Assembly (NCBI RefSeq): GCF_007859935.1
Contig: NZ_SJPO01000006.1
Coordinates: forward strand, 1 to 64,000
DNA length: 64,000 nt
DNA from: Posidoniimonas polymericola
GTDB lineage: Bacteria > Planctomycetota > Planctomycetia > Pirellulales > Lacipirellulaceae
Direction: 5' to 3'
Shown in pieces: positions 1-64,000 of this stretch. The notes beneath the pieces were generated by a model. That model made no database searches. It was not told where the DNA came from and was given only the letters and a program-made list of their open reading frames with translations. Every line of letters starts with the position of its first letter. Position 1 is the stretch's first letter. The position numbers and the translations under genes were made by a program.

Positions 1-125
1 GCCCGTCCAGGGCGCAACCTCGACTAGATCGCCTCGCAGTGACGAATTGGCGTGCGCAAATCGCGTGCCGAACAGTATTGAGACTGTCCCCGTTTTGCTC
101 CCTGACGCGTGCGCGAGGTGACGAT

Positions 126-2639
126 TCACTCGAGTAATCGCCCTGGCAAGCCTGACCCGTCATTGGATCCCCCCTCACTAATCTTTAGCCGGTGCAGCGC
201 GATCTCCGCAGATCGGCGAATTCGCGTTTCTGAATCGAGAGACGCGGTCTCAAGGACGCGTCGGGCTTCTCTTGACGGCCGCGTTATTCCGTCAATGGCT
301 TTGACGGCGTACCAGCGGAGCTGCCAGCTCCCCGTCGATTGCGCGATGTCGAACGTTTCGACGAGGAAGGGCTGCGATGCGACCGCACCCGTCCCCAGTT
401 GGCCGAGCATCTCGAGCCGCTTGCCCAAGGCAAGTCGCCAGGCGGGGGGATGGTCACGATGCGCGATCAAGTCGGGGCGGGCACGTTCAACCAGATCATC
501 TGATAAGCCCGCAGCGGGGTACTTATCGGGAGCAATCCGGGACAAGGCATACCGCTTGAGTTCGGCGAGCGTTTCGCCCCCGGGTTGCCACGCCTCGACG
601 TCGGGAAGAGCGGATCGGGCTGCGGGGCCGATCGCCGCCAGCGCGTTGACGCTCTCGCTTGTGTGCGAAGGTTCCTGTGTGAGGCCGTCGAGCAACTTTG
701 GGACGAGGTCTTCAGCCGAAGGACCGAGCCCGCCGATGCATCGGGCTCCGAATCGCCATTGGTTCGGCTCGTCGAGCCAACGGACAAATGTCGGTCCGCC
801 GCTTTTGGCCAGTTCCCCGAAGGCGACCAACGAAACGGAGGCCCCGTTGCGTACGGCGCCGTCCGGGTTCCCCTCGCAGACACTGATCAACATGCTTGTC
901 AGGCCTGCTGGGTCGCTCGGCGCGGCGCCCACTTGGGATGCCCGGTAGACCAAGCGTCCGATCTGGTTCGTGGGGTTCAGGCTGAACTTCGACTCACCAC
1001 TCCCCTCGCCGAAGATCATCTGGCGTAACGCCTCGACGCCGCGGTCCAACAGCTCTTGATCGAGCAGGTCTTCCACTCGGTACGCTTCAACGAGCATTTC
1101 CGGGCAGTTGATTCGCAGCATGTCGTTGTCGCTTTGAACCGCGTTGATCAGAGCGTCGATGGCCTCGGGGCCGCCGAGATGACTCAACGCCTTCAACGGC
1201 GCTTCGGGGTTGCAGGAAGACCAGCGGTATCCACCGATTGGCTTCGGCGGATTGGCTCGCAAGTCTCGGTAGATGTCCGCCAGCAACTCCACTGTGGAGC
1301 GATCCTTGGGGTCTAGCTCGGCTAGCGCGATTGCCGACCGCAGCCGGATCATGCGGTCGTCGTGATCCAGAAAGCCGCGGAAGATTGTCACCGCCTGCCC
1401 CCGCAGACCGTCCGGCTCTAGGCCGTCCGTCTCGCGAGCGGTCGTCGCAGCCAGCAGCCGGATTGCCTTCGCGTGACGTTCGGCGGGGATTTCGCCGTCG
1501 CCCATGCTCGCCGCGCTTACCAGGCGTGGGATTCCTTCGTCTGGCGCCAGCTCGACTAGCGACTTGAGGGCTTCGATGTCGCCTTTCTCGTCAACCAGCT
1601 GAAGGAGGGTTGGCTTCAACGGGGCTGCTGCCGTTCCCAGCGACGCCAGCCCACGCATGATGTCGTTGTTGGGCAAGTAAGTTCGTGACCAGCCCGACCT
1701 AGCAGAGAGTACCAGCGGGTCTCTGGCGTCCCAGTCGGTCATTCTGCCACCGTCGCGAACGGCTGCAGCTATGGCGGCCGCATCCGAATCCGTTAGTCCG
1801 AAGCGAGTCGCCACCGAAGCGGCGCGATGCCGGACGATCAGCTCTTCATGCAGGAGCAGCTCTGTGACACGAACGGGGCGTTCCGTGATATGAACCAACC
1901 GACGCGGAGAGCCGATGGCCTCCAACGTCTTTCCAAGGACGACCGGATGCGTGTCCGAGAGCAGAGCGACCAAGCCCTCACTGGCGGGCTTGTGGCGTTC
2001 GAGTTTCACCAAGAGAGCAATGAGGTGGCAACGGACAAGGGGATCGGGGTCATCAACGAACTCGAGCGCACGGGGAAGGGCTGCTACGGGCGGCGTCTTG
2101 AACGAGCCGAGATCGTAGATGGCCCAGAGCCGGACAAGGGGGTCTTGGTCGTCGAGGGAACCAATCAGATGCTGGACGAGTTCGGGGGACGGCTCACTCG
2201 GGCCAGGTGGAGTCTTCCAGGTATTCTTCGTAGCGACCGTGTAGGCGGCGAGGCTCCGAATTCTTTCAAGCCCACTCTCGAAATCCGGCTCGACTGCCTC
2301 CCTGACCCTCGCCTCGTAGCCACTTGCGCCAAGATCCTTCAGGAGTTGGGCGACCGCAGGCATTGAATGGCCATCAAGCGTAGGCCTGATCCCCCAATGG
2401 CGGTCGCGTTGGGATTCGTCGCTCCATTCGCGTATCAAGTGTGGTAGCGCCGCGGAGCCCCATCCTTCGATTTGATGGCGGGCCAAGCCGCGCGTCGCTT
2501 GGTCCTCAGCATGGGCCTGCGACACCAGCACGCCCAACTTGATTCGCTTGTAGGCTTCATACCCGCCAAAAATCAGGGCGAGCACAACGGTGCCGGCAAA
2601 CCATACGAACGTGATCCTCGTGTACGGGGATCGAGCCAT
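126..2639 (-). CDS. Membrane-anchored HEAT-repeat protein
   Basis: The protein has about 837 residues. I place the start at the ATG at 2639 (MARSPYTRITFVWF), because it puts one hydrophobic segment (about residues 8-26) right at the N-terminus; the frame stays open to a TTG at 2729. The rest is a long solenoid of helical pairs with the HEAT signature, for example DDQDPLVRLWAIYDLG followed by DDPDPLVRCHLIALL, recurring to the C-terminus. No catalytic motif is visible. HEAT solenoids are generally protein-binding scaffolds; with the N-terminal anchor this one probably projects from the cytoplasmic membrane. It is divergent from the HTH gene at 2901 and has no operon partner in view. The family call is firm; the role is unknown. 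Confidence 0.8.
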   Translation of the reverse strand: MARSPYTRITFVWFAGTVVLALIFGGYEAYKRIKLGVLVSQAHAEDQATRGLARHQIEGWGSAALPHLIREWSDESQRDRHWGIRPTLDGHSMPAVAQLLKDLGASGYEARVREAVEPDFESGLERIRSLAAYTVATKNTWKTPPGPSEPSPELVQHLIGSLDDQDPLVRLWAIYDLGSFKTPPVAALPRALEFVDDPDPLVRCHLIALLVKLERHKPASEGLVALLSDTHPVVLGKTLEAIGSPRRLVHITERPVRVTELLLHEELIVRHRAASVATRFGLTDSDAAAIAAAVRDGGRMTDWDARDPLVLSARSGWSRTYLPNNDIMRGLASLGTAAAPLKPTLLQLVDEKGDIEALKSLVELAPDEGIPRLVSAASMGDGEIPAERHAKAIRLLAATTARETDGLEPDGLRGQAVTIFRGFLDHDDRMIRLRSAIALAELDPKDRSTVELLADIYRDLRANPPKPIGGYRWSSCNPEAPLKALSHLGGPEAIDALINAVQSDNDMLRINCPEMLVEAYRVEDLLDQELLDRGVEALRQMIFGEGSGESKFSLNPTNQIGRLVYRASQVGAAPSDPAGLTSMLISVCEGNPDGAVRNGASVSLVAFGELAKSGGPTFVRWLDEPNQWRFGARCIGGLGPSAEDLVPKLLDGLTQEPSHTSESVNALAAIGPAARSALPDVEAWQPGGETLAELKRYALSRIAPDKYPAAGLSDDLVERARPDLIAHRDHPPAWRLALGKRLEMLGQLGTGAVASQPFLVETFDIAQSTGSWQLRWYAVKAIDGITRPSREARRVLETASLDSETRIRRSAEIALHRLKISEGGSNDGSGLPGRLLE

Positions 2640-2900
2640 GACACGGCTCCTTGAGGGCGTTTGCGGGTCCGAGATCATACCATTGGGCGAGGACTGGTTC
2701 AAATTCCACGGGAGGCAAACAGCAGGCAAAACAATGACACATCCAGTTCTAGGCTTTCGACCTCCCCCCGTTCTCCACTCGGAGAGTGGAGCTGCTTTCT
2801 AACCGCTTTTCGGTAGAAATGAGCCGCTCGGTCGGCGAAAATGAAGGCGTGCACACCTGTATACACCTGCAAGCAACACGCCAACCACAGGGGGCCGATG

Positions 2901-3683
2901 ATGGCGCGACCACGGGTGCTGGATGAGGGGAAGCAGCGGGAGGTTTGTGCGCTCTTAACCGCGGGGATGACGGTGCGCGAAGCGGCCGACTACCTGGGCT
3001 GCTGCGAGAAGACGATCCGGCGGGAGCAGCGGCGGGACGAGGGCTTTGACGAGCGGGTCCGGCGGGCGCGGATGCATGCGCGGCTCGGGCCGCTGCAGGC
3101 CGTTCGGCAGGCGGCGGCGACGCACTGGCGGGCCGCGGCCTGGCTGGTCGACCGGCAGGACCGCCAGGAGGAGCGCGAGCGGCGGGCGCGGCGCGAACAG
3201 GTCAAGCGCAAGCAGCAGCGGCCGAAGCCCAAGCCCCATCAGCCGCCGCAGCCGTGGGACCTCGAGCAAGAGATCCAAGCGATCGCTTCCGCGCGACCTG
3301 CTGCCGGCGAGCGCTGCGCGATCGACAAGAGCCCCCGGCGTCAGCCGAGGGAGCCAGCCGCCACCGCCGGCCTGCCACAACTGAAGCGGCGCTCACCGGT
3401 CGCCGCGGCCCTCAATGAGCTCGCCGAGGGCGTCGCCGCCTCGGCGCGGCGTGGGACAAAACCGCCGGTGCGGCGCGCGCCGGGATCCGTGGTCGAGCCC
3501 GCGGTGGAAGGCCAAGACGAAGCCGCCACGGAATCCGACGGCGGGGGTTTTGTCCCCTCGCTGCGAGTATTCGGACAAAACGAAGGCGAACGCCACGCGC
3601 CGTGTCACCGAGAGCCTCCGGCGTCAGCCGGGGGAGCCGAACCCTCGGCGGCGGCGTGCCGGGAAGGCTGCTCCGGCGGCTGA
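2901..3683 (+). CDS. Helix-turn-helix protein with repeat-derived C-terminus
   Basis: About 260 residues. The start at 2901 is preceded by AGGGGG six bases upstream; an ATG at 2898 and an open frame back to 2841 are alternatives. Residues about 1-60 form a helix-turn-helix of the kind found in resolvases and small terminase-like proteins (TVREAADYLGCCEKTIRRE). A basic helical stretch rich in R, E and K follows (to about residue 120). Beyond about residue 140 the sequence is low-complexity and overlaps palindromic repeats (3329-3355, 3454-3581, 3612-3638); the stop lies inside another repeat (3670-3695). The C-terminal half is therefore probably repeat DNA read through in frame, not a conserved domain. 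It may be a DNA-binding protein of a mobile or repeat-associated locus, but the function is not known. Confidence 0.55.
   Translation: MARPRVLDEGKQREVCALLTAGMTVREAADYLGCCEKTIRREQRRDEGFDERVRRARMHARLGPLQAVRQAAATHWRAAAWLVDRQDRQEERERRARREQVKRKQQRPKPKPHQPPQPWDLEQEIQAIASARPAAGERCAIDKSPRRQPREPAATAGLPQLKRRSPVAAALNELAEGVAASARRGTKPPVRRAPGSVVEPAVEGQDEAATESDGGGFVPSLRVFGQNEGERHAPCHREPPASAGGAEPSAAACREGCSGG
3329..3355 (+). repeat. REP-like palindrome, copy 1
   Basis: This 27-bp unit is centred on CGGCGTCAGCCG with GAGCCCC and GGGAGCC flanks, and can fold into a hairpin. It lies inside the HTH coding frame. Two further copies occur at 3612-3638 and 3670-3695. Confidence 0.6.
3454..3581. repeat. Three-arm GGACAAAAC element, copy A
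   Basis: Three 9-bp arms are arranged as GGACAAAAC (3454-3462), 84 nt, GTTTTGTCC (3547-3555), 17 nt, GGACAAAAC (3573-3581). The same architecture, with an 83-nt and an identical 17-nt spacing, recurs at 16631-16757. The short-loop part and its flanks are clearly similar in sequence between the copies, while the long spacer has diverged. This copy lies within the open frame of the HTH gene. Confidence 0.6.
3612..3638 (+). repeat. REP-like palindrome, copy 2
   Basis: GAGCCTC, the CGGCGTCAGCCG core and GGGAGCC match copy 1 with two differences. It is inverted relative to copy 3, 31 nt away, so the two form a REPIN-like pair. Confidence 0.6.
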
Positions 3684-3695
3684 CGCCGCCGGCTC
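3670..3695 (-). repeat. REP-like palindrome, copy 3 (inverted)
   Basis: Read on the minus strand this is GAGCC, GGCGGCGTCAGCCGCC, GGAGC, the same core as copies 1 and 2 in opposite orientation. The stop codon of the HTH gene (3681-3683) lies in its core. Confidence 0.6.
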
Positions 3696-3740
3696 TTGGG
3701 GCCAGTTGTTATGACAGCTGTTTGGCGAACTGACTTGCGG

Positions 3741-3768
3741 TTCCGACGGTAAAGATCGCTGGTACAAT
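3741..3768 (+). promoter_or_regulatory. Candidate promoter for dus, possibly leaderless
   Basis: TTCCGA (3741-3746) and TACAAT (3763-3768) are separated by 16 bp, and the -10 hexamer is preceded by TG plus one base (extended -10). Initiation about seven bases downstream would fall at the ATG at 3775, giving a leaderless transcript. No Shine-Dalgarno sequence precedes that ATG, which agrees. Confidence 0.4.
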
Positions 3769-3774
3769 GGTCGG

Positions 3775-4812
3775 ATGCCCGACGCGAATCCCATTGCGCC
3801 CCCGTTCTACATCGGCGACCTCTTGGTCGACCCGCCGGTGCTGCAGGCGCCGATGGCGGGTTTCACCAACTACGCGTTCCGGCAGATTGTCCGCGAGTTC
3901 GGCGGCGCCGGGCTGCTGGCGACCGAGATGGTCAACGCCAAGGGCTTCGTCTGGCTCGACGAGCAGGAGGCGACCCACCCCGACCGGCTGTGGGGCGTGG
4001 CCGACGAGCCGCGGCCGCTGGCCGTGCAGATCTGGGACAACGACCCCGAGATCATGGCCCGGGTCGGCAAGCGGCTAGTCGACGAGTACAAGGTCAGCGT
4101 GGTCGACATTAACTTCGGCTGCCCGGTGCGGCAGGTCACGGAGAAGGCCCACAGCGGCTCGTACCTGCTGCGTGAGCCGGAGCGGATGGGGCGGATCATC
4201 GAGCAGGTGGTTGCGGCCTGCGGACCAACGCCGGTCACCGCCAAGACGCGGCTCGGCTGCACGCGAGACAAGATCGTCATCAAGGACGTCGCCCAGATTG
4301 TCGAGGGCGCGGGCGCCGCGGCGCTCACGCTGCACGGCCGCACCGCCGCCGACATGTTCCGCGGCTCGGCCGACTGGGACCTGATCTCCGAGGTCAAACC
4401 GTTTCTAAAGAAGATCCCGCTGATCGGCAACGGCGACCTCGACTCCGCCGAGAAGGTCGTCCAGGCGTTCCAGCGGTACGACGTCGACGGCGTGATGATC
4501 GCCCGGGCGTGCCTTAACAAGCCGTGGCTGTTCGCCCAGGCGCAGGCCGCCCTGCGTGGTGAGCCGATCCCCCCTGACCCTACGCTCGAGGACGAACGCC
4601 GGCTGATGGTGCACCACTTCGAGCTGGTCAAGGAGCGGTTCGGCGAGGAAAAGGGCGCCGTGCTGATGCGCAAGTACGCCTGCTGCTACGCCCAGGGTCG
4701 CCGCGGCGCGCGGGAGTTCCGCAAGCACGTCGCGACGATCGAGACCGCCGACCAGTTCTACGCGGTCGTGCGGGACTACTTCCCAAGCGAGCAGCACGCG
4801 GCCGCCGGCTAA
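3775..4812 (+). CDS. dus: tRNA-dihydrouridine synthase (DusB-like)
   Basis: A 345-residue flavoenzyme that reduces uridine to dihydrouridine in tRNA D-loops using FMN and NADPH; length is normal for the family. The N-terminal strand of the TIM barrel carries LQAPMAGFTNYAFR. The family signature VVDINFGCPVRQV (about residues 113-125) contains the catalytic cysteine. VTAKTRLGC, LTLHGRTAADMFRG and GNGDLDS are the FMN-phosphate and substrate strands, followed by DGVMIARACLNKPWLF and the helical C-terminal domain. It stands alone on the plus strand between the HTH gene and the convergent CotH gene. The enzyme family is certain; DusB versus another Dus subtype is not decided here. Confidence 0.92.
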   Translation: MPDANPIAPPFYIGDLLVDPPVLQAPMAGFTNYAFRQIVREFGGAGLLATEMVNAKGFVWLDEQEATHPDRLWGVADEPRPLAVQIWDNDPEIMARVGKRLVDEYKVSVVDINFGCPVRQVTEKAHSGSYLLREPERMGRIIEQVVAACGPTPVTAKTRLGCTRDKIVIKDVAQIVEGAGAAALTLHGRTAADMFRGSADWDLISEVKPFLKKIPLIGNGDLDSAEKVVQAFQRYDVDGVMIARACLNKPWLFAQAQAALRGEPIPPDPTLEDERRLMVHHFELVKERFGEEKGAVLMRKYACCYAQGRRGAREFRKHVATIETADQFYAVVRDYFPSEQHAAAG

Positions 4813-4844
4813 GACGCTGGCGGCCGGCGACGCTGGCGGCCGGC
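4813..4844. repeat. Perfect 16-bp tandem duplication
   Basis: GACGCTGGCGGCCGGC occurs twice in direct succession (4813-4828 and 4829-4844), immediately after the dus stop codon and before the end of the convergent CotH gene. Confidence 0.9.
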
Positions 4845-4849
4845 GGAGT

Positions 4850-7800
4850 CTAAACCGCGTCGGTGAACTCTTGCTCGAGCGCCAGGTCGACATCATCGGG
4901 CGTTTCGGCAGGCTCGGCGAGCAGCGTCTCGACCAGCTCACGTTCGGCAAGCAGATTCGAGAACGCCGCGTCCAGCAGGAGTAGCGAGTCGTCCTCAACC
5001 GCCGCGAAGGGGCCGCCGACAGGGCCAATCGTCGCCGGCGCCTTGGCCGCCAGTGCGGTAGCGATCGTCGCGTCCGGCGATACAAAGTAGACGGCGGTCG
5101 GCGTCGGTTCATCCGCGGCGGGCTCACTCACCGCTACTGCCGCTGAAGCGGCCGATGGGGCCGCGAGGACAATGGCCGCGAGCGTGGACTGCGGGGCGAT
5201 CGAGGCGCCTTCGTTGTCCCGCCAGATGGTGTAATCGCCTGCGTCGATCCGGCCGTTGTGGTTGCCGTCGGCGGCCAGCAGCGTGGTCGAGCCGTAAGTC
5301 GAACGCCAGAGGTCGTAGTCGTCGGTGTCGACAATGCCGTCGGCGTCGTAGTCGCCCGGCAGCACTCCGTGGAAGCCGGGCGTGCCGTTGTCGACGGCGC
5401 TCGCCGTCCAGTTGGCGCCAGAGGTGTAGTCGCCGTACAGGTCGACCGCCTGCATCGACGGCCCGTCGCCGTCGGGGGCGGTGGGCCACGGGGCGACGTC
5501 GTCGTAGGTGAAGTCGTGGATCACCGCCGAGGACGAGTCGGTCAGCGTTATCCGCTCGCCGCCGTTCGACAGCTTCCCGTCGTACTGGCCGGCTACCAGG
5601 ATCCCTTCGCCGTAGCGGGCGGTGAAGGCTTCGGTGTCTTCGACGACGACCACGGCCTGCCCCGGCGCCAGCGAGGTAACCGCCGAAGTCGAGAAGTCGA
5701 ACGTGATCCCATCCCCGAGCTGCACGCCGTTGAGGCTGATAAAGTTGCTGCTGGAGTTCACCAGCTCGACGAACTCGAAGCTGTCGGCGTCGGCGTTCGG
5801 CACGAGCGTCAGCTCTTCGGGCGTTGGATCGGCCGGGTGGTAGTGGACCTCGCTGATGCGGAGGCTGCTGGCGTCGGCGGGCTGCTCGACCGAGTAGAGC
5901 CCCTGCGTGAGCGAACTCCAGTTCGAGATGCCATCGGCGGAAGCGCCGGTCAGCACGTGCACCGCCAGAATAGCGTCGCTCGGGGAGAGGATGTTGGGCG
6001 TGGCGCCGGTAGACGACTCGTAGAACTTGACCTCGGCGAACTGCATCTCACCGGCCGCGCCCTTGAGGGTCGGGAACATCAGCTTGTAGGAGGTGTAGGC
6101 GCTGACGTTCGCAATCGGCACGACCGGGCCGTCGGTTCCGCGCGCTGACGGCAGCAGGACGCTGCCTTCGTCGATCAGCGTCCAGTTCTCGGCCAGACCG
6201 GTGCTGTTGTCGTTGCTCTGAATGGCGTCGTTCGTGCCGTACAGCTCCCACGTTCCAGGGTCGCGGTTCTCGAAGTCGTTTGCGGTGGTCAGGCGGAAGC
6301 TCTGCACCACCGACGACCCCGATTGCGGGGTAACGATCAAGCCGGAGTTGGCGCCGCCGAAGTTGAGGTACTTTGTGCCCGGGTCGCCGTCGATCGCGTC
6401 GGCGGGGGATTCCCCACTCGGGTAGCTGCTGCTGCTCTCAATCGTGCCGCCCGGATCGCCGTAGCCCCGCGCGGAGAGCAGCGTCGTGTCGGTGACCGTG
6501 AGGGGTCCGCTGTAGAGAACGGCTGTCGGTGAGAGGCCGCCACCGTCGGCACGGGGATCCGTCCCATCAATGGTGTAGTAAATCTGCACATCCGGGTCCG
6601 CCGAAAGCGTCACCTGCTGACCACTGCTGACGTTGCCCGGCGTGGGGGCGAGTAGCGGGACGCCGATCAGCTGCTCGTCGATCCAGTTGGCCCGGATCAC
6701 CAGCCAGTTCGCCAGGTGGCTCACCTCGGCCTCCCAGCCGGTGAGGCCGGGGTCGGCGTAGGCCCCGCCGTTGGGGGCGATGTTCGGCCAGCGGTCGAAG
6801 TTGCGGACCTGGCCCTCGGCGATCTCAGACGCCAGCCCGTTGACCGTGCCGCGGAGGCCGTCGTCGCTCAGGACGCCCTGGCGGAGCTCCTGCCAGCGGT
6901 CGACCCACTCCTGGGCAAAGTTGGGGTCGTCGAACAACTCGCCCCACCAGTCCGACTCGAAGAAATCGACGTCCGGCAGGTACCACCCCTCGGGATTGGA
7001 GGAACGGCCGTCGTTGTCGGCGCCACTGGAGCGGTCGAAGTCCCAAACCGGCCCAAACGCGAGCTTGCCGTCGCGGTCCTTGGTAAGGAATGTGCTCAGG
7101 CGGAGTGAATCCGGCTCCTTCGACAGGACCCGCAGGATATGGTGGTCGATCGACGAGGCGACATCAAAGTACGCCTGGTAGCCCACCTCTGGGTCGGTTG
7201 CGTTGGGGCCGTAGAGGGCGTCCTCGAAGTCCTGGACGTAGCCGCGGATGTAGTCGACCTGTTCCTGGGTCAGCTCGGTCCGGTCGGGATCCTCGTGCAG
7301 CAGTGACGAGTCGCCCAGTGTCGGGATGTTGCGGTCGGTGCTCCACGAGCCGTCGGGCGGGGTTTCGCCGTCGGCGCCGTCGAAGGCGATGATGTAGCCT
7401 CCGGTGATGTCGGGCTCGCTGTTCTGGGTGGGGGTGAGCTCGGCGATGTCGACGCGGTTGCTGTCGCGTTTGATGTTCTCCATCAGCACGTACACGCCGA
7501 GGTAGTCGCCCGCTTCAAGTTCGTCGCCGTCGTAGTTGGCGTAGACCTCGACAAATCGCGTGCGGGGCGCCCATTTGCCCAGCTGGTTGCTCAGCCCGTA
7601 GAAGGTCGCGTTGCGGAGCATCGCGCGGTCGAAGTTGTACGGGGCGTACAGGATCCAGTCGGACTCCGAGGGCATGCCCAGCAGCTCGACGCTCTGGTCC
7701 TCGCCGTTCTCGTCGCGCAGCTCGATGCGGAGGTTGGTCTTGGGGTTGTTCGCGGTGCTGCGGCCGCGGCGGTGCTGGCCGATCAGCATCGAGAGGTCGG

Positions 7801-9238
7801 CCTCGGCGGAGATTGCGCTGCGGCCGCTGAGCGGGTCGACGTCGTACAGGCTGAGCGCGGCGTCCTCGAAATCGCCGGTGCCGGGGGTGCCGTCGCCGTA
7901 GTTCTCAAGCACGACAATCGGCAGGTCCGAGGTGAAGCCATTCAGCGCCGCGTCCACGCGCGTGAAGCTCTCGGTGTGAGACGCGCCGACCTGCCCCTCC
8001 GCGCCGTACGCCCTGGCGCGGATCTGCACCGACGACGAGACCGTGATCGGCCCCGTATAGATGGGGGAAGAACCGGTCGGCGCCGAGCCGTCGGTGGTGT
8101 AGCGGATGGTCTCGGTATTGTCGGGGGTGCTGAGCGTCAGGTCGAACGTGCTCGGGAACGCCCCGCCGGCGCGCGAGAACTCGACATCTGACGCGCGGAG
8201 GTTGGTGTTCGGCAGGCCGGGGGTGGGCTGCTGGAGGTAGCCGATGATCTCTGGCGCGATCGGGCCGCCGGACGTGGTCAGCAGATTGACCGCGGCCAGC
8301 AGGTCGGAGCTACCGGCGCTGCGGTTCAGCATATGGATCGCGAGGACGTTCTCGCCCTGCGTGAGCAGGCCGGAGTAGCCGCTGAGGTCGAAGTCCTCGT
8401 ACCTGACGGCGAAGGCGTCGGGGTTCTCGCCGGTCGCGGTCGAGTTGTGCTGCGGCGACTGCGGCGCATTAGCGCTGGCGACGAGTGTGCCGTTGATATA
8501 CGCGACGAAGCCGTCGTCGTACTTCATCTGCAGCTTGCTGAGCAGCGTGTTGGCGTCTGTGACGGTGAACGGGATCCGGACGTACGCGCTGGTGGTTCCC
8601 GCTGGCAGCACCGTGTCGAGCAGGCCGCGGCTGGCGTAGTCCGAACCGGAAGACTCGTACCCCACGCTCGCCACGCCGGCGGCCCAGGTTGCGTCATCAA
8701 ACCCAGGCTGAGTCCAGGTCGCGTCAACCGAGCTGTTGGTCGGCACGAGGTAGCGGACCGCGCTCTCGGGCGTAACCACCGCCGGCGAGGAAGAGCTGAA
8801 CGCCAACCCGTACGACACGCCTGACGTCTGCTGCGGGTACTCGGTCCCGGCAGGGCCGAATTCCGAGAGGATGACTCCGCCGGGGTTGGCGAGCGCCAAG
8901 TACTCGCCGCCGGCAGAGAGGGCAAAGTTGGTGTGCAGCGCGCCGCTCGAGTCAGGCGCGTCGTTCCCGCTGGCGAACACCACGACGTACTCGTTGGGGG
9001 CCAGCACCAGCGGCGTCGTGAAGCTCCACTTGTTCAGGTCGGCCGGGTCGTCGGTCAGGCTGTGCCCCAACAGGTTGGCCGACTCGTCGCCGTTGTTGTA
9101 GACCTCAATCCAGTCCGAGGCCGCGCCGTTGCCGTCCTCTAGGCTGCCATCGTTGGAAGCCATGAACTCGCTGATGATCAGGTCGGCCGCCAGCAAGTCA
9201 CGCGACTCGAGGTTCTCTAAAAATAGTCGCTTCCGCAT
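4850..9238 (-). CDS. Giant secreted CotH/lamin-tail/dockerin protein
   Basis: A 1462-residue multidomain secreted protein. The start at 9238 has GAGG nine bases upstream. The N-terminus RLFLENLESRDLLAA is the planctomycete extracellular signal. In order I see a lamin-tail domain (about 20-115, ADLIISEFMASNDG), a jelly-roll region, a chitobiase-C-terminal-like domain (IRYTTDGSAPTGSSPIYTG), a CotH kinase-like domain (about 440-850, with LRIELRDENGEDQS, VLMENIKRDSNRVDI and FGPVWDFDRSSG), a second chitobiase-like domain (IYYTIDGTDPRADGGG), a discoidin-like region, a second lamin-tail domain and a dockerin type I pair (DYDADGIVDTDDYDLWR and DGNHNGRIDAGDYTIWR). An Ala-rich tail ends the protein. 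CotH proteins are atypical protein kinases in Bacillus spores; activity here is unproven. Surface attachment is the likely role. Confidence 0.85.
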   Translation of the reverse strand: MRKRLFLENLESRDLLAADLIISEFMASNDGSLEDGNGAASDWIEVYNNGDESANLLGHSLTDDPADLNKWSFTTPLVLAPNEYVVVFASGNDAPDSSGALHTNFALSAGGEYLALANPGGVILSEFGPAGTEYPQQTSGVSYGLAFSSSSPAVVTPESAVRYLVPTNSSVDATWTQPGFDDATWAAGVASVGYESSGSDYASRGLLDTVLPAGTTSAYVRIPFTVTDANTLLSKLQMKYDDGFVAYINGTLVASANAPQSPQHNSTATGENPDAFAVRYEDFDLSGYSGLLTQGENVLAIHMLNRSAGSSDLLAAVNLLTTSGGPIAPEIIGYLQQPTPGLPNTNLRASDVEFSRAGGAFPSTFDLTLSTPDNTETIRYTTDGSAPTGSSPIYTGPITVSSSVQIRARAYGAEGQVGASHTESFTRVDAALNGFTSDLPIVVLENYGDGTPGTGDFEDAALSLYDVDPLSGRSAISAEADLSMLIGQHRRGRSTANNPKTNLRIELRDENGEDQSVELLGMPSESDWILYAPYNFDRAMLRNATFYGLSNQLGKWAPRTRFVEVYANYDGDELEAGDYLGVYVLMENIKRDSNRVDIAELTPTQNSEPDITGGYIIAFDGADGETPPDGSWSTDRNIPTLGDSSLLHEDPDRTELTQEQVDYIRGYVQDFEDALYGPNATDPEVGYQAYFDVASSIDHHILRVLSKEPDSLRLSTFLTKDRDGKLAFGPVWDFDRSSGADNDGRSSNPEGWYLPDVDFFESDWWGELFDDPNFAQEWVDRWQELRQGVLSDDGLRGTVNGLASEIAEGQVRNFDRWPNIAPNGGAYADPGLTGWEAEVSHLANWLVIRANWIDEQLIGVPLLAPTPGNVSSGQQVTLSADPDVQIYYTIDGTDPRADGGGLSPTAVLYSGPLTVTDTTLLSARGYGDPGGTIESSSSYPSGESPADAIDGDPGTKYLNFGGANSGLIVTPQSGSSVVQSFRLTTANDFENRDPGTWELYGTNDAIQSNDNSTGLAENWTLIDEGSVLLPSARGTDGPVVPIANVSAYTSYKLMFPTLKGAAGEMQFAEVKFYESSTGATPNILSPSDAILAVHVLTGASADGISNWSSLTQGLYSVEQPADASSLRISEVHYHPADPTPEELTLVPNADADSFEFVELVNSSSNFISLNGVQLGDGITFDFSTSAVTSLAPGQAVVVVEDTEAFTARYGEGILVAGQYDGKLSNGGERITLTDSSSAVIHDFTYDDVAPWPTAPDGDGPSMQAVDLYGDYTSGANWTASAVDNGTPGFHGVLPGDYDADGIVDTDDYDLWRSTYGSTTLLAADGNHNGRIDAGDYTIWRDNEGASIAPQSTLAAIVLAAPSAASAAVAVSEPAADEPTPTAVYFVSPDATIATALAAKAPATIGPVGGPFAAVEDDSLLLLDAAFSNLLAERELVETLLAEPAETPDDVDLALEQEFTDAV

Positions 9239-9681
9239 TACAAACCGCCTCTTGTAGATACTTCTCTGCCGCTAACGAAAAGCGTTCCGGAGCATTTATA
9301 CTACAAGGCAATTTCACACAGGTCGCACACGAAATCTTCACAATTCTCTGCGGTGGCCGTGAGGTGATGCGCAAACCTGCGAGGTTACATGGATTCTGAG
9401 CTGAGTGGGGCATTTTCCCGAAAAAACACCGCCGATTCAGCCTGCAGGACGCCCGCCGGGGGAACCATGGGAGCGCGAAGAACGGGGATACCCGGCGTCA
9501 CCAACGGGGCGCCGGCCGCGGCTTAAGCTTGGTCAACGGGAGGGTCGCGACCCGCGCTGACCGAATGGGTCGCCGCCCCTGACGCCTCGCGCAACGACGG
9601 TCCCTCACGCATCGCTGCCCGCCGTGCGGCCGGTCGCGCGATCTCCACGGCGTGCCGACCACGGCTTTGCGATCGCCGCGT
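9239..9681. other. Intergenic region, no gene recognised
   Basis: The 443 bp between the CotH start and the symporter stop hold no convincing open frame. The part next to the CotH gene (about 9240-9330) is AT-richer and probably carries its promoter, but I could not settle on hexamers. The rest (9420-9680) is GC-rich without a recognised RNA or clear terminator. Confidence 0.5.
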
Positions 9682-11319
9682 CTACCCGTTTGCTCTGATC
9701 TCGCCCCGTTTGTAGGCGCCCCAGTACTCGTCTAGCGAGCGTTTGACCTTGCCGCTAAGCAGCAGCAGGCCAAGCATGTTGGGGAACGCCATCGAGAGGA
9801 TCATGAGTTCGCTAAACACGTTGGCGTTCTGGGCCGTGACCACTGCTCCCAGAAACACGAAGCAGAGGAAGAGAATACGGTACGGTAGCGACGCCTTAAC
9901 CCCGAACAGGTGCGTGAAGCACCGCTCGCCGTAGTACGACCACGAGATCATTGTCGAGTAAGCGAACAGCATCGCCGCAACGGCCAGAACGATTGAGAAC
10001 CAGGGGACCACCGACTGAAAAGCGATGCTCGTGAGCCGCGCGCCCTGGTCGCCGGCAATCAGCTCGGCGTGCTCGGGGAAGCGCTCGGTGTCGTAGACGC
10101 CGGTAATGACGATCACCAGCCCGGTCATGGTGCAGATGACCACGGTGTCGATGAACGGCTCCAGCAGGGCGACAATGCCTTCACGCACCGGGTACTTGGT
10201 GCGGGCGGCCGAGTGGGCGATCGCCGCCGAACCGATGCCGGCCTCGTTGCTGAACGCCGAACGCTTGATGCCCATCACCATCACGCCCAGCAGACCGCCG
10301 TAGGCGCTCTCCCATTTAAAAGCTTCCTGGAAGATGGTCGCGAAGGCCCCGCCGATCTCGTCGGCGTTGGTCCCAAGGATGATCAGTGCGCCAATCACAT
10401 ACACCACGCACATCAGCGGCACGATCTTTTCTGCCGTCGAAGCAATCCGGCGGATGCCGCCCAGAATCACCACGCCGACGCACGCCACCAGCACCGCGCC
10501 GTAAATCCACTCGCGGCCTTGAAGCCAGGGCGCCTGTGACTTAACGATATCCAGCGACTGCGACACCTGGAACGCGCACCCGCCGCCGAACGACCCACCG
10601 ATGCAGAGCACCGAGAACAGGAACGCCAAGACCGCTCCCAGCGGCCCCATATTCATCTCTGCTAGGCCCTCTTTCAGGTACCGCATGGGGCCGCCGAGCA
10701 CGCGACCTTCGTTGTCGACATGACGGTACATCTGGCCGAGCGTGCACTCGGTGAACTTGCTCGACATGCCGAGCAGGCCGGCGAGCACCATCCAGAACAC
10801 GGCCCCCGGGCCGCCGCTGCCGACGGCGATCGCTACGCCGGCGATGTTGCCGAGGCCGACCGTGGCCGAAAGAGCCGAGGATAGCGCTTGGAAGTGGGAG
10901 ACCTCGCCGTCGTCGTGGTCGCCGTCAAAGTCGCCCTTCGTGACCCGGATGGCGTGCCAGAACGCCCGGACGTTAATAAACATCATCCGCAGCGTCAGGA
11001 AGGCCGCCCCGCAGAACAGCCACACCACGACCACCGGGACGCTCGTGCCGAGCCATTCCTTGGAATTGAAGTCGTAGAACAGCACCGCCACGAGGGGCCC
11101 CACGAGGTACTCGCCAAACCAGCCGTCAACATCCGCCATCCAGTCTCCGTCTGCCGCCTCGGCAGGGGCTTCGTCGGACGCGACTGCCGGGTTCGACTCG
11201 GTGGCGTTTTCACCCTGCTCCTGGGCCAGGAGCGGGGTCGGTGACCCCAAAGTCGCCAACGCCAGCATCACGCTCAGGAAGATTTTGCTCAGGGCAGGGT
11301 GGCTCGGGGCGAACGGCAT
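9682..11319 (-). CDS. Alanine/glycine:cation symporter (AGCS family)
   Basis: About 545 residues. The start at 11319 is chosen because AAGGA lies seven bases upstream; the frame is open to 11457. AGCS transporters import alanine or glycine with Na+ or H+. The family signature SALSATVGLGNIAGVAIAVG is followed by GAVFWMVLAGLLGMSSKFTE; later conserved segments are MVMGIKRSAFSNEAGIGSA and MISWSYYGERC. About ten membrane helices can be placed. Unusually, a signal-peptide-like segment (LSVMLALATLG to LLAQ) and an acidic 40-residue linker precede the transporter core. The gene is divergent from the SufR-like gene, sharing a 280-bp region. Family assignment is firm; substrate and coupling ion are inferred. 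Confidence 0.9.
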   Translation of the reverse strand: MPFAPSHPALSKIFLSVMLALATLGSPTPLLAQEQGENATESNPAVASDEAPAEAADGDWMADVDGWFGEYLVGPLVAVLFYDFNSKEWLGTSVPVVVVWLFCGAAFLTLRMMFINVRAFWHAIRVTKGDFDGDHDDGEVSHFQALSSALSATVGLGNIAGVAIAVGSGGPGAVFWMVLAGLLGMSSKFTECTLGQMYRHVDNEGRVLGGPMRYLKEGLAEMNMGPLGAVLAFLFSVLCIGGSFGGGCAFQVSQSLDIVKSQAPWLQGREWIYGAVLVACVGVVILGGIRRIASTAEKIVPLMCVVYVIGALIILGTNADEIGGAFATIFQEAFKWESAYGGLLGVMVMGIKRSAFSNEAGIGSAAIAHSAARTKYPVREGIVALLEPFIDTVVICTMTGLVIVITGVYDTERFPEHAELIAGDQGARLTSIAFQSVVPWFSIVLAVAAMLFAYSTMISWSYYGERCFTHLFGVKASLPYRILFLCFVFLGAVVTAQNANVFSELMILSMAFPNMLGLLLLSGKVKRSLDEYWGAYKRGEIRANG

Positions 11320-11536
11320 CGCGGGGTCCTTGAGGGGTCCTAGGAGCGTAAGGGCGTAATGCGTGGGCTTCTCTGCGGGTCCGGGCGGCTCGCGGTGGGG
11401 CTCTGCGGCGTAAAACCCGCGAATCAGGGTCGTGCCAGCAGTGCGGGCAGCGCTCATCGCCCTGCTTTCGCCCCAATCTTGCCGACTAGCGGCGATAAAG
11501 CAATACCAATCAACAAGTTACGTCGCATCGACGTTG

Positions 11537-11548
11537 AATTGCGCAATT
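11537..11548. promoter_or_regulatory. Candidate operator palindrome upstream of sufR
   Basis: AATTGCGCAATT is a perfect 12-bp palindrome 51 bp upstream of the SufR-like start and just upstream of its candidate -35 box. It is a candidate binding site for SufR itself or for a regulator of the divergent symporter. Its form is not that of any site I can name. Confidence 0.3.
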
Positions 11549-11562
11549 TAAGAAACATCCGG

Positions 11563-11590
11563 TTGCCAAAAATGCCTAAACCGATACGAT
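11563..11590 (+). promoter_or_regulatory. Candidate promoter for sufR-suf
   Basis: TTGCCA (11563-11568), 16 bp, TACGAT (11585-11590). Transcription would begin about three bases before the ATG at 11600, so the message would be almost leaderless, as proposed for dus. Confidence 0.35.
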
Positions 11591-11599
11591 TGAGACGTA

Positions 11600-12319
11600 A
11601 TGGCTGCTATCGCTCCCGAATCAACCGACCGCGACCTGTTGGATCACCTCCGCCGGGTTAACTCCGCTAGCGTCGGCGACCTCGAGGCGTTCTTGGGCGT
11701 GACTCGCACCGCGGTCCGGCAGCGGCTCTCCCGGCTGATGGCCAAGGGGGTGCTGGAGCGGGTCGTTGAGAAGCAGCCCCGTGGGCGTCCGAGCTACCGC
11801 TACTCGCTTACCCCTAAGGGGGAGCGGATGTCCGGCGACAATTTTGGCGACCTCGTTGACGTGCTGTGGGACGAGGTCCGGCAGATTGAGGACATCGAGG
11901 TCCGCCGCGGGCTGCTCAAGCGGCTCGCCAATCGGTTGGCGCAGGGGTACGCTAGCCAGCTAGGCCAGGGCGCCTTGGCAGAGAAGATGCGGGCCCTGAG
12001 CCAGCTGATGGACCAGAAAGAGCTGCCATTCGTTGTTGACGAGTCGGGCGGACTGCCGGTCCTCAACGCACTCGCCTGCCCGTACCCCGGTCTCGCCGAG
12101 ACCGACCGCAGCGTCTGTGCGATGGAACGACTCATGATCTCCGAGGCCCTGGGCGAGAGCGTCCGGCTGTCGGAGTGCCGGCTCGACGGCGGCACTTGCT
12201 GCTCGTTCGAACCGAGCAGTGGGTACGTTGACGCCGACGCCGACGGCACGCCTGTCGTGGCACCATCCGCCAACGCAGCGGTCGCCAACCCGGCCGATGC
12301 CGCTAAGAATAAGAAATAG
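11600..12319 (+). CDS. sufR: SufR-like iron-sulfur transcriptional regulator
   Basis: A 239-residue winged-helix regulator. Residues about 8-70 form a DeoR/ArsR-like winged helix (LLDHLRRVNSASVGDLEAF, TRTAVRQRLSRLMAKGVLER, then the wing GRPSYRYSLTPKG). The C-terminal domain carries cysteines spaced C-x12-C-x19-C-x6-C-C (CPYPGLAETDRSVC through GGTCCSF). This is the pattern expected of a SufR-type [4Fe-4S] sensor, which represses suf genes when clusters are sufficient. The position directly upstream of sufCBD supports this. The last 30 residues are a low-complexity Ala/Asp tail. Whether it represses or activates here is inferred. Confidence 0.75.
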   Translation: MAAIAPESTDRDLLDHLRRVNSASVGDLEAFLGVTRTAVRQRLSRLMAKGVLERVVEKQPRGRPSYRYSLTPKGERMSGDNFGDLVDVLWDEVRQIEDIEVRRGLLKRLANRLAQGYASQLGQGALAEKMRALSQLMDQKELPFVVDESGGLPVLNALACPYPGLAETDRSVCAMERLMISEALGESVRLSECRLDGGTCCSFEPSSGYVDADADGTPVVAPSANAAVANPADAAKNKK

Positions 12320-12403
12320 AAGCAAACAGCAACGGCCAACCGTCGGTTGATTGGTCGCACCGAAACAAACGTCCCGTAACAACGCTTTAGCTATCGAGAA
12401 GCA

Positions 12404-13237
12404 ATGACTGAAACGCTCGTAATCAAGGATCTGCACGTCAGCGTCGAGGGGAAACCGATCCTCAACGGCGTCAACCTGACCATCAACCGTGGCGAGACCC
12501 ACGCCCTAATGGGCCCCAACGGCAGCGGTAAGAGCACGCTCGGCAATGCCATCATGGGTCATCCGTCGTACGAGGTGACCGGCGGCACGATCGAGATCAA
12601 CGGCGAGGACGTCCTCGACATGGACGCCAGCGAGCGTGCCCGGGCGGGCATCTTCATGGCGTTCCAGCGTCCGATGGCGATCCCCGGCGTCAAGCTGGCC
12701 GACTTCCTGCGCCACGCCGCGACCAACGTCCGCAACCCGGACCGCAAGGAGGGCGAGGACCTGATCCCGATGCGTGAGTTCCGCAAGGAGCTGAAGGAGA
12801 AGATGGGTCAGCTCAAGATGGACACCGAGTTCGCCCGCCGCTACGTCAACGACGGCTTCTCCGGCGGCGAGATGAAGCGGGCCGAGATCCTGCAGCTCGC
12901 CATGCTGCGGCCCAAGTTCGCCATCCTCGACGAAACCGACTCCGGCCTGGACGTCGACGCCGTGAAGCTGGCCAGCCAGTCGATCGCCGCGATCGCCCAG
13001 GAGACCGAGGGCGGGACCGAGATGGGCATCCTGATCATCACCCACCACGACAAGCTGCTCGAGCAGAACACCCCGGACTTCACGCACGTGATGCTGGGCG
13101 GACGTCTGGTCGAGACCGGCGGCGAGGAGCTGGCCCGCGAGCTGTACACCAACGGCTACGACCGCATCCGCGCCGACCACCCGGTCGAGGCCCGCGTCGA
13201 GGCCGAGATGCAGGACGAGGAGCCGGCGGCCGTCTAA
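12404..13237 (+). CDS. sufC: Fe-S assembly ATPase SufC
   Basis: A 277-residue cytosolic ABC ATPase that drives the SufBCD scaffold. Walker A is GPNGSGKST (about residues 38-46). SufC-specific features are the long helical insert after the Q-loop ([15 protein letters not shown]), the signature [11 protein letters not shown], Walker [15 protein letters not shown] and the H-loop [10 protein letters not shown]. It is slightly longer than the usual 250 residues because of a charged C-terminal extension. The gene follows sufR by 84 bp and precedes sufB by 71 bp, in the common C-B-D order. Confidence 0.95.
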
Positions 13238-13308
13238 CCGCAGGACTCCGTCCGCTGACTATCGCAAACGATTCTGGTGCGCCCCACGCACCGCACAAGG
13301 TACTCGAT

Positions 13309-14730
13309 ATGGCTACAGAAACCCTGCCGTTCAAGGAAGCGCCGAAGGACACCGTCGGCGAAATCAACAAGTACGACTTCGTCACCCAGACGACCGGCGT
13401 CTTCAAAGCCCGCAAGGGCCTGAACGAAGAGGTGGTGCGTCAGATCTCGGCGATGAAGAAGGAGCCCGAGTGGATGCTCGAGTTCCGGCTCCGTTCGCTG
13501 GCGATCTTCGAGTCGAAGCCGATGCCCGAGTGGGGCGGCGACATCGGCATCGATTTCGACGACGTCTACTACTACCTGAAGCCGACCGAAGGCCAGGGCA
13601 AGACCTGGGAGGACGTCCCGCAAGAGATCAAGGACACCTTCGACAAGCTCGGCATCCCCGAGGCCGAGCGGAAGTTCTTGGCCGGCGTGAAGGCGCAGTT
13701 CGAGAGCGAGGTCGTCTACGGCTCGCTGCACGAGGACCTCGCCAAGAAGGGCGTGATCTTCACCGACACCGACACCGCCGTCCGCGAGCACCCCGAGCTG
13801 CTCCGCGAGTACTTCGGCAAGATTATCCCGCCGGAGGACAACAAGTTCGCTGCGCTCAATTCGGCCGTCTGGTCGGGCGGCTCGTTCATCTACGTGCCGC
13901 CAGGCGTGAAGATCGAATTCCCGCTGCAGGCCTACTTCCGCATCAACGCGGAGAGCATGGGCCAGTTCGAGCGGACGCTGATCATTGTCGACGAGGGCGC
14001 CGAGATCCACTACGTGGAGGGCTGCACCGCGCCGATGTACTCGACCGAGAGCCTGCACTCGGCCGTGGTTGAGATCATCGTCAAGAAGAACGGCCGCTGC
14101 CGCTACACGACGATCCAGAACTGGGCCAACAACATCTACAACCTGGTGACCAAGCGGGCGATGGCCTACCAGGACGCCCTGATGGAGTGGATTGACGGCA
14201 ACCTCGGCTCGCGGCTGACCATGAAGTACCCGGCCGTCTACATGATGGAGCCGGGCGCGCGGGGCGAGATCCTATCGATAGCGTTCTCCAGCAAGGGCCA
14301 GCACCAGGACGCCGGCGCCAAGCTGGTGCACTGCGCCCCGAACACCTCGGGCCGCATCATCAGCAAGAGCATCAGCAAGAACGGCGGCCGCAGCAGCTAC
14401 CGCGGCCTGTGCAAGGTCGAGGACGGCGCCATCAACACCAAGAGCAACGTGGTGTGCGACGCGCTGATCCTCGACCCCGAGAGCCGCAGCGACACCTACC
14501 CCTACATCGAGGTAGAGGAGCAGCAGGTCCAGATCGAGCACGAGGCCAGTGTCTCGCGGATCGGCGAGGAGCAGCTGTTCTACCTGATGAGCCGCGGCCT
14601 GACCGAGGCCGAGGCCAGCAGCATGATTGTCAGCGGATTCATCGAGCCGCTGATCAAGGAGCTGCCCATGGAATACGCCGTGGAGATGAACCGTCTGATC
14701 GAGCTGCAGATGGAAGGCAGCGTCGGTTAG
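13309..14730 (+). CDS. sufB: Fe-S assembly scaffold SufB
   Basis: A 473-residue scaffold subunit that forms a complex with SufC and SufD and receives sulfide and iron for nascent clusters. The sequence is SufB-like throughout: [20 protein letters not shown] near the N-terminus, [29 protein letters not shown]-type strands ([14 protein letters not shown]), and the beta-helix core ending in [20 protein letters not shown] and the C-terminal helices [18 protein letters not shown]. Length and core cysteine (EGCTAP) are typical. It lies between sufC and sufD. Confidence 0.95.
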
Positions 14731-14785
14731 CACCGCCTTCGTTCTCCCCACCCAACACGCCAGCAAGTTACCTATACACGCCAGC

Positions 14786-16105
14786 ATGACCGCTACGCTT
14801 ACTTCCCAGGGATACGACCAGGCAGCCTTCGACGCGCTGCTCGCCTCGCTCGATGAACCCGCCTGGATGACCGACCGCCGCCGCGACGCGTTCGAGGCGT
14901 TCGCCAACGCCCCGTGGCCCTCGTCGAAGGACGAGGAGTGGATGCGGACCGACATCCGGCTGTTCAAGCTCGACCAGTTCGCCAAGCCGGACGACGCGGC
15001 CGCCGCTCCGTGCGACCCCGGTCTGCTGACGCACGGCGTCGACCTCGGCGGCCACGTGCAGTCGGTCGACGGCAACCTTGTCAGCGAGGACCTCTCGGCA
15101 GAACTGGCGGCCAAGGGCGTGTTGTTCGGCGGCATGCAACGGATGCTGGCCGAGCACGGCGACAAGCTCCGCCCGTCGATCGAGCGGGACATCGTCTGCC
15201 CGAAGTACGACCGGTTTGCGATGCTCAACGCCGCGTTCTGGACCTGCGGCTCGGTGCTGTACGTGCCCAAGGGCGTGTCGGTCGAGCAGCCGCTGCACAT
15301 GCTGTCGGTGCTCGGCGCGGAAAAATCGGCCGACCTGTCCCGCACGCTGGTCGTGCTGGAAGAGGGCGCCGAGGCGACCCTGCTCGCCGAGACCGCCAGC
15401 GCCTCGACCGACGCGGCCGGCCTGCACTGTGGCGCGATCGAGCTGATCGTCGGCCCCAACGCCAAGCTGCGGTACGTCAACCTGCAGAACTGGAACAACA
15501 AGGTTTGGCACTTCGCCCACCAGAAGGCGGTAGTTGGCAAGCAGGGCCAGCTGCAGTGGACCATCGGCGCGCTTGGCGCCAAGCTGGCAAAGGTAAACCA
15601 GCACGTCGCGCTCGAGGGCTCGGACGCCGAGGCCCAGGTCAACGGGGCCATGTTCACCCAGGGCCGCCAGCACCTGACCTACAACACTCACCAGCACCAC
15701 GAGGCGTCGTACTGCCGCAGCGACCTGCTCTACAAGACGGCCCTGCAGGACAAGTCCCGCACCGTGTGGCGCGGGATGATCAAGGTCGACAAGCCGGCCC
15801 AGCGGACCGACGCCTACCAGCGCAACGACAACCTGATGCTGTCGGAGCACTGCCGGGCCGACTCGATCCCCGGGTTGGAGATCGAGGCCGACGACGTCCG
15901 CTGCACGCACGGCAGCACGTCGGGCCGGGTGGACGAGTCGCAGATCTTCTACGCCATGACCCGCGGCTACACCCGCCAGGAAGCGGTGCGGATGATCGTA
16001 AGCGGCTTCTTCCAGCAGATCTTCGACCGAATCACGATCCAGAGCGTCCGCGACGCGCTCGGCGAGGCGATCGCCGCCCGCGTGCAAGACCTCAGCAGTC
16101 TGTAG
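14786..16105 (+). CDS. sufD: Fe-S assembly protein SufD
   Basis: A 439-residue paralogue of SufB that pairs with it in the SufBC2D complex and is needed for iron entry. The N-terminal helical part contains WPSSKDEEWMRTDI, typical of SufD. The beta-helix part carries VLYVPKGVSVEQPLH and AIELIVGPNAKLRYVNLQNW, and the C-terminal part has HGSTSGRVDESQIFYAMTRG with the conserved histidine that SufD contributes near the cluster site. It starts 55 bp after sufB and is followed eight bases later by the Rieske gene. Confidence 0.93.
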   Translation: MTATLTSQGYDQAAFDALLASLDEPAWMTDRRRDAFEAFANAPWPSSKDEEWMRTDIRLFKLDQFAKPDDAAAAPCDPGLLTHGVDLGGHVQSVDGNLVSEDLSAELAAKGVLFGGMQRMLAEHGDKLRPSIERDIVCPKYDRFAMLNAAFWTCGSVLYVPKGVSVEQPLHMLSVLGAEKSADLSRTLVVLEEGAEATLLAETASASTDAAGLHCGAIELIVGPNAKLRYVNLQNWNNKVWHFAHQKAVVGKQGQLQWTIGALGAKLAKVNQHVALEGSDAEAQVNGAMFTQGRQHLTYNTHQHHEASYCRSDLLYKTALQDKSRTVWRGMIKVDKPAQRTDAYQRNDNLMLSEHCRADSIPGLEIEADDVRCTHGSTSGRVDESQIFYAMTRGYTRQEAVRMIVSGFFQQIFDRITIQSVRDALGEAIAARVQDLSSL

Positions 16106-16113
16106 GACCGACA

Positions 16114-16431
16114 ATGACGTTCCATCCAGTCGGTCCCGCGTCCGATTTCCCCGACCCGTCCTCGACGCTGGTCGAGGTCGATGACGCGCCCGTGGTGCTG
16201 ATCCACGCGGCGGGCCACTTTTACGCCCTCGACGACGTCTGCACGCACGACGGCGGCCCGCTGTCCGACGGGCCGCTCGATCCGGAAGAAAAGACCATCG
16301 CCTGCCCGCGGCACGGCGCCAAGTTCGACCTCAAGAGCGGGGCCGCCCTGACGATGCCCGCCACCAAGGCTACCGCCGCGCACGAGGTGAAGGTCGAGGA
16401 TGGTCAGGTGCTGGTTAGGCTCGTCGGCTAG
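16114..16431 (+). CDS. Rieske [2Fe-2S] ferredoxin
   Basis: A 105-residue soluble Rieske protein of the NirD/BphF ferredoxin type. The start at 16114 is eight bases past the sufD stop. The two cluster-binding boxes are CTHDGGPL (about 43-50) and CPRHGAKF (about 65-72), supplying two Cys and two His ligands. There is no signal peptide or membrane segment, so it is cytosolic. Position after sufD suggests co-expression with the assembly machinery, perhaps to supply electrons; such a Rieske gene after sufBCD is known from several bacterial suf operons. No sufS or sufU is in the window. Confidence 0.9.
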   Translation: MTFHPVGPASDFPDPSSTLVEVDDAPVVLIHAAGHFYALDDVCTHDGGPLSDGPLDPEEKTIACPRHGAKFDLKSGAALTMPATKATAAHEVKVEDGQVLVRLVG

Positions 16432-16872
16432 AGCCACCGGCTCGGCGCGGACGGCGCGACGCTGAACGTCCGGGGTTTGTTGTGGAAAATGGCCATTCCG
16501 CACGATCTAATTAACAGAGGGACTGCCCCTGAACGTGAGCAATCGCCTGAGGGTGAATGATGTCGCGGTGCGCTGAGAAGGGGCTCCACGCCACACGGCC
16601 GCACTGATGCCGGAGTTGTGTGCCCCTTCCGGACAAAACCCCCACGGTCCAATCGCGGGAATTCAGCACAAACCACTGCTGTGAAAGTACTTGGGGCCAT
16701 GCCGGGGAGCCGTGCGTCCAGGGTTTTGTCCCCTTCGCTCGTGTTCTTGGACAAAACGCTTCGGACCTATCCCCAGCGGCGCCGCTTGCGGCAGTTTGCT
16801 CGCCTGACAGTGGACGACACCAGCGGCGTTGATCCTCTCCACTTTGCATTCTTCGCAGCTGACAGGGCAACC
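16432..16872. other. Intergenic region holding a dispersed element
   Basis: The 441 bp between the Rieske gene and the GH43-like gene contain no supported gene. The frame of the downstream gene is open back to 16618, but that stretch runs through the three-arm palindromic element at 16631-16757 and encodes nothing recognisable. Confidence 0.6.
16631..16757. repeat. Three-arm GGACAAAAC element, copy B
   Basis: Arms GGACAAAAC (16631-16639), GTTTTGTCC (16723-16731) and GGACAAAAC (16749-16757) are separated by 83 and 17 nt. The 17-nt loop resembles that of copy A (3454-3581). Confidence 0.6.
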
Positions 16873-17916
16873 ATGCTCGGACACTCAATCAACCTGCTGA
16901 AACTGGGGTTTCTAGGACTCTGCCTTGGCATGACATGTTGCTTCGCCGCAACCGCAGCAGCAGAAAATTCCGGCAAAGTCGCCGATAAGCCGCTATACCG
17001 CGACCCGGTGTTCGACGGCGCGGCCGACCCCTCCCTGGTCTACAACCCGGAGGCTGGCAAGTGGTGGATGTTCTACACCAACCGCCGCGCGACCGCCGCA
17101 GGGCTCCGCGGCGTGGAGTGGGTGCACGGCACGGCAATCGGCATCGCCGAGTCGGCCGACGGCGGGGCGAGCTGGTCGTACGTCGGGACTGCCGAGATTG
17201 ATGTTCCGCCAGAGACCGCCAGCGACGCCCCCACCTACTGGGCGCCGGAGGTGACCCGTGTCGGCGATGGCAAGTGGCGGATGTACCTGACGGTCGTGCC
17301 GGGCGTGTTCGCCGACTGGTCCCACCCACGGCGGATCGTCGAACTGCGGAGCGACGACCTGCTCCACTGGTCCGACGCCAAGCCGCTGCCGCTGGCCAAC
17401 GACAAGGTGATCGACGCCACCGTCCTGCAGACGCCCGGCGGCGAGTGGCGGATGTGGTACAACAACGAACGCGACGGCAAGTCGATCTGGCAGGCGAGCA
17501 GCGACGACCTCACCGAGTGGGTCGACCGCGGCAAGGCGATCGGCCAGCGTGGCGAGGGTCCCAAGGTCTTCCGCTGGCGCGGCCACTACTGGCTAGTGAT
17601 GGACCTCTGGCGGGGCATCGGCGTATTCCGCTCCGTCGACGCCGACCAATGGGAGCAGCAGCCAGAGCCGCTGCTCGCCGAACCCGGGACCGGCGAGGAC
17701 GACCAGGTGATCGGTCAGCACCCGGACGTCGTGGTGAGCGGCGATCGGGCGTTCCTGTTCTACTTCACCCACCCGGGACGCCGCGGCCCCGACGCCCGTA
17801 AGGACACGTCGGAGCAGCGCCGCAGCTCGATCCAGGTGGTTGAGTTGTTCGAGGAGGAAGGCTGGCTCAGCTGCGACCGCGACGCCCCAACGCAGGTGCG
17901 GCTGCTGCCGCAGTAG
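16873..17916 (+). CDS. Secreted GH43-like five-bladed propeller protein
   Basis: About 347 residues from the ATG at 16873, which directly precedes a signal peptide (MLGHSINLLKLGFLGLCL to AAAEN). The upstream in-frame extension is repeat sequence. The mature part has beta-propeller strands typical of glycoside hydrolase family 43/62/68-like proteins: RDPVFDGAADPSLVYNPEAG with the first acidic residue, WWMFYTNR, TYWAPEVTRVGDGKWRMYLT with the Glu-Val-Thr region, and VIDATVLQTPGGEWRMWYN. It probably acts on plant or algal polysaccharide side chains outside the cytoplasm, possibly with the esterase encoded next to it. The catalytic assignment is by pattern only. Confidence 0.7.
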   Translation: MLGHSINLLKLGFLGLCLGMTCCFAATAAAENSGKVADKPLYRDPVFDGAADPSLVYNPEAGKWWMFYTNRRATAAGLRGVEWVHGTAIGIAESADGGASWSYVGTAEIDVPPETASDAPTYWAPEVTRVGDGKWRMYLTVVPGVFADWSHPRRIVELRSDDLLHWSDAKPLPLANDKVIDATVLQTPGGEWRMWYNNERDGKSIWQASSDDLTEWVDRGKAIGQRGEGPKVFRWRGHYWLVMDLWRGIGVFRSVDADQWEQQPEPLLAEPGTGEDDQVIGQHPDVVVSGDRAFLFYFTHPGRRGPDARKDTSEQRRSSIQVVELFEEEGWLSCDRDAPTQVRLLPQ

Positions 17917-17936
17917 GGTGTGCTCCGCCAGACGCT

Positions 17937-18812
17937 CTAGTTCTGATGGAACCCATCCGACACGAACGCCAGCACGGTCGGCAGGGCCGATCGCCAGTAG
18001 CTCCAGCGGTGGCCGCCGTCGCGGACGCGGTACTCGTGCGGCACGCCCCGCTTCCGCATCGCGATGTGAACCAGCGAGTTGCCCTCGTACAGGAAATCAT
18101 CATCACCGCAGTCGATGTACCAGCGGACGTCGTCGCGTTGGTCGTCCGGCATGTTGTTAATGAGTTCGAGAATGGAGTACTTCTCGTAATGTGCGTCGAT
18201 CTGCTCCTCAGTCGCCTCGCCGCCCCCGCGGCGGCCCTTAAGTTCGTCCTTGCTGAGCGGGCCGGCGTAGGCGCTCAACGGGCAGGCCGAGGCAAACAGG
18301 TCCGGGTGACGCAAGGCGTAGATGAACGAGCCGTTACCCCCCATCGACAGCCCGGCCACGGCCCGGTAACGCTTTTCGCGGCGGATGCGGTACTCAGACT
18401 CGACGTGCGGCATCAGCTCTTCGATGAAGAAATCCTCGTAGCGGAAGTCTTCGCTGATGTGGTTCGTGTAGCCGCGGTGCGTCTCATCCGCGTTCGGCAT
18501 GACAATCACCATCGGCGTGGCCCGTCCGGCGTTGATCTCCCGGTCGGCGATGTTGAGGACCTCGCCGAATTGCACCCAGCCGGACTGGTCGTCGCCGGAG
18601 CCGTGCAGCAGGTACAGCACCGGGTAGCTCCGCTCCGACGCGTCGTAGTCGGGCGGCAGGTAGACGGCGAACTTGCGGGTCTCGCCGAGGATCTCGCTCT
18701 CGAGTGACAGGTCGTCGTACACCCGACCGGTCTGAGCCAGCAGCGTCTGAGGCACGATCGCCTGGCAAGTGAGAATGCAGAACAGAAGGCCCGCCAAAAA
18801 CCTGGTGCGCAT
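17937..18812 (-). CDS. Secreted alpha/beta-hydrolase esterase
   Basis: About 291 residues. The start at 18812 has AGGGA eight bases upstream and a signal peptide follows (MRTRFLAGLLFCILTCQAI to LLAQ). The fold matches the esterase D / XynZ-type feruloyl esterase family: YPVLYLLHGSGDDQSGW (oxyanion region), VIVMPNAD, the nucleophile elbow VAGLSMGGNGSF with its serine, a late Asp (WYIDCGDDDFLY) and the catalytic His in RDGGHRWSYW. It converges with the GH43-like gene 20 bp away; together they suggest breakdown of esterified polysaccharide. Substrate is inferred. Confidence 0.83.
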   Translation of the reverse strand: MRTRFLAGLLFCILTCQAIVPQTLLAQTGRVYDDLSLESEILGETRKFAVYLPPDYDASERSYPVLYLLHGSGDDQSGWVQFGEVLNIADREINAGRATPMVIVMPNADETHRGYTNHISEDFRYEDFFIEELMPHVESEYRIRREKRYRAVAGLSMGGNGSFIYALRHPDLFASACPLSAYAGPLSKDELKGRRGGGEATEEQIDAHYEKYSILELINNMPDDQRDDVRWYIDCGDDDFLYEGNSLVHIAMRKRGVPHEYRVRDGGHRWSYWRSALPTVLAFVSDGFHQN

Positions 18813-18953
18813 CAGATGATCCCTGGGGAGAAGGTTTTCGGCGGCTGGACCGCCGGTAGGCATTCCACGATAATAGAGATCAGGAGCAGAAACAATCATT
18901 GGCGCTACTCGCCGTGGCCGCCAGCCGCCCTCACCACGCACCAGGAGGCCCCT

Positions 18954-19271
18954 ATGCCCATCGCCGAAGACAAAGTCCGCGAATCACTGAAGCAGGTCAT
19001 CGACCCCGAGCTGTTCGTGAACATCGTCGACCTTGGCCTGGTGTACGAGGTCACGATCACCGAGACCGCCGAAGGCAAGTCGGACGTGGCGGTCGACATG
19101 ACGATGACCAGCCCCGCCTGCCCGGCCGCGCCGCAGATCCTCAGCCAGTCCAAGGACGCCATCGCCGGAATCGAGGAGGTTGGCGAGGTCGACATCAAGC
19201 TGGTGATGGAACCGGCCTGGAGCCCCGAACGCATGACCGAGGACGCCCGCGACCAGCTCGGCATCTTTTAA
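18954..19271 (+). CDS. sufT: MIP18/DUF59 Fe-S protein SufT
   Basis: A 105-residue DUF59 protein. The start at 18954 follows AGGAGG. The family core is LKQVIDPELFVNIVDLGLVY and DMTMTSPACPAA with the conserved cysteine. DUF59/SufT proteins help mature iron-sulfur proteins, in keeping with the suf operon 2.5 kb upstream. The ATP-grasp gene begins 29 bp after its stop, so the two may be co-transcribed. Confidence 0.88.
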   Translation: MPIAEDKVRESLKQVIDPELFVNIVDLGLVYEVTITETAEGKSDVAVDMTMTSPACPAAPQILSQSKDAIAGIEEVGEVDIKLVMEPAWSPERMTEDARDQLGIF

Positions 19272-19300
19272 GCAGCGCAGGGGCCCCGCAGGGCTCGCCC

Positions 19301-20320
19301 ATGAAGGTGCTGATCTACGAATGGGTGTCGGGCGGCGGCCTGCTCGGCGAGGACGGCCCGCTGCCGGCGTCGCTGCTGCGCGAGGGGACCGCGATGGCGC
19401 GGTCGGTCGGCGAGGACTTCGCCAGGCTGCCCGGCGCCGAGGTCGCGCTGCTCCGCGACATCCGCGTGATGGGCCTGAATGCGAAGGGCTGCAAACTGAT
19501 TGGTGTCGACAGCCCAAGCGAACGTGACGAGGTGCTGGACCAGCAGATGCGTTCGGCCGACGCGGTGCTGCTGATCGCCCCGGAGACCGACGGCCACCTG
19601 CTGCGGCTGTGCCGCGAGGCCGAGTCGCTCGGGGCGCGGCTGATCTCCCCTGGCAGCGAGTTCATCGCGATCGCCGCCAACAAGATGGACACCGCCCAGC
19701 GGCTCGCAGCCGCCGGGGTCCGTGTGCCCGATGGCGTGCTCGTCGACGAGGGAGAGCCACTGCCAACGGACCACCCGTACCCGGCCGTGATCAAGCCGAT
19801 CGACGGGGCGGGCTCGGAGGACACGTACCTGATGTACGACAGCAGCGAGACGCCACCCCCGTACGCGTGGGCGCGTAGGCTGGAGCCGTTCATCAACGGC
19901 ATGGCGGCGAGCGTTGCGGTGCTGCTGGGCGAGGCCGGCCCGAAGCCACTGATGCCGTGCCGCCAGCGTCTGTCGGCCGACGGCAGGTTCCGCTACCTGG
20001 GCGGGTCGGCGCCGCTCGCCCCGGGGCTGGTGAAGCGGGCCCAGCAGCTCTCGCTCGACGCGGTCCGCGCGATGCCCCCTGCCAGCGGCTACGTCGGCCT
20101 CGACCTGGTGCTCGGCGCCGACCCGACCGGGACCGAAGACTACGTCATCGAGATCAACCCCCGACTCACCACGTCGTACGCGGGCCTCAGGTTCGCTGCC
20201 CGTACCAGCCTGGCCGAGGCGATGGTCCATGCGGCCCGGGGCGAGTCGACAAACCTGGCGTTCGACGAGCGGCCCATCTTGTTCGACCCCGACGGCATCG
20301 TGAGTTACCTAGACGAATGA
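19301..20320 (+). CDS. mfnD: ATP-grasp ligase, MfnD-like (methanofuran biosynthesis)
   Basis: A 339-residue ATP-grasp protein. The start MKVLIYEWVSGGGL at 19301 is followed by an N-terminal Rossmann-like region (VLLIAPETDGHLLRLC), the ATP-grasp core (NKMDTAQRLAAAGVRVPDG, YPAVIKPIDGAGSEDTYL) and the metal-binding end YVIEINPRLTTSYAGLR. This layout is that of the tyramine-glutamate ligase MfnD and the related ATP-grasp proteins of tetrahydromethanopterin-linked C1 gene clusters. Its stop overlaps the next start by ATGA (20317-20320). The two following genes match other enzymes of methanofuran synthesis, which is the main reason for the specific call. The substrate is inferred. Confidence 0.7.
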   Translation: MKVLIYEWVSGGGLLGEDGPLPASLLREGTAMARSVGEDFARLPGAEVALLRDIRVMGLNAKGCKLIGVDSPSERDEVLDQQMRSADAVLLIAPETDGHLLRLCREAESLGARLISPGSEFIAIAANKMDTAQRLAAAGVRVPDGVLVDEGEPLPTDHPYPAVIKPIDGAGSEDTYLMYDSSETPPPYAWARRLEPFINGMAASVAVLLGEAGPKPLMPCRQRLSADGRFRYLGGSAPLAPGLVKRAQQLSLDAVRAMPPASGYVGLDLVLGADPTGTEDYVIEINPRLTTSYAGLRFAARTSLAEAMVHAARGESTNLAFDERPILFDPDGIVSYLDE

Positions 20321-21375
20321 ACACAGCCGCGCCATGGCTGGGCCTGGACGTCGGCGGCGCCAACCTCAAGGCGGCGACCACGGCTGGGTTTGCGGCGCAG
20401 ACCGAGTTCCCACTGTGGCAGCGTCCGAACGAATTGGCGGCCGCGATTGCGGAGCTCATCGCTTCGGCGCCGCCGTGCCGCGGCGTCGCCGCCACGATGA
20501 CCGGCGAGTTGGCGGACTGCTACGCGTCGAAGCGGGAGGGTGTCGCCGCTATCGCCGACGCGCTGACGGAGGCGGCGGGACCGACGCCCGTGCGCGTCTA
20601 CGATCTGACGTTGAGCGGCTTCATCGGCCCCGACCAGGCAGCCAATCACGTCCGCGGCGTCGCGGCCGGCAACTGGCACGCGTTGGCGACTGCCTGCGGA
20701 AGACTTGCTCGGAAGCCGGGCGTGCTGATCGACGTCGGCTCGACGACAACTGACGTTGTGCGGTTCGCTCCTAGTGGCGTTCTAAGCAACTCGGTCACCG
20801 ACACCGACCGGCTCCTATCTGGTGAGCTGTTGTACCAAGGCGTGGGCCGCACGCCGGTCGCGGCGCTGACACACACCCTGCCGCTCGACGGCCGCGAGTG
20901 CCCGGTCGCCGCCGAGTTGTTCGCCACGACCGCCGACGCCGCGGTGCTGCTAGGTTTGATGCCCGAGTCCAACACACTCGGCGCCGACGGCCGGCCCCTG
21001 ACGCGGGCGTGTTCTGCTGCGCGACTGGCAAGAATGATCTGCGCCGACGCAGGAGATTTGACGAGCGAGCAGATTACCCGCCTGGCACAAGACGTAATGG
21101 GCGCCCTGAAGCATCGCCTTGCTGACGCACTCCGCCACCTCCAGGCGAGCAGCGATGGCTTCTTCGTGGTATCCGGGGCCGGGGAATGGCTGGCCCGTCA
21201 GGCAGTCGCGAACGTGGCGCCGGCTGCCGAGGTCACAACGCTCAGCTCGCTCGTCGGCGAGGCCGCGAGCGTCTGTGCGCCGGCCTGGGCAGTGGCTTTC
21301 CTCGCCGGTGAGGGGGCGGCTTTCCTCGCCGGTGAGGGGGCGGCTTTCCTCGCCGGTGAGGGGGCCATCACATGA
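20317..21375 (+). CDS. mfnF: Hydantoinase/oxoprolinase-family H4MPT-linked protein, MfnF-like
   Basis: A 352-residue ASKHA-fold protein: WLGLDVGGANLKAATTAG (phosphate 1), GVAATMTGELADCYASKREG, and GVLIDVGSTTTDVVRF (phosphate 2), then FFVVSGAGEWLAR. It is the type named as a probable H4MPT-linked C1 transfer pathway protein; in methanogens the relative MfnF joins the aminomethylfuran diphosphate to (glutamyl)tyramine. It is translationally coupled to the genes before and after (ATGA at 20317-20320 and 21372-21375). The C-terminus is extended by three copies of AFLAGEGA, encoded by a 24-bp tandem repeat, which looks recent and dispensable. Confidence 0.75.
   Translation: MNTAAPWLGLDVGGANLKAATTAGFAAQTEFPLWQRPNELAAAIAELIASAPPCRGVAATMTGELADCYASKREGVAAIADALTEAAGPTPVRVYDLTLSGFIGPDQAANHVRGVAAGNWHALATACGRLARKPGVLIDVGSTTTDVVRFAPSGVLSNSVTDTDRLLSGELLYQGVGRTPVAALTHTLPLDGRECPVAAELFATTADAAVLLGLMPESNTLGADGRPLTRACSAARLARMICADAGDLTSEQITRLAQDVMGALKHRLADALRHLQASSDGFFVVSGAGEWLARQAVANVAPAAEVTTLSSLVGEAASVCAPAWAVAFLAGEGAAFLAGEGAAFLAGEGAIT
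21294..21365 (+). repeat. 24-bp tandem repeat, three perfect copies
   Basis: Copies lie at 21294-21317, 21318-21341 and 21342-21365. The unit keeps the frame and adds eight residues per copy to the C-terminus of the MfnF-like protein, ending seven bases before the next gene starts. Confidence 0.95.
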
Positions 21376-21932
21376 CGCTCCCCCTGCGCGTAGTGAAGGT
21401 TGGCGGCAGCCTCCTGGACCGGCCCCCCGCCATGGAGCAACTGCCCGACTGGATTCAATCTGCCCGAGCTACCCACCGCCTGTTGTTCATTTGCGGCGGG
21501 GGGGCGCCGGTCGACTGGCTGCGGGAGCAAACCGCCAGGGGCAAGCTAGACGAAACCGAAGCCCACTGGGAGGCGATCCGGCAGATGGACTACAACGCCG
21601 ATTGCCTGTCGTCGATCTTCGGACTCCCCGAAGTCGAGCTCGCCGACTCACCGGTCGTCGAGGGCGCTGCTGTAGGCATCGTCGACCGCTTTCTCAACGA
21701 AGTCGAGCCACACCTTGAGGGCGTTCGCCTGCCGGTCGGGTGGCAGGTGACTAGCGACTCGATCGCGGCGCGGGTCGCATCGGTCTACAACGCCGAGCTG
21801 GTGTTGCTGAAGTCATGCCCGCCGCCGAGTGAACCGTCTGACCACGCGAGTCTCGCCCAGCAGGGCTACGTCGACGACTTTTTCCCGGCGGCCTCACTCG
21901 GGCTGCGGCAGGTTCTCTTTGAGACGCTCTAG
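21372..21932 (+). CDS. mfnE: Amino-acid-kinase family protein, MfnE-like
   Basis: A short (186-residue) amino-acid-kinase fold protein: VVKVGGSLLDRP with the phosphate-binding Lys and Gly pair, FICGGGAPVDWL, and VTSDSIAARVASVYNAELVLLKSCP. In methanogens MfnE of this superfamily phosphorylates aminomethylfuran phosphate to the diphosphate used by MfnF. The gene is coupled by ATGA overlap to the MfnF-like gene. Its last 39 bases overlap the convergent HtrA-like gene on the minus strand. The family is clear; the specific substrate is inferred from the neighbourhood. Confidence 0.65.
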   Translation: MTLPLRVVKVGGSLLDRPPAMEQLPDWIQSARATHRLLFICGGGAPVDWLREQTARGKLDETEAHWEAIRQMDYNADCLSSIFGLPEVELADSPVVEGAAVGIVDRFLNEVEPHLEGVRLPVGWQVTSDSIAARVASVYNAELVLLKSCPPPSEPSDHASLAQQGYVDDFFPAASLGLRQVLFETL

Positions 21933-23003
21933 CATCGAAGGCTGGCGGGGCTCGGGCCGTGGCAGCTCGGAGGCGGCGACCAGCTGCAGTTTGAGCGTGA
22001 GTCCCTGCTCGCCCCGCAGCAGGCCAACTGTCAGCTCATCGCCTGCATCGTGCGGGCCGAGGGCGATGCGGAACTGCTTCAGGTTCGCCACCGACTCACC
22101 GTCAACCGACGTGATGCGGTCGCCGGCCTGCAGGCCCGCCTTCTCACCCGGCCCACCCTTGAGCGCGGCGGTGACGACCGGCGCCTCCGTGTACTCGTTG
22201 CCAGGACGGAACGCCAAACCGGCCCGGCCGGCGTGGATGTCGTCGCCTTCCTGCATCCTAGGGAGACGCTCGAGGATGTCTTCCAGTGGCGTGGCAAACC
22301 CGATGCCCGAATCGTACCACTCGGCGCCGCCGGCCGGGTCGCCTGGTTCCCCCGCGGGGCAGAGAACCCCAAGAACCCGGCCGCGAAGGTCGACCAGCAG
22401 CCCGCCGTAGTTGGCGGGCGACACGGCGGCGTCGGTCTGCACGGCGCGGCCGAGCCGCCGGTTCGCGGCGCTCACCACCCCGACCGATACGTTTGGGCTG
22501 GCCGGGTCGTAGGCGACGCCCACGCCGATGGCGGTCTCGCCGGGGAGTGCGTCCGAACGTGGCTCGAGCGGAGGGGCTTCGAAGGGGGCGTCCTCCGATA
22601 ATCGGAGCAGCGCCGTGTGCCGGCTGTGATCGATGCTCGTGAGCGACGCGGACCGCGTATCACCATTGGCGAAAGCAACCACCGTCACGTCGGGACGGCG
22701 TTCGAGGCCGAAACTACTTGTGATGATCCAGCGGGGGTCGAGCAGCACGCCGCTCATCGCCCCGGACGCATTGCGTCCGAGCCCACGGTAGTCGCCAATG
22801 ACGCGGACCTGCACGAGCGCTGGCGAGACCCGGCCCACAGCCGCCTGGACCGCCTCGGCGTAGAGCCCGGCTAGCTCGCGGGGGTCTTGGGTTGCCTGCT
22901 CCGGTGGAGCGGTGTCGCCGCTAGGGTCTAAAGTCTGCCCAGTTGCCGACGTGGCTAGCAGCATCCAGCCGCACATCGCAAGGCGGGTGTTCGGTCGTCT
23001 CAT
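21894..23003 (-). CDS. Catalytically dead HtrA-like protein with PDZ domain (second pseudoprotease)
   Basis: A 369-residue trypsin-fold/PDZ protein with an N-terminal signal peptide. Its fold is easily aligned with the active HtrA of the same operon (25713-24049), but all three catalytic positions are changed: the His of TNFHVV is Phe98 (TSSFGL), the Asp of DPPGDVAL is His129 (DHSRHTAL), and the Ser of NPGNSGG is Tyr199 (SPANYGG). The PDZ domain (about 270-345, VVTAALKGGPGEKAGLQAGD) is intact. It is the last gene of the block, joined to the preceding one by a 4-nt overlap. It probably binds rather than cleaves; a role as regulator of the active paralogue is an inference. Confidence 0.8.
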   Translation of the reverse strand: MRRPNTRLAMCGWMLLATSATGQTLDPSGDTAPPEQATQDPRELAGLYAEAVQAAVGRVSPALVQVRVIGDYRGLGRNASGAMSGVLLDPRWIITSSFGLERRPDVTVVAFANGDTRSASLTSIDHSRHTALLRLSEDAPFEAPPLEPRSDALPGETAIGVGVAYDPASPNVSVGVVSAANRRLGRAVQTDAAVSPANYGGLLVDLRGRVLGVLCPAGEPGDPAGGAEWYDSGIGFATPLEDILERLPRMQEGDDIHAGRAGLAFRPGNEYTEAPVVTAALKGGPGEKAGLQAGDRITSVDGESVANLKQFRIALGPHDAGDELTVGLLRGEQGLTLKLQLVAASELPRPEPRQPSMLERLKENLPQPE

Positions 23004-24048
23004 GACGCCTCCTGGGCGGGCAGAACGATCTCGATCAGTTGGCCTTCTCGCTCGACCGTCAGCCGCAACTGCTTGGTTCCTCGCGTCTGGCTCCGCACGG
23101 TGAGCACTCGCAAAGACTCGCTAACGGTGGCCGTGACAAGGTTGTCGACCATCACCACCAGGTCATCGGACTGCATCCCGGCCTGCTGGGCGGCGGAACC
23201 CGTGCGGACCAGTTCTACGTAGGGTGGCGTCCGTGGGGCGATGTCCTCCACTAGGGCGAAGCCCCACTGATCGAGCGGGCTCACCAGCGCCGCCGGAACC
23301 GGGTCGGCGCCGCGGATCTGCTCGCCCTGCACGATGCGTTGGGCGCTCGCGGCGACCTGGGAGGCCGGGATCGCGTAGTTCAGCCAACCGCCGGTGACGC
23401 GTCCTTCGACTTCATTGCCGATCATCCCAACCGGCCGGCCTTGGTAGTCGGTCAGCAGGCCGCCGGCCGCGCCCGGGTTGCTGGTGACCGAGTCGACCAG
23501 CAGCACGCGGTCGCTGCCACGCGGGGCGGAGAATCCAAACGCAATCTCACGCGGCGTCACGGCCGAGAGGTGCGTCCGCATAACCGATCCAGGCTCTGCG
23601 CCGGCCGCGATGTTGAACAGGTTGCTGAACGCGAGCAGCGGCTCGCCGGGCTGTGGCTCGTGGGGGCGGCTCAGGTCGATCGCGGTGAGCGACTCGCCGG
23701 CCGGGTCGAACTCGACCACCGCGACCCGCAGCAGCGGATCGGCCCCGACCACCCGCCCGGCGTAGCGGTCCCCGCTCGCCAGCACCACGGTGACCTCGCC
23801 CTGTTCGAGGACCAGGCTGTCGGCGGTCACGACGCGTCCCTTCTCGCCGGCGATGAAGCCAGACTGGTAGGCCTCGATCCCTTGGATGCCTCCGGCGCCG
23901 TAGACCTTGACCAGCGACTGCTGCACACGGTCGAGTACGTCGGGCGGCGCCGACTGCGCGGATGCGTCCCCAGCGACGAGCAGCACCAACGCAAATGCCA
24001 ACAGACCGCGGCTGGCGGCAGCCGCCAATAGTAAAGCCCATCGAGGCG

Positions 24049-24052
<4 letters not shown>
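23000..24052 (-). CDS. Catalytically dead HtrA-like protein with PDZ domain (first pseudoprotease)
   Basis: A 350-residue protein with a signal peptide (LLAFALVLLVAGDASAQ). It is a second degenerate copy of the HtrA fold: His becomes Ser79 (VVTADSLV), Asp becomes Arg109 (DPLLRVAVV) and Ser becomes Ala196 (NPGAAGGLL). A PDZ-like domain lies at about 255-345 (VELVRTGSAAQQAGMQSDDL). Start and stop overlap both neighbours by ATGA, so the three proteins are likely made in fixed ratio. Loss of the whole triad in two different ways argues for retained non-enzymatic function. Confidence 0.8.
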
Positions 24053-25713
<1,661 letters not shown>

Positions 25714-25718
25714 GGGCC

Positions 25719-26975
25719 CTACTTGGTGAATCGTGCGTTGCCCAGGTGGAGGTTGTCGCCCGCGTCGCCGCCTTCGCCAAAGTCGACCTCGAGGGTCACC
25801 GCGCCGGCTCCGGCGATCGGGACCTCCAACTCGTAGGGGGCGTCGCCGGTGGTGATGGCGCGGGTCAGCACCTCCTGGCCGTCGACGCTGACCTGCAGCA
25901 CGATGTTCGCCCGCACGCGGGGCGCCGGGTCGAGACCGACCGTAGCCCGCAGCCAGTTGAAGCCGGCGGGCGCCGCGTAGCTGACCTCGCCGTGGCTGCG
26001 GATGGCGAGGCCACGCGCGAAACGCACGATCCGCCCGTCCTCGCCGCGGATCGTTAGCGGCCCGCCGTCGTAGGCCTGGTCGCCCCGCGCGCCGCCCCAC
26101 TCCTTGAGCAGGGCGACGTCGCCCGGGGGGGCGAAGTACGGCCGCCACTCGTCGACGATCGGCTGCTGGTCGCTCAACGACTGCACGCCGCCGCGCGAGT
26201 AGTCGAGCGCACGAACCTCCGCCAGCGGCAGGGTGACCGTCTCGCCGATCGGGAGCGAGACTTCCAGCCGCTCGCCATCGACGAGCCGCGCCGATTCGCC
26301 GTGCAGCTCGGCGCCGCCGAACAGCACCCGCAGCCGATCGGGGACGCTGGCGGCCGCCGGCCGGAACAGCACGCCGCCGTAGACGCGTTCGCGTTTCACC
26401 TGGACCGGTTCACCATCTAGCTCGATGGTGACCGCGGCGTCGGAAACGGCGGTAATGATCCCCTCGACGAAGTCGAGCGTCTGGCCGTCGCGTCGCTTGA
26501 CGACAATCAGGTCGGCGGTCGCCTCGGTCTGGCGGATCCGACGCCACTGGTCGGCCAGCTCCGGCGTGGCGAGATGAAACACGAACGAAGCCAGTTGCTC
26601 GAACGACGCCTCGATGCGGCGGGTCGGCCCCAACGACAGCGGCGGCGCCAGCTCGGCCTGGAAGCGGCCGTCGGCGACCGCGAGCGACGTGGCCGGCAAC
26701 ACCGACCCGCTCACCAGCTCAATCCGCCCCAGCCCCTCGTCGGCCATCGACGCCGCCCGCCCCTGCAGCCTGAGCCAGTGGATCGATCCGGTCGCCACCT
26801 CGACCGGGCCCTCACTAGTTACGATCCGAACCGTGTCGGGGGTGATCGCGTCGACGGCGCCGACAAATTCTTCACCGTTCAGAGTGAGCACCGCTGCGTC
26901 CTCGGCAAGCAACGGCGAGACCATCGCGCACAGCACAGCCCCGCAGAGTCGAGTTGCCCAGGGCTTGCCGCTCAA
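25719..26975 (-). CDS. Secreted NPCBM/NEW2-domain protein
   Basis: About 418 residues. I choose a TTG start at 26975, overlapping the previous stop as TTGA, because AGGAGG lies seven bases upstream and a signal peptide follows directly (KPWATRLCGAVLCAMVSPLL). The N-terminal half contains repeated SH3-like strands (VLTLNGEEFVGAVDAITPDT and a similar segment near 175). The C-terminal part (about 300-418) is an NPCBM-like carbohydrate-binding jelly roll: FARGLAIRSHGEVSYAAP, LRATVGLDP and VLQVSVDGQEV. It sits between a Q-rich secreted protein and the HtrA trio. It may bind cell-surface glycans; the partner is unknown. Confidence 0.75.
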   Translation of the reverse strand: MSGKPWATRLCGAVLCAMVSPLLAEDAAVLTLNGEEFVGAVDAITPDTVRIVTSEGPVEVATGSIHWLRLQGRAASMADEGLGRIELVSGSVLPATSLAVADGRFQAELAPPLSLGPTRRIEASFEQLASFVFHLATPELADQWRRIRQTEATADLIVVKRRDGQTLDFVEGIITAVSDAAVTIELDGEPVQVKRERVYGGVLFRPAAASVPDRLRVLFGGAELHGESARLVDGERLEVSLPIGETVTLPLAEVRALDYSRGGVQSLSDQQPIVDEWRPYFAPPGDVALLKEWGGARGDQAYDGGPLTIRGEDGRIVRFARGLAIRSHGEVSYAAPAGFNWLRATVGLDPAPRVRANIVLQVSVDGQEVLTRAITTGDAPYELEVPIAGAGAVTLEVDFGEGGDAGDNLHLGNARFTK

Positions 26976-27976
26976 CGGTCGCCCTCCTGGTCGTCGGGGG
27001 ATGTTGCGAGCGAGCGGAAGTAGTCCTCGATGACTGAGCGGTAGTGCGCAGGGAAGTCTCGGATGATCTGCTGGGCGACACGCTCGCGTTCGGCGGGCGG
27101 CAGCGCGCCCCAATCACCGCCGGGCGGGATCTCTCGCTCGTCCACCTCGCCCGGCCCCTTCAGTTCGCCGGGCCGGCTGTCGGGCATAGGCTGCGCGGAG
27201 CTCCCCTGTCCCCCCTGCGCGATCTGTTGCTGTTGTTGCTGCTGCTTCTGTTGTTCCTTACGTTGTTCTTCGATCTGCTCAATCATCTTGTCGAGCGAGT
27301 CGATGACTTCCTGCTGCAGCTCCTGGTTTTGTTCGCCGGGTTCCCCCAACGCCAGCCGGCGTTCGACATCGCTCATCTGGTGGGTGATGTGGTCGATCGA
27401 CCCGGCCTTGTGGTTGGCGGCGTCGCGGCCAATCAGCTCGGCCAACTCCCGCACACGTCGGAAGCCGGGCTGCTCGAATCGGAGGACCTCTGCCGCCGCA
27501 TCGCCCGCGTCGACCATGCTGACAAGTTGGTGGTTTGCGACCGCGCGGTAATGCCAGTAGAGGATCGGGGAGCTCGAGTCGTCCGGCGCGACGAATTCCA
27601 ACCATCCCAGGCATGGCTCGTACCTGCGGCCCGCGGCGAACTCCGCGGCGACGCGGAGCGCCAGGTCGCTGGTAAGCCGGCTGTCGGTGTCGACGCTGCT
27701 AGCGAGCGCCGTGGGGGATTCGAGCGGGTGGCCGGCGTCGACCGCCGCCATCACCTGGGCCGCCAGCGGAACGTCTGCCGCGAGCTTGCGAATCTGCGCG
27801 TCGAGCTGCTCCAGCGAGAGCGATCGGGCGGGGTTCGACTCCCCGCTGTTAGCGGCCAGATCGGGTGTGGCGCCTTCGGCGGCCAGCCCTGGCGTCGCTA
27901 GGAGCATAGCGCCCCACAGCAGCAGGCCCGACCGCGGTCGGACGCTGAGCGGGAAATTTGGTGTGGGGAACTCCAT
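26972..27976 (-). CDS. Q-rich secreted protein of the HtrA block, unknown function
   Basis: A 334-residue protein starting at 27976 with GAGG six bases upstream. A signal peptide-like segment (SGLLLWGAMLLATPGLAAEG) is followed by a helical region (about 50-215) and a coiled coil ending in a glutamine run (KQQQQQQQI). A Pro/Gly linker and a C-terminal helix pair (VAQQIIRDFPAHYRSVIEDY) follow. Comparable proteins occur in planctomycete MoxR-linked operons, but I cannot give a function. It is the first gene after a possible terminator and has its own candidate promoter. Confidence 0.7.
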   Translation of the reverse strand: MEFPTPNFPLSVRPRSGLLLWGAMLLATPGLAAEGATPDLAANSGESNPARSLSLEQLDAQIRKLAADVPLAAQVMAAVDAGHPLESPTALASSVDTDSRLTSDLALRVAAEFAAGRRYEPCLGWLEFVAPDDSSSPILYWHYRAVANHQLVSMVDAGDAAAEVLRFEQPGFRRVRELAELIGRDAANHKAGSIDHITHQMSDVERRLALGEPGEQNQELQQEVIDSLDKMIEQIEEQRKEQQKQQQQQQQIAQGGQGSSAQPMPDSRPGELKGPGEVDEREIPPGGDWGALPPAERERVAQQIIRDFPAHYRSVIEDYFRSLATSPDDQEGDR

Positions 27977-28013
27977 AAGGGACCTCTTCCTCCTCCCGCG
28001 CCTGCTAACCTCT

Positions 28014-28042
28014 AGTATCGGTTATCTCTACAAACGCGACAA
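28014..28042 (-). promoter_or_regulatory. Candidate internal promoter
   Basis: On the minus strand TTGTCG (28042-28037), 17 bp, GATACT (28019-28014), each matching four of six consensus bases. It lies about 38 bp upstream of the ATG at 27976 and just downstream of a terminator-like hairpin. Confidence 0.4.
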
Positions 28043-28099
28043 CGCGAATCCGGGAGAGAATCTAGCGGTTTGCCCGTTCTCGACGCGGTGGGGCGAAAA

Positions 28100-28133
28100 C
28101 CCGCCAGGGGTCAGGCCCGCACGTACTGGCGGG
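28100..28133 (-). terminator. Terminator-like hairpin dividing the MoxR block
   Basis: Two bases after the stop of the coiled-coil gene, the minus strand reads CCCGCCAG, an 18-nt loop, CTGGCGGG and then TTTT. The 8-bp GC stem plus short T run is a modest intrinsic terminator. Confidence 0.45.
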
Positions 28134-28135
28134 AT

Positions 28136-29599
28136 CTACTCTTCAACGAGGCGTTCGGCCGCCTTCAGCGCCCGCTGCTGTTTCAATGATAGCCGCTGGA
28201 GGAGCTCAAGTAGCTCCTGCTCACTCAGTTCCTCCCCCATCTGCTCGGCGCGTTTGGTGCGTTGCAGGATCCGCCGCTGCAACGAACGGATCATCCTCAA
28301 CTCCGCAAGCTGATCCACCAGTGGCGGCTCCTGCATCTGCCCGCCCTGCTGCTGCCCCTCGGACGGCGGTTGCTGCTCGCGGTTGGCCATCTCGGCGAGC
28401 TGGGCGTCGAGCGCCTCGATTGCGTCCTCGAGCGCGGCGACGATGTCCTGCTCAATCGCCTGGGTAAGACCGCCGGCGTCGCTCTCCTGCAGCCTGCCAG
28501 AGACCGTGCCCATGTCTTCGTTCACCTGATCGAGCACCTCGGCGAATGCGATGCTGCTCCCCTCTTCCTCGACCAGCCGCCGGGCCCGCTCGACGATCAT
28601 TGCGGCCTCGTCCTGCCGCTTGGCGAGTCCGGCGGTCGCCGAGCGTTTCTGGGGACTTGCAACCTCGCCGTGCAACTCGTGAACCTCGATCGTCAGGCGG
28701 TTGATCTCGGTCTGCTCGGAGAGGATGCCACGCAGCCGCGCAGCGAGCCGGGTCAGCATCCGGGTCGCCTCTTCCTCGCGTGTCTGCCGCAGGGCCTCCT
28801 CCAGTTCCTCGCGGGCCTGCTCGAGCTGGCGTTGGGCCTCGGTCTGCGCGTCGCTGGCGCCTTGGGAGTCGCCCTCGCCCATCTGCCCGGAGGCCTTCTG
28901 CATGGCCGACTTGGCCTCGGACAACCGCTGTGACGCGCGTTGCTTCGCCTGCGCGCCCTGGTCCTGTGACGGGCCTGCGGGCTCGCCCTCAGCCCCTTGG
29001 GCCTGCGACGGCTGGCCATCAGGCGACAACTCCCCGGCGGGCGCGCCTTCGCCCAACGCCTTGCCGACGCCCTCGGCATCGTCGGCGAGCGCGTCCTGCT
29101 TGCCCGCCTGGTCGGCAAGATCCTCGGAGTCGAGAGTCTCGCTGCGCAGGGATCGCTGCTCGCGGATCAGCCGACCCACATCCTTGATCGCTTGCTTGAG
29201 TCGCTCCCGCTCTGCCTCCAGCCGGGCCTCGCGCGGATCGGCCAGCAGCAGCCCGAGCAGTGTCTCGAGGTTGTCGGCAAGCTCGCCCTGGTCTCTTTGG
29301 GCAGCGGCATAGCGTTCGTTTTCGAGCAGGCCAACAATTGCCTCAAAGCGATCGCTGAGGGCCAGCTCTCGGCTGGTTGCGATGGCGCCGCGGAGCTGCT
29401 GTGCGCGATCGGGGTTCTCGATCTCGACCAGCTCTGCGATCCGCACCGCGAGCGACTCGAGCCGCTCAAACTTCTCCTGCAGCTGCGCCTGCTCGGCCGA
29501 CAGGTCCGCGGGCTGCGCGCAGGCGTACGCTCCGCAGGTGGCGAACAACAGGACGCAGGCAAGGAGGCGACGCCAAGCGGTCGGGGAGCGCGTGTGCAT
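28136..29599 (-). CDS. Secreted coiled-coil protein of the MoxR block
   Basis: A 487-residue protein with a signal peptide (RRLLACVLLFATCGAYACAQ). The mature part is almost entirely helical and charged, with heptad-like stretches at about 30-170 (LQEKFERLESLAVRIAELVE) and 225-480. A Gly/Ser/Gln-rich, acidic linker lies between them. The C-terminal part (AELRMIRSLQRRILQRT) resembles the tail of DUF4175-type planctomycete proteins. It begins 22 bases after the large DUF4175-like gene, so the two are probably partners. The function is unknown. Confidence 0.7.
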   Translation of the reverse strand: MHTRSPTAWRRLLACVLLFATCGAYACAQPADLSAEQAQLQEKFERLESLAVRIAELVEIENPDRAQQLRGAIATSRELALSDRFEAIVGLLENERYAAAQRDQGELADNLETLLGLLLADPREARLEAERERLKQAIKDVGRLIREQRSLRSETLDSEDLADQAGKQDALADDAEGVGKALGEGAPAGELSPDGQPSQAQGAEGEPAGPSQDQGAQAKQRASQRLSEAKSAMQKASGQMGEGDSQGASDAQTEAQRQLEQAREELEEALRQTREEEATRMLTRLAARLRGILSEQTEINRLTIEVHELHGEVASPQKRSATAGLAKRQDEAAMIVERARRLVEEEGSSIAFAEVLDQVNEDMGTVSGRLQESDAGGLTQAIEQDIVAALEDAIEALDAQLAEMANREQQPPSEGQQQGGQMQEPPLVDQLAELRMIRSLQRRILQRTKRAEQMGEELSEQELLELLQRLSLKQQRALKAAERLVEE

Positions 29600-29621
29600 G
29601 ATTCTTGGTCCCGTGTTCGGC

Positions 29622-31817
29622 TCAGTCCAGCAGCAGCCGCTTCAGCGACGCCTTGCGGGCGTCGCCGGTCTTGTCGGAGATTTCTCGCTGGTCATCGATG
29701 ATTCCCCGCAGCAGCGCCAGCACCTCGTTGTAGGTCTCAACCGCTTTCATCTCATTGAGGGCGCCCTGCATCTGGGCCACCACATCGGCGAGTTGCTCAC
29801 GCACCTGCTCGGGCAACGCCGGCTCGTCGGGACGCTGGCCGAGCGACGCGGCGGCGTCCTTAGCGTCGCGTTCCAGACGCGGAAGACCGCCGGCGGCAAT
29901 CTTCTCGAGCGGCCGGACGATGCGGAGCTCGATGCGTTCCTTCAGGTCGTCGTTCTGGATGCGGTTGTTGACCAGCTCGTTGTGGATCTCGCCGAATCCG
30001 GCGGCGACGCTCGCGACGTCGTGCGTCAGCTTGCTGAACTGCTCGACCAGTCGCGAAAGGCCCAAGCGCCGCTGGCGGGCGGCGTCCTCGGGGGTCGTGT
30101 CCTGCTGCTTGAGGTCGAGACGGTCGGCGCTCAGTTCGGCCGATCGCGCCTCGTCGTAGATTTGCTCGAAGGTCCGCCGCAGGTTGACCTCGCGTTCTTC
30201 GAGGCGCGCGACTAGGTCCTCGGCCGTCACGATCGCAAACGCCTCGGATTGGCTGGTGCTCTCGTGCGGGCCCGCCGGCGGGTCGGACGCCGATTGGTAG
30301 TGATCGCGGGCGGTCGCCTGCAGCTGGATCCGGTCGCCCGGCTCCAGTCGCGGAAGCGACTGTTCGGGGTCGGACCGCAGGGCGAGCAGATCGACCCGCG
30401 GCGCCGCTTCGAGCGAGTCGGGCGACGGCCCCAGCGCGAGCGGGAACGAGAGCGTGCGGTCGCGAGCCGTCAGTTTGAGCGCGGCGTCGTCGACGCCGTA
30501 GTCGTCGAGGATGGCGACCCGCACCGGCAGGACGGCGTCGGGCGTGATGACGCGGCCGACGCCCTGCAGCGTCAGCTCGACCCGGGGCGGGGCGTCGGCC
30601 TCGACCCTCAGCGGCAGCCGGTACGGCGGCTGACTGTCGATGCCGTCTTGGTCGAGCAGCGTTATCTCGATGGCGCCCGCTTCGGAGAGCGAGGGGACGG
30701 CGATCGAGAAGCTCATGGCGTCGTGAGAGATCTGGGCGCCCAGCAGTTCAGCGCCCTCGCCGCGGGTCATTGTCGCCGCGACTTTCTTCAGGGGTTTGTT
30801 GCTCACCGCGTGCAACACCACCGCTGCGCCTTCTGGGATGCGGTCGATAGCGTCGGCGGTGTGGCGGTAGGTTCGGTCGCCGGTGTATTCCGGCGGGGTC
30901 ACCTCCAGTTCAACCGACGTGACCGTCGGCCGCGGCGCAACCTCGATCAGCAGGGGGCCGAGCCTTGCATCACCGCCACGCAGACGGATCTCAAGGTCTT
31001 GCCTTAGCCGGTCGATCTTCATGCGGTACGCCTGATGAGCATCGGGCCCGGTGGTCGCCTCGCCAATCGACGACAATTGCCGCCGGCTACGGCCCCCATC
31101 GTCGCGGCGGAGTCGCGCCTCGACCGTGTCGGGGGCGATGTGCCCGCCGGTCAGGTCGGCGAAGACCTCTAACTCGAGCGGCGTGTCCTTGGGCGCCCGC
31201 CACACCAATCGGCCCTCACGCATCACAAACGCGTCGGCCCGCAGAACAACCTGCCGCGGCCACAGCTCCTCGGACAACGCCAGCCGCCGCAAGTACACCC
31301 CGGCGCCGGTCGGCGTCAGCGCCAACGCGGCGCCAGCGGAAACGATGGCGGCAGTGGCGCCCCAAAACCAAGGTCGCAGGCGCCGCGTGTCGACCACCTG
31401 GGGCTCGTCGTGGAGCAGCAGCACTTCCTCCGCCCGCTCGCGGGCGGCGCTCACGAGCTGCTGGTGCATCGGGTCGGGGTCGTTCTCGTCGGCACCTAGT
31501 GCGGTGAGCAGCGTCTCGCCCAATTCTGGCCAGCGGCGCTCGACCCAGCTCGCGATCACGCTGTCGGGCAGACGCGTCACCAGTGCCGAGAGCGAGTGCT
31601 TCCACAGCCAGCGGACCAGCCACACCGCGACAACGGTGAACACGATCGCCCGGGCCCAGACCGGCGGCTCCAGCAGTCGGTCGATCACGAGCCAACCCCA
31701 CAAGAACACCGCGAGGGCCACGGTCGTCCGCGCGGCGGTCTCGCCGGCGAGTGCGAAGCGCACCCGGGCTCGGACGGTATCGATCGTGCGGCGGATGAGG
31801 GCTTGGCGGTGCGGCAT
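29622..31817 (-). CDS. DUF4175-like membrane protein
   Basis: A 731-residue protein with two N-terminal membrane helices (about 32-50 and 55-73) and a third near 150-172 (FWGATAAIVSAGAALAL). These are followed by a large extracytoplasmic part of beta domains (VTSVELEVTPPEYTGDRTYR, VRVAILDDYGVDDAALKLT) and a C-terminal helical region. This is the layout of DUF4175-type proteins found beside MoxR/DUF58/VWA genes in Bacteroidetes-like and planctomycete operons. It lies 15 bp after the VWA gene and 22 bp before the coiled-coil gene. Its likely place is in a membrane complex assembled with the MoxR chaperone. Confidence 0.75.
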   Translation of the reverse strand: MPHRQALIRRTIDTVRARVRFALAGETAARTTVALAVFLWGWLVIDRLLEPPVWARAIVFTVVAVWLVRWLWKHSLSALVTRLPDSVIASWVERRWPELGETLLTALGADENDPDPMHQQLVSAARERAEEVLLLHDEPQVVDTRRLRPWFWGATAAIVSAGAALALTPTGAGVYLRRLALSEELWPRQVVLRADAFVMREGRLVWRAPKDTPLELEVFADLTGGHIAPDTVEARLRRDDGGRSRRQLSSIGEATTGPDAHQAYRMKIDRLRQDLEIRLRGGDARLGPLLIEVAPRPTVTSVELEVTPPEYTGDRTYRHTADAIDRIPEGAAVVLHAVSNKPLKKVAATMTRGEGAELLGAQISHDAMSFSIAVPSLSEAGAIEITLLDQDGIDSQPPYRLPLRVEADAPPRVELTLQGVGRVITPDAVLPVRVAILDDYGVDDAALKLTARDRTLSFPLALGPSPDSLEAAPRVDLLALRSDPEQSLPRLEPGDRIQLQATARDHYQSASDPPAGPHESTSQSEAFAIVTAEDLVARLEEREVNLRRTFEQIYDEARSAELSADRLDLKQQDTTPEDAARQRRLGLSRLVEQFSKLTHDVASVAAGFGEIHNELVNNRIQNDDLKERIELRIVRPLEKIAAGGLPRLERDAKDAAASLGQRPDEPALPEQVREQLADVVAQMQGALNEMKAVETYNEVLALLRGIIDDQREISDKTGDARKASLKRLLLD

Positions 31818-31832
31818 GCGGTGCGGTTCTGG

Positions 31833-34295
31833 CTAGGCGAGTCCCATTGCCCGGCGGCAGATCCATTCTAGCAGCAGGCAGCCCGCGATAAGCCCGAGCA
31901 GCCAACGGGCAGCCTGCCGAGCGAACCTCTCGTCGGGCGCGCCGTAGATAACGATGGTCTCACTGCGGGACACCAACAGCTCGGGCAGCGGGGGCAGCTG
32001 ATCGCCGCCTTGCAGCACCGCCTCGAGCGTCGGGTAGTAGCGGCCGCCGCCCTGCTCGGCGATCTCGGCGAGCAGCTTAGCATTCCGCTGGGTCTGCGAG
32101 CGTTCGAGCGCCGGCACAAGAACCTGCGTCTTGGCCGAAAGGGGTTGGTCGTCCACGGCGAGCGAGAGCGTCGCGCGGTAGGCGCCCTCTGACTCGGCCC
32201 GCACGCCCGCCGTCCAGACCGACGGGGCGGCCTCGGTTGTACGCAGCCGCAGCGTCTGAACGGTCCCGTCTGGCAGCTCGAGCTGCGCATCGAGCGGCTT
32301 GGCCGGATCGAGGTCGGCAGCGGCCGCCGGAGTTAGCGTCGCCCGGAGCGTAAGGGTCTGCCCAACGTTGTACCGATCGCGTTCAAACAGCAGGCTGCCG
32401 GCAGGCGAGTCGGCCAGGAGTCGGCCCTGAGCCAAGTGCTGCAGCAGTTTGGTGTAAAACGCCCGCATGGCGGCGGTCGACTCGCTGCGTAGTCGCCAGA
32501 TCTCTGGAGCCCCGATGTAGAAGCAGCGGCCGGCGCCGTAGAACTGTTCGGCAAAAACCACCAGCGGGTTCTCGCCTCCCGGGTCGCCCACCGGGACCGC
32601 CTCGGCGTAGACGACCGCGCCCGGCTTCACGGCATCCACCTTGGCGGTGGTGTAGAAGCCGGGCAGCTCTTCCTCCCAGAACGTGACGCTCGACTGCTGA
32701 TCTCCCAGCACCCAGAGGGCAGACGCCTCTTGTCCGGCGCGGGTCAGCTTGATCCTGGCCGGGGTGGCAGCGCTCGCCTCGGTGGGGCCCAGCAGGAGCG
32801 GGGCCGCCGCCGGCCGCACCGGCAGCAGGGCGACTATCGACTGCCCGCGGTTCTCTCGGAGCCAGCGAGGGGTGTTCACCGCCCCAGTAGCGAACAGCAA
32901 CCCGGCGCCCCGCTGTGAGACGCACCGCGACAGGGCCTCGGTCGCCTCGTGCGAGACGCGTGTCCAATCGGCGTCCAGCGCGACAAACAGGTCGTACTCG
33001 CCGAGGTCTTCTTCGTCCTCTGGGATGCCGGCGAGCATGTGCTCGGCGTCCTGGACCGCGGAGGGGGGCGCCGACTGCAGCCACACGTCAACCATGAACG
33101 AATCGTCCCGCCTGAGCTGGTCGCGGAGGAAATGGTAGTCACGCGTTGGTCCGCCGGCGATGATGAGCGTTTTCAGCAGCCGGTCGACCACTTGCACCTC
33201 TGCCTCCGCGGCGTTGTCTTCCTCTTTCTGCTCACCTGGGACCGGCTTGACGCTGATCCGGTAGACGTAGCCCCCGGGCTGCTCCGGCCGGACCTTGAAA
33301 TCGACAGGAAGCGGCGCGCTCGGCTTGACGTTCGCAGCAGTCCGCGTTTCCAGCAGCTCTTCATCCGAAGATTCCGACCGCCGCACAAACAGCGAGGCGA
33401 CGCAGTCGACCTCGTCGTAGCCTTGCTGCTCAATCACCGCAGCAAGCTGAATCTCGTCCTTCGGGTAGGCCCGCGCCGGCGCAATCAGTTCGCGCACCAA
33501 GACATTCTTGGCGGTGGTCTCGCTGCCGAGGCCGATCGTGAACAGTGGTGTGCCGGCTACCCCGGCCGCGCCCGCGACTAGTTCCGGGCTAGCGCCGGCG
33601 TTGCTCTGGCCGTCGGAAACGAGCACCACCCCCGCCAGCGGTCCGCCAGCGGCGAGCGCGACGCTCTGCTCGATTGCGTCGCCGAGCCGCGTCTCCGCGC
33701 GGCGCGGCGCGAGCGCGTCGGCGATCGCGCCGAGCCGCGTCTCCGCGCGGCGCGGCGCGAGCGCGTCGGCGATCGGCGGGGACAAAGTGTTCTCTGCCTC
33801 CGCCGGAGCGGCGTCACGCTGGCCGACCATTGGGAACACAGCCCCCGACCGGACGTCGCTCGTCGGGGCGACGAGCACCTCGTGCTGCTTGCGGAGCGTG
33901 TCGAGAAGGCCTTCCTCGAGAAGCCGAACGGCGGCTTCGGCGCGTGTCAGGTCCGACGACGCCACGCCGTCGTTCGCTAGCGACATGCTCAGGCTGTCGT
34001 CTACAAGCACCGTGACCCGCGAGGGCTGGGTCTCTTCTCTGGCGGCGCGTTTCTCAGGCGCGAGGCCGTACAGCACCAATCCGACCACTGCGCCCACGCG
34101 GAGCACCAGCAGCGGGAGCATCGCCGCGGGGGAGAGCGAACTGCGTTCGCGCCAGTACAGCAGCGCAATCGCGGCCAGCAAAGCCGAGCCGGCCAACGCG
34201 GCGATAATTGCTGCGTTGGGGTTGTCCGCCCACGGGCCGAGGGTCGCGAATTCGTACCGCGGGGCCGGGCCGACAAGCGCCTGAGCGAGGATCAT
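31833..34295 (-). CDS. VWA/GATase-like membrane protein
   Basis: An 820-residue protein with two N-terminal membrane helices (about 30-47 and 58-78) and one at the C-terminus. After the helices a VWA-type domain begins (SRVTVLVDDSLSMSL, a degenerate MIDAS DxSxS motif, then GVVLVSDGQSNAGA). The middle part is a class I glutamine amidotransferase-like fold (LKTLIIAGGPTRDYHFLRDQ, DLFVALDADWTRV) without an obvious catalytic cysteine. A beta-sandwich region follows. A 48-bp tandem duplication adds 16 residues near position 190. Start and preceding stop overlap by ATGA, tying it to the BatA-like gene. Confidence 0.78.
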   Translation of the reverse strand: MILAQALVGPAPRYEFATLGPWADNPNAAIIAALAGSALLAAIALLYWRERSSLSPAAMLPLLVLRVGAVVGLVLYGLAPEKRAAREETQPSRVTVLVDDSLSMSLANDGVASSDLTRAEAAVRLLEEGLLDTLRKQHEVLVAPTSDVRSGAVFPMVGQRDAAPAEAENTLSPPIADALAPRRAETRLGAIADALAPRRAETRLGDAIEQSVALAAGGPLAGVVLVSDGQSNAGASPELVAGAAGVAGTPLFTIGLGSETTAKNVLVRELIAPARAYPKDEIQLAAVIEQQGYDEVDCVASLFVRRSESSDEELLETRTAANVKPSAPLPVDFKVRPEQPGGYVYRISVKPVPGEQKEEDNAAEAEVQVVDRLLKTLIIAGGPTRDYHFLRDQLRRDDSFMVDVWLQSAPPSAVQDAEHMLAGIPEDEEDLGEYDLFVALDADWTRVSHEATEALSRCVSQRGAGLLFATGAVNTPRWLRENRGQSIVALLPVRPAAAPLLLGPTEASAATPARIKLTRAGQEASALWVLGDQQSSVTFWEEELPGFYTTAKVDAVKPGAVVYAEAVPVGDPGGENPLVVFAEQFYGAGRCFYIGAPEIWRLRSESTAAMRAFYTKLLQHLAQGRLLADSPAGSLLFERDRYNVGQTLTLRATLTPAAAADLDPAKPLDAQLELPDGTVQTLRLRTTEAAPSVWTAGVRAESEGAYRATLSLAVDDQPLSAKTQVLVPALERSQTQRNAKLLAEIAEQGGGRYYPTLEAVLQGGDQLPPLPELLVSRSETIVIYGAPDERFARQAARWLLGLIAGCLLLEWICRRAMGLA
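33681..33776 (-). repeat. 48-bp in-frame tandem duplication
   Basis: Copies at 33681-33728 and 33729-33776 differ only at the last base. The duplication repeats the residues IADALAPRRAETRLG in the VWA/GATase-like protein. Confidence 0.95.
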
Positions 34296-36478
34296 CGTGC
34301 GGCCCTCCCGCTTGGCGTCTGGTGGTAGCTGGCAGACACGCCGAGTACTTGCTCGCCGAGCAGCAACCCGAGCGCGACCATCGCCAACAATGGCGGCAGC
34401 GGTGACGGCCCGTCGTCTCCCGCCGAGGCCGACAACGCGACCGCTGTTTCGACCGGCACACCGATACGAGCGAGCGCGTCCTTGAGTTCGTTGGGGGCAG
34501 CAAGCCGCAGGTCCCCTTCGGCGGGGTCGACGTTGACTGCGAACCAGCGATCGCTGGCTGGATCGGCGCCCAGCAGTTCAACCTTGTAGAAACCGGCCTC
34601 GCCCGGGTGCGGCAGCGACGCGAGCTCGCCGGCCGGGGCGTCGGCGATCGGCGCCGCGGACCCGCGTTCGAGGCGGCTGATCCGCACCGGTGCACTCGCG
34701 CCCTCTCGGACAGCGTCTTTCCAGGCGGCGCCAACCGTGAGGCCGTGCGGGGCGATTGCCGGCTCACCCAGGTACGCGGCCAACTCCAACGCGAGCACCG
34801 GGAACACCGGCAGGGTGGAAAGATTCGACCAGCTCTCGTCGCGTCGCGGCTTCTGCCCGACGGTTGTTAGCATGACCACGCAGCGTCCCTCACCGGCGGA
34901 ATGCTCGATCACCAACGGAGCGCCGCTGGAATGCCTGGCAAGTACCCGCGTCGCGAGGTTCTCATCGAACGGGCTGACGCTCTGCAGGTAGTTGATCGAG
35001 ACCAGACCGAGGAAGCTGTCGCGGTCGCCGGAGAACACATTGAACAAGGGGTGGTCGCTGCCCCTCATGTCGCCCCCTTCTGCGCGGGGGGGACGCACCT
35101 GGCGTTCGAGCCGCAACGGCAGCGCCCTGTTCGCGGCCCCCTGTGGTCGAGAGTTCAGCAGCTGCGCGTTGTAGTAGTTGGGGTCGGCGTTCTCGCCCGC
35201 GGCAATGAACAGGCCACCCCCTCGTCGGACGTAATCCCACAGCGACTCCGCGACGCCGTCGGGGAGCGTCTCTAGGTCAAGCAGGAAGACCGCCATGTAC
35301 TTGTCAAAGTCGGCCGCCGGGCTGAGCTCGCGTGGGGAGACCCGCTCCGGCGCCCAACCGGTGTTCAACTTAGCGTTCGGCCGCAGCGCGGCCGCGTAGG
35401 GCGCCGACTCGCGACCCTTGGGCGAACCGTCGACCAGCAGCACTTTGCGTTCGGTCACCAACGGCAGCACGGAGTAGCGCGCGTTGTCTGCCGAGATCGC
35501 GTCGGCTTCGAGCCGTGCGGTCACGCGGTGCGGCCCCGGCTCACGGAACAGCACCGAGAACTGCCGGGTCGCTTGCTTGCCCGGTTCGATACGGCCGATC
35601 TCGACCGCCGGCGACGCGCTGCCGTCGCGCGTGATCTGCACCAGGGCGTCGGTCGTGGGCGCGGACCCGTTGTTGGCGACCGTCACTTGCATTCTCACCT
35701 CGACGCCGGCCGCCCCTGGGCCGGGTAGCGGCGACAGGTCGGTCAGCGTCAGGTTGGGGTTGTGGGAAGCGACACACGAGACCCACCGCACCTCGGCGCC
35801 CGACTGCTGCAGCGACTCCACCGCGGCGACCGTTTCGCTGAGGGGCTCGATCTCCCGCCGCCGCCCGTCGGTCACCAGGTAGGCGATCGTCCGGGCGCCG
35901 GTCGGCGCGCCCTCGCACAGTTCATGCGCTGCCTGGATGGCCGGCGTGAGCGGCGCAGCAAGCTGGCTTGGCCGCGAGGCGGAGAGCAGCGTCCGCAAGC
36001 GAGTCTTGCCCTGGTCGTCGTCACCGGCGACCAGTTCTGGGTCGCCGACTGCGCTCGACCGGATCAGGCTCACCTCGTGGCCGGGCCGCTCGGCGGCAAA
36101 ACCCACCACTCGATCGACCGCGGCGACCGCGTCGCCCCAGGCCGCCGTGCCGGCTCCCTCGTCCGACATCGAGTAGCTGTCGTCCAGCACCACGACGTGC
36201 CGCACGCGGCTGTCGGCGAGCGCCGACAAGGTGAACTTTTTGAGGGCCGGCTTCGCCAACGCGAACACCGCTAGCGCAATCACCAGCAGCCTCGCCGCCA
36301 GCAGCAGCCACTGCCGCAGGTTGATCCAGGCCTTGTTGACCCGCTCGCTCTCTAGCAAGAAGTCCATTGCCGCCCACTTGATCGGCTTCTGCCGCCGCAG
36401 GTTGAGCAGGTGGATGGCGACCACGCCCGCCAGCAACGGGAGGCCGATCCAAAGCAATGAGGGGAACGCAAAGGTCAA
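34292..36478 (-). CDS. BatA-like VWA membrane protein
   Basis: About 728 residues from a TTG at 36478. I prefer it because BatA-type proteins begin at LTFAFPSLLWIGLPLL, directly at the first helix; a GTG at 36559 with GGAG eight bases upstream is the alternative and would add 27 Arg/Pro-rich residues. Two N-terminal helices flank HLLNLRRQKPIKWAAMDFLL. A VWA domain follows (VRHVVVLDDSYSMSDEG, a DxSxS metal site; TIAYLVTDGRR). Later parts include a CARDB-like beta domain (VQVTVANNGSAP-type) and a GATase-like fold (MAVFLLDLETLPDGV). BatA-like proteins work with MoxR and DUF58 partners in envelope stress and assembly. Confidence 0.8.
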   Translation of the reverse strand: MTFAFPSLLWIGLPLLAGVVAIHLLNLRRQKPIKWAAMDFLLESERVNKAWINLRQWLLLAARLLVIALAVFALAKPALKKFTLSALADSRVRHVVVLDDSYSMSDEGAGTAAWGDAVAAVDRVVGFAAERPGHEVSLIRSSAVGDPELVAGDDDQGKTRLRTLLSASRPSQLAAPLTPAIQAAHELCEGAPTGARTIAYLVTDGRRREIEPLSETVAAVESLQQSGAEVRWVSCVASHNPNLTLTDLSPLPGPGAAGVEVRMQVTVANNGSAPTTDALVQITRDGSASPAVEIGRIEPGKQATRQFSVLFREPGPHRVTARLEADAISADNARYSVLPLVTERKVLLVDGSPKGRESAPYAAALRPNAKLNTGWAPERVSPRELSPAADFDKYMAVFLLDLETLPDGVAESLWDYVRRGGGLFIAAGENADPNYYNAQLLNSRPQGAANRALPLRLERQVRPPRAEGGDMRGSDHPLFNVFSGDRDSFLGLVSINYLQSVSPFDENLATRVLARHSSGAPLVIEHSAGEGRCVVMLTTVGQKPRRDESWSNLSTLPVFPVLALELAAYLGEPAIAPHGLTVGAAWKDAVREGASAPVRISRLERGSAAPIADAPAGELASLPHPGEAGFYKVELLGADPASDRWFAVNVDPAEGDLRLAAPNELKDALARIGVPVETAVALSASAGDDGPSPLPPLLAMVALGLLLGEQVLGVSASYHQTPSGRAAR

Positions 36479-37425
36479 GTGAAGCAGCCGGTGGGAGGCC
36501 GTGGACGTGGGTGGACGGGGCTTACGAAGGGGCGCCGGTTGGCGGCGAGGCGCGATCACGTGACCTGCTCCGCAATTGGCGGCGAGAGAGCAGGGCGGTC
36601 AGCACCGCGTCGAATGACGAGCTAGTCCGCACCAGCTGGTAGTCCGCGCGATTGGCCAAGCAAATACGGCGGGTCTCGTTGAGGAACCGCTCCATGGCCT
36701 GCAGGTAGTTGGCCTTCAACGCCCGTGGGTTGCAGGCCAGGTGCTTGTTGGACTCCAGCCCCTCGAAACGCGACGCGCGGTTGAACGGGAAATCGAGTTC
36801 GTCGTCGTCGAGCAGCTGCAGCACCACAAGGTCGTGGCCCTTCAGGTGGAGCTGCCGCAACCCACGGTCGAGCCCGGCGGGGTCGGCGAAGAGGTCGCTG
36901 ATCAGGACGACCATCCCGCGGCGCGGGATCTGCGCAGCGGCCGCCGTGGCGGCGCCGCCGATATCCGACACCTGCCCGGCGGGCTCGGCGCGCAGCAGGT
37001 CGGCGATCGCGGTGAGACGCCTCTTGCTCGATCGCGGCGGCGCGAGCCCCACGACGCCGTCCGCAAAGGTCATGCAGCCTACGGCGTCGTTCTGACGCAG
37101 CAGCAAGTAGGCGAGCGCACTGGCCAGCGTGGCGGCGTACTCATGCTTGCTGAGCGGGCCCTCGCCGTACGCCATGCTGGCCGACTGGTCCACCAGCATC
37201 AGCGCCCGCAGATTGGTGTCTTCCTCGTACTGCTTGACGTAAAGCCGGTCCTGGCGGGCCCACACCTTCCAGTCGACGTGACGGAGGTCGTCGCCGCGGG
37301 TGTACTGTCGGTGCTCGCGGAACTCGAGCGACTGCCCGAAGTAGGGGCTGCGGTGCAGGCCGCTCAGGAAGCCTTCCACGACGTACCGCGCGCGGACCTC
37401 CAGTCGCCCGACGCGGCGGACGACG

Positions 37426-38493
<1,068 letters not shown>

Positions 38494-38532
38494 GCTCGGT
38501 TTCCGTGTTGCAGTTTCGTTTGGGTGGAGGCT

Positions 38533-39594
38533 TCAACGCTGGTAGATCGGCAGCACCGCATTGTCCTGTTGGAGGATAATCAGGTTAAGCGCCGTGGTGT
38601 AGACGTTGCCTATATACCCCTGGCCCCAGGTCACTCCCTGGCCGGCAGGCGTCTGCACGCGGCTCGCTTCGCGGAGCAGCTTCGACGCGGTCGCCTTGCG
38701 GTAGTTGTCCCACGACTCTCCGCCTTCGCGGTACTGCACCTGCGAGTAGTAAAAGTGGGCGTAGTGCCAGTGGCCGTAATTGCTCTGGTTGTGCGAGTCG
38801 AGGTGCCGGCGGCAGTACTCGCGCATCCGCGGGACGTACTCGTCGTCGTACTCACCGGCGTTGTACAGGCAGGCGATCGCCGCCGCCGTGATCGCCGGGC
38901 GGCCGCCGCCCCCCTTCGAGCTGTACTGCACCCCGCCGTCTTTCAGCGTGCAGTTGTGGATGTACTCGACCGCCTTGTCGATCACCTGCTTGGGGACCGG
39001 GATGCCGGCGTTGCGGCAGCCGCGCAGGCCCTGCACCTGGGTGATGGTCGTGGAGCCCTCGTCGAAACCGGACTGGTCCTTGGCGCTGACGTACCCCCAG
39101 CCGCCGGCCGCGGTCTGCGCCTCGCCGGTGAACTCGACCGCCTTGGTCAGCACCCGCACCAGTTCCTGGCGCCGCTGGTAGTCTTCTTCCTCTCCCAGCA
39201 CCTGCGATAGGAACAGCATCGAGAAGCCGTGCCCGTAGGTGTAGCGGTCGTCGCGGAGCGGGTCGCCGATGAGTCCATTGGGACGGGCCTGGCGGATGAG
39301 GTAGTCCACGGCGTTGCGGACGTTGTCCGCGTAGGGCCCCTGGGTAGGAGTCGACCCCTCGCACAGAAAGGCCAACCCCGAGAGCGCCGTCATGGCGGTC
39401 GGGTACCGCCCCTGGGCCGTCCAGTGACCGAGCCGGTGCTGCTCGGAAGCGAGCCACCTGAGCCCCTGGTCGATGACCTCCTGGGTCGATGCGTCTTGCG
39501 GCTGAGCGCCGCACTGGCGCTCGGGGCACGCAACGAGGACACACAGCCAGATGGCGACGCCCCATGTTGCGTGACGCGGTAGCGAGAGAGTCAT
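38533..39594 (-). CDS. Secreted squalene-cyclase-fold (prenyltransferase-like) protein
   Basis: About 353 residues from the ATG at 39594, with GGAAGG just upstream and a signal peptide (TWGVAIWLCVLVACP). The mature protein is a toroid of alpha-alpha repeats like the squalene-hopene cyclase/prenyltransferase superfamily: GLRWLASEQHRLGHW, LSGLAFLCEG, TAAGGWGYVSAKD and AITAAAIACLYNAGEYD. The DxDD acid motif of true cyclases is not seen and the protein is exported, so a cyclase reaction is unlikely. Such proteins are frequent in planctomycetes beside MoxR operons. It is the first gene of the block; function unknown. Confidence 0.72.
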   Translation of the reverse strand: MTLSLPRHATWGVAIWLCVLVACPERQCGAQPQDASTQEVIDQGLRWLASEQHRLGHWTAQGRYPTAMTALSGLAFLCEGSTPTQGPYADNVRNAVDYLIRQARPNGLIGDPLRDDRYTYGHGFSMLFLSQVLGEEEDYQRRQELVRVLTKAVEFTGEAQTAAGGWGYVSAKDQSGFDEGSTTITQVQGLRGCRNAGIPVPKQVIDKAVEYIHNCTLKDGGVQYSSKGGGGRPAITAAAIACLYNAGEYDDEYVPRMREYCRRHLDSHNQSNYGHWHYAHFYYSQVQYREGGESWDNYRKATASKLLREASRVQTPAGQGVTWGQGYIGNVYTTALNLIILQQDNAVLPIYQR

Positions 39595-39732
39595 GAATCC
39601 TTCCAAACGCGCAAGCTGCGGCGGCTTTCCCTTCGGCGCCTTCATTGTAGGCGGAGATCGGCCCCGCTACTAACCAGAATTGCCTATCCCGCAAAGTTTC
39701 AGCGCGAAAACCGCCAGGCGCCGCAGCGGCCG

Positions 39733-42700
39733 CTAGTCGTCGTCCTCCGGTTCTGGCGCATCCTCGCCTTTGGGGACGTCGCCCAGCAGCTTTCCGATCG
39801 CCCGTCCAACGTTCCACAGATTCCCTTCAATCGACTGCTCCGCATTAGCAGCCGCCGGAGGTCCGGGAGCAACCGGGGCGGCAGCAGCAGTCAGCATCAG
39901 GTAGCTGTTGTCCAACGCAATCAGGCAGAACGGACGAGGACCCTCATTCAGCTGGATCCGGTACCGCCGCCCCTTGTCGTCGCGTGGGCCACGCTCGCGA
40001 CGGAGGGTCCGTCCCGAGTAGAGGTCGACCGCGACCAACTGAAACGAGTCGTAGCGGCCGGTTGCGTCACGCGACTCGACGCTGGCTGCGAGCAGCACCA
40101 GGGGGCTGACCGGCGGCTGACGAGCGAGCAACGCCTTGCCCGAGATCGTCGCCGGCGCCGGCCAAGACGGCTCGCCGGTCGCGAGATCGTAGCAGTAGAG
40201 CGGCCCGGTCTGGATCGGGTTCTCGTCGATGGGCGTCACGCCCGCCGCCCGGTGCACGTGCGCGGGGGTCGTGTTGACGCCGACCAGCAGCCGCCCGCTG
40301 ATACGCTCGGCAGTGAGCGACAGCGGCTCTGCGTCGAGTGGAAGCTTGTCGCGGACGACCACCCGCGCCGCGCCCGACTCGGCGTCCTGCAGATCAATGA
40401 CCCGCAGCTCACCCGACGCGTCGAGCAACGAGAGCAGGGAACCGGAACGGGAGTGCAGTGGGTTGGGGCCGATCTCGACCTCGAGCAGCGAACGGCCGGT
40501 TGCCAGCTCGACCACGCTGAAGACTGCACGCTCACCATCGGACTCGATTGTTGCGACCCTGCCGCGTGCTTCGGCAATTCGATCGCCGCGGGGTGAGGTG
40601 TGCCCGGAGCGGACGCCGCTGGCGAGGTCGAGCCGCCAGCCCTGCTGCTCGCCCGCGGCAGAGTAGACAAAGCGTTCGTCCGCGGAAGGCGTTTCGTTGA
40701 CTTCGACGCCCGTAACCATCCACACCACCCGCCCGCTCTCCGGGTCGAGGCAGGCCACCATGTCCCGGCCCGCGACCGTAACGCCCCGCGGCGAGACCCC
40801 GACCAGCCGCACCTCGCGCTGCGCCGCCGCCCGGGCGACCACCGTCAGACCGACCGCGTTGTCGGCGACGCCCTCCACGTCGACCTGCTGCAATGCCCGC
40901 TTCGCAGACCACTGGGCGCCGGACTCGGGGTCACCAAGGTCCACCGACAGCACGTCGTCCCCGGTGCTGAGGTAGGCGTGCGCGCCAATCCGTCCCGCCA
41001 CCGGTTCGCCGTCCGCAGCCAGCCTCATCAGCCGCTCGGGAGAACTCTTGCTCAGTTCCAGCTGGGAGCGGATCTCCCCCAGCTCGTTGAGGATCAGCAG
41101 CTCGCCCGCAGTCGACATGACAAACCGATCGGTCGGCGGCGGCTGGGATTCCGCGTTCTGCAGTAGCGGCAGCTCGAACTCGCCGAGGTTTGATCCGGTG
41201 CGGCTGCGTCGGCGCACCCGGTCGACGCGGGGCCGCACCTCGTAGCCTACCTGGGCCACGGCCCAACGTTTGTCGGTGGGCCGTGCCTGGGGGGCGTCGG
41301 AAGCGGGGGACCCTGCCGCGTCTCCAAGCACCGCGTCGACAACCTCGTGACGCCTCGGACCGGCGTCCACCAGCAACCTTCGGCGCAGGCGTTCTCGTTC
41401 CTCGCGGCTGAGTACAGACCGCGCCGCGAGCCGGTAGATCGCGCTCTGCCGAACAGCCCGCTTTGCGTCCACGGCCACCAAATCGCCCATACAGGGTGAG
41501 CGGCAGTAGTCGGCCACCTCGCGGAGTACGACCGCCCGATCCTTGGCCGCCACGGCCGCGTCCAGCCGCGCCTGCCTGAGCAGGAACGGCGAAGGACGAC
41601 CTTTATAGAGTTGTTCGAGCTGCTCGAGGCTTGCCTTGTCGCCACCCGCCAAACCCAACTGACGCGACACAAGCTCGCGGATGCGGTGGGCGAAGAGGGC
41701 CCCAGCTCCGGATTGCTGATATCCTTCGAGCAGGCGCGTAACAGCCTGCTCGTGAAGCCCCTGCACCGAGGCGATCTCGGCCTGCTGGAGCAGCAAGGAC
41801 CCCGGCTGTTGTTGGACGTCGAAGCGGGAGACCCCCGTAAACGACTGCGAGAAGATCGATACTCCGTCGAAGGCAATGTTGCCGAGCACCCCGTCGGGCC
41901 CCGCGTGGAGGACCGCCGCGACCTCGCCATTGCCGGGGTGGATGAGCATGGCGTCGCCGGTGGAGAGTGGCAGCAGGTAGACGCCCTCGAACCAAGCGCC
42001 CTTGCCCGCGGGGTGGGCCCCGCCCGGGATCGGCGCCGTCCACAGAGACTTGCCATCCGCGATGCTGACGCCCACGACCGCGTCGGGGCGCGCCACGACA
42101 GCGATCCCCGCATCCGCCGCGCAGAGGAGCTGAGGCCAAGAGTTGCTGGCGGCCCAGCGCTCGCCGCCGTCCGCCAGCCCGATGCAGTGCAGCCGGCGAG
42201 ACTCGGGCGAACCGACCAGCACCTGACCGTCGGTCACCAGGACCTGATTCCACAGCCACTGCCGGCCCGCGTCGCGGGGCCATCGGTCCGAGCCACGGCG
42301 TCCCCACGGGGTGCTCCTGCCGAGCTGAACACCCCCTTCGACCGGGAAACGGTAGACCCACTCGAGTGTGCGTCGCAGAGGATCGACCGCCGCCACCAGC
42401 CCGACGCCGGTCGAGCAGATAATCCTCCCCTCTGCGTAGCTTAGGCAGCCCCCAACCATCCGCCGCATCGCCTCTTCCTGCACTGGGCTGTCGACCGTTG
42501 CGATGGTCTGCGTCCACAAGAGTTGGCCAGAACGCGGATCGAGCTGCAGCAAGCAGATCGACTGCTCCTGCTCACCAAGCACGAACAGCCTGTCGCCGAT
42601 CACCAGCGGGCAATCCAGGAAGTAGAACCCATCCAGCGCGGTCTGGTCTGACGTCCGCCAACGCAGCTTTCCCTCGGACAGGGCGTCGACCGCCACGATC

Positions 42701-44061
42701 TGGTTCTGCAGGCCGCGATCTGCCGAGCGGGCGCCTACGCGGAAGTTGCTCCACGCGTTCACTGTGGTGCGACGCGACTGCGGCTCCCGCGCGGCCACGG
42801 CGAACACCAACCGCCCGTTGCTGCTAGTGCGGGACGAGATGGCGTCGCGGCTCTCGCTCCGCAGCGCGTTCTTCAAGGAGGCGGCGTCGCCCTGGATGCG
42901 GCGGAGTTGGTGGGTCGACGGCGATTCCGACTCGTGGGATGGCAGCTCGCACTGCCAAACGAGCTTGCCCGTGTGGCGGTGGATGCCCTCTAACCCCTCT
43001 CGCGCCCTGACCACGACCCAGTCTCCAACCACTAAAGGACTCGCGGCGCTCGCCTGCGGAGCCTCGTCGCGGGACAATGAGGCCGCCGCCACCCACCCCT
43101 TGAGGCTGGCGGCCGAGCTGACCCACCCCGCCCACAGGTGCGGGGTCTCGGAGGCCAGCACCGGATTGCGGCGTGGGCCGCCACCGGCGGCCAACCACTC
43201 TTGGCGGTCGCTTGCCCTAAAGTCGGCGAAGGCGGCGCGCACCGCGTCGGCCGTATTTGCGAACGAGCCCGCCTGCTTCAGCATCTGCTCGTAGTCCGAG
43301 CGTTGCTCGGGTGAGAGGGTTCGGAGCTCGGCCGCAGAAAGCGATGCCAGCTGCGCAAGCGTCCGCTGCCCCAAAACCTGATCGCGTTGTCTAGGGGGAA
43401 GCTCGCACTCGAGCAGGTGATCCAGGCACACCACACACTCGGCGAATTCGCGCGCCTCGAACGCCCGCTGCGCCAACACCCAGAGTGCGAGGCGGCAGGC
43501 CTCGGTGTGCGGATACCTGGCGACCACCTCTCTGATTTCGTGGGTCCCCTGCCTCAGGGCCTTGCTGAGCTCCCGCTCTGACTGGGCTCGAACCTCCAGC
43601 TGGTAGGCTTGGCGTCCTTCTTCTGGCAGGTCCTTGATGATCTGGGCGGCCAGAGCTTTCAGACTCCTCAACGCCGACGGTGAGTCCCCACCGGCCGAGG
43701 CGCCCGGCTGAGCGTCGCCCGCCGAGTAGCTTGGCAGAGCGTCTTCGGGGGCGTGCAGCACCCGGATGAGCACCGGCAACGACTCGGCGTATCGCGCATC
43801 CTCTAGCAGTTGGGTGGCAATCGTCACGCCCCGCGAGAGCACCCGCTCCTCCGGCAAATGGACGCCGTAGTACAGCGAATGGCGGTCCGCGAGGGTCGCC
43901 TGGTCGGCCTCTGATTCTTCAACCGCGACCGCCGCAGCAAGGGAAAACCAGCAGCCAAACAGCCAAAAAACAGCGACCAACAGCATGCCAGTCTGTCGGA
44001 TCCGCGTCCCACGGACGGGCCGGGAGGTGAGGTCAACCGGCGGCAGACTTGCGGCCGACAT
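39733..44061 (-). CDS. Large PQQ-type beta-propeller protein
   Basis: About 1442 residues, from the ATG at 44061; a later ATG at 43986 directly before the hydrophobic segment (MLLVAVFWLFGCWFSLAAAVA) and a GTG at 44121 are alternatives. The N-terminal 250 residues after the signal are helical and tetratricopeptide-like (AESLPVLIRVLHAPEDALP). The rest contains many PQQ-like blades, for example GLEGIHRHTGKLVWQCELP, QIVAVDALSEGKLRWRTSD and LQLDPRSGQLLWTQTI, probably two propellers. The cysteines and Asp/Asn that mark quinoprotein dehydrogenases are not evident, so it is probably a BamB-like scaffold. It is followed at 138 bp by the MoxR block. Confidence 0.78.
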   Translation of the reverse strand: MSAASLPPVDLTSRPVRGTRIRQTGMLLVAVFWLFGCWFSLAAAVAVEESEADQATLADRHSLYYGVHLPEERVLSRGVTIATQLLEDARYAESLPVLIRVLHAPEDALPSYSAGDAQPGASAGGDSPSALRSLKALAAQIIKDLPEEGRQAYQLEVRAQSERELSKALRQGTHEIREVVARYPHTEACRLALWVLAQRAFEAREFAECVVCLDHLLECELPPRQRDQVLGQRTLAQLASLSAAELRTLSPEQRSDYEQMLKQAGSFANTADAVRAAFADFRASDRQEWLAAGGGPRRNPVLASETPHLWAGWVSSAASLKGWVAAASLSRDEAPQASAASPLVVGDWVVVRAREGLEGIHRHTGKLVWQCELPSHESESPSTHQLRRIQGDAASLKNALRSESRDAISSRTSSNGRLVFAVAAREPQSRRTTVNAWSNFRVGARSADRGLQNQIVAVDALSEGKLRWRTSDQTALDGFYFLDCPLVIGDRLFVLGEQEQSICLLQLDPRSGQLLWTQTIATVDSPVQEEAMRRMVGGCLSYAEGRIICSTGVGLVAAVDPLRRTLEWVYRFPVEGGVQLGRSTPWGRRGSDRWPRDAGRQWLWNQVLVTDGQVLVGSPESRRLHCIGLADGGERWAASNSWPQLLCAADAGIAVVARPDAVVGVSIADGKSLWTAPIPGGAHPAGKGAWFEGVYLLPLSTGDAMLIHPGNGEVAAVLHAGPDGVLGNIAFDGVSIFSQSFTGVSRFDVQQQPGSLLLQQAEIASVQGLHEQAVTRLLEGYQQSGAGALFAHRIRELVSRQLGLAGGDKASLEQLEQLYKGRPSPFLLRQARLDAAVAAKDRAVVLREVADYCRSPCMGDLVAVDAKRAVRQSAIYRLAARSVLSREERERLRRRLLVDAGPRRHEVVDAVLGDAAGSPASDAPQARPTDKRWAVAQVGYEVRPRVDRVRRRSRTGSNLGEFELPLLQNAESQPPPTDRFVMSTAGELLILNELGEIRSQLELSKSSPERLMRLAADGEPVAGRIGAHAYLSTGDDVLSVDLGDPESGAQWSAKRALQQVDVEGVADNAVGLTVVARAAAQREVRLVGVSPRGVTVAGRDMVACLDPESGRVVWMVTGVEVNETPSADERFVYSAAGEQQGWRLDLASGVRSGHTSPRGDRIAEARGRVATIESDGERAVFSVVELATGRSLLEVEIGPNPLHSRSGSLLSLLDASGELRVIDLQDAESGAARVVVRDKLPLDAEPLSLTAERISGRLLVGVNTTPAHVHRAAGVTPIDENPIQTGPLYCYDLATGEPSWPAPATISGKALLARQPPVSPLVLLAASVESRDATGRYDSFQLVAVDLYSGRTLRRERGPRDDKGRRYRIQLNEGPRPFCLIALDNSYLMLTAAAAPVAPGPPAAANAEQSIEGNLWNVGRAIGKLLGDVPKGEDAPEPEDDD

Positions 44062-44121
44062 ACGGTGGAGAACGGGCAATGGGCGTCTCGGCAGAAGAAT
44101 TTCCAAACTATTTGGCCCCAC

Positions 44122-44570
44122 CCTGATAGTTGAAGTCTACGAGCCTGCCACGGGTCCAACAAGCGAAGATTGCGACCTCTCAGCTGCGGGGCGAATCGAT
44201 TCCAACGGCTTACTACGGCCAGATGCGGGGGCGATTCGAGAGCAACGATCACCGACATAAGTCGTTTCAAAGCAATTACTTAAGGAATATTCCGTTTCTT
44301 GGAAGCCGCGGTCCGTTCTGCGTTCTACGCTTGAAGCAACCTGAGTCGCGTCCGGTAATGCGCTGCCGAGATCGCGAGGCGAACCACCAAGAAATCAGGG
44401 GAATTAGCCACCTTTCAGCGGCGACCTTCCCGTTTTTTCCGGTAGAGACCACGAATTCCCGCTTGTATTTTATGATGGCGGGTCTTTTAATCACCTCTTC
44501 GCGGGTAGGATCAGCCGATCATGGCCCGTGCCAGTAAATGATTTGACCATCGATTGGAGGATCCAACGCT
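44122..44570. other. Promoter region between the PQQ and HU genes
   Basis: This AT-richer, roughly 450-bp region separates divergent genes. It holds the candidate HU promoter (44463-44491). No gene is supported; the open frames present have no family features. Confidence 0.55.
44463..44491 (+). promoter_or_regulatory. Candidate promoter of the HU-like gene
   Basis: TTGTAT (44463-44468), exactly 17 bp, TTTAAT (44486-44491). It lies in the most AT-rich part of the region and would give a leader of about 70 nt, ending in GGAGG ten bases before the ATG. Confidence 0.5.
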
Positions 44571-44891
44571 ATGGCGAAAGCCGCCCCCAAGCCACCGACC
44601 AAGACAGAGATCTTCGCGAACATCGCGGAGGAGACCGGCCTGACCAAGAAGCAGGTTGGCGAGGTTTTCGACGCCCTGTCGGGCCAGATCGAGAAGGCTC
44701 TCGGCCGCCGTGGCCCCGAGGTTTTCACGATCCCTGGCCTGTGCAAGATCACCGTCAAGCACAAGCCCGCCACCAAGGAGCGCGAAGGCATCAACCCGTT
44801 CACCGGCGAGCCGACCGTCTTCAAGGCCAAGCCCGCTAGCAAGGCCGTCAAGGTTACCGCTCTGAAGAAGCTCAAGGACATGGTTTCCTAG
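44571..44891 (+). CDS. HU-like nucleoid DNA-binding protein
   Basis: A 106-residue histone-like protein of the HU/IHF superfamily. After a short Lys/Pro N-terminal extension (MAKAAPKPPTKTEIF) the helices are NIAEETGLTKKQVGEVFDAL and IEKALGRRGPEVFTI. The beta arm region is PGLCKITVKHKPATKEREGI, and GEPTVFKAKPASKAVKVTAL closes the fold. HU proteins bend and compact DNA. The sharper planctomycete form carries the arm sequence seen here instead of the proline-tipped arm of E. coli HU. It stands alone with its own promoter and terminator. Confidence 0.85.
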   Translation: MAKAAPKPPTKTEIFANIAEETGLTKKQVGEVFDALSGQIEKALGRRGPEVFTIPGLCKITVKHKPATKEREGINPFTGEPTVFKAKPASKAVKVTALKKLKDMVS

Positions 44892-44965
44892 GCTTGCATT
44901 GCGACTGCTCGTCCAGACTCCTCCACTAGGCGGAACACTCTGGCGGAACGGCGAAGAAATCAGAC

Positions 44966-45003
44966 AAAAAGGACGCGCGAGCCCGCTCGCGCGTCCTTTT
45001 TTT
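44966..45003 (+). terminator. Strong intrinsic terminator after HU
   Basis: AAAAAGGACGCGCGAG, loop CCCG, CTCGCGCGTCC and a seven-T run form a perfect stem. The A and T tracts make it usable from both strands. Confidence 0.9.
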
Positions 45004-45143
45004 GTAGGCGGCCTGCAAGGCCCCAACGCCGCCCCTAGCGGGGGCAGGCGTATTTGTGCGAACAACCCCTCGCCCACAGCCAGGCGGCCCTAAGCGACGC
45101 CTGGCGGGCCACTCCGATCGGCCGTGTGCGAGTAGGAAGTCGC

Positions 45144-45190
45144 AAACGCAACAGACCCCGGCGGGATACCCGCCGGGGTCTGTTGCGTTT
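45144..45190 (-). terminator. Perfect 22-bp hairpin downstream of tRNA-Phe
   Basis: A 22-bp perfect stem (arms 45144-45165 and 45169-45190) with a 3-nt loop. It lies 17 bp beyond the 3' end of the minus-strand tRNA and ends in only three T, so it is a terminator or processing hairpin of that transcript. Confidence 0.6.
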
Positions 45191-45206
45191 CGCCTATCAA
45201 CTAAAG

Positions 45207-45279
45207 TGGTCAGACCCGGGCTCGAACCGGGGACACCGGCCTTTTCAGGGCCGTGCTCTACCAACTGAGCTATCTGACC
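45207..45279 (-). tRNA. trnF: tRNA-Phe (GAA)
   Basis: The 73-nt cloverleaf is complete on the minus strand: acceptor GGTCAGA pairing with TCTGACC, D-arm GCTC-AGTTGGTA-GAGC, anticodon arm CGGCC-CTGAAAA-GGCCG with anticodon GAA, five-base variable loop, T-arm CCCGG-TTCGAGC-CCGGG and discriminator A. The 3' CCA is not encoded (ACTT follows). Confidence 0.97.
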
Positions 45280-45285
45280 GCAACT

Positions 45286-45300
45286 GGGAGGGACCCTCCC
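45286..45300. repeat. Short perfect inverted repeat before tRNA-Phe
   Basis: GGGAGGG, one base, CCCTCCC. It lies six bases upstream of the mature tRNA 5' end and would form a leader hairpin. Confidence 0.5.
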
Positions 45301-45626
45301 TAGCCGGCAGGGTTCACCTACCGCTATGCATCGGCAGACACATCGGCCGCCTCTGATCTATCCAGTTAAGACCTAAGTATGCCCATCAAATCTGCCCCCA
45401 TCAAGCCCTCTAAACCTTAATCTAGCATTCCACTTAGGGCTTATCAGTGGCGATCGGTGGGGTGAGAAGTGCAAGGGGGGAGATTTGCGTTTTGACGGCT
45501 GCGCCGGCGTTTATGGTCGGACGCGACGGCTGGCGAACCAAGATCGAGCCGGTGGCGAGCGTGCGACTTTGGATTGCACGCCCCTACACGAGGCGCCGCC
45601 GTGGGACGCGTGGCGGTCTCACAGGG
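45301..45626. other. Intergenic region, no gene recognised
   Basis: About 325 bp upstream of tRNA-Phe on the minus strand and downstream of the repeat-rich secreted protein. A TA-rich stretch near 45350-45440 may hold the tRNA promoter. No gene or repeat is evident. Confidence 0.4.
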
Positions 45627-47858
45627 CTACAGGGCGCCGCGGCCCACCGACCGTGCAGGGACGCTGAGGGCCATTCCTAGAGCCAACAGGGCGGCGCAGC
45701 ACGGGTCCGGGATCGAGCTCACGTCAACCGAGGACGGAGCCACTATGGCGCCGTACTGCGACTGCCAAACGCCGTAGTCGTCGGCGTCGACGAACCCGTC
45801 GCCGTTGGCGTCGCCGTCGGCTGGGGTGAGGCTGCCCGGCGTGCCGGTTCCAGCACCGTCGTTGCTCCGCCAGAGCGTGTAGTCTGCCGCATCCACCAGC
45901 CCATCGCCGTTGAAGTCGCCGCTCTCCACCGCGACGAGCAACAGCCGCAGCGTGTCCGCGACGATCTCGAGAGTCCAATCGGTGTATGCCGGCGCCTCGG
46001 GAAGGGTAACGTTACCCAGGCCGCTCGGGACGGTCAGTCCTCCGTCGGCAGTCAGCAGCGTAAAGGCGTCGCCCGCGGATGGGGCGAACACCGCTTCGCC
46101 GCCGAGTGGGTCAACCAGCCTGACGCTCAGGGCGCCCAAAAACTCGATGGCCCCGCTCGCCGTGAGCGAGTCGTAGGCTCCCGCGGCGGTCCCGCCGAGC
46201 TCAAGCAGCAATTCTGAACCCTCGACGAGGCTAACATCGCCGCCAAAGGAAACTTCGGCCGGCCCCTCGCCGGGGCTATAGCTGTCACGAAACTCAACCA
46301 GCCCCTCCCCGCCAAAGCCCTGATCACCAATGACCGCTCCGGCGAGCCGGAGCTCGGCCCCGGCCGAAACGGAGATCTCGCTGGTGCCGCCGTGATCCAA
46401 GGGTCCGTCGATCTGCAGCACGCCGGTCTCGATACTGATCAGCCCGTAGTTCTTGATGGACCAGGCCGACTCGATCTGGGTGACGCCATCGCCAGCCGAT
46501 TTGCGGAAGATACCGCTGTTGTTCAGCAGGCCGCTCCGCCCCGACTGATTGCCGCCGGTCAGGTCGGCGTCGGATTGGATATCGAGTTCCCCGCCGGCAG
46601 AAATCACGAGCCCCGCTGGGACGCCCGATGCCGCGGTCGTCACGAGGTCGCCTGCGCCAGACACGCTTGCTATGCCGCCGATCTCAAGCGCCGCGTTGGC
46701 GCGGAGAAACTTGTCTCTGCCGCCGGCGATCATCGCGGTCGCCCCACTTGGAACCGTGAGGCCGCCCGTGCTGGAGACGGCGCCGCCGGTCCAGTTAAGG
46801 TTCTCAACGTAAATCGGGGCGTCCCCACCGATCGACCCGCTGACCAGGTTCAACGCACCGCCGCCCGCCAGCGAGGCCCCCTCAGAAAACTCGATCGCGC
46901 CGTTTACCGACAAAATCCCGTTGTTGGTGAGCACCGCCGTGGCGCCGGTTAGCCGCTGCTTGATGGCGGCGTTGCCGCTGAAGACGCTCAGTGTCGCGCC
47001 GGAGGAAACTTCCCAGCTCCCGCTCGACTGCCCGCCGCCGACGCGGAGCTCCGTGCCGACTCCGCTAACCCGAATTGAGCCGTCGTTCGCGAGCCCGTTC
47101 GCACCGCTGCTCAGCGAGAACACGCCGCTCTGGATGTCGATGGATCCCGTGTTGACGACCGACCAATTGGATCCGACCGTCGCGATCCCTGCCCCGGCAG
47201 ACTTGGTCAGGGCGCCGGCGATATTGAACTCGCCCGACGCGGTCCCGGCTAGGTCGGCGTCGGAGCCCCAGTTAAACGCACCGCCCGCGGCGACGGCGAT
47301 CGCCGCGCCCTCGCCGGCCGCCCTGAATGATCCACCTCCCGCAAACTCAATCGAGCCCTCTACGCTCAACGTCACGACGTCCGCATTGTTGTCGCCGTCG
47401 GCCGGCTGCCCAAGGGCCTTGAATCCGCTGCCGCCTATCAGCAGCTCGGCCCCGGCGCCGACGGTTAGGCCGCCAGGATTCCTGAACTCGGAGTTCTGGG
47501 TCGCCCCCGTCCAGCGGGACGGGACGCCTGGCTCGCCGACAATCGTGACCGTCTGATCCCCCGATACGAACGCGTCGATCAGATTCAGCGAGTTTAGCGT
47601 GACTCCTCCAGGCACATCGACAATGACGTTACCAAGGTTGACGGTCGCGGAGAACGTCGACGCGACGTTGTTGGGCGCCAGGGGCGAGACGTCGGGTACC
47701 GTGGTCCAGCGGGCGCCTTCCGACCATTTGTTCAGGAAGGTTCCGTCCCAGCTGGCGTCGACGTCGGCCGCCAGGACCGCGGTCGGCTGTCCACAGACGA
47801 TTGCACTGAAAAGAGCGACAGCAGAAACGACTCGCAACCTGAACTTTGCGCAGAACAT
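45627..47858 (-). CDS. Secreted repeat-rich protein with dockerin and PEP-CTERM-like end
   Basis: About 743 residues from the ATG at 47858 (GAAGG nine bases upstream; a TTG at 47867 is too close to it). A signal peptide (FRLRVVSAVALFSAIV to LAAD) leads into many short beta repeats of autotransporter-associated type: SWDGTFLNKWSEGARW, GGLTVGAGAELLIGGSG and similar blocks rich in G, S and A. Near the end a dockerin type I pair appears (DFNGDGLVDAADYTLWR and DGDANGDGFVDADDYGVWQ). The last 30 residues, IPDPCCAALLALGMALSVPAR, resemble a PEP-CTERM sorting signal with a basic end. It is probably displayed on the cell surface. Confidence 0.8.
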   Translation of the reverse strand: MFCAKFRLRVVSAVALFSAIVCGQPTAVLAADVDASWDGTFLNKWSEGARWTTVPDVSPLAPNNVASTFSATVNLGNVIVDVPGGVTLNSLNLIDAFVSGDQTVTIVGEPGVPSRWTGATQNSEFRNPGGLTVGAGAELLIGGSGFKALGQPADGDNNADVVTLSVEGSIEFAGGGSFRAAGEGAAIAVAAGGAFNWGSDADLAGTASGEFNIAGALTKSAGAGIATVGSNWSVVNTGSIDIQSGVFSLSSGANGLANDGSIRVSGVGTELRVGGGQSSGSWEVSSGATLSVFSGNAAIKQRLTGATAVLTNNGILSVNGAIEFSEGASLAGGGALNLVSGSIGGDAPIYVENLNWTGGAVSSTGGLTVPSGATAMIAGGRDKFLRANAALEIGGIASVSGAGDLVTTAASGVPAGLVISAGGELDIQSDADLTGGNQSGRSGLLNNSGIFRKSAGDGVTQIESAWSIKNYGLISIETGVLQIDGPLDHGGTSEISVSAGAELRLAGAVIGDQGFGGEGLVEFRDSYSPGEGPAEVSFGGDVSLVEGSELLLELGGTAAGAYDSLTASGAIEFLGALSVRLVDPLGGEAVFAPSAGDAFTLLTADGGLTVPSGLGNVTLPEAPAYTDWTLEIVADTLRLLLVAVESGDFNGDGLVDAADYTLWRSNDGAGTGTPGSLTPADGDANGDGFVDADDYGVWQSQYGAIVAPSSVDVSSIPDPCCAALLALGMALSVPARSVGRGAL

Positions 47859-47935
47859 GGATGCCAACCTTCACTAGGAGTTTCGAGCGCAGATCGAGAC
47901 AATCGCAGCGACGCTCGACTGCGGCGCGCGTGATT

Positions 47936-49942
47936 TCAACGGTCGTCAGACTTGACCGCCCGACTCGGGGCGCCGGCGACAAACGCACCGGGGTCAGTCG
48001 CGGGGAGCCACTCGCGCAGCTCCCGCTTTTTCTTCGCTTCGCTGCCCAGCAGCAGATTGGCCCCGTTAGGATCGCCCAGCAACGCCTCGACTGCGGCAAG
48101 GCACTCGGCCGTGTCAACCAGCCCCTGCTGGCGGTAGTACTGGATTTCGCCGACGACCCTGGGGGTATAGGGGTCCTTGCTCTGGCCGAGCGCGGCGACT
48201 CGGCGGGCGGCGATTCGCTTGTCCATCCGGACCGGCCACGGCTGGGCAGACAACCCGTCTTCCACCAGGTCCTGCAGCTCCCATTTCACGCGGTCGAGCG
48301 AGTCCTCGTCGCCCGGGGCGCCACGGTCGCGGTCGCTGGACGAGTAGTCCAGCCGGCGGCTGCAGTACAGCTCCTTCCGGGCGGCCAGGTCGAGCAGCTT
48401 CAGCCGCAGGCTGCGGCGGGTCCGCTGGGCGTTCTCGTCAACCTCGAGCAGCACCAGAACGTCGCAGCCCGCGTCCTCGGCCTCGTGCCGCAGCACCGAC
48501 TCCGTTCCCGGCTCGAGCACCGAGATTGCCGCCCGCGAATCGAACCCGCGTCCCCGGGCGGGGGTCCGTTTCTGCGGTTCCGTACCAACCTGCAGACGCT
48601 GGGCGAACGAATCCTGCATCGCCTGCCGTTCGATAACGTCCAGCAGCAGGTGGCCGTACGGCGTTGTCGCGGCCTCGAGCTCCGACCGAGAGGGGCCCGG
48701 CCGCGCGGCGCCCTGCGAGCTCCCCGTAATCCCGATACCGTAGTGGACACCGAGCGCTGGCCGACGCAGGGCAGGGCGCCACTCGTAGCCCTGCTCTGGG
48801 ATCCCCCCGAGTGCCGCCGCCGCGTAGGTCCACTGCCAGGCTGAAGTGGCGTCGCTGCTTTCCAGTGCGGCTGCGGCGGCGCTGAGGTAGGTGGAAACGA
48901 GCTTGTCTTGTTGAACCGCCGCGACCCGGGTGCGTTGTCTAACAGGACCGGAATCCGGCAACGACTGAGTCAACGGCTCCGGCGCCGCGGGTCTTGGCGC
49001 CACCGACATGGTTTCCGGGGAGATTGGCTGATTGAGCGAAGCCATCGTGAACGGTTCGCCCCCGTCGGCGGTGTAGACCGCCTTGAAGGCCTCCTCGGGG
49101 GAGCTGAGAGGAATCGAGCCCACCATGCCACCGCCCCAGATCAGAAACACATGGCCCCCCCTGAGCGTGCCGAGCCCTTTCTTTGGTGCGTTCAGGTCCA
49201 CTGCGTACTCTTCAGGCTGCGTCCACTCGACCGCTAGCGCGTCGTCGGCCTCAACAACCAACGCCGTGTTCGACAAGCCATCTTCGACCCGCACGGCGTT
49301 GAGCGAGCGGGGCGTCTTGATGATGGTGCTGGTTCCGACAGTGGCCAGGTAGTTGGTCTTTGTGCCGCCGCGATCTGGGCTCTGGAACACCGCGGGGATC
49401 TGCCCGAGCAACGCCTTGTTCTGCGGGGCGTACCAGGGCTGCGTGCGATCAAACTGCTTGTAGAGTTGCTCGTGGCCCAGGTACGGGAGCAGCTCGACCC
49501 GCCAGCTAAACAACGGCGCGCGGCTGACGTCGATGACCGCGGCAGCGGGGTAAACGGTCTTATCCTTCCGGTAGGCCTCGAGAGCCGCAGCGATCCGCTC
49601 CAGGTTCTCGGCGCTCCGCGCTACGCGTCCCTCGACGGTCGTGGGCAGCTCGCGGCTGGGGGCAGCTTCGGCGGCCGGCGCGGCCGCGACTGCTGCTGTC
49701 GCCGGTTGCGCCGCCGCGGCGGCTGTGGGATCTACCGAGGATGGCGGGGCACTGCTGGCCGCGACTACGGTCGGAGCCGTCTGGGCCGGCAGAGAGTCTT
49801 CCTCGTCATCGGGCGGTCGCTGGATAGCTCTAGCGCGGAAGGCGTCGGCGCTGTTTCCGCCGCAGCCAACCATCGGGGTCGCGACGACCGACACGGTGAT
49901 TGCCGCAATCAATCGGCACGGCAGGTAGTTCGATAGAGTCAT
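47936..49942 (-). CDS. DUF1559-containing lipoprotein
   Basis: About 668 residues from the ATG at 49942, giving a short signal with lipobox TPMVGCGG; an ATG at 49972, inside the end of the PilM gene, is possible. After a Pro/Ala-rich linker comes a DUF1559-like domain without the pilin helix (VYPAAAVIDVSRAPLFSWRVELLPYLGHEQLYKQFD). It shows the family features SLNAVRVEDGLSNTALVVE and GHVFLIWGGGMVGSIP. The C-terminal 300 residues are unfamiliar, with a possible DUF-type beta region (CDVLVLLEVDENAQRTRRS). It follows the PilM-like gene by 19 bp, so it is likely part of the same envelope system. Confidence 0.7.
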   Translation of the reverse strand: MTLSNYLPCRLIAAITVSVVATPMVGCGGNSADAFRARAIQRPPDDEEDSLPAQTAPTVVAASSAPPSSVDPTAAAAAQPATAAVAAAPAAEAAPSRELPTTVEGRVARSAENLERIAAALEAYRKDKTVYPAAAVIDVSRAPLFSWRVELLPYLGHEQLYKQFDRTQPWYAPQNKALLGQIPAVFQSPDRGGTKTNYLATVGTSTIIKTPRSLNAVRVEDGLSNTALVVEADDALAVEWTQPEEYAVDLNAPKKGLGTLRGGHVFLIWGGGMVGSIPLSSPEEAFKAVYTADGGEPFTMASLNQPISPETMSVAPRPAAPEPLTQSLPDSGPVRQRTRVAAVQQDKLVSTYLSAAAAALESSDATSAWQWTYAAAALGGIPEQGYEWRPALRRPALGVHYGIGITGSSQGAARPGPSRSELEAATTPYGHLLLDVIERQAMQDSFAQRLQVGTEPQKRTPARGRGFDSRAAISVLEPGTESVLRHEAEDAGCDVLVLLEVDENAQRTRRSLRLKLLDLAARKELYCSRRLDYSSSDRDRGAPGDEDSLDRVKWELQDLVEDGLSAQPWPVRMDKRIAARRVAALGQSKDPYTPRVVGEIQYYRQQGLVDTAECLAAVEALLGDPNGANLLLGSEAKKKRELREWLPATDPGAFVAGAPSRAVKSDDR

Positions 49943-49961
49943 AGGAGGGTCTTGCTCTTGC

Positions 49962-52220
49962 TTACTTCCCATTTCGGAGGTGGCTCAACATCCCCGGAGC
50001 GTTGGTTTCGCTCCCGGTAACTAGCACTCGGTTGGGGCGGGTGCCCGTGTCGGCGCGGCACAGCTCTAGCGATCGCGTAAGCTGGCCGAGCAGCTCGTCG
50101 TACGAGGGAGCGAGGGCATCGTGCAGCGTGTGCATCGCAGCGGCCGACTCGGGTCGGTAGTAGAGCTTGCTCGCCGCCGGCTGGTCGATCTTCATCGCCT
50201 TGGCAATCTGCGCGATCATCGTGTCGGCGCCGAAATGGATTCCTCGGAACCAGACCTGAGTGGCGGTCACCATCACCAAATTCGTGCTGCCGCCGCTCAC
50301 GTCGAGCAGGGCGACGCCGTCCCCCAGCGCCGCGCGGTCTGCGGCGGCCCCACCGGGTGACAGGGCCGTGTTGAGCAGGGCGATGGGGCTGCTGCCGACC
50401 GCCAACTGGCCCCAGCCAAGCCCCACCAGCGACTGCATCCGCGCCGCGACTAGTTTGCGACTGGCGGCCACCAGCGTCACCCATCGCATCGGCACATCGT
50501 CGACGTCGTCCGGTTCGCCGGGCAGCACTTGCGCGTGGTAGTCAGCGACAATGTACTCCCGCGGGAGCGGCACCCCGGAGCGGACCTCAAACTCTACGGC
50601 TTGGTCGAACTTCGACGGGGTCGGCGCCGGCAACGCGAAGAACCGCCCCAGAGTTTTGGGTCCCGACAGACTAGCGACCACCGGCGTCTGAGTCAGGTCG
50701 TGCCGCTCGGCCAGCTGTGAAAGGGCATGCTGGACTGCCGGCGCCAGCCCGCCGTCCCGCGGCGCGGTGTTGGCCTGCACGTCGTCGCCGTAGGGGATGA
50801 CCTCGATCACACCGACCGCCGGCGGGTCGCCCGTGTTCGCCGGCGACTCGAGGCACACAGCCGTCAACGACCGCCCGCCGATGTCCAGGCCCCAGCCCCG
50901 GCTCGCGCCCCGCCCGCGACCGGCGGCCAGCTTCTTCAGCCAGCCCTTCTTCTCGACAGGCATCAGGTTGAGTGGCAGGGCCGCCCCGCCGAGCGCCTGC
51001 AGCCCGAGCCCGTACCCGACCGAAACTTGATGCGCGGCGACCTTGCGTTGGACGCACGCGGCGACCAACGCGGGCGGCAACGGGCAAACCTCGAGCGATC
51101 CACCTAGCGGGCCCGGCTCGCGGTCCTTGCCCCATGGCGCAGGGACCCCACGCGGGTTTGCGGCCGACTTGGCCGCTCGCTCGCTAACCTGCTGGGCGAT
51201 ACGTCCAGCGGTTTGATCGTTCGGCTGCAGCTTGGCCAGCCTGGTAGCGATGGCCGCGAGAGTCTTGGTCGCGTAAGGGGCGTCGGCGATCTGGGTCGCC
51301 AACCACACCCGCTCGCGGGCCGCCTGGTAGGTTTTCGCGAGCGTCTCATCGGTGATCGGCGGAGACTGCGCGAGCAGCGATTCGGCCTTCCGGTACGCGT
51401 TGTTCTTCAGTGCCTCTACCGCCCCGGCAACGCACGCCGTGGCGCGTCGGCTATCGGCGGACGCTTGCCATTGTTCGAGTTGCGGCAACAGCTTCTCAAC
51501 CAACGGGTCGGTCGGGGTCACTTCGGCCAGGAGCCGCGCGACCCGCAGCAGCCCTTCGTACTTCTTCTCACGCACGCCGGCCCGCAGCTGGGCCCGCAGC
51601 TGGTTGCTGCGTTCGACCTTCTCCGCGGCCTGCTTGTGGAGCTCCGCCAGCTCAGCCACCCGCAGGGCGGGAGGTATCTTGTCGGCCTCAGCCAGCGCGG
51701 CTGCGTAGTCGGCAGCGGCAATCAGCCGATTGACCTCTTCCAGCACGCCCGAGGACTGCTGCACGACCGCCTCGCGGCGTTCGCGGTAGGCGGCGACGCG
51801 GTTGTCGCGCTCGGTTACCAAGTTCGCCAGCCGCGAGTGGGCAGTTAGCGTCAGCCCGTCGAGCAGGGCCGCGGCGTCTACCAGGCGTCCAAACTCCGCC
51901 AGCCTGTCGGCCTCGGCGAACCTGCTCTGGGCGTCGGCCAGCACTCCGTTGAGCCGGGCGGCTAGTTCGCTACCGCAGCTGCCGCAAAACTTCTCGGCGA
52001 CCGAGTTTTGGTGTTCGCAGTCGAGGCACGGGTCCCACAGCCGGAAGCCGCACTGGCCGCAGAACTTGGCCGCCTGGTTGGCCGCCGAGCGGCACCCGGG
52101 GCAGCTCAGCTCGCGGGCGCCTGCGGGGGTGTCGATGGGCGGCGGCGATCCCGCCAACGCTGCGTGCGATGCGCAATTGCTCGGTTGCATGTCTAGCTCA
52201 CTCGATGCGTGCGAAGGCAT
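49962..52220 (-). CDS. PilM-like ATPase fold with N-terminal double zinc ribbon
   Basis: A 752-residue protein; the start at 52220 has AGAGGA seven bases upstream. Residues about 40-86 form two zinc ribbons (CPGC with CGQC, then CLDC with CGSC). A long helical region follows (about 90-340). The C-terminal third is PilM-like (actin/ASKHA fold): WGLDIGGRSLTAVCLE, VVASLSGPKTLGRFFALP, FDQAVEFEVRSGVPLPREYI and VALLDVSGGSTNLVMVT. PilM builds the cytoplasmic ring of type IV pili or secretion systems. Zinc ribbons joined to PilM are not part of the normal protein. Pilin-like DUF1559 genes lie upstream, supporting a role in a planctomycete pilus-like system. Confidence 0.78.
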   Translation of the reverse strand: MPSHASSELDMQPSNCASHAALAGSPPPIDTPAGARELSCPGCRSAANQAAKFCGQCGFRLWDPCLDCEHQNSVAEKFCGSCGSELAARLNGVLADAQSRFAEADRLAEFGRLVDAAALLDGLTLTAHSRLANLVTERDNRVAAYRERREAVVQQSSGVLEEVNRLIAAADYAAALAEADKIPPALRVAELAELHKQAAEKVERSNQLRAQLRAGVREKKYEGLLRVARLLAEVTPTDPLVEKLLPQLEQWQASADSRRATACVAGAVEALKNNAYRKAESLLAQSPPITDETLAKTYQAARERVWLATQIADAPYATKTLAAIATRLAKLQPNDQTAGRIAQQVSERAAKSAANPRGVPAPWGKDREPGPLGGSLEVCPLPPALVAACVQRKVAAHQVSVGYGLGLQALGGAALPLNLMPVEKKGWLKKLAAGRGRGASRGWGLDIGGRSLTAVCLESPANTGDPPAVGVIEVIPYGDDVQANTAPRDGGLAPAVQHALSQLAERHDLTQTPVVASLSGPKTLGRFFALPAPTPSKFDQAVEFEVRSGVPLPREYIVADYHAQVLPGEPDDVDDVPMRWVTLVAASRKLVAARMQSLVGLGWGQLAVGSSPIALLNTALSPGGAAADRAALGDGVALLDVSGGSTNLVMVTATQVWFRGIHFGADTMIAQIAKAMKIDQPAASKLYYRPESAAAMHTLHDALAPSYDELLGQLTRSLELCRADTGTRPNRVLVTGSETNAPGMLSHLRNGK

Positions 52221-52266
52221 CCTCAGATCCTCTCTTCACTGGGACAACGGTCCCCTAGAAGCAGCA

Positions 52267-52296
52267 GTGCAGCCGACGCGGAAAACCGCGCCGGCT
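52267..52296. terminator. Hairpin between pilin-like and PilM genes
   Basis: A 13-bp stem with one mismatch around an AAAA loop. It lies between the DUF1559 gene and the PilM-like gene and lacks a T run, so it may attenuate or protect the message and not terminate it. Confidence 0.35.
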
Positions 52297-52355
52297 GCGT
52301 GCTGACCATTACCCGTTCTCGCTCACCAAGCTCGGCCGCGAGAACCTCAACCAGA

Positions 52356-53621
52356 CTAGTTTTCAAACACGCCCGACTTCGAGACGCCTTCGAGGAAGAT
52401 GCCGTTGTAGATACGGAGGCGATCCAGCTCCGGATCCGGGCCCCGGAAGCCGACCTTAGCGTAGTCGGCGTCGGTAAGGTTGGCCGGGACGGGGAACCCA
52501 GGGTTCAGGAAGCCGTCATTGTTGGTGTCGTAGAATTGCTTGACGCCACCGTCGGCAAACAGGATGTTGCAGACGCCGTCGTGCACAGCAAACCAGTCAC
52601 GGGTGTCTTGCAGGTAGAGCTGCTGACCAGCCGATCCGTCCGGGCCCACCGGGACGCCGGTGCACTCGTCTTGGCTGCTCTCGCAGGCACGCTGATCAAC
52701 CATGCTGGCGCCTTTGGCAACCAGGTTGACCGTGTTGGTCGACGCGCTGAAGTAGGCAGGTCCGTCGTTGAACGCCTCGGTCAAGCCTTCGCCCTGGGTG
52801 ATGAAGGTACGCGAGTCGTTGGTGCCGTTGGCGAATGGGTCCGTCGGTCCGTAGGACAGAGTCTGCGATAGGGTCGCCTCGTCCGCGTCGCCAGGGGCGG
52901 CGTCGCCGAGGAGGGCGATGTTCGCCGTGACGACCTTGGCACTCTCGGCAAGACGCAGCGTCAGCGGCCCGCCGGTAGCGATGGTGTCCTTCTGACTTCC
53001 GGCACTCGACAAAGTGTTCGGCGTGGCGGCAGCCGCATCCATCAGCGGCTTGGTTCGCACGAGGTGCCAACCAGCAGCGTAGTTGGTATTGTAACCCTCG
53101 GCCATAATGGCGCGGGCGATCAGATTGGCGCGTTCGGGGGTGTTTGGAGCGGTGCCTGCGAAGGTCGAACCGCTGCCGCCGCTTGCGCCGTTGTAGGTTG
53201 CCTGACCAGCCACGCCCTGGGCTAGCTTGGTGGGATCAGCGCCACCCTTGCCGTCGGTGGTGTCGTTGCCGAGCAGGTCGTTGAGCTTCTCCGAACCGCG
53301 GAGCGGGTTGGCAGGGCAGAGCATGTCGCCGGGCAGCGCGGCCTGGGCGTTGACCAGGTCAGCAACCCAGCCGTAGACGTCCATCGCGCCGTCGCGACGG
53401 TAGTCGCTGGCGCCGGTGCAGTAGCGGCCCTGGGCGTCGCGGTCGGCGAACAGCAGCAGGCCGACGCCGAACTGGCGGAGGTTGTTCTGGCAGGCGGCGC
53501 GGCGGGCGGCCGAGCGGGCGCTGGTGACGGCCGGCAGCAGCAGCGCGACAAGAATGCCGATGATGGCGATCACCACCAGCAGCTCAACAAGCGTGAAACC
53601 ACGCGAACGAGTAGCTTTCAT
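52356..53621 (-). CDS. DUF1559 prepilin-like protein 1
   Basis: A 421-residue protein with a type IV prepilin N-terminus: basic leader MKATRSRG, cleavage before FTLVE, then the hydrophobic helix [19 protein letters not shown]. The start at 53621 has AGGAG ten bases upstream. The DUF1559 domain follows ([21 protein letters not shown]), ending with the family element [20 protein letters not shown]. Such proteins are greatly expanded in planctomycetes. Shared segments (CTGA, then GWVADLV, then MLCPAN) tie it to the paralogue at 53955-55094; they form a distinct pair. Confidence 0.92.
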
Positions 53622-53954
53622 TGAGATTTTTCTCCTCGGGCGGGCGGGAACGGCGTTGCCTCCGTGGCCCCGGCGCCTAAAAATAAGGGTGTGTGCGGTG
53701 CGAGCTTCGCTAGGTTACGGGCAGCCACCCTAGCCAGCGGAGCTCGCGCCCATTTCTTGGAAGTACAAAAAGTCAGCAAACGAAATACAAATAGCGTTCG
53801 CCGCGCGACGCGGCGGGTAGCGTTGCGTTCAGGCGATAGCGACCCTCCTTTGCTGGCTCATTGGTTCTGTGTGTGGTTCGGGATTGATCGGCGGCGCCGG
53901 CGTTTGCGGGCCGATCTCAAAGCGGCCGGCCTTGGCGGCCTTGCTCTTGCGATC
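53622..53954. other. Intergenic region, no gene recognised
   Basis: The 333 bp between the two DUF1559 genes hold no supported gene. The part next to the downstream start is probably its promoter. A GC-rich inverted stretch (GGCCGG...GGCC) near 53921-53941 may end the upstream message. Confidence 0.4.
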
Positions 53955-55094
53955 TCAGTACCCGCGTAGCGCCGGCTTGCTAAACACGACATCCTCGTCG
54001 ATCTCGATGGCGTCACTCTCGTAGCCGCCATCAGCAATCGGAAACCCGTTGTTCAGCAGGCCGTCGTCGTTCTCGTCGTCGAGCGGCCGCACGCCGCCGT
54101 CGGCCATCAGCACGTTGCACTGGCCGCGGTGCGCGACCGCGAAGCCGCGATAGTCCTGGCGGGTCTTCGACCAGCCGGCCCACCAGCCGTCGGGCCCGCC
54201 GCGAGGCGTGTCGTCGGGGAAGCTGGGCGGCTTCAGGTCACTGGTCTGGACCGGCCCCCCGGTTACACTGCCGGCGGTTTCTACCCCGGGCTGTAGTCCG
54301 CCGATCATGGCAGTCAGTTGGCCGGCGACGCCGCCATCGGCGAGCAGCGGGATCAAGTTGCTCGGGACCTTCGACGCGTCAAGCTGGGACAGCTTGAGGG
54401 GGCCGAACGTAGAACTCCGGCTCTTTAGGGACGGGGGGCAGCTGGGGTCGCTCGAGCTCAGGTTGCCGCCGCTCCCGATCCGGGGACCGCCTCGAACCAT
54501 CAGCCAACTGCTCACATAGTTCGTGTTGTAGAACTTGTCGATCACCTTGCCCTGGATGACCGCGACACGCTCCGCGCCGCCAGCCGCCAGGGCCCCCTCG
54601 AGGATCTCGCGGCACGGGTTGATGACGGGCGTGCCATCGGGCTTCTTGGTGGGTTCGCTCCCCTTAGGATCGACGCACTCGCCGAACGACGACTCGGTGA
54701 GCGTCAGCAGTTGGTTGACGGTCTCGCTGACCTGCGACACGTTCGCCGGGCAGAGCATTTGCCCAACCGGCGACCCCTGGTCAACCAAGTCGGCGACCCA
54801 GCCTACTTCCGTAATGGCGCCCTCGTGCTTCCAGTCAAAGGCACCCGTGCAAAAAGCGCCGACCCGCGAAGCGTTCGAGTGGAGACCGATGCCGAACTGG
54901 CGGAGATTATTGGCGCAGGCGGTCTGCCGACTCGCGGCTCGGGCGGCATTTACCGCCGGGAAGAGCAGGGCTACTAAGATGCCGATGATCGAGATCACCA
55001 CCAGCAACTCGACAAGCGTCATGCCCTGAGAAGCCCGCGCAACTTGGACCTTCGGCTTACCGCCACGCGGTGTCGGTGTCATAGGAGAACTCAT
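53955..55094 (-). CDS. DUF1559 prepilin-like protein 2
   Basis: About 379 residues from the ATG at 55094; an upstream TTG at 55115 also keeps the frame. The leader is long and basic (to [10 protein letters not shown]), then cleavage before MTLVE and the helix [19 protein letters not shown]. The DUF1559 domain starts [20 protein letters not shown] and ends with [20 protein letters not shown]. It is a paralogue of the protein at 52356-53621, with shared Cys positions and segment order. It may form a mixed fibre or sheath component with that protein. Confidence 0.9.
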
Positions 55095-56016
55095 GGCGGT
55101 GTTTGTCCTTGCCAACCAATCGGGGGCGACTGGTAAGGCTGCATCCTGCTGAGCGATTGGTAAGAGTAGCTCTTCCGCGTCTGTTCCTACGACCTCAAAC
55201 CAAACCTACATCTTGCGCGTAACGACGAATTGCCTGCGCGGGTGAGTACGATAGCAGCTAGAACCTGCGGCTAGGTGAAGGCCGAGTTAAGAATGCCTTC
55301 AAATTTGATGAGGATCTGATGAGTAGCATGGCGCGCCGGCTTCGCTCCCAACCTCGCCGAGGAATTGCCGACAAGGCAGCGGCGCCGCTGGGAGACACTA
55401 CAGCCGCGAGCAGGCGGCAAATCAGGCTAGCCACTCCCTGCACCTGTAGTTAGATGATCCAGCGACGAAGGTGCTGTCCGGGACCATGCGCGTGCGCGTA
55501 GGTCGAGAATGAAGTTCGTGCCTCGAAGCAGGCCGCGCCCGGAGCCCCTGCGAGACTCTATTCTTGTTTGGACAGAGACTTCGACTGCTCCTGGCCCTTT
55601 CACGGCGGCACACAGAAAACCAAGAACTCCCTGGTTCCGTGACTGCGTACGAACTCGAACTGCAACCTCGCCGACCTTTCCGCATGTTCCTGTGGCGCCG
55701 TCGTGCTGGATGAGTTGGCAAGTTCACGCAGCGCGGACCGTCAAGTTTTCGTTGCCCTTACGAAGCGTCGCTCATCAACGCCAACGATTCGTGCACCGCT
55801 GCCCGGCTTCTATGCACGCGCAGAGATCCGGTGGCGCCCTACTGGGCGAATGCTGTTCACCTGGGTTCACCTTGTGGGCTCTGTGGATGCGCGTGGGTCA
55901 TTCTCTGCCCATGCCAGACTTTGGCTTGCGAGCTGCGTTAGTGGCAATCAGCAGTTGGTGGACCGCCGCTACCCGGTCCCTCGCCATCTCTCCGCCTCAG
56001 CCCCAAGAAGTCCAAC
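55095..56016. other. Long region without a recognised gene
   Basis: About 920 bp separate the divergent DUF1559 and nitrate-type operons. GC is lower and codon structure is poor. A 173-codon open frame (55509-56030) overlaps the nrtA start and has no protein features. The stretch could hold a degraded gene, a long leader or a regulatory RNA. Confidence 0.5.
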
Positions 56017-57390
56017 ATGCCATCGATTAATCGGAGGTTGGTTCTCCGTTTTGCCACCGTTTTGAGCATTGCGGCGACACTTCCGTCTTTTTCCGCAGCA
56101 CAAGACAAGGTCCTCCTCGACCTTGAAAAGGACGAGCTGAGCTTCGGCTTCATTAAGCTGACCGACTGCGCTCCGATCGTCATTGCGAAGGAAAAAGGCT
56201 TCTTCGAAAACGAGGGCCTGCAGGTCGAAGTCATTGCCCAGCCGAATTGGAAGACGCTGCTCGACAACGTGCTCAACGGCGAGTTGGACGGCGCCCACAT
56301 GCTCTCTGGTCAGCCGATTGCCGCGACGATTGGGATCGGCACGCCGGGGCACGTCGTTACCGCGTTCACGATGGACCTCAACGGAAATGGCATCACCGTA
56401 TCCAACTCGACCTGGGAGCAGATGCAGGAGAACGACTCCAAGCTGATGAGCCCGCAGCCGTCCCATCCAATTTCGGCGGACTCGCTGAAGCCGATCGTCG
56501 AAGAGATGCTCGACAACGGCGATAAGCTGCAGATGGGCATGGTGTTCCCGGTCTCCACGCACAACTACGAGCTGCGGTACTGGCTGGCGGCCTCGGGGAT
56601 TCACCCCGGAATGTACACCAAGAGCGACACCGGCGGCCGCACCGACGCCGAGGTCGAGTTGTCGGTCACCCCGCCGCCGATGATGCCCGCCACCCTCGAG
56701 TCCGGCAACATCCAGGGCTACTGCGTGGGCGAGCCGTGGAACCAGCAGGCCGTCGCCAAGGGCATCGGGGTGCCGGTTACCACCAACTACGACATCTGGA
56801 AGAACAACCCCGAGAAGGTGTTCGGCGTCAAGAAGAGCTGGTCGGACGAGAACCCCAACACGCACCTGGCCGTGATCAAGGCGTTGATCCTGGCCGGCAA
56901 GTGGCTCGACGAGACCGACGCCAGCGGCAAGCTAGTCAACCGCGAGGAAGCCGCGCGGATCCTCTCCCGTCCGGACTACGTCGGCGCCGACTTTGACGTC
57001 ATCAAGAATTCGATGACCGGCTTCTTCTACTTTCAGAAGACCGACAAGCGTGAGATGCCGGACTTCAACGTGTTCTTCAAGCACCACTGCACCTACCCGT
57101 GGTACTCGGACGGCGTGTGGTTCCTGACCCAGATGCGGCGGTGGGGCCAGATCACCGAGCCGAAGCCGGCCGAGTGGTACGCCGAAACCGCCGCGAAGGT
57201 GTACCAGCCGGCAATCTACCTTGAGGCGGCCAAGCTGCTTGTCGAGGAGGGCCTGCTGGAAGAGGACGAGGTCCCCTGGGACACCGACGGCTACAAGCCT
57301 GCCACCGACGACTTTATCGACGGCGTCACGTACGACGGCAAGCAGCCGCTCGAGTACCTGCAGGCCCACAAAATTGGAAATCAGGAGTAG
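56017..57390 (+). CDS. nrtA: Nitrate-type ABC transporter substrate-binding protein
   Basis: A 457-residue periplasmic binding protein of the NrtA/CmpA family. A signal peptide ([18 protein letters not shown] to SAAQ) precedes the domain. Diagnostic segments are [46 protein letters not shown] and [18 protein letters not shown]. Length and motifs fit NrtA (nitrate) or CmpA (bicarbonate); the downstream molybdoenzyme favours nitrate. It begins an operon that runs to the end of the window. The 132-bp gap to the permease is the largest in the operon. Confidence 0.9.
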
Positions 57391-57522
57391 TGTCCTTGGC
57401 GAACGGAATCGTCAACCGCGTTGCGACGGCCGCCGCGGCGCCGCTCCCCTCAGAGGCGGCGTCGCGTGGCCTCGCAGCGGCTACTACCAACGCCCCCCAG
57501 TCTCCCCACTGAAACGCAAGGC

Positions 57523-59181
57523 ATGGCACTCGTACTAACTTTTGTCGCCATCGGACTCCTGGTCGGACTATCGGTGATCGCCGGCAAACACCGGACTGTC
57601 AAGGCGATTGACGTCGCGGGCCTCAACTTTCTGACCCCGGTCGTCCGCCTCTGCTACGGCGAGGAGCCCCACAAGCAGCTTAAGGACATCGGCCGATTCA
57701 TTGTGGTGCCAGCGTTCGCCGTCTGCGTGTTTGTGGCGGCGTGGTTTGTCGTGTCCGACAAGATCCAAACCAAGAGTGGCAAGCTGCCCGACCCGCTCGA
57801 GACCTGGCAGTCCGCCAAGTCGATCCTGCAGTTCCACACCCGTGAGAACGACAAGCAGCAGGCCTACAACCTCACCGGCGAAGACCGTGAGAATAAGCTG
57901 AAGGAGGTCGAAGAGCAGCTCGCGGGTCTGCAATCTCGCGTCGACTCCGCCAACGAACTGGTAGCCGAGGCCAAGCAGTCGGCGGCCGACAGTCTAACCG
58001 AACAGATCGCCCCGCTGCAGGCTAAGTACGACGAACTGAAGCAGAAGTATGACGCGGCCAAGAAGACTCGAGAAACAGAGCTGAAAGAGCTCGCCGCAAC
58101 CGCCGCCGTCCAGGATTCCAAGACCGACTACTTAGCGGGGGTGCGGTCGCACCGGAAGCGGCTCGATACCGAAAAAGACCACCTGCGAGACCTGAAGTCC
58201 GAGATCTCGGCCCTCCGGGCGGTCAAGAATCCTGAGGTCGCCGCCGCGTTGGCCGCCCAGACAGCCGTGGCTGAGGAACGGCAGTACCTGCAGAAGATGC
58301 AGGACCAGCTCACCTCCAGCAACCGCACGACCAAGATCGAGAAGGAACAAGCGAAGCTGGCCGCCGCCGAGGCAAAACTCGACGCGGCCCCGCCCGCTGA
58401 GCTCTACCGCGCGGCCACGTCGGTCGTGCGATCGGAAGACCGTATCGAGAGCATCGCCACGTCCGAGTACGCCAAGCCGGCCACCCTGCCGTTCCAAACG
58501 GCCCGCAGCGTGCTGTGTGTGTTCTTCGGGTTCTTCCTCGGCTCCGCGATCGCCATCCCGATTGGCGTGCTGTGCGGGCTCTCCAAGACTTTCATGGCGG
58601 CCATGACGCCCTTCATCGCGGCCTTCAAGCCGGTGTCGCCGATTGTCTGGTTGCCGGTCGCGTTGATCATCGTCGGCGGGTTCATCCCCGACCCCGACAA
58701 GAACCCGCTGATCCAGTGGCTGTGGGATCTGCCGTGGCTCGGCAAGTACCAGATCAACCCCGCGTTCATCGCTTCGGCGATCACGGTCGCGCTCTGCTCT
58801 CTGTGGGCCACGATGGTCAACACCGCTTTTGGCGTGGCGTCGGTCGAGAAGGACCACATCAACGTCGCCCGCGTGCTGCGGCTCGGCTTCTGGGACCGGC
58901 TGTTTAAGATCGTGCTGCCGTCGGCCCTGCCGCTGGTGTTCGCCGGCCTGCGGATCTCGCTGGGGGTCGGCTGGATGGTGCTGATCGCCGCCGAGCTGCT
59001 GAGCTCGTCAGAGGGCATCGGCAAGTTTGTTTGGGACCAGTTCAACAACGGCGCCAGCGACTCGTTCGCGAAGATGGTCGTCGTGGTGTTTGTGGTGGGC
59101 GTGATCGGCCTGGCGCTCGACCGGATGATGATTGTCTTCCAGCGACTGGTCAGCTTCGACGGCGCCCCGACGGCGATTTAG
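57523..59181 (+). CDS. nrtB: Nitrate-type ABC permease with coiled-coil insertion
   Basis: A 552-residue inner-membrane permease, about twice the usual 280. Helices lie at residues 1-20 and 58-78. The standard KLPDPLETW element (about 87-95) is followed by an insertion of about 200 residues that is strongly helical and charged (about 120-290, [20 protein letters not shown] and similar heptads). The permease core resumes at about 325 ([35 protein letters not shown]). The EAA-type loop is [20 protein letters not shown], which contacts the ATPases. The start at 57523 (MALVLTF) puts the first helix at the N-terminus. The insertion is the odd feature; its side of the membrane is not certain. Confidence 0.85.
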
Positions 59182-59230
59182 CAACCAACGGCGGCGTTCT
59201 CGACCACCGCCAGACGGCAGGAAACCACAA

Positions 59231-60088
59231 ATGCCCTATCTAGAACTCGACAACGTGAGCTTTGGCTTTGGCCCGATGTCCAATCGCTACGAGGTCTTCG
59301 AGCAGGCGACTCTGAGCGTTGAGCAGAATGAGTTTGTCGCGGTGATTGGCTTCTCCGGCAGCGGCAAGTCGACGCTGGTCTCGCTGCTGGCCGGCCTGGA
59401 GCAGCCGGATTCCGGGGAGGTGCGTATCGGCGGCAAGCCGGTCGGCGAGCCGGGCCCCGACAAGGGCGTCGTGTTCCAGAACTACTCGCTCCTTCCTTGG
59501 CTAAGTGTCTACGGCAACATCGAGCTAGCGGTCAAGCAGGTGTTCCCCAAAATGGGCCGCGACGAACGCAAGGACTACATCCAGCATTACATCGACATGG
59601 TCAGTCTCAGCGGGAGCGAGTGGAAGCTCCCCGGAGAGCTCTCCGGCGGCATGCGGCAGCGGCTGAGCCTGGCCCGCACGCTGGCGATCAAGCCCGAGGT
59701 GCTGCTGCTAGATGAGCCGCTGTCGGCGCTCGACGCGCTCACGCGTTCGCAGCTGCAAGACGAGATCATCCGCATCTGGGAGGTCGACCGCCGCACCGTG
59801 GTGATGATCACCAATGACGTCGACGAGGCTGTGATCATGGCGGACCGGATCGTGCCGCTCACGCCGGGCCCTTCCGCGACGTTTGGGCGAGAGTTTGCGG
59901 TGGACCTCGCGCGTCCCCGCGACCGCGCAACGCTCAACTTCAACCCAGAGTTCAAGCATCTGCGCAACCAGGTCACCAACTACATGGTGTCGCTCGACCA
60001 GGAGGCTCGCCGGCTGTCGTCGACCGTAGAGCTCCCGCTCCCCGACATCCAACCGGTCCGCCCCGGCCCCCAAGTCAGCATCGCCTAA
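59231..60088 (+). CDS. nrtC: Nitrate-type ABC ATPase with substituted H-loop
   Basis: A 285-residue ABC ATPase from the ATG at 59231. Walker [11 protein letters not shown]-loop [11 protein letters not shown], signature LSGGMRQR, Walker [13 protein letters not shown] are all present. The H-loop reads MITNDVDEA: the switch histidine is Asn195 (codon AAT at 59813-59815, one base from a His codon). ATPases lacking this His are usually impaired in hydrolysis, so this one is probably the degenerate partner of the second ATPase. It lacks the C-terminal NrtA-like domain of cyanobacterial NrtC. Confidence 0.88.
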
Positions 60089-60114
60089 TACGCCCAATCC
60101 GCAAGGCAATTGGA

Positions 60115-61056
60115 ATGAGTCACCACGACGCCCGTTACGTTGAGATCTTCAACCTCATCAAGGCGTACCCCAACCCGTACGGCGAGGCCGTGCGCGTTGT
60201 CGACGGGTACGACCTGGTGATGCGCCGCGGCGAGTTTGTGAGCGTCATCGGTCACTCGGGCTGCGGCAAGAGCACGGTCCTCACCATGGTGGGCGGACTG
60301 AACGAGATTTCCGGCGGCAGCATCGCGGTCGAGGGCCGCGAGATCGACGGCCCCGGCCCCGACCGGGCCGTCGTGTTCCAATCGCCCTGTCTGCTTCCGT
60401 GGATGACCGCCTATGACAACGTAATGCTCGGCGTCCGCAAGGCCTACCCGCACGGGACCAAGCACCAGCGGCGGGAGATTGTCGAGTACTACCTGAACGC
60501 GGTCGGTTTAACGCACTCGAGGGACAAGTACCCCCGCGAGATGTCCGGCGGCATGCAGCAGCGGGTGGGCATCGCCCGCGCCATCGCGTTGAAGCCCCGG
60601 ATGCTGCTGCTCGACGAGCCGTTTGGGCGACTCGACTCGCTGACGCGGATGGGGCTGCAGGACGTGATCCTCGGCATCCTCGACCGCGAGCGGATCACCA
60701 CCATGATGGTAACCCACGACGTCGACGAGGCGATCTACATGTCGGACCGCGTCTGCATGATGACTAATGGCCCCAAGGCCCACGTGGGCCAGCTGCTCGA
60801 CCTGCCGTTTGAACGCCCACGCCGCCGCGAGGCGGTGCTCGAGCACCCGCTCTACTACGACCTGCGGGGGGCGTTGGTCTCGTTCCTCGAGCAGCAAGAC
60901 CACCGCCAAGAGCCTCAGGAGGCCGCCGAAGACACCTCCTCCTGGGACGACACCATGCACATGGTCGAGGCGATGGCCGCCACGCAGTACACCGTCCCAA
61001 CGCCGCACCTTGCGCTCGAGTCCTCGCCCACCCAGCTAGTCGACGCCGGCGTTTAG
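60115..61056 (+). CDS. nrtD: Nitrate-type ABC ATPase, canonical
   Basis: A 313-residue ABC ATPase with complete motifs: [44 protein letters not shown] and the H-loop [10 protein letters not shown]. It begins 26 bp after the first ATPase and would form a heterodimer with it under the NrtB permease. A C-terminal tail of about 50 residues (from [12 protein letters not shown]) is low-complexity. Function in nitrate-type import is inferred from the operon. Confidence 0.93.
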
Positions 61057-61084
61057 GCCCAATACCCCACGCGGGAATTCAACC

Positions 61085-62020
61085 TTGGACAACATGACGC
61101 TACAACTGACGGCGAACCTCGTGCGGTGGGTCGAGGTCTGGCGCCCCACCGAAGACGGCGGCCACCTCGAGCTCGGTGGCACGACGCACGAATCAGGCGG
61201 CGAGACGCGGTGCGGCTTCCGGTACTCTCCGGGGCAGGGAGTGATCGGCCGCGCCTGGGAGTCGGGCGTCCCCGTGTTTGGCGCGGCGACCCAAGGCGAC
61301 TTCGACGGGCAGTTCCTCGAGGAAACCCCCGCGCAACTGATTGCGATCCCCACCGTTCGCGGCGGGGAGTGCCTTGGCGTCGCGCTGCTGGCCTGCGACG
61401 ACCAGGGGCAGGCCGCAGCCGAGCTGTGGCGAATTAACGAACGCAACGAGCTCGGCCTGGCCGAGAACTGGTACTCCAATCTTGATCGGTTCGGCCGCAT
61501 CAGCCAGTTGGTGAAGTTCCCACGCCGCGCGGGCCTCCCCGGCAAGGTCTGGGCCGACCGCTTCCCGCGTGTGATGGGGTCGCTTGCCACTTCGCAGGCG
61601 TTCGTCCGCGCGGCCGGGGCAAAAGCCGAAGGCCTGTCGACGGCGATCGGCATCCCGTTCATGAAGTCCGCGATGGACCTGGAAGCGGTCCTGGTATTGC
61701 TGTCGGCGTCGCGGACGCCGCTGGCAAAGGTCGTCGAGGTTTGGGCCAAGGAGCCGCAAGAGAAGTCGCTGAAGATCGTCTCGGCCGACTACGGGCCCTA
61801 CATCGATTTGGCGCCGGAAAGTCGCCGCCGCCGGCTGAAACTCGGAGACGGTGTCGCGGGGCTCGTCTACCGAGATCTGCGACCCAAACTGACGACCGAT
61901 CTGCAGGGTGTCGAGTTCCCGCGCGGCGAGGGTTTCCAGGAGTACGGCATGCAATGGGGGCTCGGCGTCCCTGTGTTCGTCGGTGACCAGTTGGTCGCCG
62001 CGGTCGCAATGTTCGGATAG
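61085..62020 (+). CDS. GAF-domain protein of the nitrate operon
   Basis: About 311 residues. A TTG at 61085 has GGGA eight bases upstream; an ATG at 61094 is the alternative. Two GAF-like domains can be placed: about 10-110 (GFRYSPGQGVIGRAWESGVP, LIAIPTVRGGECLGVAL) and about 130-305 (SQAFVRAAGAKAEGLSTAIGI, LKLGDGVAGLVYRD, GMQWGLGVPVFVGDQLVAAV). No enzymatic or DNA-binding domain is joined to them. GAF domains bind small ligands or redox cofactors, so it may sense nitrate, nitrite or redox state for the operon. It is placed between the transporter and reductase genes. Confidence 0.7.
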   Translation: MDNMTLQLTANLVRWVEVWRPTEDGGHLELGGTTHESGGETRCGFRYSPGQGVIGRAWESGVPVFGAATQGDFDGQFLEETPAQLIAIPTVRGGECLGVALLACDDQGQAAAELWRINERNELGLAENWYSNLDRFGRISQLVKFPRRAGLPGKVWADRFPRVMGSLATSQAFVRAAGAKAEGLSTAIGIPFMKSAMDLEAVLVLLSASRTPLAKVVEVWAKEPQEKSLKIVSADYGPYIDLAPESRRRRLKLGDGVAGLVYRDLRPKLTTDLQGVEFPRGEGFQEYGMQWGLGVPVFVGDQLVAAVAMFG

Positions 62021-62046
62021 GTCAAGCCGCACCGGAGAGGTATCGC

Positions 62047-63735
62047 ATGTCGGCCATCACCGACACACAACCGGATAAGATCGCTGAAAGCGGACCGCCT
62101 GCCGGCGATCTGCTGTCGGCGTTGCTGGCCGAGACCCGCGAGCTGACCGCGGTCGAGCGCTTCGCCAAGCAGCACGACGACAACGCGCTGCCCGAGCAGT
62201 CGCAGCACTACCGCGACCTCATACCGCTCACCGCGCCCACCGAAGGCCAGCAGTACGCTTTCGAGGTCGACCTCGACCAGTGCAGCGGCTGCAAGGCGTG
62301 CGTGAGCGCGTGCCACAGCCTCAACGGACTCGAGCCGTCCGAGACCTGGCGCAGCGTCGGCCAGCTGTACGGGCAGAACGGGCTGCCGGTCATCCAGCAC
62401 GTCACGACCGCGTGCCACCACTGCGTCGATCCCGGCTGCCTGAACGGCTGCCCAACCAACGCCTACGAGAAAGACCCGGTCACCGGGATCGTCCGCCACC
62501 TCGACGACCAGTGCTTTGGCTGCCAGTACTGCACGATGACCTGTCCGTACGAGGTCCCGCAGTACAGCCCCTCCAAGGGCATCGTCCGCAAGTGCGACAT
62601 GTGCCACGGGCGGCTGGCCGAGCGCGAGGCCCCCGCCTGCGTCCAGGCGTGCCCGAACCAGGCCATCAAGATCAGCATCGTCGATGTAGGGCAGACGGTC
62701 ACCCGGACCAACGCGGGCACGTTCCTGCCGGCGACTCCCCCGGCGTCGCTCACCAACCCGACAACCGTCTACCACAGCGCGAAGCCGCTGCCAGACGATC
62801 TGCAGGCGGCCGACGCCAACTTTGCCAAGCCGCAGCACGCCCACGTTCCGTTGGTGGTCATGCTGGTTCTGACGCAGTTGTCGGTCGGCGCGGTGGCATT
62901 TGGCTCCGCCGCCCGCTGGTCTGGCATGAACGCCGGCGCCGGGTTCACAATCGTGCTCGGCGTGCTAGCCGGGCTCACCGGACTCGGGCTGGCGCCGCTG
63001 CACCTGGGACGCCCGCACTTGGCGTTCCGGTCGATCCTCGGATGGCGCCACTCTTGGCTCAGCCGCGAAGCCCTGGTATTTGGCGCTTACGCACCGATGG
63101 CGATGAACGCCGCGGCTTACGTTGTCCTCCCTTACATCCAAAGCTACCTGCCGGAGTCAGCAGAGGGGCTCCTGGCTACCGTGCTGCCCGCTCCGGCGCG
63201 GCCCCTGGCCGAGGCGGCCGCAGTGCTCGCTGGGGCAGCGGGCGTGTTCTGCTCGGCAATGATCTACATCTTCACCGGTCGGGAGTTCTGGCGCGGACCG
63301 CGGACCTTTGCGAAGTTTGCGGGCGTCGCGCTGGTCCTCGGGCCCGCATTCGCGCTGGCCTGCGTCGCCTCCAACGCAGCAGCCACCCGCGAGTCGACCA
63401 GCGGCGGCGTCCTCCTCGCCGTTGTCCTGGTAGCGACGCTCACCAAGCTTACCTACGAAGCCCTGGTGTTTGCCCAGACCGAGGGATCGCTGCCGCTGAC
63501 CGCCCGACTGATGAAACGCGACTTGCTTCCGCTGACCCTCGCCCGCTTCGGCCTGGGTCTGTTTGGCGGCGTCCTGACACCGATCGTGTTGAGCATCACC
63601 GGCGTGGGCTCCTGGGGCGGCGCAGCGATGGCGGCGGTCGGGTTTGGCTGCCTGCTCCTCGGTGAACTCGCCGAGCGGGCCCTCTACTTCAGCGCGGTGA
63701 TACCGCTCAAGATGCCCGGAGGCGTCAGGTCATGA
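62047..63735 (+). CDS. Fused Fe-S/membrane-anchor electron transfer protein (DmsB-DmsC-like)
   Basis: A 562-residue fusion. Residues about 70-230 are a four-cluster ferredoxin: CSGCKACVSACHSLNG, CHHCVDPGCLNGCP, CFGCQYCTMTCPYEVPQ and CDMCHGRLAEREAPACVQAC. The C-terminal half (about 265-562) is a DmsC-type anchor with about eight helices (LTQLSVGAVAFGSAARW to GFGCLLLGELAERALYF). In DMSO-reductase relatives DmsB and DmsC are separate; here one chain would take electrons from quinol to the molybdoenzyme coded next. Its stop overlaps the next start by ATGA. Confidence 0.85.
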   Translation: MSAITDTQPDKIAESGPPAGDLLSALLAETRELTAVERFAKQHDDNALPEQSQHYRDLIPLTAPTEGQQYAFEVDLDQCSGCKACVSACHSLNGLEPSETWRSVGQLYGQNGLPVIQHVTTACHHCVDPGCLNGCPTNAYEKDPVTGIVRHLDDQCFGCQYCTMTCPYEVPQYSPSKGIVRKCDMCHGRLAEREAPACVQACPNQAIKISIVDVGQTVTRTNAGTFLPATPPASLTNPTTVYHSAKPLPDDLQAADANFAKPQHAHVPLVVMLVLTQLSVGAVAFGSAARWSGMNAGAGFTIVLGVLAGLTGLGLAPLHLGRPHLAFRSILGWRHSWLSREALVFGAYAPMAMNAAAYVVLPYIQSYLPESAEGLLATVLPAPARPLAEAAAVLAGAAGVFCSAMIYIFTGREFWRGPRTFAKFAGVALVLGPAFALACVASNAAATRESTSGGVLLAVVLVATLTKLTYEALVFAQTEGSLPLTARLMKRDLLPLTLARFGLGLFGGVLTPIVLSITGVGSWGGAAMAAVGFGCLLLGELAERALYFSAVIPLKMPGGVRS

Positions 63736-64000
63736 GCCACACGCTTACTAAAGATTCTCCGAACGATGGCAAAGCACGTGCCGGCTTGCTCGACACGGTG
63801 CTGAGCATCATCCACCAGAAGGACGGGGTGCTCACCCGCGACCTGATCCGATCGCCGGGCCGATTTGGGCTCGGTCAGGTACCCGACCGCTTGAAGCCGG
63901 ACGCCACGACCGACATGGTTTGCGGTTACTGCTCGACCGGCTGCAGCCTCCGCGTACACCTTAAAGAGGGCGAGGCAGTCAACCTGACGCCGACAACCGA
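63732..64000 (+). CDS. Molybdopterin oxidoreductase (nitrate reductase type), 5' part
   Basis: Only the first 89 codons are in the window; the frame is open to the edge. The start at 63732 overlaps the previous stop as ATGA. Near residue 64 the motif MVCGYCSTGCSLRVHL begins the N-terminal [4Fe-4S] domain of molybdopterin oxidoreductases, with three of its cysteines visible. A 60-residue N-terminal extension without a Tat signal precedes it, so the enzyme is probably cytosolic. With the nitrate-type transporter, assimilatory nitrate reductase (NasA/NarB type) is the best guess. Confidence 0.8.
   Translation, partial: MSHTLTKDSPNDGKARAGLLDTVLSIIHQKDGVLTRDLIRSPGRFGLGQVPDRLKPDATTDMVCGYCSTGCSLRVHLKEGEAVNLTPTT

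Follow-up and report, generated by a model that had tools for sequence, protein, structure and literature searches.

A circularly permuted PilM-like protein with a PilN-type motif before its core, encoded beside two DUF1559 pseudopilins in Pirellulales

The window analysed here is a stretch of 64,000 nucleotides from Posidoniimonas polymericola (contig NZ_SJPO01000006.1, positions 1 to 64,000). At 49962..52220 (-) it carries an ATG-started gene for a protein of 752 aa, in which zinc ribbons and a helical region are followed by a PilM domain with its parts in circularly permuted order. The double zinc ribbon, with the CxxC...CxxC pattern present twice (residues about 40-83, 51975..52103 (-)), is matched by PF12773 (DZR) with an E value of 1.7e-7. 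It is followed by a TPR-like helical region (residues 86-353, 51162..51965 (-)), by a displaced PilM C-terminal segment with a PilN-like NLxP motif (residues 373-421, 50958..51104 (-)) and by a linker leading from the old C-terminus to the old N-terminus (residues 422-442, 50895..50957 (-)). The PilM core (residues 443-752, 49965..50894 (-)) runs from the N-terminal strand, which begins with WGLDIG at residue 443, to the adenosine-motif helix. No transmembrane helix is evident in the window copy, the strongest hydrophobic window scoring 1.49.

The original prediction had placed two zinc ribbons and about 250 helical residues ahead of PilM, and both were borne out. The eight Cys of the ribbons are invariant in 35/35 distinct relatives, and residues 86-353 are nearly all helix in the AlphaFold2 model as assigned by DSSP (about 270 helical residues, pLDDT ~90). 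The description was incomplete in that the PilM domain itself is rearranged and residues 373-421 already belong to it. The ribbon/helix module is homologous to the region downstream of planctomycete Ser/Thr (Hanks-type) kinase domains, with E values down to 9e-48. The double-zinc-ribbon Ser/Thr kinases have the same module, whereas the window protein carries a PilM domain and no kinase domain by Pfam search. Judged by this homology, the module is not pilus-specific, since it occurs after kinase domains.

To place the C-terminal domain among actin-like proteins, the profile of the window family was compared with the PDB. PilM was matched at E values of 1.5e-42 to 6e-24 and FtsA at 1.1e-3. In the fold comparison of the predicted structure, 2ych PilM ranked first with a Z score of 23.8, FtsA reaching up to 22.6, and model residues 437-751 were aligned to chain residues 11-329 of 2ych. 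FtsA was rejected as the identity of the domain, since the sequence profile clearly prefers PilM and 2ych is also top by fold; the assignment to PilM rather than FtsA made beforehand thus holds. The cytoplasmic domain of GspL (1yf5, 4pht), also an actin-like coupling domain, is a weaker match than PilM (Foldseek E 5e-6). The nearest NCBIfam model is the Amuc_1101 PilM-like family (NF045709, E 7.7e-15). Pfam PilM_2 (PF11104) gave no match on the window protein, and one relative (L038) scored 107.5 bits with TIGR01175, below the cut-off of 133.

The first clue to a permutation came from the family alignment, in which the stretch ahead of the core (GLALQGLG...NLxP) resembles the end of the canonical PilM-PilN (SYGLCVQGLG...TNLLP). 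An HMM of the canonical C-terminal segment matched 30/30 permuted proteins directly upstream of the WGxD motif (best E 8e-11), and all 30 outranked all 630 shuffled or reversed decoys (best decoy E 2). Reciprocally, an HMM of the permuted segment matched 20/20 canonical proteins at residues ~315-373, the weakest with an E value of 1.7e-7 and the best of 520 decoys with 0.08. On HMM-HMM comparison, query columns 461-772 correspond to PilM 5-316 (E 3e-62) and, in a second alignment, the preceding columns 385-441 correspond to PilM 315-371 (E 2.2e-9); the two pieces meet at PilM position 315/316 and jointly span 5-371. Profile comparison gave the same two stretches in swapped order for 4/4 distinct solved PilM sequences matched, the scores of the second stretch against single PDB chains being individually insignificant, and the 5eou PilM:PilN1-12 chimera aligned right through its NLLPWRE. 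In the permuted proteins the chain stops at the adenosine-motif helix, generally a few residues beyond it. These results indicate that the C-terminal segment and NLxP precede the N-terminal strand and that the PilM domain is almost certainly circularly permuted.

The window copy alone gives a weak score for its displaced segment with the canonical C-segment HMM (E 6e-4), and the case for permutation therefore rests on the family profile. In the AlphaFold2 model, residues 358-752 form one compact domain (pTM 0.86), to which the displaced segment contributes a strand (375-378) and two helices (383-392 and 396-410) with pLDDT ~80-93. Structural alignment with VIA-align and Foldseek covered essentially the core (437-751), the displaced segment lying outside the alignment. 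Rotation of the permuted proteins in silico brought no useful gain against the full canonical HMM (mean 1.2 bits vs 0.8 for shuffles), probably because the extra junction residues break the local alignment. In the core tree, which is unrooted, has long branches and includes one poorly cut row (L118), permuted and canonical forms are split on a single branch with support of 100/100, a topology compatible with one permutation event.

The NLxP motif of the window copy is N418 L419 M420 P421. Among 35 distinct family members, N is kept in 27/35 (D in 4), L in 34/35 and P in 29/35. A spacer of 20-29 residues separates the motif from the old N-terminal strand across the family; in the model of the window copy, residues 427-434 of the linker have low pLDDT. 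The PilM proteins of type IVa pili (2ych from Thermus, 5eou/5eox from Pseudomonas, 3jc8 from Myxococcus) have the actin-like fold in common with the window family, in which their P1 and P2 motifs are recognisable too and the NLxP peptide of PilN is present. They are linear in order, whereas the window family is circularly permuted with the zinc-ribbon/helix module at its new N-terminus. The PilN motif of type IVa systems belongs to a separate membrane protein, whereas here it is part of an internal linker. In the engineered 5eou chimera the C-terminal segment continues covalently into the PilN peptide as it does in the window family, but the join in the latter is natural and the peptide runs on into the PilM N-terminus. 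The nearest family model, the Amuc_1101/planctomycete PilM-PilN fusion, in which PilM is directly followed by the PilN motif, is represented in the same genome (contig C10). This fusion has the membrane and periplasmic parts of PilN, whereas the window protein lacks both, is permuted and lies at a separate locus. Permuted and canonical forms thus coexist in the window's genome.

Canonical PilM of this lineage carries PilN fused next to it, with the NLxP docking motif. Since the displaced segment also ends in the PilN motif, the permuted form probably arose when a PilM-PilN fusion was duplicated in tandem and the outer halves were lost; a zinc-ribbon/helix module like those of planctomycete kinases was presumably attached at the new N-terminus. 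The duplication intermediate was not found. G044 and G046, two genomes with pilin A in which permuted PilM was undetected, were examined for an unpermuted intermediate, and none was seen: at the pilin A locus of G044 the contig stops just past the DUF1573 gene, and in G046 an unrelated membrane/TPR protein comes next. G044 has a second PilM paralogue elsewhere (L123:2842-5520 (-)); canonical in order, it carries NLLP and a membrane helix and has a long tail that is not PilN.

A single-protein search of the genome_contigs collection gave no match, and an alignment of a conserved subset used as query yielded 11 named loci. Full-length homologues were found in 6 of the 35 other genomes of the same genus or family and in four other genomes of the order. 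Across the order, profile matches spanning the ribbons and the PilM core were obtained in ~70 of 396 genomes, single-contig genomes included; named carriers are Blastopirellula marina DSM 3645 and Pirellulales and Thermoguttaceae MAGs. The search for this architecture in other planctomycetes, proposed at the outset, was thus positive. An assembly error was rejected as the cause of the domain join, since the same architecture recurs in ~70 genomes, some of them single-contig. Full-length matches in class-wide and phylum-wide samples came only from Pirellulales, other groups having the ribbon/helix module only. Canonical PilM, by profile search, is also present in nearly every genome of the order, most carriers of permuted PilM included.

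The genes around the permuted PilM gene are on the same strand. Two DUF1559 pseudopilins with an N_methyl signal are encoded at 52356..53621 (-) (pseudopilin B; PF07596 E 6.5e-14, PF07963 E 4.6e-8) and 53955..55115 (-) (pseudopilin A, by Pfam search). A DUF1559-domain lipoprotein gene (47936..49972 (-); PF07596 E 6.3e-17) overlaps the end of the permuted PilM gene, and downstream of it lies the gene of a secreted dockerin-bearing protein (45627..47867 (-)). Strong homologues of the latter occur downstream of the lipoprotein in the same cassette of two genomes (G004 and G006), the G004 copy having a weak PEP-CTERM-like end. The cassette comprises permuted PilM and two DUF1559 pseudopilins, in most cases accompanied by a DUF1573 protein and often by a lipoprotein. 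Near the permuted gene in 21 further loci, pseudopilin B was found in 21/21, pseudopilin A in 19/21 (one exception being a truncated contig) and a DUF1573 membrane protein gene in 15/21. A homologue of the DUF1559 lipoprotein is present in 6/21 of these loci and a different protein, X2, in 7/21. X2 is uncharacterised, ~700 aa long and without Pfam matches (L039:11597-13603, L040:4074-6254, L072, L075, L076, L080 and L081), and no homology was detectable between it and the cassette lipoprotein. The DUF1573 gene is missing from the window cassette; the genome's best DUF1573 homologue outside the cassette (L120, C4:354870-355478; E 1.9e-25, 33% identity) is possibly the absent gene. In L076:825-10178 and L081:757-10145 the cassette is internally rearranged, with the DUF1573 and pilin B genes inverted and the linkage kept.

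In a set of 59 genomes, a pilin A orthologue was present in 8 of the 10 with the permuted protein vs 2 of the 49 without it (Fisher P 8.5e-7), and the two exceptions among the carriers are explicable by a truncated contig (G010) and by two type-B pilins (G038). Permuted PilM is very probably linked to the two DUF1559 pseudopilins as a cassette. The earlier suggestion of an unusual planctomycete PilM platform stands as far as its tie to DUF1559 prepilin-like genes and a lipoprotein is concerned, which recurs in the 21 further loci and in co-occurrence; its component of missing parts does not. Canonical PilM sits beside PilN, PilO and a secretin, whereas the permuted gene sits beside pseudopilins, and inspection of the cassette loci showed no genes for PilN, PilO or PilQ. 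Elsewhere, the window's genome encodes the canonical PilM-PilN fusion (C10, L042) with a large secretin nearby, and it gives 12 T2SSE-family ATPase matches and 17 T2SSF matches and contains prepilin peptidases.

On binding PilN, Pseudomonas PilM closes and no longer dimerises, and the role of PilM, as a ligand-gated scaffold or as an ATPase, is debated. In the permuted protein, the NLxP linker may fill the PilN groove in cis, within the same domain; the odds of such self-occupation are about even. A groove filled in cis would give a soluble, PilN-independent PilM held in the partner-bound state. For a protein that has no PilN membrane part and keeps the peptide in cis, a soluble PilM with its partner always bound is the simplest interpretation. 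The protein could then couple the pseudopilin pair of the cassette to a PilB/PilC-type motor and platform encoded elsewhere, and the zinc-ribbon/helix module might link it to regulation or localisation. The dedicated coupling of the pseudopilin pair is suggested tentatively, at slightly less than an even chance. Taken as a whole, a permuted, self-liganded, soluble PilM serving the cassette pseudopilins through a shared motor is the best explanation and is proposed with moderate confidence. That a single natural permutation captured the PilN ligand as a linker, and so created a PilN-independent coupling protein for a two-pseudopilin system of Pirellulales, is an evenly balanced proposition.

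Alternatively, the groove of permuted PilM could be free to bind canonical PilN in trans. As a regulatory subunit, the protein would then compete with the main PilM or modulate it within the main type IV pilus. Most genomes with the permuted form also hold canonical PilM, and a module common to kinases suits a regulator. Such a role is nevertheless rather unlikely: canonical PilN of the lineage is fused to canonical PilM, with its peptide already tethered, the conservation of NLxP in the permuted linker speaks for a function in cis, and the cassette has its own pseudopilins.

Thermus PilM acts as the link between PilN/O and the motor ATPase, and its Lys-26 is needed to bind ATP but is dispensable for motor stimulation (K26A data, PMC6325625). 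At the position equivalent to Lys-26 (Thermus numbering), the window copy has T453 (50862-50864), the only such case among 35 family members, Lys being kept in the other 34. S642 replaces a P2 Gly conserved in 33/35. With these two substitutions the window copy may not bind ATP and may be ATP-independent. The loss of the ATP-binding lysine (K26A data, PMC6325625), together with a zinc-ribbon/helix module common to Ser/Thr kinases, would also fit a role in cytosolic signalling within the planctomycete kinase network, in which the protein no longer does pilus work and is linked to the pilin neighbours only through gene regulation. The conserved linkage and co-occurrence with two pseudopilins, and the lysine kept in 34/35 members, make this improbable.

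The original prediction took the protein to be a PilM whose N-terminal zinc ribbons could recruit a partner in place of missing pilus components, the PilM domain itself being of the ordinary kind on this view. The ribbons and the PilM core are real, and PilN, PilO and PilQ genes are unseen in the cassette loci. The PilM domain is permuted, though, and PilM-PilN, secretin, ATPases, T2SSF proteins and prepilin peptidases are encoded elsewhere in the genome, so that a replacement is not needed; this view is largely refuted and highly improbable. The notion that no permutation occurred, the segment ahead of the core being an unrelated helical hairpin with a chance likeness to the PilM end and the C-terminus simply lost, draws on the weak score of the window protein by itself and is negligible in the face of the family-level E values, the reciprocal matches, the exact complementarity at PilM 315/316 and the conservation of NLxP.

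The permuted PilM appears to be previously undescribed; full-text searches of open-licence papers returned no earlier report, and to our knowledge there is none. A PilM with a built-in partner peptide, found order-wide and evolving beside the normal form, amounts to a natural experiment on the essential parts of PilM-PilN coupling. Two DUF1559 proteins, from a family expanded in planctomycetes, are now tied to a pilus-type coupling protein, which makes their role testable; in P. limnophila, two proteins of the family are essential (PMC10632474). In some permuted members, an extra conserved N-terminal region of ~100 residues, absent from the window copy, precedes the zinc ribbons. Its motif is DPYxxxL...YxxL...KxAYDxxL, it is perhaps J-domain-like, and it is carried by L077:7716-10289 (Blastopirellula marina), L045 and L056-L061.
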